Origin: Actinomycetes bacterium
Lineage (GTDB): Bacteria > Actinomycetota > Acidimicrobiia > Acidimicrobiales > Acidimicrobiaceae
Length of the DNA stretch: 34,215 nucleotides
Direction of reading: 5' to 3'
NCBI GenBank assembly: GCA_021810525.1
Contig: JAJZIP010000012.1
Span: 1 to 34,215 of the forward strand
Under the pieces are notes generated by a model. The model made no database searches. It was not told the origin of the DNA and was given only the letters and a program-made list of their open reading frames with translations. The position numbers and the translations under genes were made by a program. Below, piece by piece: positions 1-34,215 of the stretch (the stretch's first letter is position 1; every line of letters starts with the position of its first letter).

Positions 1-99
1 ACAATGCTCCTCAAAAAAGTTGCTCACTCAGTAAGCGATACTCGGGAAGGATATCGGCCTCTCGCGTGTTATATAGGCAAATAAAGATTTGAAAGGTTT

Positions 100-140
100 T
101 TCACACAAGTACCACGGTCGCGGTAGACTGTTAACAGTCT
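100..140 (+). promoter_or_regulatory. Putative clpC promoter with palindromic operator
   Basis: A perfect 16-bp palindrome, AGACTGTTAACAGTCT, lies at 125-140, about 28 bp upstream of the clpC start. A weak promoter match overlaps it: TTCACA at 100-105 and TAGACT at 124-129, separated by 18 bp. A repressor bound to the palindrome would cover the -10 box. The palindrome does not match CIRCE, the CtsR direct repeats or the actinobacterial LexA box that I know. The palindrome is seen directly; its role as an operator is inferred. No gene is visible in 1-168. Confidence 0.45.
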
Positions 141-168
141 CATAGGCCCCAATAGGGAGGCGGACAGT

Positions 169-2667
169 TTGTTCGAACGCTTCACAGATAGAGCAAGACG
201 GGTCCTGGTCCTAGCCCAGGAAGAGGCTCGGCTATTAAATCATAACTTCATAGGAACCGAACACATCCTTCTCGGGTTAATTCACGAAGGTGAGGGTGTA
301 GCTGCGCGCGCCCTTGAATCTTTCGGGATCACTCTTGAGGCAGTGCGCGAAAAGGTAGAGGAAACGATCGGTCCAGCCGGCGGTGCCACTGCTGGCTCGC
401 CACCGTTCACGCCCCGAGCCAAGAAAGTTCTAGAGCTCTCGCTGCGTGAAGCATTGCAATTAGGGCACAATTACATCGGCACCGAGCACATGCTTTTGGG
501 TTTGGTCCGCGAAGGTGAAGGTGTGGCTGCTCAGGTTCTGGTGAGTCTTGGTGCTGACCTCCCACGAGTTCGCCAACAGGTAATTCAACTACTCTCAGGC
601 TACCAGGGTAAAGAGACAGCTGGTGCTGGTGTTGGTCCCGCCACTACGGCCGAGACCCCTGGAGGGTCCCCGGTTCTGGATCAGTTTGGGCGCAACCTGA
701 CCTCGATGGCGCGTGAGAAGAAGCTTGATCCCGTCATTGGGCGTGACCGCGAAATCGAGCGAGTGATGCAGGTTCTTTCAAGGAGATCGAAGAACAACCC
801 CGTGCTCATAGGTGAGCCCGGAGTTGGAAAAACGGCAATTGTGGAAGGCCTCGCGCAGAAGATTGTTGCCAACGACGTTCCTGACATCATCAAAGGAAAG
901 CAGCTTTATACCCTAGACCTCGGTGCCCTAGTAGCAGGAAGCCGTTATCGTGGCGATTTCGAAGAGCGCTTGAAGAAGGTTCTTAAAGAGATTCGTACTC
1001 GAGGTGACATCATCTTGTTCATCGATGAGCTTCACACGCTTGTGGGTGCGGGTGCGGCCGAAGGCGCGATAGATGCTGCTTCCATACTCAAACCGATGTT
1101 GGCGAGGGGAGAGTTGCAGACCATAGGTGCGACGACCATCGACGAGTACCGCAAGCATCTCGAGAAGGATGCTGCGTTGGAGCGACGTTTTCAGCCGATC
1201 AAGGTTGAGGAGCCGGCCCTGGTGCACACGATCGAAATTCTCAAGGGACTTCGCGAGAGGTACGAGAGTCATCACAACGTGACTATCACCGATCAGGCTC
1301 TTGTGGCAGCAGCCAATCTTGCCGATCGATACATTGCAGACCGTTACCTGCCTGATAAGGCGATCGATTTGATCGACGAGGCGGGCGCGAGGTTGCGCAT
1401 TCGAAGGATGTCGATGCCGCCTGAGATGCGTCAGATCGATGATGATCTAGCTCGCATCCGGCGTGAGAAGGATAGTGCGATCGAGAAGCAGGCCTACGAT
1501 GAGGCCAAGAGACTGGCAAGCAAAGAGAAGGAAAAGCTTGACCAGAGAGCTTCGCTGGAGACAGTCTGGCGAAGCGAAGGTCGAGACCTGTTCGACATTG
1601 TGGACGAGGACGTGATTGCTGAGGTTCTGGCGAACTGGACTGGAATCCCTGTGTATAAGTTGACGGAGGAAGAGACGGCGAAGCTGCTTCGAATGGAGGA
1701 TGAACTCCACAAGAGGATCGTCGGTCAGCAAGAGGCTATCTCAGCTCTCTCTCGTGCCATTAGGCGTACGAGGGCGGGTCTGAAGGACCCCAAGCGGCCC
1801 AGCGGCTCGTTCATCTTCCTTGGTCCGACGGGAGTTGGAAAGACAGAGCTTGCCAAGACTTTGGCGGAGTTCCTGTTCGGCGATGAAGCCGCTTTGATCC
1901 AGTTGGACATGAGTGAGTACATGGAGAAGCACACGGTTTCTCGTTTGGTTGGATCTCCTCCTGGATATGTCGGTTACGACGAGGGTGGACAGCTGACTGA
2001 AGCTGTCCGGCGCAAGCCGTTCTCCGTGGTGCTCTTCGATGAGATCGAAAAGGCACACCCCGATATCTTCAACACCCTTCTTCAAATACTTGAAGATGGT
2101 AGGTTGACAGACTCTCAGGGAAGGACGGTGGACTTCAAGAACACTATCTTGATAATGACCTCCAACCTGGGTTCTGCTGATCTGCGTAAGGCCAGCATCG
2201 GATTTGCCCAGACCTCCGAGGCTGTCACGTACGAGAGGATGAAGCTCAAGGTGAACGAGGCTTTGAAGTCTCACTTCAAGCCGGAGTTCCTGAACCGCAT
2301 CGACGACGTCATCGTGTTCCACGAGCTATCTAAGAGCGAGGTAACCGAGATCGTCGACCTGCTGATCAAAAGGATTCAGACGCATCTGGAGTCTCTTGGC
2401 ATCGGTTTCGAGATGACTCAGGCCGCGAAGGAGCTTGTGGCAGAGAGGGGTTATGACCCCACTTTGGGTGCAAGACCTCTGCGTCGTGCTATCCAGCGGA
2501 TGGTCGAGGACCAGCTTTCAGAGAGGCTTCTCTGGAAAGAGTTCAGAGTCGGTGAGACTGTAATAGTCGATGTGCAAGACGGTGAGATCGTCTTTCGATC
2601 GGTGGAGGGCTTCGAACCTCCAACGATCGAGTTGGCTGAATCTGGATCAGGAGTGGATCAGATCTAA
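169..2667 (+). CDS. clpC: ATP-dependent Clp protease ATP-binding subunit ClpC
   Basis: ClpC is an AAA+ unfoldase that feeds substrates to the ClpP peptidase in the cytoplasm. The 832-residue protein has the full family layout: two Clp_N repeats (about 1-145), a first AAA domain with Walker A GEPGVGKT at 215-222 and Walker B ILFIDELH at 282-289, a UvrB/C-like coiled-coil middle region (about 425-460) that marks ClpC as opposed to ClpA or ClpB, and a second AAA domain with GPTGVGKT at 552-559. The start is TTG at 169, preceded by GGGAGG at 155-160; the encoded [11 protein letters not shown] is the usual ClpC N-terminus. A strong hairpin follows the gene, so it is probably transcribed on its own. 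A palindrome at the promoter suggests stress regulation, which is inference. Confidence 0.97.
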
Positions 2668-2694
2668 CGCTCAAGCTTCTGGTTGAGAATTGAC

Positions 2695-2722
2695 GCTGGG
2701 GGAGGCAAACGCCTCCCCCAGC
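2695..2722 (+). terminator. Hairpin terminator after clpC
   Basis: A perfect 12-bp stem (GCTGGGGGAGGC at 2695-2706 and its complement at 2711-2722) encloses an AAAC loop 28 bp after the clpC stop. It lacks a clear T-run, as is common for actinobacterial intrinsic terminators. Confidence 0.7.
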
Positions 2723-2765
2723 TGCGTATTGCCTATCTGTCACATCCGGTTACTAACGTGTTGGG

Positions 2766-4151
2766 ATGCCGACAGCCAAGAGACGTTATGTGTGCAACAG
2801 CTGCAGCACCACACACCTGCAGTGGAGTGGCAAGTGCAGTTCATGTGGAGAGTGGAATACACTTGCCGAGGAACGGGTTGACCGCTCGGGCGGGTCCAGG
2901 ACCGCAAGGTCGAGCCGCGGCAGGCAGGGGAAGGTATCGATACTGGATTCAGCCCATCTTGGCGATGCTCGGCTTGCGACTACAGTTCCGACAGGGTCCT
3001 TTGAGTTCGACAGGGCCCTCGGGGGTGGTGTCACTCTTGGATCCGTCACTCTCATCGGTGGCGAGCCGGGAATAGGCAAATCGACGCTGCTTACTCAGTT
3101 CCTGGTTCGCGCCGCCAAGGAATACCGCTGTCTGTACGTGAGCGCTGAGGAGTCGATGTCTCAGCTCGCCGGAAGGATATCTCGCCTGGGAGGGGGAGAT
3201 AGTTCCATAGGGGTTCTTATTGAAAGCGAACTCCAAGAGATTGAAGGCCAGATCAGGGAGTTCAAGCCAGCAATTGTCGTCATCGATTCGATCCAGACTA
3301 TCGCAGATTCCGATCTTGGTTCATCGTCAGGCAGCGTGATCCAAGTCAGGGAGTGTGCAACCAGACTTGCGGAGGTTGCCAAGCTTTATGGCATTGCGCT
3401 GGTGCTTGTGGGCCATGTGACCAAGGACGGGTCTCTCGCCGGCCCAAGGGTGCTCGAGCACCTTGTCGACACGGTCGCGTACTTCGAGGGAGATCGGGAC
3501 TCTTCAATGAGGGCACTTCGAGTCATCAAGCATCGATTTGGGCCGGTAGGTGACCTCGGCATGTTCGAAATGGGGAACACCGGTCTAATCGATCTGGCGA
3601 ATGCCACCGGAGTCCATCTCTCGGATCGCGTAGCAGGACAGGCTGGAAGTGCGGTCTTCCCAGCCCTTGACGGTAGACGCGTAATGCTTACCGAGATACA
3701 GGCCCTCGTCGTTCCGACCTCTTCTGAACAGCCAAGGAGGGTGGTTACGGGGCTCGAGACAAACAGATTGCTGCTTCTCCTTGCGGTTCTGGAGAAGAAG
3801 ATCGGCGTCAAATTGCACAACAAAGACGTCTTCGTCTCCGTTGCGGGAGGCGTGAAGCTTTCCGATCCCGCTGCCGACCTGGCAGTGGTCACAGCAGTCG
3901 TATCGTCACTCGTCGACAGACCGGTAGATCCATCCTTAATCTTTATCGGCGAGGTCGGCTTAGGCGGGGAGATACGTTCTGCGTCGAGCAGTAGGCAGAG
4001 AATGGCAGAAGCGCAGAGGCTCGGGTTCTCGAGATGTTTGGTGTCGGCAGGCTTCTCCGACCACGTTCCAGCAATATTCGCTGTGAAAGTAAAAGACGTG
4101 GGAAGTGCCCTTGGTGAGGCCTCGCTAATCAGACAAGGTGCGGCCGGTTAG
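2766..4151 (+). CDS. radA: DNA repair protein RadA
   Basis: RadA is a RecA-like ATPase that helps process recombination intermediates by branch migration. The 461-residue product has the N-terminal C4 zinc finger (C10, C13, C24, C27), Walker A GEPGIGKST at 99-107, the RadA signature as KHRFG at 255-259 (KNRFG in most homologues), and a C-terminal Lon-protease-like domain. ATG at 2766 gives the canonical start directly before the zinc finger, but no good Shine-Dalgarno sequence precedes it. disA begins 9 bp after the stop, so the two genes form an operon. In mycobacteria and Bacillus RadA is reported to bind DisA and lower its cyclase activity, which fits this pairing. Confidence 0.96.
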   Translation: MPTAKRRYVCNSCSTTHLQWSGKCSSCGEWNTLAEERVDRSGGSRTARSSRGRQGKVSILDSAHLGDARLATTVPTGSFEFDRALGGGVTLGSVTLIGGEPGIGKSTLLTQFLVRAAKEYRCLYVSAEESMSQLAGRISRLGGGDSSIGVLIESELQEIEGQIREFKPAIVVIDSIQTIADSDLGSSSGSVIQVRECATRLAEVAKLYGIALVLVGHVTKDGSLAGPRVLEHLVDTVAYFEGDRDSSMRALRVIKHRFGPVGDLGMFEMGNTGLIDLANATGVHLSDRVAGQAGSAVFPALDGRRVMLTEIQALVVPTSSEQPRRVVTGLETNRLLLLLAVLEKKIGVKLHNKDVFVSVAGGVKLSDPAADLAVVTAVVSSLVDRPVDPSLIFIGEVGLGGEIRSASSSRQRMAEAQRLGFSRCLVSAGFSDHVPAIFAVKVKDVGSALGEASLIRQGAAG

Positions 4152-4160
4152 ACTAACTAC

Positions 4161-5249
4161 ATGGCGAAACCACCTGTCTTGATCGAGGCACTACGACAAG
4201 TCTCTCCTGGGACTGCGCTCCGAGAAGGTTTGGACAGGGTCTTACAAGCACGCATGGGGGCGTTGGTGATTCTTGGAGACAGCCACGAGGTCCTCTCCAT
4301 CTGCTCAGGCGGATTTTTGGTCGACGCCGAGTACTCCCCCCAAAAGCTGTTCGAACTGGCAAAGATGGATGGTGCGATCGTGCTCTCAGGGGACGGTTCG
4401 AGAATCGCGCGCGCTAACGTGCATCTAGTTCCTGACGCCATGGTGCCGACATCGGAGACGGGCACAAGGCATCGGACTGCAGAGAGGGTTGCCCGAAGCG
4501 TCGACGTCTCTGTTTTCGCGGTTTCTGAGGAGCTATCCGTAATAACCGTTTATCGGCAGGGGTACAAGAGCGTTATCGCTCCAATCCCGATACTGCTTTC
4601 TCGAGCCAACCAAGGTCTTGCAACTCTCGAGAGGTACCGAGAGCGGCTTAGCCATGTAATGTCGGTTCTCGACTCTCTTGAAATAAGGAACCAGGTGACC
4701 TTCAGAGATGTCATCGCTGCAATTCAACGATCGGAGATGGTGAGAAGGATCGACGAGGAGATCGAAGGCTATCTGATCGAGCTGGGGGACCAGGGGCGTT
4801 TAATCTCGCTGCAGCTGGAGGAGCTTTGTCTAGGCGTTGAATCCGAGTACAGCAAGGTGATCGAGGACTACATTGGCCCTTGCACGCCAGGTGACATCGA
4901 CAAGGTTCGTAGCTACCTAGCTTCGTTGGAAACTGACGAGCTATTAGATGCCTCCGTCGTCGGGCTTGGTCTCAAGGAGTTCAGCGCGCCGACCTCTGTA
5001 CTCAGGCGGCATGCTGCCGGGACGAACGAAGATGTGCAGGCGCTGCTGGGCTCCTGGTTGGAGCCGCGAGGCTATCGGATTCTAGGAAAGGTGGCACGCA
5101 TGCCGGAGGATGTGAAGAAGACTGTCGTCTCACATTTCGGCTCGCTCTTTCCGATCGTTGAAGCGTCAGAGTCAGACGTCGCCTCACTGCCGGGGGTCGG
5201 GAACCACTGGGCCAAGGCGATCAAGGACCTCTTCGCTCAGCTGAGCTAG
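4161..5249 (+). CDS. disA: DNA integrity scanning diadenylate cyclase DisA
   Basis: DisA condenses two ATP into cyclic di-AMP and couples this to scanning of DNA for lesions or branched structures. The 362-residue length matches the family (about 357). The DAC domain has the DGA motif at 70-72 and the RHR motif at 103-105 within GTRHRTAERVA, the two catalytic signatures. A linker helix region and a C-terminal helix-hairpin-helix DNA-binding domain (ending SLPGVGNHWAKAI) follow. It is the second gene of the radA-disA operon. A 13-bp hairpin overlaps its stop codon. No c-di-AMP riboswitch or c-di-AMP phosphodiesterase gene was seen in the window. Confidence 0.96.
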   Translation: MAKPPVLIEALRQVSPGTALREGLDRVLQARMGALVILGDSHEVLSICSGGFLVDAEYSPQKLFELAKMDGAIVLSGDGSRIARANVHLVPDAMVPTSETGTRHRTAERVARSVDVSVFAVSEELSVITVYRQGYKSVIAPIPILLSRANQGLATLERYRERLSHVMSVLDSLEIRNQVTFRDVIAAIQRSEMVRRIDEEIEGYLIELGDQGRLISLQLEELCLGVESEYSKVIEDYIGPCTPGDIDKVRSYLASLETDELLDASVVGLGLKEFSAPTSVLRRHAAGTNEDVQALLGSWLEPRGYRILGKVARMPEDVKKTVVSHFGSLFPIVEASESDVASLPGVGNHWAKAIKDLFAQLS

Positions 5250-5273
5250 GGCCTTGTCAAGGCCCTAGCTCAG
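5241..5273. terminator. Bidirectional terminator between disA and crp
   Basis: A perfect 13-bp stem, CTGAGCTAGGGCC at 5241-5253 and its complement at 5261-5273, has a 7-nt loop. It contains the disA stop codon and sits 7 bp from the crp stop on the other strand. It can terminate both convergent transcripts; neither side has a T-run. Confidence 0.65.
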
Positions 5274-5279
5274 AGTTGG

Positions 5280-5939
5280 CTAGCTCGAGATCTCTTCGAG
5301 TTTTTTCCGCTGGATGATGGTGTAATGTCTGTCATCTATTTCCAAGAAGCCGGATTTCACAAAGCTCGCCAGGGTCTTGTTGACCCTCTCCCGGGATGCT
5401 CCGACCATTCCGGCCAGCTCCTCTTGCGTAAGGGGAATTATGAATTCGTCCGAATCCCCAGCGATTTCGAGGATCCTTTTTGCGGTTCTCCCGGTTACGT
5501 CGAGAAACATGGCGTCGGCGAGGGCTTCATCCGTCGAGCGAAGTCGACGGGCCAGAAGTGCAACGAGGGTCCACAATAGGGAGGGCCGGGCTTCAAGAGC
5601 ACGTCTTATCGGTGGATAGGGGACCTCGATGAGTTGGGAATTTTCGACAGCTCTCGAAGACGCCGATCTAAGCTGGTCTTCGAAGAGCCCCATTTCGCCG
5701 AAGAGATCGCCTGGCTCCATCAGGGCCACCATTGAATCCTTACGGTCTACAAACGATTTTATGATGGCAATCCTGCCTTCAACCACGATGTACAGCGCAT
5801 TTGCTTCGTCGTTCTCAAGGAAGAGATCGGTCCCGCGCTTGATGTTGATGACCTTTAGTTCGCGAAGCACTTGGTCCAAGGTCTCCTCGTCGAGCATGCT
5901 GAACAGTGTCGTTTGCTTTAAAAGTTGTCGTGGATCCAT
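5280..5939 (-). CDS. Crp/Fnr family transcriptional regulator (GlxR-like)
   Basis: This 219-residue regulator has an N-terminal cyclic-nucleotide-binding beta-roll (about 10-125) with the phosphate-binding segment PGDLFGEMGLFEDQLRSAS, keeping the Glu and the Arg-Ser pair used for cAMP in CRP and GlxR. A dimerisation helix follows, then a winged helix-turn-helix (about 150-215) with the recognition-helix segment GASRERVNKTLASF, very close to actinobacterial GlxR. There is no Fe-S cysteine cluster, so an Fnr-type oxygen sensor is unlikely. The gene is convergent with disA and divergent from carD. No clear Shine-Dalgarno precedes the ATG at 5939. The 10-bp palindrome GGAGATCTCC at 5957-5966 lies just upstream, role unknown. 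Confidence 0.88.
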   Translation of the reverse strand: MDPRQLLKQTTLFSMLDEETLDQVLRELKVINIKRGTDLFLENDEANALYIVVEGRIAIIKSFVDRKDSMVALMEPGDLFGEMGLFEDQLRSASSRAVENSQLIEVPYPPIRRALEARPSLLWTLVALLARRLRSTDEALADAMFLDVTGRTAKRILEIAGDSDEFIIPLTQEELAGMVGASRERVNKTLASFVKSGFLEIDDRHYTIIQRKKLEEISS

Positions 5940-6086
5940 GACTATTCAAACTAGTGGGAGATCTCCATGAATTGGAAGGTCTAGAGTGCGATGTTATTCA
6001 ACTAGGCTGGAATTGCCTTCATGGTTGTGAGCGCTGTGGTTTTGGTTTTACGCTAGTAGCGGGCGTTTCCCTTTGGCAGGAGAAAG

Positions 6087-6566
6087 ATGGCTTTTGAAGT
6101 TGGCGACAAGGTAGTTTACCCTCATCACGGTGCGGCTGTGATAGAACGCCGGGAGACCAAAGAGGCATTTGGCGAAAAGCGCGAATACCTTGTTCTTAGG
6201 CTCGCATACGGCGATTTGACCCTCATGGTTCCTGCAGATAACACTGATGAAGTCGGTCTTCGGGAAGTGATAAACGACGAGGAAGTTGAAGAGGTATTCG
6301 CTGTTCTCCGTAAGAAGGAAGCCAGGATGCCGACCAACTGGTCCCGTCGATACAAGAACCATGTGGAGAAGCTGAAGTCCGGTGATATATACCAGGTCGC
6401 AGAGGTTGTGCGGAATCTTTCCATTCGAGACAAGGACAAAGGCTTGTCAGCTGGAGAAAAGCGGATGTTGGCACGCGCGCGTCAGATATTGATCTCGGAG
6501 TTGACCTTCGCATGTGGTGTGAGCGAGGAAGAGGCTGAGGCAAAGCTTGACGCAGCCCTGCCGTAG
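6087..6566 (+). CDS. carD: CarD family RNA polymerase-binding regulator
   Basis: CarD binds the RNA polymerase beta subunit and stabilises open complexes, especially at rRNA promoters, and is essential in mycobacteria. The 159-residue product begins with the Tudor-like RNAP-interaction domain (MAFEVGDKVVYPHHGAAVIE, then the strand containing LTLMVPADN). It continues with a helical DNA-binding domain that includes the tryptophan segment NWSRRYKNHVEKL and a basic C-terminal helical bundle. AGGAG about 5 bp before the ATG supports the start. It is followed by ispD with a 66-bp gap; the carD-ispD-ispF order is common in Actinomycetota. Confidence 0.95.
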   Translation: MAFEVGDKVVYPHHGAAVIERRETKEAFGEKREYLVLRLAYGDLTLMVPADNTDEVGLREVINDEEVEEVFAVLRKKEARMPTNWSRRYKNHVEKLKSGDIYQVAEVVRNLSIRDKDKGLSAGEKRMLARARQILISELTFACGVSEEEAEAKLDAALP

Positions 6567-6632
6567 TCTTTGAATTATTGGATGGCGGAGGCACCTAAGA
6601 CTCAGTCGAGGATTCCGCGAGGAGCGATCTGC

Positions 6633-7280
6633 GTGAGCATGAGAAGTGCCGCTGTAGTAGTGTCTGCAGGTAGCGGCGTCAGATTTGGCGGTCTGAAGCA
6701 GCTCGAGCTTATTGGTGAGCGGAGAGTCGTAGATATCTCGCTGTCGATTGCTCGCAAATGTGTTGATTTCGTTATCTGTGTGAAACTTCCCGGAACGGAC
6801 TTCGGTAAACTCGAGGCCGACTTAGCAGTTGACGGTGGAGCAACTAGATCTGACTCGGTGCGTGCGGGATTGGCTAAGCTTCCTCGGGAGATCAAATGGG
6901 TCTTAGTGCATGATGCGGCCAGGCCGCTAGCGTCGGCGGACCTTTATGGCAGAGTACTTGGTCGCCTGGAGAATGGAGCCCCCGCAGTGATTCCGGTTCT
7001 TGGCATTACTGACACTGTGAAGGAGGTCGTCGGGAACAAGGTGGTTGCCACGCTCGACCGATCGAGGTTGTTCAGAGTCCAGACACCTCAAGGATTCCAG
7101 AAATCCGTAATTGAACTCGCCTATCAAAGCCGGACTGATGTGACTGACGACTCTCAGATGGTAGAAAAGATGGGAGTGACGGTGGAGGCGATAATGGGCG
7201 AAGAAGACAACTTCAAGATAACAACGCCTGCCGATCTTGATCGCGTCAAAGAATTGGTCCGTGATCGTGGAAAGCGCTAG
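6633..7280 (+). CDS. ispD: 2-C-methyl-D-erythritol 4-phosphate cytidylyltransferase IspD
   Basis: IspD transfers CMP from CTP to methylerythritol phosphate, the third step of the MEP isoprenoid pathway. The reading frame is open from 6570, but I place the start at GTG 6633 because GAGGAG at 6619-6624 lies 8 bp upstream and the CTP-binding loop (VVVSAGSGVRFGG) then comes at the N-terminus as in other IspD proteins. ATG at 6639 is an alternative. The family motifs VHDAARP and TDDSQMVE are present. About 215 residues is a typical length. The 3' end overlaps the ispF start, so the two are translationally coupled. Confidence 0.93.
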   Translation: MSMRSAAVVVSAGSGVRFGGLKQLELIGERRVVDISLSIARKCVDFVICVKLPGTDFGKLEADLAVDGGATRSDSVRAGLAKLPREIKWVLVHDAARPLASADLYGRVLGRLENGAPAVIPVLGITDTVKEVVGNKVVATLDRSRLFRVQTPQGFQKSVIELAYQSRTDVTDDSQMVEKMGVTVEAIMGEEDNFKITTPADLDRVKELVRDRGKR

Positions 7281-7761
7281 TCCACCCAGGCTGAGGATTG
7301 GAAATGGATTCGACATTCACCCGGTCTCTTCCGACCCCACGAGACCATTGGTCTTAGGTGGGGTGGAGATCTCTTCGGGCTTCGGACTCCTGGGCCATTC
7401 GGATGCCGACGTGGTCTGTCACTCTGTTGCCGACGCCGTTCTCGGGGCGGTCGGCCTTGGTGGTATCGGAGACCACTTTCCAGATGACGACCCCGCGCTC
7501 AGTGGCGCGAACAGCCTGATCTTGCTCTCCAGATGCGTCCAGATGGTTGCAGAGCATGGATGGCTCATCATCAACGCAGATGTTACCGTAATTGCACAGA
7601 AGCCACGGCTTTCGGGTTTTCTGAAAGAGATCTCTTCGTCTGTGTCGCTGACGATTTCCGCTCCGGTCTCGGTTAAGGCCAAGAGTCCTGAGAGAGTCGG
7701 TGCTTTGGGCGAGAATCTCGGCATGGTCGCTCTGTCAAGTGCTCTATTGTGGCAGCCTTAG
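7261..7761 (+). CDS. ispF: 2-C-methyl-D-erythritol 2,4-cyclodiphosphate synthase IspF
   Basis: IspF cyclises CDP-methylerythritol 2-phosphate, releasing CMP, in the MEP pathway. The zinc ligands are visible as the Asp and His of GFDIHPV and the His of GHSDADVVCHSVADAVLG; the C-terminal part (SVKAKSPERVGALGE) matches the family CMP-binding and trimer-core region. The frame is open from TTG 7237, but family members begin only a few residues before the RIGxGxD motif, so GTG 7261 or GTG 7267 is more likely. With GTG 7261 it overlaps ispD by 20 bp. The length of about 166 residues is normal. Confidence 0.93.
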   Translation: MIVESASPPRLRIGNGFDIHPVSSDPTRPLVLGGVEISSGFGLLGHSDADVVCHSVADAVLGAVGLGGIGDHFPDDDPALSGANSLILLSRCVQMVAEHGWLIINADVTVIAQKPRLSGFLKEISSSVSLTISAPVSVKAKSPERVGALGENLGMVALSSALLWQP

Positions 7762-7775
7762 AGAAGGGCTGAGAC

Positions 7776-8639
7776 ATGGCAAAAGGGCGTAAAGCTTCAA
7801 CAAGTCGCGAGGGGCGGGCGAGGCCTCGGGGTCCCCGTGCATCCAGCAGGCTCTCGGGCTCGAACAAGGAGAGCAGGCCTTTCATCCGGAGCGACAGGAG
7901 CCTTGGTGGCGAGCAGGTCGAAGGTCGTCAGGCGGTGAGGGAACTCCTGCTTGCCAGGCGACGCCAGGTGAAGGAGATCTGGATTTCCGATTCGGTGGAG
8001 CGGGTCGGGATCGTCGAGGATATTCTCGACATGGCGGCAGCTGCTAGAGTCCCTGTCGTGAGTGTGCCCCGTGCGAAGCTCGACAAGGTGGCTGGCTCCG
8101 AGAGCTCCCAAGGGGTTATCGCATTTGTCGAGAGGCTTTACGATGTTCTGCTCGAAAAGCTTGCGCGACCCAGCAACGGGGTGAAGCCGTTTTTGGCAGT
8201 TCTAGACGGGGTGACCGATCCGTACAATTTGGGAGCGATACTGCGGAGCGCTGAGTGTGCCGGGGTGACAGGGGTCATACTTCCCGAGCACAGGTCGGTG
8301 CACGTAACGCCGGCTGTAACCAAGTCGGCCGCTGGTGCAATTGAGTACCTGAATTTTGCCGTCGTTGCAGGGATCCCTGCCTGCTTGCAGGATCTCTCCA
8401 AGGCGGGTGTGTGGTGTATCGGGTTAGACAGTGACGGTCCGCAGAGCATCTACGACGTCACTCTATTCGACCAGCCGGTGGCCCTGGTCTTTGGTGCGGA
8501 AGGACGCGGACTTTCCAAATTGGCGGTGGAGCGCTGTGATGTCGTTGCTTCAATCCCGCAGTTCGGTCATATAGCTTCGCTCAATGTGTCTAATGCCGCC
8601 GCGTTGGCAATGTTCGAAGTGGCTCGCGCCAGATCATGA
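7776..8639 (+). CDS. rlmB: TrmH family 23S rRNA 2'-O-ribose methyltransferase (RlmB-like)
   Basis: This SPOUT-fold enzyme uses S-adenosylmethionine to methylate a ribose 2'-OH, in RlmB that of G2251 of 23S rRNA. The 287-residue protein has a basic, probably disordered N-terminal extension of about 45 residues, a substrate-binding domain beginning VEGRQAVRELL, and the three SPOUT motifs: DPYNLGAILRSAECAG, VALVFGAEGRGLS and IPQFGHIASLNVSNAAA, which form the knotted SAM pocket. It follows ispF after 14 bp in the same operon. In many actinobacteria cysS lies between these genes; it is absent here. Assignment to RlmB rather than another TrmH-family target is by similarity only. Confidence 0.9.
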   Translation: MAKGRKASTSREGRARPRGPRASSRLSGSNKESRPFIRSDRSLGGEQVEGRQAVRELLLARRRQVKEIWISDSVERVGIVEDILDMAAAARVPVVSVPRAKLDKVAGSESSQGVIAFVERLYDVLLEKLARPSNGVKPFLAVLDGVTDPYNLGAILRSAECAGVTGVILPEHRSVHVTPAVTKSAAGAIEYLNFAVVAGIPACLQDLSKAGVWCIGLDSDGPQSIYDVTLFDQPVALVFGAEGRGLSKLAVERCDVVASIPQFGHIASLNVSNAAALAMFEVARARS

Positions 8640-8694
8640 TCGGCGAACTCGGCATGGAAGAATCTCGGACGTGGTCTTGGCCCCGGGTTTGGAG

Positions 8695-8770
8695 TGGAGC
8701 CGGTGGTCGGACTCGAACCGACGACCTGACGATTACAAATCGCCTGCGCTACCAGCTGCGCCACACCGGC
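8695..8770 (-). tRNA. tRNA-Thr (anticodon UGU)
   Basis: The reverse complement folds as a complete cloverleaf. The acceptor arm is GCCGGTG with CACCGGC, the D arm is GCGC with GCGC, the anticodon stem is GGCGA with TCGTC around the loop TTTGTAA (anticodon TGT), and the T arm is GTCGG with CCGAC around TTCGAGT. The discriminator base is U and CCA is encoded (8695-8697). It is convergent with rlmB. Confidence 0.97.
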
Positions 8771-9184
8771 TAGGTCAACGAGTTTACCGGTGGCGCAGCA
8801 AAAGACCGACGCCTCGGGTAACAGGTTATAAAGTTTGGCGATGCTAAACGAAAGAACTCCTGCGAAAGAGATTGTTTTGGGCCCGAGATTTTCATCCCTT
8901 GCGCTACTCAGTATCCCAGTCGTGGTACCTAAAAATTTGGAACGCTGTTCGCGTTGGCGCGCTCTCTCTAGTCATGTGGGAATGAGATCTCCTGAACTGT
9001 GGCGGCAAATAACCCTGCGGAGTTCAGGCCAACAAGTCTTATAGTCTAAGGTTTACGCATCGATGGCTTAATACCTAGGCCAGGTGAGCCCGCCGGCACA
9101 ATGATGCACTCACTCGGCCAGCCAAGGGTCAGAAGACGATCCAGAAGTAGCCCTTGCTTTAGACGTTGCTCGCACCACCGATAC
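8771..9184. other. Intergenic stretch without a recognisable gene
   Basis: This stretch of about 410 bp lies between tRNA-Thr and arsM. Open frames at 8835-9044 (plus) and 9046-9243 (minus) resemble no family I know, and neither has a convincing ribosome binding site. An 8-bp inverted repeat (CCTGAACT at 8991-8998, AGTTCAGG at 9021-9028) is the only structure seen. The tRNA promoter should lie in the first part. Confidence 0.5.
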
Positions 9185-9979
9185 TTAGAGCGGTTTGGTG
9201 GCTTCGATGACTGCAGAAACCACGTAGTCGGTGATGTCGGCACCTGGAGCCCAGTCCTTCATAAATGATGAACTTTCGAACTTTGGCTCGATTCTGATCT
9301 CGGTAAAGCCGGCATCACGAAGCATTCTGTCCACTTCGCTGACAGAAGAGGCCCCGGCTACACAAGCGCTATACATCTCGACATCCTGGCGGGTTGATTC
9401 AGGGATATCCGCAAAAGCAACGACGTCGGAGATCGCGACTCGTCCACCGGACCGCAAAACACGAAAGGCTTCGCGGAAAACCCTCGGTTTGTCTGGTGAA
9501 AGATTTACAACACAATTCGATATAACGACATCAACGGAGCAGTCGGGGACTGGCAGATTCTCGATTTCACCAAGACGAAATTCAACATTTCCAAACCCAC
9601 CGCGCTCGGCATTGAGACGCGCCTTGGAGATCATTGCTGGGGTCATGTCGACACCGATAGCTCGTCCTTCGCCACCTACCCGTTGAGCAGCTAAGAAACA
9701 GTCGAGGCCACCACCGCTTCCTAAATCAAGCACCACCTCACCAAGGCGAAGCGCAGCGATAGCCATTGGATTGCCGCATCCGAGCCCCATGTCCGCCCCA
9801 TCTGGGAGTGACGCTAGATCGTCATCACTGTAGCCGAGTTGGCTCGACACGCTGGATCGGTCTCCGCCAGTGAGCTCACAGCAGCTAGATCCGCAGCCGC
9901 AGGGTTCCTCCTCAGTTGCTATCGCGCTGTATTGATTGCGCACGGCCTCTCGAATCTGGTCGCTTTCAACTGGGTTCAT
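9185..9979 (-). CDS. arsM: Arsenite S-adenosylmethionine methyltransferase ArsM
   Basis: ArsM methylates trivalent arsenic with SAM, yielding methylated and finally volatile arsines. The 264-residue product has SAM motif I (LDLGSGGGLDC, 84-94) and three cysteines at the places of the As(III)-binding triad: C68 in GLGCGNP, C156 in SNCVVNLS and C206 in YSACVAGA. An extra N-terminal Cys cluster (C27, C29, C33, C34 in CGCGSSCC) occurs in several ArsM proteins. The frame stays open far upstream, but AGGAGG at 9984-9989 supports the ATG at 9979; spacing is only 4 bp. No ArsR, ArsB or ArsC gene is near. The only upstream neighbour is a broken ECF sigma gene in the same frame. Confidence 0.93.
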   Translation of the reverse strand: MNPVESDQIREAVRNQYSAIATEEEPCGCGSSCCELTGGDRSSVSSQLGYSDDDLASLPDGADMGLGCGNPMAIAALRLGEVVLDLGSGGGLDCFLAAQRVGGEGRAIGVDMTPAMISKARLNAERGGFGNVEFRLGEIENLPVPDCSVDVVISNCVVNLSPDKPRVFREAFRVLRSGGRVAISDVVAFADIPESTRQDVEMYSACVAGASSVSEVDRMLRDAGFTEIRIEPKFESSSFMKDWAPGADITDYVVSAVIEATKPL

Positions 9980-10021
9980 GCATCCTCCTGTACTTCGTAG
10001 AGCTATTCCGAGCCTATTCAT

Positions 10022-10714
10022 AGAGACGTTGCAAAGTGCAAAATGACGCAGAGAATCTTTATTCGCAGCATTTCGAGGTTGCGGATGTTGTGGCCGCGAC
10101 TCTTCGCCCGTAGCCGACGATCCCGTTTTTTCAACCTTGATATCACAACACTTGTGGATAGTCTGTTTGAGGCTCTCACGTCGGCGCTGGACTCTGGACT
10201 TCGCTCCGGAAAATGCGATCCGATTGTTGGGCGATCTCCCGTTGTGGCAGCCCTTCCAATTCCGAGAGGATCAGGGATTCCCGGTAATTCGAGGGCAGCA
10301 TTTCTATAACTGGTCGTACACAGTTCGCCAAATCCGCAACGTAGTCCCACTCCGGCTCGGACTCTGCGATGTCCTCAGGCGACCCAGTAGATCTTTGCGG
10401 GCGACAGTAGTGATCAATGGCAGTATTAGCTGTGACTCTAAGAAGCCACTTGGCTGCACGTGTAGGTGAATCGATTGTCGAAAACTTTTGGTGGGCTTGA
10501 CGTAGGCGTCTTGCGTTATGTCCTCGACCGCACTTATATCGTGAATACGTCGTGCGATGTGGTTCCGCATCCGCATTTCGTTGGTTAGCCATAGAGCGGT
10601 AAGATTTTGTGTCTCGTTGGAATCGCCCAATGGACCGCTCATTTCGGACGCTGGCGGCAGGGTATTTCGGGCAATGATCTTCGCGGTTTTCTTTGACTGC
10701 ATTACTTTTTTCAC
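10022..10714 (-). pseudogene. Frameshifted SigZ-like ECF sigma factor gene
   Basis: Three reading frames together encode one ECF sigma factor. Frame one (10714 to about 10495) holds region 2 (HIARRIHDISAVEDITQDAY). Frame two (about 10497 to 10221) continues with QKFSTIDSPTRAAKWLLRVT, TANTAIDHYCR and the start of region 4 (LPSNYRESLILSELEGLPQR). Frame three (from about 10219) gives IAFSGAKSRVQRRRESLKQT and then HKCCDIKVEKTG. The SGAKSRVQR segment followed by a CC pair is typical of the SigZ group. Frame three has no stop before arsM, which lies in the same frame, so the sigma C-terminus would read straight into ArsM. This is either a decaying gene, sequencing error, or less likely programmed frameshifting. 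The 3' boundary is approximate. Confidence 0.8.
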
Positions 10715-10900
10715 TCTGGGCTGAATCTCAGGTCTTAGCTCGCAACTGTTTCCGTTCGATTTTGAAGATCAGTCTTATGGATTGTCTCCAGGTTATTTCA
10801 TTTAGCTGCGGTTGCGAGATGCGGGTGACCAAGAAGGTTCTAAATTTGAGATCTTCTCATGCAAATCCGAAGAACACGACAATAGTGTAATTACAACTAG

Positions 10901-10916
10901 GCCACGTGGCTATACT
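10901..10916 (+). promoter_or_regulatory. Promoter -10 box with adjoining palindrome
   Basis: A perfect 10-bp palindrome, GCCACGTGGC, at 10901-10910 directly precedes TATACT (10911-10916), a good -10 hexamer. Transcription from here would begin near 10923, about 46 bp before the ATG at 10969. A -35 box is not obvious. The palindrome occupies the spacer, where a bound protein would block or assist polymerase; that role is inferred. Confidence 0.5.
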
Positions 10917-10968
10917 TGAAACAAATCTGGCAGTTTTGCGTCAGCAGAGTGATTGCGAGAGGAGTGTG

Positions 10969-11805
10969 ATGCCTGCGAGTTACAGGAGTTCTCGGCGTCC
11001 GCGCCATTCCGGCTCGTCACGAAATCGAAGGGTTTACGCCGGCGGGTCGTCCACACCGAGCACAAGAGCCTCACGGTCCAGATCCGTTCCCACCTCGGCG
11101 GCGCGGATGAGGGCACAGAGAGAACAAGAAGTGGTGTCGCGCAAGACGGAACGCTCTGGAAAGGCAGCAGGAAAAGGGGCGATCCTGATCCTTGCTATTT
11201 CCCTTATAGCCATCAAGGCCTTCTCCTCGCTTCCTTCCACCGTCAAGACATCCTCAGATAAAAGTCTTGGGATTACAAAGGCGTTACACCCCACAACGAC
11301 CACTTTTGCGAAGTCGGTCTCCTCGGCTCCGTCTTCGAACTCAGGTGTTACCGGAGGATCAGTTAGTCCGGATCAGGTCGTTCTTCCACAGATCTCCCCC
11401 TCTAAAGGTTCCTCCGGCGCGAATAGCGGCTCGGCCTCAACTAGTGTCAAGACTACCGGCACGGTTTCGCCAGGAAATCCTGCTGCCGCCAGTTCTTCCG
11501 TTTCGAATTCGCAGGTGACTGTACGGGTCTTCAACGGAACCAATGTTGCGGGCGCTGCTGGTAAGGTGACGAACCAATTGGCTCAGCTTGGGTACAATGT
11601 CGTCGCAGCGGCGAATGCCAACACTCAGAACATCACCACCACCGAGATCTACTACTCGCCTGGGTACACGTCTCAAGCCGATCGGCTTGCTGTCGCATTA
11701 GGGCTAGGGGTCTCATCGGTCAAGCCGATCTCGTTCGCCACTCCGATTCCCGCGGTTCAGCCGTCGGATCTTAACGTTGTTCTTGGCACGGACAAGGCTG
11801 GCTGA
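10969..11805 (+). CDS. Membrane-anchored LytR C-terminal (LytR_C) domain protein
   Basis: The 278-residue protein begins with about 65 basic, Ser/Arg-rich cytoplasmic residues, has one transmembrane segment (GAILILAISLIAIKAF, about 69-84), then a long Ser/Thr/Gly-rich linker of about 110 residues. The C-terminal LytR_C domain (about 180-275) includes VTVRVFNGTNVAGAAGKV and the strand TTEIYYSPGY. There is no catalytic LytR-CpsA-Psr domain. Similar single-pass LytR_C proteins in actinobacteria, such as mycobacterial Cei, act in cell-envelope integrity; a role here is inferred. The frame is open from 10906, but GAGAGGAG at 10957-10964 supports ATG 10969. Confidence 0.85.
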   Translation: MPASYRSSRRPRHSGSSRNRRVYAGGSSTPSTRASRSRSVPTSAARMRAQREQEVVSRKTERSGKAAGKGAILILAISLIAIKAFSSLPSTVKTSSDKSLGITKALHPTTTTFAKSVSSAPSSNSGVTGGSVSPDQVVLPQISPSKGSSGANSGSASTSVKTTGTVSPGNPAAASSSVSNSQVTVRVFNGTNVAGAAGKVTNQLAQLGYNVVAAANANTQNITTTEIYYSPGYTSQADRLAVALGLGVSSVKPISFATPIPAVQPSDLNVVLGTDKAG

Positions 11806-11892
11806 AACACGCTTGGGAGCTTTGTGGTCTCCGGATGCAAGATCTGTGTAAAAGCGGAGAAGCAGTCAGGGCAAGTTCGTTAGGCTGAAGTC

Positions 11893-12351
11893 ATGTCAAT
11901 CTTTGAATCGGTATCCTTGTTGCCTTTAACCGAAGAGAGTCTGAATGCTATCAGCTCCTATGGGCTCTTGGGCGCGATGGGGATCACCCTGACCCACTTC
12001 GACGGCGAGAGGCTGTATGGGCAGCTAGAGGTGGGAGACGATCATCAGGCGCCGAATGGTTATCTCCATGCTGGGGTAGTTGTCTCGCTTGCCGACACAC
12101 TTTGTGGCATCGGGTGCCAACTGCGGTTGCCTCTGGGCGCTATTGGTTTCACAACGGTAGAACTGAAGACAAATTTTATCTCAACGGCCAGGAGTGGAAC
12201 TATCTTTGGCGTCTCGAACATGGTTCATGGCGGGAGGACTACCCAAGTGTGGGATTGCACCGTGACAAGCGGCTTGACCGGGAAGACCATGGCGGAGTTC
12301 CGTTGCACGCAGCTCGTGGTGTACGCGAAGAGCAATGGCGAAAAAGCATGA
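11893..12351 (+). CDS. PaaI/YdiI-like hotdog-fold acyl-CoA thioesterase
   Basis: This 152-residue single hotdog domain matches the PaaI/MenI thioesterase family, which hydrolyses acyl- or aroyl-CoA thioesters in the cytoplasm. The active-site region reads APNGYLHAGVVVSLADTLCG; the family normally has N-x-x-x-x-H-G-G, and here the second Gly is Ala-Gly shifted (HAG). The conserved helix LADT and the strand VELKTNFI follow. Substrate cannot be told from sequence. A glycerate kinase gene starts 25 bp downstream, so the two may be cotranscribed. Confidence 0.8.
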   Translation: MSIFESVSLLPLTEESLNAISSYGLLGAMGITLTHFDGERLYGQLEVGDDHQAPNGYLHAGVVVSLADTLCGIGCQLRLPLGAIGFTTVELKTNFISTARSGTIFGVSNMVHGGRTTQVWDCTVTSGLTGKTMAEFRCTQLVVYAKSNGEKA

Positions 12352-12376
12352 TTTGGATGTTTGAAAGTCGAGCGAG

Positions 12377-13384
12377 TTGAAAAGAGCACTTGTAGCGCCA
12401 GACAAGTTTCGCGGTACGGCATCGGCCGTGGAGGTTGCACGGGCAATGGCGGAGGTTTTCTCAAGGGCCGGATATGAGACCGAAGTGTTTCCGATGTCCG
12501 ACGGGGGAGAGGGACTTTTGGAGGTGTTTCCGGGGGTAGTTAGAAACGCACTTGTCACTGCTGCCACCGGCAGAAAGATTTCAGCAGACTACAAGATGAC
12601 TGGGAAGACCGCCGTAATCGAGATGGCGCGGGTGGCTGGACTTAGCTTGGTGGGTGGAGCTGAGAATAATGATGCGATGGCCGCTACAACCAAAGGTGTG
12701 GGGGAACTCATAAAAGCTGCTGTCTTTGCGGGCGCTAACAGAGTGATCGTGGGGTGTGGTGGTTCTGCGACAACCGATGGCGGCCTCGGTGCGATAGACG
12801 CGCTGGAGCCGACCGTGCGCCTTAGCGGAGTCGAACTGATTGCGGCTGTTGACGTCGAGGCGCTCTTTCACGACGCGGCGAAAGAGTTTTCGCCCCAGAA
12901 AGGTGCGACCCCCGCTCAGGTGGCACTGTTGACCTTGCGACTGGAGGCTTTGGAGCAGCAGTATCTAACTCGCTTTGGCATCGATATCTCATCTATTGAA
13001 GGCGGCGGTGCCGCTGGCGGCCTTGCTGGAGGCCTTGCTGCCATAGGAGCACGGGTTGTTTCGGGTTTCGAGGTTGCAGCAGATGCGAACGGCCTCTATG
13101 AGTCGCTAGAGGGTGCATCGCTGATCGTGACAGGAGAAGGATATCTCGATATCCAGAGCTTTAGGGGAAAGGTTGTTGGCCACATCGTTGAGATCGCGAA
13201 CCAGAATTCGATTCCATACCTGGTGGTGGTGGGCGACTGCGATCAGGACGTGCTGAACGCAAGGCCGGATAAGTCAAAGATATTTTCTCTTGTGGCGCAA
13301 GTCGGTGAAGAGCGGGCGTTCAATGCGACACTTGATGCGGTGAAGCAAACACTGGAAATAGCATTGAAATCACGTGGACTTTAG
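12377..13384 (+). CDS. Glycerate 2-kinase (GarK/GlxK family)
   Basis: The enzyme phosphorylates D-glycerate, in this family usually to 2-phosphoglycerate. The signatures are all visible: APDKFRGTASAVEVARAM near the N-terminus, PMSDGGEGLLEVF, the central TTKGVGELI and GGSATTDGGLGAID, and GGGAAGGLAGGLAAIGA followed by VTGEGYLDIQS. At 335 residues it is shorter than the usual 370-380. The start is TTG 12377 because the first conserved strand begins at once and no other start fits. Its last 15 bp overlap the 3' end of the convergent gpgS gene. The link to glucosylglycerate metabolism is inferred: hydrolysis of glucosylglycerate releases glycerate, which this kinase would return to central metabolism. 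Confidence 0.9.
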   Translation: MKRALVAPDKFRGTASAVEVARAMAEVFSRAGYETEVFPMSDGGEGLLEVFPGVVRNALVTAATGRKISADYKMTGKTAVIEMARVAGLSLVGGAENNDAMAATTKGVGELIKAAVFAGANRVIVGCGGSATTDGGLGAIDALEPTVRLSGVELIAAVDVEALFHDAAKEFSPQKGATPAQVALLTLRLEALEQQYLTRFGIDISSIEGGGAAGGLAGGLAAIGARVVSGFEVAADANGLYESLEGASLIVTGEGYLDIQSFRGKVVGHIVEIANQNSIPYLVVVGDCDQDVLNARPDKSKIFSLVAQVGEERAFNATLDAVKQTLEIALKSRGL

Positions 13385-14275
13385 GATTTTCAACGCACCA
13401 AATGGAACGGTCTTGTCGGGCAAGCTCGGCCTGATCAGTCGACCCGCTCCCGGAAAAGCCGCCACATCGATGCCAGCCTTGATCAGAATCGTCGAGGCGA
13501 CCTGGCTGGCTTGATAAGAGAGAGCTCTCAGCTCCTGATGGTTGTGTGTTCGCTCTCCCAGGTCAACTTCAACTATCGACTCAAGACCGAAACGCAGGTA
13601 GCTGTCTATCAAAAGGCCCACGTCAAATCCGTAACCGGCGAAGAATGGGCCTGATCTAGCCAGCTCGGCTTTGAAGGCCACTTCGCCGCTCAGCGGTTGT
13701 CCGAATCTCGCAAGATCGGGAAAGCACATCGAGAGCAAGGGCCTTGCGACCAGTTCCGTGACCCTTCCCCCTTCTAAGAACCTCCCATGGCTTCCCAAGC
13801 CTGTCTGGACCGGTCTATGATAGGTGCCTTTGGCAAGGATGGCGTTGCCGCGGTCAATGGGCAAGCAGAGAAGCTCAACCCAGTCTGGATTGAAGTTGGA
13901 TATGTCCGCATCAAAAAGGACGTATATATCGCTCGGGAATCGCCTGATGCCCTCCGTTATAGTCTCGGCTTTCCCAGTCGCGTCCTCGGGACCCTTGCGA
14001 GTCAACACTTGTGCACCGGATTTCGCTGCGGCGGCCGAGGTATTGTCGGTTGAATGGTCGTCGATCACGACGATTTGGACGAGTCTTCCAGAGTCGGGAC
14101 CATATCTGTCCATCAGCTTGCTGACGACTTCACCTACAGTCCTTTCCTCATTTCTCGCTGGAATGAGAACTGTGATCGAGTGCGTGTTGGCGAGCTGTAA
14201 AAAGCGGGCTGAAGTTTGTTCTCCGGAGACTCTCACCATTTCAGGTGTAGTCGCCGCAACTCGACTAGCTACCAC
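13370..14275 (-). CDS. gpgS: Glucosyl-3-phosphoglycerate synthase (GT81)
   Basis: GpgS transfers glucose from a nucleotide sugar to 3-phosphoglycerate, the first step towards glucosylglycerate, a compatible solute and the primer of methylglucose lipopolysaccharide in mycobacteria. The 301-residue protein shows the GT-A fold start (ITVLIPARNEERTVGEVV), IDDHSTDNT, the metal-binding DAD at 122-124, and family-specific segments GGRVTELVARPLLSMCFPDL, FGQPLSGEVAFK and GYGFDVGLLID, then VDLGERTHNHQEL. The first ~30 residues are unconserved and the start (GTG 14275) is uncertain. It is divergent from the riboswitch-controlled thrC-like operon and convergent with the glycerate kinase gene. No phosphatase (GpgP) gene was seen in the window. 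Confidence 0.92.
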   Translation of the reverse strand: MVASRVAATTPEMVRVSGEQTSARFLQLANTHSITVLIPARNEERTVGEVVSKLMDRYGPDSGRLVQIVVIDDHSTDNTSAAAAKSGAQVLTRKGPEDATGKAETITEGIRRFPSDIYVLFDADISNFNPDWVELLCLPIDRGNAILAKGTYHRPVQTGLGSHGRFLEGGRVTELVARPLLSMCFPDLARFGQPLSGEVAFKAELARSGPFFAGYGFDVGLLIDSYLRFGLESIVEVDLGERTHNHQELRALSYQASQVASTILIKAGIDVAAFPGAGRLIRPSLPDKTVPFGALKILKST

Positions 14276-14302
14276 TGAAATCTGGATTTGTCGCCATGTG
14301 CC

Positions 14303-14330
14303 TTGTCAGGTAGCGAATAGAGGGTCTAAA
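14303..14330 (+). promoter_or_regulatory. Candidate promoter of the riboswitch operon
   Basis: TTGTCA at 14303-14308 and TCTAAA at 14325-14330 are separated by 16 bp. A transcript from here would start near 14337, giving a leader of about 60 nt before the riboswitch aptamer. This is a weak consensus match only. Confidence 0.3.
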
Positions 14331-14399
14331 TCTTCGCTCCATCGGAATTTTGTGTCGACTCAAATAGGCACTCCGATTATCATTTAGCAGTAATTGAGA

Positions 14400-14488
14400 C
14401 ATCATCAAGAGCGGTTTAGGGACGGGCCCTGCGATACCGCGGCAACCAGTAGCTAGTTACCAGGTGCCAATGCCCGATCGATGAGGAG
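14400..14488 (+). promoter_or_regulatory. SAM-I-class riboswitch upstream of the thrC-like gene
   Basis: The conserved S-box core is present in order: AAGAGCGG (14407-14414), AGGGAC (14418-14423), GGGCCC (14424-14429), GAtaCCGC closing the P2 helix with GCGG (14411-14414 with 14437-14440), GGCAACC (14441-14447) and AGGTGCCAA (14462-14470). P1 is formed by TCATC (14402-14406) with GATGA (14480-14484). P3 is short and P4 seems almost absent, so this may be a reduced SAM-I or a SAM-I/IV variant. The 3' strand of P1 overlaps GAGGAG (14483-14488), the ribosome binding site of the next gene, whose GTG starts at 14495. There is no room for a terminator, so SAM binding should block translation directly. 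Confidence 0.88.
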
Positions 14489-14494
14489 AGTAAG

Positions 14495-15739
14495 GTGGCT
14501 TTTGTTCAATCTTTGAAGTGCCGTGAGTGTCACAAGACCTATCCGATCGAGGCACTGCATGTTTGTGAGTTCTGCTTTGGTCCACTCGAGGTTGCGTACG
14601 ATTACGAGGGGATAGCCGCATCGATATCCCGGGAGAAGATTGCGAGTGGACCCCCCACCATTTGGCGCTACGCGGATCTCCTTCCTGTCGATGGCACGGA
14701 TTATGTGTCATTGGGAGCTGGCTTCACCCCGCTGGTTAAAGCGCGAAGTTTAGGTGAGGAACTCGGACTGCCGAATCTGTGGCTCAAGAACGATACTGTC
14801 AATCCGACAGGGTCCTTCAAGGACAGGGTGGTCTCCGTGGCGCTCTCGAAGGCGCGAGAGCTTGGTCTCAAGGTCGCTGCATGCGCCTCGACAGGCAATC
14901 TTGCCAACTCGGTCGCAGCTCATGCGGCATGGGCGGGAATGGAGTCTTATGTGTTCATTCCAGCCAACCTGGAGAAGGCGAAGATAATAACAACCTCTAT
15001 TTTCGGGGGAAACCTAATTGCAATTGAAGGCAATTACGACGATGTGAACAGGTTGTGTGCGGAACTCGCGTCAGAGGAACCAACCTGGGCTTTTGTCAAC
15101 GTGAACGTGAGAGCTTACTACTCGGAGGGTTCGAAGACCCTGGCTTTTGAGGTGGCCGAGCAGCTTGGCTGGAAAGCGCCTGACCACGTTATCGTTCCTG
15201 TGGGCTCTGGCAGTCAGTTGACCAAGATCCACAAGGGCTTCCATGAGTTGTACGAGGTAGGTCTCTTGGACGAAGAGCCGAATGTAAGGATTTCAGGAGC
15301 GCAGGCGGCGGGCTGTTCACCCGTGGCCACTGCATTTGCGGCGGGGTATGACTACGTGCGGCCGGTCAAGCCAAACACCATCGCTAAGTCTCTGGCGATA
15401 GGAAATCCGGCTGACGGTTTTTACGCACTTGATGTGGTTCGCAAGAGCGGGGGCTCGTTCGGATCGGTCACTGACGAGGAAATAATTGAAGGAATGGGCC
15501 TCCTTGCTCGCACCGAAGGTATCTTTGCCGAGACCGCGGGGGGCGTGACGATCGCGACTCTGGCCAAGCTCGCCAAGGAGGGCATCGTCAGGCCTGACGA
15601 GACCGTTGTCGCCTACATAACGGGCAATGGTCTAAAGACAGTGGAAGCGCTGGAGGACTCGCAAGGTCCCACTTATGTAATCAAGCCAACCTTGGAGGCG
15701 TTTACCGAGGTGTACCAATCTAAAAGGAGCAATCAATGA
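14495..15739 (+). CDS. Threonine-synthase-like PLP enzyme with N-terminal zinc ribbon
   Basis: This 414-residue fold-type II PLP enzyme would be annotated as threonine synthase (ThrC), which converts O-phosphohomoserine to threonine. It starts with a four-cysteine zinc ribbon (C9, C12, C24, C27; CRECHKTYP and CEFCFGP). The PLP lysine is K109 in NPTGSFKDR, and the phosphate-binding loop is STGNLANS (132-139). The GTG start follows GAGGAG by 6 bp, inside the reach of a SAM riboswitch. Its last codons overlap the start of a CysO-like sulfur carrier gene (ATGA). Control by SAM plus pairing with a sulfur carrier fits sulfur incorporation, such as homocysteine formation from O-phosphohomoserine, better than plain threonine synthesis. 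That reassignment is inference; true ThrC activity remains possible. Confidence 0.85.
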   Translation: MAFVQSLKCRECHKTYPIEALHVCEFCFGPLEVAYDYEGIAASISREKIASGPPTIWRYADLLPVDGTDYVSLGAGFTPLVKARSLGEELGLPNLWLKNDTVNPTGSFKDRVVSVALSKARELGLKVAACASTGNLANSVAAHAAWAGMESYVFIPANLEKAKIITTSIFGGNLIAIEGNYDDVNRLCAELASEEPTWAFVNVNVRAYYSEGSKTLAFEVAEQLGWKAPDHVIVPVGSGSQLTKIHKGFHELYEVGLLDEEPNVRISGAQAAGCSPVATAFAAGYDYVRPVKPNTIAKSLAIGNPADGFYALDVVRKSGGSFGSVTDEEIIEGMGLLARTEGIFAETAGGVTIATLAKLAKEGIVRPDETVVAYITGNGLKTVEALEDSQGPTYVIKPTLEAFTEVYQSKRSNQ

Positions 15740-16017
15740 GCACGACAGTCCGCGTACCCACCCAGCTACGGTCTCTGACCGGCGGATTGGCGGAGCTGCA
15801 AATCGACGGTTCAACCGTTGGCGAGATTTTGGGGAAGATCGACTCAGAGTACCCAGGTTTGGGTGAGAGAATCTTCGATGAAAGCGGGGCGCTCAGGAGA
15901 TTTGTGAACGTGTTCCTCGCGGACGAGGACGTGCGTTTCTTGGAAGGGCTCGATACTCCGGTCAAGGAGAATCAGGTACTTTCCATTGTTCCCGCCGTGG
16001 CAGGCGGATCGCACTAA
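15736..16017 (+). CDS. CysO/MoaD/ThiS-like sulfur carrier protein
   Basis: This 93-residue ubiquitin-fold protein closely resembles mycobacterial CysO in length and in segments such as RRFVNVFLADEDVRFLEGLD and the end IVPAVAGG. In CysO the C-terminal Gly-Gly is activated and turned into a thiocarboxylate that donates sulfur to the PLP enzyme CysM. Here Gly-Gly is followed by Ser-His, so the tail must be trimmed, as HcyS of Wolinella is trimmed by a metalloprotease, before the glycine can carry sulfur. The ATG overlaps the stop of the thrC-like gene by 4 bp and is preceded by AAAAGGAGC. Stoichiometric partnership with that enzyme is likely. No E1-like (MoeZ/ThiF) or Mec-type protease gene lies in the window. 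Confidence 0.9.
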   Translation: MSTTVRVPTQLRSLTGGLAELQIDGSTVGEILGKIDSEYPGLGERIFDESGALRRFVNVFLADEDVRFLEGLDTPVKENQVLSIVPAVAGGSH

Positions 16018-16061
16018 CGTGTCCCTCGATCGATCCAGGTCAGGGGACTTTGCAAAATTCA

Positions 16062-16078
16062 TTCAGAAAATTTCTGAA
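16062..16078. repeat. Inverted repeat between the cysO-like gene and groEL
   Basis: TTCAGAAA at 16062-16069 and TTTCTGAA at 16071-16078 form a perfect 8-bp inverted repeat around one A. It lies 45 bp after the sulfur-carrier stop and 45 bp before CIRCE. With a single-base centre it is more like a protein-binding palindrome than an RNA hairpin. Confidence 0.5.
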
Positions 16079-16122
16079 AATGTGTTTGCGGTTTAATTAT
16101 TTTCATCTATCGTGAACTTCTA

Positions 16123-17800
<1,678 letters not shown>

Positions 17801-17826
17801 TTCGCCAGGGCAAAAGAAGTAAACCT

Positions 17827-17848
17827 GAGGGAGGCTGCGGCCTCCCTC
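17827..17848 (+). terminator. Terminator after groEL
   Basis: A 9-bp perfect stem GAGGGAGGC / GCCTCCCTC with a TGCG loop lies 26 bp after the groEL stop and is followed by the moderately T-rich GTTGTATTTG. Confidence 0.8.
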
Positions 17849-18236
17849 GTTGTATTTGCGCTACGACTGGGATGTTCCAGCGTTGCGCGGTGCCAGAGTG
17901 AAGCCGAAGCTGAACGAGTGTCATTAGAAGGTGAGAGACTTAGGAAACGAAGATCTTTGGTGGCATGGCTCCGATCACGTAAAGGGGTCACAGGTGAGGA
18001 CGGACTGGCCGTCATAGATCGCTTGTAAGGCCCCGTGGTCGACGGTCGAATCTGTGCGGGCCTTGTCCATCTCTAAGTGCTGGAAAGCTGCCATGAATGA
18101 GAGGCCCTAGCCCACCTGGCAGTTCAAAACATCAACGCGGTCCTCCCCGATTGAGACCGCTTTGGACCACTCAACTGCTACCGTAGGTGTGCATCAGGGC
18201 GGTTTGTTCCAAGGGCTAATGGTTGAGGAGATATCG
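17849..18236. other. Intergenic stretch before hemQ
   Basis: About 390 bp without a recognisable gene. One short frame (about 17918-18028, GTG start, 36 codons, basic) matches nothing I know. A 6-bp inverted repeat with a 12-nt loop (GCGGTC 18137-18142, GACCGC 18155-18160) followed by TTT might be a weak hairpin in the hemQ leader. Confidence 0.4.
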
Positions 18237-18956
18237 ATGAGCGATGATCTGGCTGAAAATGAAGTCGTGGTACCGGGAGTCCCCAGAGAGGGCTGGTCGG
18301 TCCTGCACCTTTTCTTCCATGTGGCTCCCGGGATCGATAAGGCGGGGATAGCCGACGCTTTGAAGTCGGCGGTAGGGGACAGTTACCAGGTCGTGACCGC
18401 AACGTTGATGGGCCACAAGGCAGATATGGCCGTCATGGCTCTGGGTCCGGATATGTGTCGGCTGCGGAGGCTGCAAAGTGACCTCCAGAACTCAGGTCTT
18501 AGCCTTGCGGACTCCTATTTCTCACTAACCGAGGTTTCAGAGTATGCAAAGGGCCTACCTGTGGACAGAAGGGCTCCACGACTCTACCCGCTCCTTCCTC
18601 CTTCTGGGATGCGGGCTTTCTGCTTCTATCCGATGTCGAAAAGGCGTGAAGTCGGGGCTAACTGGTACCGTCTCAGCTACCAAGAGCGCGAAGAGCAGAT
18701 GATGGCGCACGGAGGATCAGGACGCAAGTTTTCCGGAAGGATCATCCAGTTGATCACCGGGTCCACCGGACTTGACCGCTACGAGTGGGGCGTCACTCTA
18801 TTTGGGCAGCGCATAGATGATATAAAAGATGTGGTTTATACGCTAAGATTCGACGAGGTGTCCGCCGTGTATGCCGAATTCGGCCCATTTTATGTCGGCC
18901 TAGTTGACAAGCCCGAGACAGTTCTCGCAACATGCCTTTCAGGTTCAAACCAGTGA
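18237..18956 (+). CDS. hemQ: Coproheme decarboxylase HemQ (ChdC)
   Basis: HemQ decarboxylates coproheme III to haem b, the last step of the coproporphyrin-dependent pathway of Gram-positive bacteria. The chlorite-dismutase-fold protein has the catalytic tyrosine Y131 in FCFYPMSKRR, the NWY motif and the haem-ligand histidine H158 in MMAHGGSGR. The chlorite dismutase distal arginine is not in its place, which speaks against chlorite dismutase. The frame is open from 18162, but GAGGAG (18225-18230) 6 bp before ATG 18237 gives 239 residues, close to actinobacterial HemQ. larE follows after about 40 bp. No other haem gene is in the window. Confidence 0.94.
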   Translation: MSDDLAENEVVVPGVPREGWSVLHLFFHVAPGIDKAGIADALKSAVGDSYQVVTATLMGHKADMAVMALGPDMCRLRRLQSDLQNSGLSLADSYFSLTEVSEYAKGLPVDRRAPRLYPLLPPSGMRAFCFYPMSKRREVGANWYRLSYQEREEQMMAHGGSGRKFSGRIIQLITGSTGLDRYEWGVTLFGQRIDDIKDVVYTLRFDEVSAVYAEFGPFYVGLVDKPETVLATCLSGSNQ

Positions 18957-18998
18957 GCCGTTGCGCTCCATGGAGGTCAGAACCATATGGAGATTCAA

Positions 18999-19868
18999 AT
19001 GAATGAGCAATCGGCATCACCGAAGGAGCAGCTTTCGCAGGCAGGCTTTGAGATTGTGGCGTCTCACAGCGTATTTACCGCCCTGGTCTCTCGCTTGCGA
19101 GAGCTGGGAGGGGTGGCTGTCGCCTTTTCGGGAGGCGTGGATTCGACATTTTTGGCCTTTGTCGCAAGAGCGGTATTGGGCAGAGACGGTGTGCAAGCGA
19201 TAACCGCGGTATCGCCTTCTCTAGGGAGTGGAGAGTTTGAGCACTGTCGATATCTGGCTGAGCTCTGGGACATTCCATTCCTCTCCGTTCTTACGCGAGA
19301 GATGGAGAATCCGAATTACCTGGCAAATAGAGAGGACCGTTGCTACTGGTGCAAAGCTGAATTGATGAGCTCAATCGCGCCCATCATTGAGTCAACCAAC
19401 TTTCACGTTGTCTTGGGAGTCAATCTCGACGACCTGGGGGATCATAGGCCTGGGCAGCAGGCCGCCAAAGAGGCCAGTGCATTCTTCCCTCTCGTGGATG
19501 CCGGGTACACGAAAACCCTCATAAGAGAGCACTCGCGAGAGCTCGGGCTTTCCACCTGGGATCGTCCTCAGTCCGCCTGCCTTGCCTCTCGCATTCCTTA
19601 TGGTACTCCGGTCTCTTTACCGATCCTCGCCCAACTTGATCGTGCAGAGGCCGCGCTGAAAAGGCTCGGTTTCGCTCAGGTGAGGGTAAGACACTACGAC
19701 TCATTAGCGAGAATCGAATTCACGATCGAAGACCTTGAGCGGGCATTGGAAAAGCGCGTAGAGATTGTCGCAGCAGTCCGACGTGCAGGCTATGACTACG
19801 TTACGGTTGATCTTGAAGGCTTCAGATCGGGGAATTTAAATTCCAAGATTATCCCACAAGTGTCTTAG
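18999..19868 (+). CDS. larE: ATP-dependent sacrificial sulfur transferase LarE
   Basis: LarE adenylates the carboxylates of pyridinium dicarboxylate mononucleotide and donates sulfur from its own cysteine, to make the nickel-pincer cofactor of lactate racemase and relatives. The protein has the PP-loop FSGGVDST near residue 45, RCYWCK, GVNLDDLGDHRPG, and the segment QSACLASRIPYG, whose Cys corresponds by position to the sacrificial Cys176 of Lactobacillus LarE (inference). ATG 18999 has GGAG 7 bp upstream; ATG 18987 is an alternative. Neither larB nor larC is adjacent. It lies between hemQ and a NIL-domain gene, 56 bp before the latter. Confidence 0.9.
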   Translation: MNEQSASPKEQLSQAGFEIVASHSVFTALVSRLRELGGVAVAFSGGVDSTFLAFVARAVLGRDGVQAITAVSPSLGSGEFEHCRYLAELWDIPFLSVLTREMENPNYLANREDRCYWCKAELMSSIAPIIESTNFHVVLGVNLDDLGDHRPGQQAAKEASAFFPLVDAGYTKTLIREHSRELGLSTWDRPQSACLASRIPYGTPVSLPILAQLDRAEAALKRLGFAQVRVRHYDSLARIEFTIEDLERALEKRVEIVAAVRRAGYDYVTVDLEGFRSGNLNSKIIPQVS

Positions 19869-19924
19869 AATGCCGTGGTTGGCTAGTCTCTAGAGTGTTG
19901 TTATTTGAAGCTCGGAGGCAGGAT

Positions 19925-20164
19925 TTGGCAACTCAAAGAGTCAAGCTCATCTATCCGGAGTCCCTGATCACCAGACCTGTCCTGTCTGAAGTGACGCTTC
20001 AGTTCAAGGTGATGTCGAACATTCGTCGAGCCGCGGTCGATGAAGGCAGTGGATGGATAATTTGTGAGTTAGAGGGCGATGCAGAGTCGATAAGGCGGGC
20101 CATGGACTGGGTGGCTTCGCTCGGTGTCGAAGTCGAAGGCTTGGGCGACGTCGTAGAAAGCTGA
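19925..20164 (+). CDS. Small NIL-domain protein
   Basis: A 79-residue protein consisting of one NIL domain, the ferredoxin-like ACT-related fold also found at the C-terminus of the methionine importer ATPase MetN and in methanogen homocysteine-synthesis proteins. The typical start RVKLIYPESLITRPVLSEV is followed by the core segment FKVMSNIRRA and the helix ending GVEVEGLG. I place the start at TTG 19925 because GGAGG at 19914-19918 lies 6 bp upstream; the frame opens at 19895. It probably belongs to the larE transcript. Stand-alone NIL proteins often sit near sulfur or thiol amino-acid genes; a ligand or partner role here is inferred. Confidence 0.82.
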   Translation: MATQRVKLIYPESLITRPVLSEVTLQFKVMSNIRRAAVDEGSGWIICELEGDAESIRRAMDWVASLGVEVEGLGDVVES

Positions 20165-20275
20165 TCGGCGACCGAACATCCACCAGCCCTCTCGTCCGGG
20201 ATTCCGCTTCGACTCCATAATCCCTACACTGCAATCGATGAACTCGCAAAGGTACTTGCATGTCGAGCGAGGACG

Positions 20276-20683
20276 TCATTCAACCGGTGTCACACCTGCC
20301 GTGCAGTAGAGGCATCTGGATGCTGCAGCCGGTATCGACGAGAGACATTCTGGGCAGTCTCTCATCGGTGTCGACGGATCGTTTGTCTTGGAAAGCCTTG
20401 ACGTCATTCGTGCGAAGGGAACTACGATAACGAAATAGACGACGAGGGCGATGATTATGAAGGTCACAACGTTGTTCAAGAAGTCACCGTAGGCGAACTT
20501 GGAAGAGTTGACCGTGAAATACAGCTGCGCAAAGTCAGGCTGTTTGACGAATGCAGCGATTATCGGAGTGATGAGATCTGAGACCGTTGCCGTCACGACC
20601 TTGGCAAATGCGGTTCCAATGACAAACGCGACGGCCAGTTCTATGAGATTTCCTCGGAGCAGGAACTTCTTGAAGCCGCTCAT
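20276..20683 (-). CDS. mscL: Large-conductance mechanosensitive channel MscL with zinc-ribbon tail
   Basis: MscL opens a wide pore in the cytoplasmic membrane under hypo-osmotic tension. The 135-residue protein has the N-terminal amphipathic helix (MSGFKKFLLRGN), TM1 (LIELAVAFVIGTAFAKVV) and TM2 (VVTFIIIALVVYFVIVVPF). Instead of the usual charged C-terminal bundle it ends in a four-cysteine zinc-ribbon-like module, CPECLSSIPAAASRCLYC. The start ATG 20683 has GGGGG about 8 bp upstream; an upstream ATG at 20707 is open but less likely. It is convergent with the NIL gene, with no clear terminator in the 111-bp gap. Confidence 0.95.
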   Translation of the reverse strand: MSGFKKFLLRGNLIELAVAFVIGTAFAKVVTATVSDLITPIIAAFVKQPDFAQLYFTVNSSKFAYGDFLNNVVTFIIIALVVYFVIVVPFARMTSRLSKTNDPSTPMRDCPECLSSIPAAASRCLYCTAGVTPVE

Positions 20684-20829
20684 TGCGTTACCCCCTGTGC
20701 TCAACAATTGCTTATCACCGAGGCTAGCAAAGTTCGGGAACGCTAACTCGTTATCCTTGAAGTGATCGCTGCCGCGCGTTGCCGCAGCACTGGGCCGAAT
20801 GAGGTTGAGTCATATTCGAGAGTTCTGCC

Positions 20830-21015
20830 CTAGCTTTTCGGAACGTGCCAGCCAGCTTTCGAGATCCCGTCCCTAGGTTCGAAGAACAGGCAGTTTTCGG
20901 GACACGCAAAAGGAAAGGGTTCGTTCACGCCTAAGCGGCACTTTTCGATCTTGTCTCCGGATTTGACCGTCTGCATTATGTAGTGTTTGCACTCCGTGTT
21001 GACCGCCATCACCAT
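20830..21015 (-). CDS. Small cysteine-rich conserved hypothetical protein
   Basis: A protein of about 61 residues with four cysteines and a His (CKHYIMQ, KCRL, ACPENCLFFEPR), probably a small metal-binding fold. It resembles short uncharacterised actinobacterial proteins that I recall with the same CP-x2-C-x-FFEPR ending, but I know no function. The frame is open from 21084; ATG 21015 or 21009 places the start before the first conserved Cys. No strong ribosome binding site is seen. It is divergent from the Nudix gene. Confidence 0.65.
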   Translation of the reverse strand: MVMAVNTECKHYIMQTVKSGDKIEKCRLGVNEPFPFACPENCLFFEPRDGISKAGWHVPKS

Positions 21016-21077
21016 CGAGCATATATCTTGCTGGAAATGTGTCCGCAGTAGCAAATTTGTGAATTGACGAGGATTTG

Positions 21078-21806
21078 GTGTCACATTTGCAGAGATTTTT
21101 CGCTAGCTTCAATTATGTGGATGTTGCAAGATCAGCATTGAATCGATGGAGCGAGGCTCTTGCTGGCATTGCCAGTACAGGCCTTTCTTTTACGGATAGC
21201 CTCTACGAAAAGGAGCGATTCGAAGAGATACTTCATGTAGCTGCAGAGATTAAGGCCTTTCTTAACGGGCATCCCGATTTGGACGACCGATACGTGGATG
21301 AGGTTTATGAACTCTGGCGGGAGTCGATCGGCCGGGGAATTCCCGGCTATGTCACACCTAAAACGGCAGTTGGCGCGATAGTAGGAAATCAGCGCAAAGA
21401 GCTGCTCTTGGTTCGAAGGTCTGATTCCGGCGTTTGGCTATATCCAACCGGCTGGGCCGATGTTGGGTATAGCCCTGCGGAGATAGTAGCTAAAGAGGTT
21501 TTCGAGGAGACAGGGATCGTGGTCAGGCCCGCCAGACTGCTCTCGGTCGTCGACGGGATGCAGCGCGGCTTTACCACCGTGCCCATGTATTCGATGATTT
21601 TCTACTGCGAGCAGGTGGGCGGTGAGCTCAAGGCACACCCATTAGAGTGTCTCGAGGTTGGTTGGTTCACACAGGACGCTCTGCCAAGCCCTCTTGCTGC
21701 TGTAGGAAGCTGGGTGTCGATGGCGTTCGCAGCTGTCAACGGCGACCATGCCGAGACGTATTTTGATCCCCCGAGAGATCCGCTCTGGGCTTCACCAAAG
21801 GATTGA
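21078..21806 (+). CDS. Nudix hydrolase with N-terminal NUDIX_N domain
   Basis: The 242-residue protein has a NUDIX_N domain (about 20-60; RWSEALAGIASTGLSF, then YEKERFEEIL) followed by a Nudix domain (about 95-235). The Nudix box runs from G125 to I147. It departs from the canonical GX5EX7REUXEEXGU at two places (Tyr131 for Glu and Lys139 for Arg) while keeping the EVFEETG core; these changes are typical of the YjhB-like NUDIX_N family. Members hydrolyse nucleoside diphosphate derivatives such as ADP-ribose; the substrate here is unknown. GAGGA sits 4 bp before GTG 21078; TTG 21075 is an alternative. Confidence 0.88.
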   Translation: MSHLQRFFASFNYVDVARSALNRWSEALAGIASTGLSFTDSLYEKERFEEILHVAAEIKAFLNGHPDLDDRYVDEVYELWRESIGRGIPGYVTPKTAVGAIVGNQRKELLLVRRSDSGVWLYPTGWADVGYSPAEIVAKEVFEETGIVVRPARLLSVVDGMQRGFTTVPMYSMIFYCEQVGGELKAHPLECLEVGWFTQDALPSPLAAVGSWVSMAFAAVNGDHAETYFDPPRDPLWASPKD

Positions 21807-22189
21807 GTGCCTGACACCACGGATCGTGTCCTGTAGGATTTTTCCTTTCGAGATCACTTTGATCGATCTGCGGGACAGACCCCATCCGGAGAGCGGGGGC
21901 GATTCACGCTAACGGCGAAGCCGTTACATGCTTCAGGGGGAATACGTGGTTATTTTCCTATTATTGTCAGGCTACTCGACGATAAGAAGTTTTGGCAGCG
22001 ATAGGATTTCGTTCGGCCAACCACTGTGCATATCGCCTCGCAAGCACGGTGTTGTATTTGAGACTCCGGTTCGAGCTCGTAGATCCGGATGGGCCAGCTG
22101 CGAAGTTCCTCAGCTACTGTCTGGAGGCTAATGTGCGCATCCGTCCGTGCGGTTCGCAGGCCGGCGCCGACCGGCACGGGCTGGGGCTC
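21807..22189. other. Intergenic stretch with small hairpins, next to IS110 remnant
   Basis: No real gene is visible. GACAC (21813-21817) / GTGTC (21826-21830) followed by a T-run at about 21839-21843 may terminate the Nudix transcript. A 7-bp hairpin TAACGGC-GAA-GCCGTTA (21910-21926) followed by CTTCAGGGGGAATACGTGG resembles the hairpin-rich right ends of IS200/IS605 elements, but this is not certain. Overlapping open frames here have no family match. Confidence 0.4.
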
Positions 22190-22590
22190 AACGAGATGAC
22201 GGAGGACCTTGCGGGCGACGAAGCGCTTCAGACAGTGGACGATCTCAGGTTGGCTCTTGCCCTCGGCGGTGCGACGCCCGACACATTTCTTGGTGGCCGG
22301 GTTCCCGGTGGCTAAACGGACCATCACGATTCTCCGCAGGGCGTGGTCGGCCTGGCGGTTGCCGGAGCGATTGAGTTGGTGACGGACAGTCTTGCCTGAA
22401 GATGCCTCAACTGGTGAGACTCCGCACATAGCGGCAAAGGCGGCCTCGTTACGCAGCCGATCCGGGGTTGTCGCCGGCAGTGGTGAGCAAGATGGTGGCT
22501 ACCTCAGTTATGCTTGTGTCGGAATCGATGATCTTGTGGGTTGCCTCGATCCTGGACTCGAGCGCAAACCTTCTTCTGGTTACTCCTATG
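22190..22590 (-). pseudogene. IS110-family transposase remnant
   Basis: The minus strand encodes the C-terminal half of an IS110/IS116/IS902 transposase: CGVSPVEASSGKTVRHQLNR, GNRQADHALRRIVMVRLA and RRTAEGKSQPEIVHCLKRF are hallmarks of the Transposase_20 domain. Upstream the frame breaks by one base at about 22464: TAGDNP in one frame joins DRLRNEAAFAA in the other. Before that, FALESRIEATHKIIDSDTSI is joined directly to ATILLTTAGDNP, so the helix-hairpin segment LPGVGP is deleted. The N-terminal DEDD catalytic domain is absent. No DNA ends are recognisable. Boundaries are approximate. Confidence 0.85.
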
Positions 22591-22933
22591 TTGACATCCC
22601 TTGTGCCGACAGCTTAAGTCGGGCTCATCCGGTGTCACGAAATCTGGGGAACCTCAGACCACGATACTGAGGACGGTTTTTCGTTAGTTGAGGCAAAGCA
22701 GATCTCAAAAGCTTGCTAACTACCACCCGTGCCCCGGCATGTGAGCGTTTTCCCGTGAAAGTTAATCCGAAGCGCTTCGGTGACTCATGCAATGTAGATG
22801 CCATATGGCAGGTCTAGCGGCTGTATCAAACTCAAGGGACCTGACCTAAATCACTGGCTCGATCAAATATCGCTACGGCCTCTGAAGATTGCACTAACTG
22901 CAACGCCATGTAATAAAGGTATAAAGTCGTGCT
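22591..22933. other. Intergenic stretch with LacI-like palindrome upstream of lipoprotein gene
   Basis: No gene is seen. CCTCAG (22652-22657) / CTGAGG (22667-22672) followed by ACGGTTTTTCG resembles a short intrinsic terminator on the plus strand. A perfect 14-bp palindrome CCGAAGCGCTTCGG lies at 22767-22780; its AAGCGCTT core resembles operators of LacI-family repressors. A weak promoter (TTGCAC 22889-22894, TAATAA 22911-22916, spacing 16) precedes the lipoprotein gene. Confidence 0.5.
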
Positions 22934-25024
22934 GTGAAATCGTCCCTGCGTTACAGGTCTCTACCAATGGTAGCAGCGCTTCTAGCGGTGCTCGTTCTGA
23001 GCGCGTGCGGGCAGACAACACCGGCGGCAAAGATAAAAACCACCATCACGACACCGCCCATAGTCCAACACACCTCATATTCGGGAGCAGGGTGTTCCAA
23101 GGGTGATTTCGGAAATTATGGAACATCGCAGTCCATGACCGGGGCCATTTCGTCGTGCTTGCGCGTTGGTGCAGTGTCTAGCGGCTTGTACTCCATCGTG
23201 ATGAATCAAATCCCTATTTCAAAAGGCCCAGCAGTAGCTGCAAGAGGTTTGAAGGGCCCTACCGGAAGTACGGTGGGGCCTCCGGTCAATTTGAGCCTGT
23301 CGCCCAGCTCGGGAAAACCTGGAACGAAGGTGGTTGTAACCGGAATACTATCTTCGCCTCTTTCTCGAGAAATTACCCACGGGAACCTGTGCTGGGATAG
23401 TTGCAGAAGGGGACTCCAGTACTCCGGAGTCAATTTGAAATGGATGAATCCAACGACATTTGAGACAACTATGGTAGTACCGGGCGCACCTTGGATTAGC
23501 GCCGATCCCGTAAAGATAAGTCCGCTAATTTCAGGCGATTATCCTATCTCCATTCAGTGTCTGGGTGTCCTCAAGGGATGCGGCCTAGGTGGTTCTGAAG
23601 GCTCTGCCTCATTCCATTTGTCAGTTCCTAAAGGATCAACGCCTTGGTGTCGAACTCTCCCGAACTGCGCTTTTCTTTCGACAAGTCCCGGTGTGGCATT
23701 TCCTGGCGATGTCATAAAGGTAACCGGTTATGCGCCTCTGTTGTCTGTAATTGGGTCGGATCATCCCTTCGTATTCCAGCTAAACGTGAATCCCGGGGCT
23801 CCAAAGGGGTCAGAGGTGAAGATAGAGACGAAGGCGAATGCAAAGGGTTCGATAAAGGGTTCGATAACGGACCTGTATTTCGGCCATGCTCAACTCAAAG
23901 TTCAGCCACCTCCGACTTTTGCCAGCCTAGGCAAACTGAACCCTACGGCATTGGTGCCCGGAGGACTGTCACAAATTTCCAGCGATCCCACCAATCCGGG
24001 ACAAGTCGACTGGTGCAGCCAAGGGACAATTAACCTAGTCGGCCCAGGTGGAACCAAAACTATTTCAACTGCTCCTGTAGGTGCGTTACTGAAGCAATTA
24101 GGTTTTGGACTAACTGGAACTCCAGGATCTCCTGCAAACTGTATGGCGGTCGCCTCGAATGGAGCAGGAGTTACTCCAAATGTTGTGGCGGCTGCCTTTA
24201 GCGTTGCGCCACAAAAGTATGCACCGCCTGTGGCAGAGGTTGCTCTCTTGACAAAAAATGGAGGTGCAACTTGGCAACCGGTGCCAGTTCCCAAAGGTGC
24301 CAGCATGGATGGTTTTGGAGGTTTTCGCTACCAGGGGGGTTCGCTGGAGGTGCTCTTCCGCCGGGATTATTCAGCGCCGATGGCTCTTTCGACATATGCC
24401 AACCCACTGGTAGAGGCCACCGGAGACGGCGGGAGCAGCTGGGGTGTTCAAAATCTGTCCTGTCCCAAAACTGGACCTTGTGTCACATTTGGTCTTTTTA
24501 CCGACGGTAACTGTGCTGGAGCTATCGGTTCTAACCAGGCTTTAATATATAGCACTGACAATGGCCAAAGCTGGATTCAACCTAGTTGGCCTCAAATTGT
24601 CCGGACCTGTTCCCAGTCCCAATTGGCAGCTTTGCCCAACGGCCAAGAATTATTTGTGGAATCCGAATCGCAGTACCTGTTGAGACTCTCGTCAAATGGT
24701 GGGAAAACATGGACCGATGTCAGCGTTCCTTTACTCCAGGGAATGCAGCCGGGTTATGGCTTCGGGAGGGGAGGTGCGAATCTGTTGATGCTTCCAGAGG
24801 GTTCACTTTTAGTCACTGGCCAGCATGGAAGCAGTCACAACTGGGAATTGCTTCAATCCCGAGCGACCAAGTGGTGCCGGGTAGCTGGCCTGCCGCGTGG
24901 AGTTCAGCGCTCTGCGATCTACGGTTCGGTCTATGTCATAGGGAGCAAACTATGGTGGTTGACGGCGTCGAATAACCCCGCTCCCTCTGTAAACCAGCTC
25001 AACATCAGCGATCTTCACTGCTAG
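22934..25024 (+). CDS. Secreted lipoprotein with Asp-box (BNR-like) repeats
   Basis: The 696-residue product starts with a lipoprotein signal peptide: basic n-region, hydrophobic core and lipobox LSAC with the lipidated Cys at 25. Residues 110-330 look like beta-sandwich repeats (NLSLSPSSGKPGTKVVVTG and SPGVAFPGDVIKVTGYAP are similar to each other). The C-terminal half has four Asp-box motifs, TKNGGATW, GDGGSSW, STDNGQSW and SSNGGKTW, typical of sialidase-like or photosystem-assembly-type beta-propellers. The sialidase catalytic residues cannot be recognised, so binding rather than hydrolysis is likely. GTG 22934 is chosen because it includes the basic n-region; the ribosome binding site is weak. 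It is flanked on both sides by transposon remnants. Confidence 0.75.
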   Translation: MKSSLRYRSLPMVAALLAVLVLSACGQTTPAAKIKTTITTPPIVQHTSYSGAGCSKGDFGNYGTSQSMTGAISSCLRVGAVSSGLYSIVMNQIPISKGPAVAARGLKGPTGSTVGPPVNLSLSPSSGKPGTKVVVTGILSSPLSREITHGNLCWDSCRRGLQYSGVNLKWMNPTTFETTMVVPGAPWISADPVKISPLISGDYPISIQCLGVLKGCGLGGSEGSASFHLSVPKGSTPWCRTLPNCAFLSTSPGVAFPGDVIKVTGYAPLLSVIGSDHPFVFQLNVNPGAPKGSEVKIETKANAKGSIKGSITDLYFGHAQLKVQPPPTFASLGKLNPTALVPGGLSQISSDPTNPGQVDWCSQGTINLVGPGGTKTISTAPVGALLKQLGFGLTGTPGSPANCMAVASNGAGVTPNVVAAAFSVAPQKYAPPVAEVALLTKNGGATWQPVPVPKGASMDGFGGFRYQGGSLEVLFRRDYSAPMALSTYANPLVEATGDGGSSWGVQNLSCPKTGPCVTFGLFTDGNCAGAIGSNQALIYSTDNGQSWIQPSWPQIVRTCSQSQLAALPNGQELFVESESQYLLRLSSNGGKTWTDVSVPLLQGMQPGYGFGRGGANLLMLPEGSLLVTGQHGSSHNWELLQSRATKWCRVAGLPRGVQRSAIYGSVYVIGSKLWWLTASNNPAPSVNQLNISDLHC

Positions 25025-25239
25025 AAGAGGAGCACTTCAGGTAGCTCATTTAAAATTGACCAAAATGCTGCAACATCGCGAAATGTGAATCCACCTGGAG
25101 AAGAGGCTAACTTGAGGCCGCTGCCCTAAGTCACGAGCTAACCGGCATGATCTGGGAGGCTCTTATGACACAGGTGTCTGTTCCAAGCGCCACTCAAGCA
25201 AGAAGTAAGCAGAGAGATGTCGAGCGGTGTGTGAACACC

Positions 25240-25465
25240 GTAAACGTCTCTAACCTGTTTCGCCTGTGTGTACAGATCAGACAAGAACCGCGAGAGCCAA
25301 GCGGTCTTTGCTTGTAAAGCTTGCGGGCATGAACAACATGCGGACTCAAACGCCGCTATGGACATGCTTGCCACAGGACTTGGCACCTTTTTGGGGGTCT
25401 CAGGACGCAAAGGGACACCCGATTGCGGGCCCGGTGAAGCGCGATCCACCCGAGTGGCCTGAACT
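25240..25465 (+). pseudogene. TnpB C-terminal remnant (IS200/IS605 superfamily)
   Basis: The segment NRESQAVFACKACGHEQHAD followed by SNAAMDML is the second half of the TnpB zinc finger and the RuvC-III region, including the Asp of HADSNAA. The preceding SPVC in another frame is probably the first half of the zinc finger, so there is a frameshift near 25270-25285. Everything upstream (wedge domain, RuvC-I and II) is missing. The family is the one to which RNA-guided TnpB nucleases belong. This copy cannot be active. Confidence 0.8.
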
Positions 25466-25469
25466 ACCC

Positions 25470-25505
25470 GGGAATCCCCTTCCGTGAGTGCGGGGAGCAG
25501 GTCAA
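25470..25505 (+). mobile_element. IS605-type right end / omega-RNA-like hairpin
   Basis: TCCCC (25475-25479) and GGGGA (25492-25496) can pair around TTCCGTGAGTGC. The sequence then continues CAGGTCAAC. A C-rich/G-rich hairpin followed shortly by a GTCAA-like end is characteristic of right ends of tnpB-bearing IS200/IS605 elements, where the TnpB guide RNA scaffold also ends. It lies just downstream of the TnpB remnant, in the expected order. The exact cleavage point is inferred. Confidence 0.5.
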
Positions 25506-25524
25506 CCGATGGCGGGCTCCTCTT

Positions 25525-27111
25525 TCATTCGAGTGCTTTCAGGCGCTGTTCGTCGCTGAGTTCGTCCACGGCAGCCTGAAATTTCTCTCTCAGCTTGTAG
25601 CGCTCAAGTTTTCCAAAGACGTTCTTGGGAAGTTCATCGACAAATACGATCTGTCTCGGCCTCTTGTATCGTGCCAATTCACTGCTGTTGTCCAGGCACC
25701 AATTTTCAATCTGTTGGGCATCCAGAGATGGGTCGTGGGAGACAATCATTGCGACTATCTTCTCTCCCCATCTTTGGTCGGTGACACCCGTGACTGCGAC
25801 GTCATCGATGGCTGGATGCCTCTTTAGGAACATCTCGACCTCTTGAGGATAGACATTCTCTCCGCCGCTCAAAATCGTAGAGTCGACACGGTCTATGATC
25901 TGCATGTAGCCCGCAGCATCTATGTCGACAACATCGCGGGCGTAGAGCCAACTGTCCTTGTAGCGAGGAGCTGCATCGGACCTGTAGTAGCGCGTGATGT
26001 TTTGGGGTCCTGCGACCACAAGCTGTCCTCGGCCGGGTTTGGGCACCTCTGTCATGGTCTCGTCTCCGAAGTCATCCATTTCAGCCACTTTGGCATCCCA
26101 GAAATATGTCGGCTTGCCGATAGTAGTCCATGAACTTTCTGGGTCGTAGCCGGAATGCATGCTTGTTACGTTGGAGCAGTTTTCAGTCATGCCAAAGGTA
26201 TTGAGAAGGTGGCATCCAAAGGTTTTATGGATCCGATCCACCATCTCTTTGGGGTAGGGAGATCCGGCTGTTCGAATCAACTTCAGTGATTCGAACAGCT
26301 CAGTTGATAGACTTAGGTCCTGTGCGACCCTCAACAGCTCGAAGATCTGAGTCGGTACCGCCATCAGTTCGGTAGCTTGGTAGCGAGACGTCAATTGCAG
26401 AATGCGCTCCGGATCGTACCTACCTGAATCGATGAATGTCCCGCCGATGAAGAGGTAGGCCATAAAGAAGTTGGTGGCTCCGCCGTGAATTACCGGAGCC
26501 GCTGATATTCCGCGGCTGCCGAGATTCAGACCCATCTCCAGGCAGTACTGTATCGCCGAAAGCAGCTGCGTCTGGTGGGTGTAGGCTGCCCCCTTTGGGT
26601 GGCCGGTGGTTCCCGAAGTGTAGATTACAGAAGATAGGTCGGTCTCGATAGGGCTTCTCACGCCGGGTTCGTCGGTTGGCATCGAATTGATCTCGCCGAA
26701 GTTGTGCAACTTGCCGGCATTGGGTGCAGCCGGTCCCGCAGACAGGACAACTCCAGAGTCGTATCCCGAGACGGCAGATGCCAGTTCGGGGCTCACGATT
26801 ACGGCTTTTGCATCTACATGAGATGCGAGATAGGAGATCTCATGTTGGCTCAGCCTGAAATTCCAAAGGTTTGCGACCGCTCCGACCCGATGCGTGGCCA
26901 GCAAGCCAATATAGAGTTCGGGGCAATTGAGCATCAAGAAGCCCACATTATCTCCGTGCCCAACTCCCTGCTGGCTGAGCCAGTTGGACAACTGGCATAC
27001 CCTTTGGTAGTAGTCCTGATAGGTGAGCGTCTCCTGTCCGGTGATGATGAAGGGCCTGTTCGACCAGCGATCCGCCCATTTTCTCAATACATCCACTGTG
27101 GTCCCAAGCAT
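25525..27111 (-). CDS. AMP-binding acyl-CoA synthetase (ANL superfamily)
   Basis: The enzyme activates a carboxylic acid with ATP to an acyl-adenylate and transfers it to CoA. The 528-residue protein has motif A3 YTSGTTGHPKGAAYTH, motif A5 NTFGMTENCS, the hinge segment DVVDIDAAGYMQIIDRVDS, SGGENVYPQEVE and the catalytic lysine near the C-terminus in NVFGKLERYKLRE. Substrate is not evident. GGGGGAGC 3-11 bp upstream supports ATG 27111; the frame opens at 27132. It begins 17 bp after the end of a CocE/NonD hydrolase gene, so the two are cotranscribed. The hydrolase could release a carboxylate that this enzyme then activates (inference). Confidence 0.9.
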   Translation of the reverse strand: MLGTTVDVLRKWADRWSNRPFIITGQETLTYQDYYQRVCQLSNWLSQQGVGHGDNVGFLMLNCPELYIGLLATHRVGAVANLWNFRLSQHEISYLASHVDAKAVIVSPELASAVSGYDSGVVLSAGPAAPNAGKLHNFGEINSMPTDEPGVRSPIETDLSSVIYTSGTTGHPKGAAYTHQTQLLSAIQYCLEMGLNLGSRGISAAPVIHGGATNFFMAYLFIGGTFIDSGRYDPERILQLTSRYQATELMAVPTQIFELLRVAQDLSLSTELFESLKLIRTAGSPYPKEMVDRIHKTFGCHLLNTFGMTENCSNVTSMHSGYDPESSWTTIGKPTYFWDAKVAEMDDFGDETMTEVPKPGRGQLVVAGPQNITRYYRSDAAPRYKDSWLYARDVVDIDAAGYMQIIDRVDSTILSGGENVYPQEVEMFLKRHPAIDDVAVTGVTDQRWGEKIVAMIVSHDPSLDAQQIENWCLDNSSELARYKRPRQIVFVDELPKNVFGKLERYKLREKFQAAVDELSDEQRLKALE

Positions 27112-27128
27112 GATTGCTCCCCCTCTTC

Positions 27129-28793
27129 TCACGCGAAAATGGAATCTGGAATAACGGGCATCAGAAGGTGTGAATCGTAGCGGCCTCCGGTGTGAATGAT
27201 ATGCTCCCCGTGGTTCACAGTCCTGTTGTGTCCGTTTGTGTTCATCTCTTGCGGGTAGGTGTAGATATCTTTTCCCTGAATCACGACTCTTAGGATTTCG
27301 TTCTCTTCGAAGAGCGTTCCGGACGGCCAGATCTCGATTTCGACCGGCACCACCTCCCCCGCTTTGAGCTTGATCTCTCGTTGATGGGTGTGAACGGGCT
27401 GTTCAGGAGTGGATCGTTCTGTGTCGAGTTCTCGGTGAGATACGCGGAGCCATCCCAGAGCCAGAGGGCCGTCTTCGTGATTGCCGAGGAACTGGAAGGG
27501 CACGATCTCGCCAGATCGGTCGATTTTCTGGAGGGCGACGAAAAGGTCCATATCGTCAGCGTTCGGCGCCTCGACCCATAGCTTCAGCTTTATATTTCCG
27601 ATCAGCTCTGTCCGATGCTCCCAACGGTGGTCGAACCATACGCTAGTAGCCGACAAGGCACTGGAGTTGGTTTCGTAGCGTGTTTCGGCCTCGCCAACAG
27701 AAGGTTGCCAGTTCATCGTGCCGCTGTCGCCGTCGAGATAGAGGCATTCATAGCGGGTTTTGGCTAGAGGCCAGTCCGCCTCTTTACGGTAGTTCCCTAA
27801 GTAGTAGCGTTCTCGGACCTCTAGCAGGACTCTGGGCCAGTATCGCACCTCCGTCGGTTTGCCCTTGAGGAACATGTCGAAGAATTGCCGCTGCCGTTCG
27901 GCATTCTGGTAGAAGTTCTCCCATTTTTTTCGTCCGTGAATCATCAGCCATTTCTGTTCGGATGAGATCTTTTTGAATCCCTCCAGAGTCCCGCGTGTAT
28001 GGAGGCCGTGATCTGCCCAACTTGCGACGGCATAGCATGGGACGGTCACCTTCGAGAGATCAGCGTTTTTGCTTTCCCAGTACTCGTCGAACAACGGGTG
28101 CTCGTCTGCCATCTTGACAAGGTCTTCCACCTGTGTTTTGGAAAAACTTACGCTGGGGTGCCACATAGCCATGAATGCTGTCTCGGGAATGCCGCCGTGA
28201 AAAGCCAGTTCCCGGTAGAAGTCGGTGACGCCCTCCCAAGGATTGATTGCCGCCAGATGCGGTGGATTCAATGCGGCAACTTTCCATTGGCTCCAAGCCA
28301 GATATGAGACTCCGTGCATGCCGACCTTGCCAGTGCACCATGGCTGTACTCCAGCCCACTCAATGAGGTCATAGCAGTCTTGCGCCTCTTGGGGACCCAA
28401 AAGGGTGAGATCTCCTTCTGAACCCCAGGACCCACGGGGATCTGCGTAGATGATCGCGTAGCCGTTGGCGCACCAATATCTGGGATCTGCCGCTTCGAAG
28501 GCGGTCAAAGGGGAAAGATCGCTGTCACAGACGCCGCAATTAGGGAAGAATCTATATTTTATCCTCCCATGTTTTCCATATGGTGCCCATGCGAGAAGCA
28601 CGGGATACTCTCCCGTTAGCTCCGGCCGGAAGACGTCGACATATATTGTGCTGCCGTCACGCATCTTGACTGCGACGTCATAATCGCAAAGGATCCCTTC
28701 GGACTGCTCGGTTCTTGGCTTCAGCCCTGGGTACTTTCCCTTTTCAAGGGAAAGACCCTCACGGAACTGGATTTTCAACTCGCCTGAACCCAT
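27129..28793 (-). CDS. CocE/NonD family alpha/beta hydrolase (peptidase S15-like)
   Basis: The 554-residue protein has an X-Pro dipeptidyl-peptidase (S15) alpha/beta-hydrolase domain followed by the jelly-roll X-Pro_C domain (about 345-540). The oxyanion and nucleophile region reads GKVGMHGVSYLAWSQW with Ser163; Asp260 (SWADHG) and His285 (MIHGRKKW) match the Asp and His of the CocE triad by position. CocE members hydrolyse esters or amides. There is no signal peptide, so it acts in the cytoplasm. GGGGGG lies a few bases before the ATG at 28793. It is first in an operon with the acyl-CoA synthetase. Actual substrate is unknown. Confidence 0.9.
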   Translation of the reverse strand: MGSGELKIQFREGLSLEKGKYPGLKPRTEQSEGILCDYDVAVKMRDGSTIYVDVFRPELTGEYPVLLAWAPYGKHGRIKYRFFPNCGVCDSDLSPLTAFEAADPRYWCANGYAIIYADPRGSWGSEGDLTLLGPQEAQDCYDLIEWAGVQPWCTGKVGMHGVSYLAWSQWKVAALNPPHLAAINPWEGVTDFYRELAFHGGIPETAFMAMWHPSVSFSKTQVEDLVKMADEHPLFDEYWESKNADLSKVTVPCYAVASWADHGLHTRGTLEGFKKISSEQKWLMIHGRKKWENFYQNAERQRQFFDMFLKGKPTEVRYWPRVLLEVRERYYLGNYRKEADWPLAKTRYECLYLDGDSGTMNWQPSVGEAETRYETNSSALSATSVWFDHRWEHRTELIGNIKLKLWVEAPNADDMDLFVALQKIDRSGEIVPFQFLGNHEDGPLALGWLRVSHRELDTERSTPEQPVHTHQREIKLKAGEVVPVEIEIWPSGTLFEENEILRVVIQGKDIYTYPQEMNTNGHNRTVNHGEHIIHTGGRYDSHLLMPVIPDSIFA

Positions 28794-28842
28794 AAACCGC
28801 CCCCCTCACTTCAATGTGTTGCGGCCAGATGCCTCCGAAAGA

Positions 28843-28868
28843 CAGATACATTTTCCACTATTTATCTG
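28843..28868. promoter_or_regulatory. Inverted repeat upstream of the hydrolase operon
   Basis: CAGATA (28843-28848) and TATCTG (28863-28868) form an inverted repeat with a 14-bp AT-rich centre, about 50 bp before the hydrolase start, where an operator of a dimeric repressor such as a TetR protein would be expected. No regulator gene is adjacent. Functional role is inferred. Confidence 0.35.
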
Positions 28869-28999
28869 ACTATCACAAATAGGCTTTCTTGAAGAGCTGA
28901 TTGGGTCGAGGGCCTGGCAGAGCCTTGGTGCAGATCAAGAGCCTAGACGTGGGGATGGTCGAATAGCCGCTCGTATCCAGCAGATAGGCAGCGAGCTTG

Positions 29000-29899
29000 T
29001 CAGTCCTTGTTGTGTTTCCTCAAAAAAGACTGCACTTCCTCAGTTAGCGAGTCGATTGCTCCTGACTCGATCTGCTGTTCAAAGGCAGCGGGATCTATCG
29101 TGTCAGCTTCAATCTGCTCCAGATCGCGGGAAGCCTCCAACTGGGCTATATAGGCTTTGGCTTCGTCGTCATTCTCGATTATCGAGGCGATTTGACGATC
29201 GTATTCAGCAGTAGCCAGGTCGAGCTCTAATGTGTCGATCCTGAAGTCCAGCAGCTCAAGAAGCTTTTCGACCAGCGCTCTCGCTCCCTTTGGTGACGGT
29301 GTTTGATTTACGTAGTGGGGAATGTTCGCCCATAACGAGGTCCCGGGGATCCCACCCTTGTCAAACCAGGCCGCAAGAACGCCATTTATTCCTGTCGGCC
29401 CCTCGTATGCTGAGGGCATCAATCCGTATCTTTCCAGCATTTCAGGGCTGTTTGAGGTTGCAGCAATGCGAACCGGACGAGTATGGGGGTAGTCGGCCAA
29501 AAGGGCTCCCAGCGAAACGATCATCTCGACTTCGAAGTCTTCGGCTAATTCGAAAAGAGTGGATGCGAATCTCTTCCATTTAAGTTGGGGTTCTGGACCC
29601 TTGACAAATATCAGGTCTCTGTCGACGTACTCGAGGTGTGCAACTGAGATCGAGGTTCGCGGCCATCTGATCTTTCTGATCATGGAGTCTTGAAGTATGA
29701 CCTGTGGCCTGACAATTGTGAAGTCGCAGAACTCCTCTGGATCGACCTCAGCTATAACTTTTGCATGCAACTTCTTCCTGAGAAAGTCGACCGCAAGTGT
29801 CGCAGCTTCGGCTGCATCATTCCATCCGGCGAACGCAGTGATGAGAATCGGTCTGCGCAGCTCAGACGGTATCGAGTCCAGCCACACTAAGTCTTCCAT
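29000..29899 (-). CDS. PAC2 family protein (proteasome-assembly-chaperone-like)
   Basis: The 299-residue protein matches the PAC2 family: PILITAFAGWNDAAEAATLA near the N-terminus, the segment MIVSLGALLADYPHTRPVRI in the middle, and YEGPTGINGVLAAWFDKGG, followed by an acidic helical tail. Actinobacterial PAC2 proteins are related to eukaryotic 20S proteasome assembly chaperones, and actinobacteria with proteasomes usually encode several. Their exact role is unresolved. ATG 29899 is preceded by an in-frame GTG (29902); no ribosome binding site is present, and a -10-like TATCCT ends 6 bp before the ATG, so the mRNA is probably leaderless. No proteasome gene is in the window. Confidence 0.88.
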   Translation of the reverse strand: MEDLVWLDSIPSELRRPILITAFAGWNDAAEAATLAVDFLRKKLHAKVIAEVDPEEFCDFTIVRPQVILQDSMIRKIRWPRTSISVAHLEYVDRDLIFVKGPEPQLKWKRFASTLFELAEDFEVEMIVSLGALLADYPHTRPVRIAATSNSPEMLERYGLMPSAYEGPTGINGVLAAWFDKGGIPGTSLWANIPHYVNQTPSPKGARALVEKLLELLDFRIDTLELDLATAEYDRQIASIIENDDEAKAYIAQLEASRDLEQIEADTIDPAAFEQQIESGAIDSLTEEVQSFLRKHNKD

Positions 29900-29905
29900 C
29901 ACTAC

Positions 29906-29934
29906 AGGATACCGCGTTTGTAGTCACTATTGAA
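29906..29934 (-). promoter_or_regulatory. Promoter of the PAC2 gene giving a leaderless mRNA
   Basis: On the minus strand TTCAAT (29934-29929) and TATCCT (29911-29906) are separated by 17 bp. Transcription would begin about 7 bp after TATCCT, that is at the GTG/ATG start codon. The absence of any Shine-Dalgarno sequence supports a leaderless transcript, which is frequent in Actinomycetota. Confidence 0.5.
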
Positions 29935-30068
29935 ATCTCCCTCCGCAGGTTTGGCCGACTCCTTCTTTACTTCGTGGTCGGCGTGCGTGGCATCTGACTG
30001 AATTTAGAGATAGATTATTGAATTTGGTGGCCTGTTTTGAGTCAGTTGTATGGAGGGTCGGACAAGAA

Positions 30069-30506
30069 TTGATTGAAGTCAGCCGTGTCGATGCGCCATC
30101 TTTTGACATCTTGAACGCCCTCAATAACCTGGTTCCACAGCTTTCCAGTTCGGCGAGGCCGCTCGAGTTCGACGATTTTGCAACGCTGCTCGCAAATAAG
30201 TGTGTGAACTTCTTGATCGCTGCCGACAGCGAGACGGGAAGGATTGTGGGAACTCTGACCTTGGTTGTATTCCCCATACCCACCGGCCTCAGGGCATGGA
30301 TCGAAGACGTGATCGTGGACTCGAGCGCGAGGGGCATGGGGATTGGCAAGCTGCTCGTCAAAAAGGCGATCGAAATGGCCACGTTGCAAGGAGTCAAGTC
30401 GGTCGATTTGACATCTAGGCCTTCAAGGGTGGAAGCTAATTCGCTGTACGTCGGTTTAGGATTTGTAGTTCGTGAAACGAATGTCTACCGATTTGATGGG
30501 AGTTGA
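30069..30506 (+). CDS. GNAT family N-acetyltransferase
   Basis: The protein carries the GNAT fold: the substrate-side half from IEVSRVDAPSFDILNAL, then motif A with WIEDVIVDSSARGMGIGKLL, where R-G-M-G-I-G binds the acetyl-CoA pyrophosphate, and motif B ending in NSLYVGLGFVVRETNVYRFD. Substrate cannot be predicted. The frame is open from TTG 30018. I prefer TTG 30069, which has GGAGGG at 30052-30057 11 bp upstream and starts at the first family strand; the start remains uncertain. It stands alone between divergent PAC2 and citrate synthase. Confidence 0.8.
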   Translation: MIEVSRVDAPSFDILNALNNLVPQLSSSARPLEFDDFATLLANKCVNFLIAADSETGRIVGTLTLVVFPIPTGLRAWIEDVIVDSSARGMGIGKLLVKKAIEMATLQGVKSVDLTSRPSRVEANSLYVGLGFVVRETNVYRFDGS

Positions 30507-30566
30507 ATAAGACAAGCGTTTGGAAGTACGAAGTTGATTTATTGTAAATTGGAATCAAACGAGTTT

Positions 30567-30632
30567 TATACTTTTTGGCCGAGGTGCCTCTAAGATTCGA
30601 ACAGTATCTGTGGCAATAAAGGTGCCACAGAT
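30567..30632 (+). promoter_or_regulatory. Citrate synthase promoter and leader hairpin
   Basis: TATACT at 30567-30572 is a good -10 box without a clear -35. About 33 bp further, ATCTGTGGCA (30606-30615) and TGCCACAGAT (30623-30632) form a perfect 10-bp inverted repeat with the loop ATAAAGG, followed by the AU-rich TTAATAAG. It lies in a 5' leader of about 125 nt. It may be an operator or a stable mRNA hairpin; without a T-run it is not a good terminator. Confidence 0.5.
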
Positions 30633-30702
30633 TTAATAAGCATTCTGCAAGGCGCGTGATATGCCCTTGTGGAACGGAGATTTAGCCTAGGAAGGCGGGA
30701 TC

Positions 30703-31977
30703 GTGCCTGATAGCATTACGATAACGGATAATCGATCTGGCAAGTCGATCGAGATTCCTATTGTGAACGATGGGGTATCTTCAGCGGAATGGTCAAAGCT
30801 GCTACCGGGGATCTGGTTTTACGATCCAGGACTCACCTCAACGGCAATGACTTCGAGTTCCATCACCTACCTCGATGGTGACGTAGGGATCCTGCGGTAT
30901 CGCGGTTATCCAATTGAACAACTCGCAGAGGATTCCACCTACCTCGAGGTGGCCTATCTTCTGCTAAAGGGGGAGTTGCCCACCCCGGCGCAGTATGACG
31001 CGTGGGTTCGTGACGTTACACATCACACTTTCATCCATGAGAATGTAAGAAAGCGTTTTCTTGACGGCTTCCATTATGACGCGCATCCCATGGGAATGCT
31101 GGTGTCGGCCGTTGCAGCTCTGTCAACTTTCTACGCGGACGCAAAGCAGATCTCAGATCCAGAAGTGAGAGAGAAGCAGATAGTGCGTCTGATAGCCAAA
31201 ATGCCGACGTTGGCGGCCGCTGCGCACAGATTCTCAGTCGGGATGCCCTTCGTCTATCCGGACAACGAACTTTCCTTCCCTGCCAATTTTCTTTCGATGA
31301 TGTGGAAGATCGCTGAGCCCCATTTCGAAGCAGACCCGGTACTTGTTCGCGCCATTGACATCTTGTTCATTCTTCACGCTGACCATGAGCAGAACTGCTC
31401 GACTACTGCGATGAGAACCGCAGGTTCGGCGCATTCCGACCCCTACTCTTCTACGGCAGCCGCGTGTGCAGCTCTGTACGGCCCGCGTCATGGTGGAGCC
31501 AATGAAGCAGTGGTCAACATGTTGACGGAGATTGGTTCACTAGAGAACGTGGAGCCGTTCATCAGAAGCGTCAAAGAGGGTAAGAGTGGACAAAGGCTTC
31601 AGGGATTTGGCCATAGGGTCTACAAGAACTATGATCCGCGTGCCAGAATAATCAAGAAGGTTGCATACGATGTTTTTGAGGTGACGGGGAAGAACCCACT
31701 TCTTGACATAGCTCTGAAGCTTGAAGAGGTAGCACTTTCCGATGACTACTTCGTCTCCAGAAAGCTATACCCGAATGTCGACTTCTACTCAGGGCTGATC
31801 TACCAGGCCATGGGATTCCCGATCGCGATGTTCCCGGTCTTGTTCGCTATTCCTCGAGTGTCTGGGTGGCTCTCCCACTATGTGGAGCTGTTGGAGCAAG
31901 ACTCGAAGATCGTGCGTCCGCGGCAGATTTACACTGGGGAGGCCGAGCGAAAATACATGCCGATTGATCAGCGTTAA
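30703..31977 (+). CDS. gltA: Citrate synthase
   Basis: Citrate synthase condenses acetyl-CoA and oxaloacetate to enter the TCA cycle. The 424-residue type I enzyme has the catalytic triad at the expected places: H263 in GPRHGGANEAV, H304 in GFGHRVYKNYDPRA and D360 in NVDFYSG, equivalent to E. coli H264, H305 and D362. Further conserved segments are LDGDVGILRYRGYPIEQLAE near the N-terminus and LHADHEQNCST. The start is GTG 30703, preceded by AGGAAGGCGGG. It is monocistronic with a leader hairpin upstream and a strong terminator downstream. The methylcitrate synthase subfamily is less likely, as no prp genes are near. Confidence 0.96.
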   Translation: MPDSITITDNRSGKSIEIPIVNDGVSSAEWSKLLPGIWFYDPGLTSTAMTSSSITYLDGDVGILRYRGYPIEQLAEDSTYLEVAYLLLKGELPTPAQYDAWVRDVTHHTFIHENVRKRFLDGFHYDAHPMGMLVSAVAALSTFYADAKQISDPEVREKQIVRLIAKMPTLAAAAHRFSVGMPFVYPDNELSFPANFLSMMWKIAEPHFEADPVLVRAIDILFILHADHEQNCSTTAMRTAGSAHSDPYSSTAAACAALYGPRHGGANEAVVNMLTEIGSLENVEPFIRSVKEGKSGQRLQGFGHRVYKNYDPRARIIKKVAYDVFEVTGKNPLLDIALKLEEVALSDDYFVSRKLYPNVDFYSGLIYQAMGFPIAMFPVLFAIPRVSGWLSHYVELLEQDSKIVRPRQIYTGEAERKYMPIDQR

Positions 31978-31993
31978 AGTGTAAGAATTGAAA

Positions 31994-32043
31994 AACTTTG
32001 GTTTGGCCACGGCGTGTTGTGGGCCAAGCCAAAGTTGTTTTTC
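31994..32043 (+). terminator. Rho-independent terminator after gltA
   Basis: AACTTTGGTTTGGCC (31994-32008) pairs with GGCCAAGCCAAAGTT (32022-32036) with a single G-U wobble, and is followed by GTTTTTC. It is the clearest intrinsic terminator in the window and lies 17 bp after the gltA stop. Confidence 0.92.
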
Positions 32044-32152
32044 GAGGGTTTCCCTTTAGTTGAGGGTTGTGGCGACGGTAGAAATGACCGTGACTTTGGC
32101 TAGCGTAAGGCCGGTCATTCATGTCCGCGATAGCGGGCTTGGTACGTCAAGA

Positions 32153-32555
32153 CTATGCTGGCGTCCGCTGGCTCTCGACGTACCTGCGGATGATGTCGAG
32201 GGGTGCTCCACCACGGGATGCAGCAAGATATGAGAGACAACAGTTGGTCCCGATGAGTGCGTAGCTGATCTTGGACCTGAGTCGTCTAGAGGACACGCCC
32301 TTGAGAGAGTTCACCAGCTTGGAGAGCTGAACCGTCGGCGGGTACTCGACCAAGAGGTGAACGTGGTCATCCTCACCATCCGTCTGGCTCCGTCAAGGTT
32401 GCGCCGAAGTCCTGGCAGAGGTCGCTGAACACAGATCTTAGGTGATCCAGGTGCTCTCTAGTGAGGACACCGCGCCGGTACTTCGTCACAAAGGCCAAGT
32501 GAGCATGGATCAGGAACACATGTCCTACTCGTCTATGGTTGCTATCACTGCTCAT
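32153..32555 (-). pseudogene. IS200/IS605 TnpA (Y1 HUH transposase), frameshifted
   Basis: The first part reads FLIHAHLAFVTKYRRGVLTR and DLCQDFGATLTEPDG; after a one-base shift near 32375 the protein continues EDDHVHLLVEYPPTVQLSKL, VNSLKGVSSRRLRSK and finally GGAPLDIIRRYVESQRTPA. The HUH motif (HVH) and the probable catalytic tyrosine in RRYVESQ are kept. A few residues are missing before YLAAS, where relatives have LWSPSYFAAS. The gene is therefore inactive as it stands. ATG 32555 is the family-like start (MSSDSNHRRVGHV). Confidence 0.88.
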
Positions 32556-32575
32556 ATACCTAGATATTTTTGGGG

Positions 32576-34215
32576 ATGGAAGAGGCAGGTAACGAGTCGA
32601 AAAAGGAGCGGAAGCCGCGGGCACGAAAGCGTCCGAAGGACGCTCCCACTCATGTCGTCTCTGTCCCTTTACGACTGACTCCAGCCCAGCGCTCGATGGA
32701 AGAGATCAGGTTCGAGTCCAGTGGTCGGATTTACAACGCCTGCTCGAGAGAAGCCCTGCGTCGTTGCCAAAAGCTCCGGTCGGACCCAGCCGTTGAGATA
32801 GCCAAGGGCTTACCCACTGGGAAGAGGCGGTCCAAGGAGTCCAGTGTTCGAAACAGACATTCCATGAGGTGGAGCACGCCCACAGGTTTACCGAAGATTC
32901 AATGATGACCTTCGCCTCCGGTCTGCGTCAGTCCTGGGTTCGGGCTCAGGTTTACTTCCAGGAGGCCCAGGTCCTCGGTCGTCGGGTATACCGGGCCGTC
33001 AAACGGTGGCATCTGGGCCAGGGCGGGAAACCCCGGTTCAAGACGGCCAACCGCGGGTTGCGCTCCCTCGAGTGCAAGGAGCTGAACGGGGATCCCAAGC
33101 CAGCCATCGAGGACGGCGTCTGTGTCGGGATCAACCAGGGCAAGGCCAACACCCTTTGGTTCGCCCCCATCAAAGCGTCCGCTGGACGCAAGGCCCGCGA
33201 TCTGAAGATCGAACGGGATCGTCTCCTCACACAGGTGGCCAAGGGGAATGTTCTCTCGGTCCGGTTGGTGAAGATGATGGTAAGAGCTAAGAATGCATTT
33301 CGAGCTCAGTTCGTAATGGATGGAAACCCGCCCGAAGGTCACGAGATCGGCACTGGCGCTATTTCAATCGACCTGGGTCCGTCGTTCGTGGCCGTGGCGG
33401 AACGGTCCAGCCTAGGCACAGACCAGCTTTTCCCTGACGCCCCTGTCACCGGAGCTGGAATCCACCAGTTGGCGCAGGGCGTTGGCGACTGTGTTCGAGA
33501 GACTCGCCTCGTCCAGCGCAAACTGGACCGCCAGCACCAGGTTGGATAACCCAACCGTTTCCGCCCGGACGGCACCCACAAGACCAGGTGCGAGCGGCGG
33601 AACCGATCCAAGAACGCACGACAGACCGAGAGCGCCATAGCCGAGATTCATCGGAGATTGGCTGCCTATGGGAAGACCGCTTTTGGGACTGCGGTCACCG
33701 AGTGGCTGTCCGTCGGGATCCATCTTCATACAGAGAAGCTCAACTATGTGGCATGGCAGAAGAACTTCCCTTGCTCAGGGACCATGCTCGGAAAGAGTTG
33801 ATCGAGATTGCCCGTTGCAGGGCTGCAAGTGCTGGCGGCGGACTCTACGAATACTCTCCCTGGACGTCAGCGCTTTAGCAGACCTGCCTGTGCGGACAGA
33901 AGGATAAGAAACCACTGTCACAGAGGAACCACCACTGTCGCGGGTGCGGACTGGTGGTACAGCGAGACCTGCTCTCGGCGTTCTTGGGGATGCTAGCCCG
34001 CCCCGAGTTCGATCCACACACGGACGAAATCGTAGGAGACACACCCGACTTGGACCTTGCCCGCAAGGCACGGTCCATCGGTCCCGAGTTTACTGGCTGG
34101 CGAAGTCGAGTGAAGGCACGACCAGACATCGAGTTCGGAGACACCAGCGCACGTCGCTGCGGTCACTGGAGCGGATCAAGGCTCGTCGCAAGCGACGTTC
34201 CCGGTCCGACAGAGG
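32576..34215 (+). pseudogene. TnpB-family gene of IS605 type, several frameshifts and stops
   Basis: Fragments in three frames form one long TnpB: THVVSVPLRLTPAQRSMEEI near the N-terminus; a shift near 32840-32870 to KQTFHEVEHAHRFTEDSMMT; RuvC-I in GAISIDLGPSFVAVAERS; an in-frame TAA at 33547 inside RKLDRQHQVG; then PNRFRPDGTHK and IHLHTEKLNYVAWQKNFP (RuvC-II Glu); a shift near 33772 to RDHARKELIEIARCRA and GGGLYEYSPWTSAL; a TAG at 33877 where relatives have Ser; and the zinc finger CLCGQKDKKPLSQRNHHCRG with the RuvC-III Asp in VQRDLLSAFL. All three acidic residues survive, but at least two shifts and two stops inactivate it. The gene runs to the window edge. Confidence 0.88.

Follow-up and report, generated by a model that had tools for sequence, protein, structure and literature searches.

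The LarE encoded in the window (the whole stretch of 34,215 nucleotides of an Acidimicrobiales genome that was analysed here, contig JAJZIP010000012.1) belongs to a known class and is not unusual within it, and the new interest lies in its neighbour, a NIL-domain protein that is a small, conserved, and little-described companion of sulfur-transfer genes. The explanation that we favour, with modest confidence, is that a canonical LarE works with LarB and LarC supplied in trans, and that the NIL protein, which carries the motif NIRRA, serves bacterial sulfur-transfer modules as a general accessory, LarE being one client or neighbour. The features on which this explanation is built are listed in Table 1.

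Table 1. Genes and sequence elements in and around the larE-NIL pair, with positions in the window.
Feature	Position	Strand	Basis
Second ThrC-like PLP enzyme, N-terminal CxxC...CxxC	14495-15739	+	PF00291 254 bits, NF006050 307 bits
ThiS/MoaD-like sulfur-carrier protein, tail AVAGGSH	15736-16017	+	PF02597 52.3 bits
groEL (identified by eye), part of the conserved block	16178-17800	+	translation, synteny
Terminator-like hairpin after groEL, before hemQ-larE-NIL	17826-17849	+	scan, weak
Chlorite-dismutase/HemQ-family gene upstream of larE, start uncertain	18240-18956	+	PF06778 147.7 bits; synteny
larE, predicted [4Fe-4S]-type ATP-dependent sulfur insertase	18987-19868	+	TIGR00268 282 bits (cut-off 150)
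Codons of LarE CxxC (RCYWCK)	19341-19352	+	sequence, alignment
Codon of third LarE cluster cysteine (SACLASR)	19578-19580	+	sequence, alignment
GGAGG ribosome-binding site of the NIL gene	19914-19918	+	sequence; 6 nt upstream of TTG
Stand-alone 79-aa NIL protein, NIRRA subfamily, TTG start	19925-20164	+	PF09383 50.8 bits (cut-off 24)

The presence of LarE, as stated in the initial annotation, was confirmed by a match well over the curated cut-off of the family model, and its open reading frame was found to begin at 18987, the previously given start at 18999 being a second in-frame ATG and an alternative start. The protein contains the P-loop SGGVDS and, numbered from the ATG at 18987, Cys119 and Cys122 in a CxxC motif and a distant Cys198. 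In an alignment of rows of at least 240 residues, Cys occupied all three columns in each of the 64 distinct LarE rows from loci of the order. Such a CxxC with a distant Cys in LarE has been tied, in passages of PMC9283937, to a [4Fe-4S] cluster and to a sulfur transfer that is catalytic and not sacrificial. Judged from its sequence, the window LarE has the CxxC-C motif of this catalytic [4Fe-4S] class, and because the three-cysteine motif is tied to catalytic transfer, the word "sacrificial" in the NCBIfam name of LarE is probably inapplicable to the window protein. Among PDB entries, it matched LarE (5udq and 6b2o, E of about 1e-39) and 8cnz (E of 1e-16), which is named NAD_synthase domain-containing protein. 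Thermotoga maritima LarE, as described in the same passages (PMC9283937), has in common with the window protein the LarE family, an SGGxDS P-loop, and CxxC with a distant Cys, but these passages mention no NIL neighbour for it, whereas the window larE lies in a thrC-thiS-groEL-hemQ block away from larBC. In excerpts from the main text of PMC13329287, the neighbours named for LarE are LarC and LarB, and in a literature of 5.39 million papers the phrase "NIL domain", which is itself rare (three papers), was not found together with LarE.

The annotation had also called LarE an orphan. It was right in that neither LarB nor LarC was seen within the window, but the designation had to be abandoned, as the same genome (3.57 Mb, 343 contigs, completeness 90.7) encodes LarC on contig C100 (PF01969, 371 bits, profile match), LarB (PF00731) directly upstream of it, and a LarA homologue on C313 (PF09861, 138 bits), together with a single LarE above the cut-off. 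The genome thus holds LarB and LarC as components of the nickel-pincer nucleotide (NPN) pathway, plus an enzyme of the LarA family as user. The lar genes that would have spoken against the annotation were therefore present elsewhere in the genome, while the larE-NIL linkage, the lack of which would likewise have spoken against it, was conserved, as described below. The further proposal that LarE and NIL perform a sulfur insertion other than NPN synthesis found little support, and we consider it very improbable. Where larE and NIL are adjacent in the order, LarC was detected in 46 of 50 genomes (no match in G001, G030, G048, and G135), and where LarE and NIL have a common neighbourhood it was detected in 29 of 30 (G238 being the exception); the genomes scored for LarC include incomplete ones. 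Those four order genomes and one of the phylum could be taken in favour of another task, as could the eight of the best 80 of 168 named loci (see below) in which LarE lies in a cysK-tusA-thiS-E1-JAMM operon and not with larBC. However, the genomes of these eight loci carry LarC (L204 taken as G176 because the contigs are equal in length), the window genome has LarB, LarC, and the LarA homologue, and the window LarE keeps the P-loop and the three cysteines.

The NIL gene was likewise confirmed as annotated, with 79 residues, a TTG start, and a strong ribosome-binding site; its open reading frame had been listed as 19895-20161, and the length of 79 residues is obtained when it is read from the TTG. 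NIL was the sole Pfam match of the protein, in which neither an ABC ATPase domain nor a ferredoxin domain was found. An AlphaFold2 model (mean pLDDT 91.7, 30 sequences) showed the order beta-alpha-beta-beta-alpha-beta, and its top Foldseek match was the C2 domain of MetN (3tui_C, TM 0.90 by query, rmsd 1.2), so that the protein is predicted to have the ferredoxin-like fold of MetN C2. In a profile alignment with residues counted by hand, Asn32 of NIL aligned with Asn295 of E. coli MetN, the change of which to Ala abolishes L-Met binding (PMC12357092). Two residues after this conserved Asn, an Arg (Arg34) is typical of the subfamily and gives the motif NIRRA; it was present in 30 of 30 rows of the NIL alignment A3 and not in the loci L223, L231, and L159. 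Among the 30 best-scoring NIL loci of the phylum, four had NIRRA, all of them adjoining LarE, and the others were MetN-like or NILRA/NILKA, the motifs NILRA and NILKA occurring in NIL frames of 135-160 residues and SILGA-like motifs in MetN-like frames of these 30 best matches. By its sequence, the 79-residue NIL protein is one of a distinct subfamily of stand-alone NIL proteins with the typical motif NIRRA.

Two known kinds of NIL protein are suitable for comparison. The MetN C2 (NIL) domain (PDB 3dhx and 3tui; PMC12357092) has the same predicted fold and the same Asn, whereas the window protein stands alone with 79 residues and no ATPase, has NIRRA in place of the SILGA-like motif of MetN-like matches, and is without the four-residue insertion of E. 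coli MetN. The NIL/ferredoxin proteins, according to portions of PMC5764234 and PMC12068725, are tied to homocysteine synthesis together with DUF39, and control by methionine via the NIL domain has been proposed in part of the latter (PMC12068725). As far as these portions go, the likeness consists in a small NIL protein associated with sulfur insertion; the window protein differs in having no ferredoxin part and in having NIRRA instead of the NILRA/NILKA of the frames of 135-160 residues, a type assigned by frame length. We consider the window NIL to be most likely dimeric and metabolite-binding.

The linkage of the two genes was surveyed in the order and in the phylum. Among 148 genomes of the order, LarE was found over the cut-off in 130, a NIL match in 54 (53 over the cut-off), and LarC in 127, and in 50 of the 54 NIL-bearing genomes NIL lay directly downstream of LarE and on its strand, with a gap from LarE domain to NIL domain of 11 to 234 bases (median 50). 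As for the four other NIL-bearing genomes, NIL and LarE were on different contigs in G115 and G029, the NIL match was weak in G063, and G022 had NIL but neither LarE over the cut-off nor LarC. In a phylum sample of 217 genomes, a NIL match of any type was found in 97, LarE in 132, and the two as neighbours in 20, on opposite strands in two of these; from the 97 NIL genomes, 18 further LarE-adjacent loci and 10 other, mostly short, NIL frames were fetched. Gene-neighbour conservation thus extends across the order and to other families of the phylum, and because 50 of the 54 NIL-bearing order genomes have the pair, the larE-NIL pairing is more than chance. On the other hand, NIL is missing from most of the order genomes that have LarE, which indicates that LarE does not need NIL. 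No LarE-NIL fusion was found in the loci of the phylum sample by a same-frame test, and none was evident among the NIL frames of the named loci. In a tree of 88 LarE proteins (64 NIL-adjacent, 10 larBC-adjacent, and 14 other; fragments below 235 residues left out), a single gain of the adjacency was rejected, since four changes of label between NIL-adjacent and larBC-adjacent are needed; the tree was midpoint-rooted with 34 of 85 inner branches weakly supported, so the direction of change is unproven, and it fits an old LarE-NIL pairing with later relocations.

Such a linkage might mean that NIL is a dedicated LarE subunit that feeds sulfur or electrons to the [4Fe-4S] cluster, which we regard as unlikely. 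The adjacency in the order and in other families would agree with it, and so would the two phylum genomes in which the genes are adjacent despite opposite strands (G176 and G213). A GWxxCE motif, the Cys of which is present in 49 of the 52 distinct NIL rows from the order, would also be in keeping with such a subunit, but the other three rows lack this Cys, and NILs read from outside the order have Leu, Ile, Val, or Met in its place. Because these residues replace the Cys in the NILs read from the rest of the phylum, a Cys relay in NIL cannot be the general mechanism of sulfur carriage, and we rejected it.

The genomes in which NIL occurs apart from LarE argue further against a dedicated subunit. 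In G309, G268, and G207, LarE is beside larC (with larB too in two of them) and NIL is downstream of groEL, and eight NIL genomes (G022, G163, G150, G223, G233, G273, G299, and G311) have no LarE at an E value of 1e-30 or better; LarC is missing in seven of the eight, G299 having it. In six of these eight, another sulfur gene was present in the fetched stretch. G022 had hemQ-NIL with no LarE between, as did G163; G311 had thrC-thiS-NIL; G150 had Rrf2-NIL-IscS-IscU; G299 had NIL near a MnmA-NifU-domain fusion and a ThiI-like gene; G233 had cysE, NIL, and a cysK-like gene; and in G223 a CysK/PALP gene lay at a distance of about 0.7 kb. The fetched stretches of G163 and G273 yielded no identifiable sulfur gene. 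Thus, of the annotation's view that NIL is the partner of LarE, the conserved linkage stands and the specificity for LarE does not, as NIL is found also beside other sulfur-transfer genes and without LarE.

To this can be added the neighbourhoods of NIL in named genomes, the contigs of which were scanned with the NIL alignment; the best 80 of 168 relatives were used, with titles of Actinomycetota, Chloroflexota, Poribacteria, Omnitrophota, and others, and with many close Poribacteria among them. Within up to 6 kb on each side, at least one of 13 sulfur-related genes was found in 75 of these best 80 of 168 loci and at least two in 59, a count that was not blind, the 13 genes having been chosen after the neighbourhoods had been seen and the queries having come partly from the counted loci. 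A sulfur-transfer gene (those counted include ThiS, JAMM, E1, CysE/K, ThrC-like, LarE, MnmA, and IscS/U) lay within 500 bp of NIL in 70 of the 80, but LarE in only 15, which is not what would be expected of a dedicated LarE subunit. The 13 genes were absent from 20 of 20 background stretches (175 kb), which came from contigs picked arbitrarily in phylum genomes, with an average length of 8.7 versus 10.2 kb and no matching of organisms. The recurrent arrangements among the best 80 of 168 were rrf2-cysK-cysH-thiS-JAMM-NIL (17 loci), thrC-NIL-thiS (8 loci), cysE/NIL/larE-JAMM-E1-thiS-tusA-cysK-rrf2 (8 loci), and NIL/MnmA/ThiI (5 loci), and single arrangements, such as rrf2-E1-cysK-NIL-IscS-IscU, were seen too; the family names of the neighbours were checked by Pfam and NCBIfam on examples. 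None of the 13 genes was within 500 bp in 10 of the 80, and none was found anywhere in the stretch in L202, L213, L234, L252, and L258, of which L234 has groEL-hemQ-NIL.

Two observations were made on the same loci. In L204, L205, L209, L210, L216, L230, L242, and L253, all Actinomycetota and several titled Thermoleophilia, LarE is the last gene of an rrf2-cysK-tusA-thiS-E1-JAMM operon, and NIL and cysE come next. In the Poribacteria loci L202, L213, and L252, a DnaJ-like gene (by eye) directly follows NIL, and the stretch holds none of the sulfur genes used as queries.

Within the order, larE-NIL is part of a longer block, thrC-thiS-groEL-hemQ-larE-NIL, after which there are often genes for nudix, PAC2-like, and GNAT proteins and for citrate synthase (Pfam gave the names nudix, ThiS, ThrC-like, and chlorite-dismutase family; the others were named by eye). 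The window gene called hemQ here scored below the cut-off of the HemQ model NF008913 (201 versus 253 bits). From hemQ to NIL, a scan of weak discrimination (3 sites versus 1.9 expected in shuffles) gave no terminator-like site on the + strand, and hemQ-larE-NIL may be one transcript. A gene neighbourhood is not an interaction, and because the pair sits in an old conserved block in the order, its adjacency may partly be frozen gene order. That it is nothing else, i.e., the frozen order of an ancient block with no functional tie, seems to us improbable. The conservation of the entire block, groEL and citrate synthase included, would be explained in this way, as would the presence of NIL in the block at places without LarE and the retention of hemQ-larE in some LarE genomes without NIL. 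A gene order from a single ancestor, however, does not explain why NIL is beside different sulfur genes in different phyla, and larE-NIL is retained in L095, L096, L098, L100, L102, and L108, where neither HemQ nor GroEL was detected in the stretch, the gene for the multi-Cys protein C84 being present in five of the six. In the window, this protein of 84 residues is encoded at 20830-21084 on the - strand and has no Pfam match; in many order loci its gene adjoins the block.

The block also contains genes of sulfur carriage. The ThiS-like protein of the window would, from its tail, need trimming; the 60 distinct related frames include 30 that end in GG and 20 in which one to three residues follow the GG. 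An E1 (ThiF, 284.5 bits), with an N-terminus that is rhodanese-like by eye, is on C339 of the window genome. Because the genome's other ThrC over the cut-off, on C333, is beside a homoserine dehydrogenase gene, the ThrC-like enzyme of the window is free to have another role, and, lying next to the ThiS-like carrier, it could be thiocarboxylate-dependent.

As NIL adjoins many different sulfur-transfer genes in distantly related bacteria, these findings suggest that sulfur delivery has in it a helper or sensor that has been overlooked. In the preferred explanation, a general accessory with LarE as one client, LarE would activate P2CMN and insert sulfur via its cluster, as is established for the family, and LarB and LarC, encoded elsewhere in the genome, would act in trans with LarE on the nickel-pincer nucleotide. 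NIL would be a dimer that binds a sulfur-pathway metabolite in a pocket equivalent to the L-Met site of MetN, and would thereby regulate or dock the delivery of sulfur from carriers (ThiS thiocarboxylate, TusA, and IscS persulfide) to acceptor enzymes (LarE, CysK, the ThrC-like enzyme, and MnmA). Its small size of 79 residues and its recurrence near ThiS, CysK, LarE, MnmA, and IscS genes in several phyla make NIL a compact candidate where a shared sensor or docking factor for sulfur flux is sought.

A bolder version, which we offer only tentatively and consider rather doubtful, is that NIRRA-NIL is a hitherto undescribed core component of protein-thiocarboxylate sulfur transfer that gates the passage from ThiS-like carriers to the PP-loop enzymes LarE and MnmA and to the PLP enzymes CysK and the second ThrC-like enzyme. 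If this is true, a ThiS thiocarboxylate would be the sulfur source of LarE for the nickel-pincer cofactor, as TtuB is for TtuA, and thrC2-thiS-NIL would make homocysteine by a thiocarboxylate-dependent route that includes a methionine-sensing subunit. As for the in-cell sulfur donor of catalytic LarE, the presence of LarE inside operons of ThiS, TusA, E1, and JAMM points to a testable candidate, and IscS with cysteine serves LarE in vitro, as reported in a section of PMC9283937. TtuA-TtuB, also described in a section of that paper (PMC9283937), is a [4Fe-4S] PP-loop enzyme fed by a ThiS-like thiocarboxylate. The likeness consists in a predicted [4Fe-4S] PP-loop enzyme encoded near a ThiS-like carrier, whereas TtuA thiolates tRNA and LarE acts on P2CMN. 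Passages of Iyer et al, 2006 (PMC1779556) describe operons of ThiS-JAB-E1-SirA-cysteine synthase; these parts are contained in the eight larE-bearing cys operons, with LarE and NIL additional here, and the terms "NIL" and "PP-loop" were not found in the main text of that paper.

Elsewhere in the window, a remnant at 25268-25462 on the + strand gave a sub-threshold match to the Cas12f1-like TNB zinc finger (PF07282, 23.9 bits, cut-off 26.3) and is, from its sequence, probably a TnpB fragment, and a frame at 32869-33549 is TnpB-like by eye only, with no Pfam match. At 9185-10021 on the - strand, a methyltransferase (PF13847) is encoded that, by eye, resembles arsenite methyltransferases and is Cys-rich near the N-terminus.
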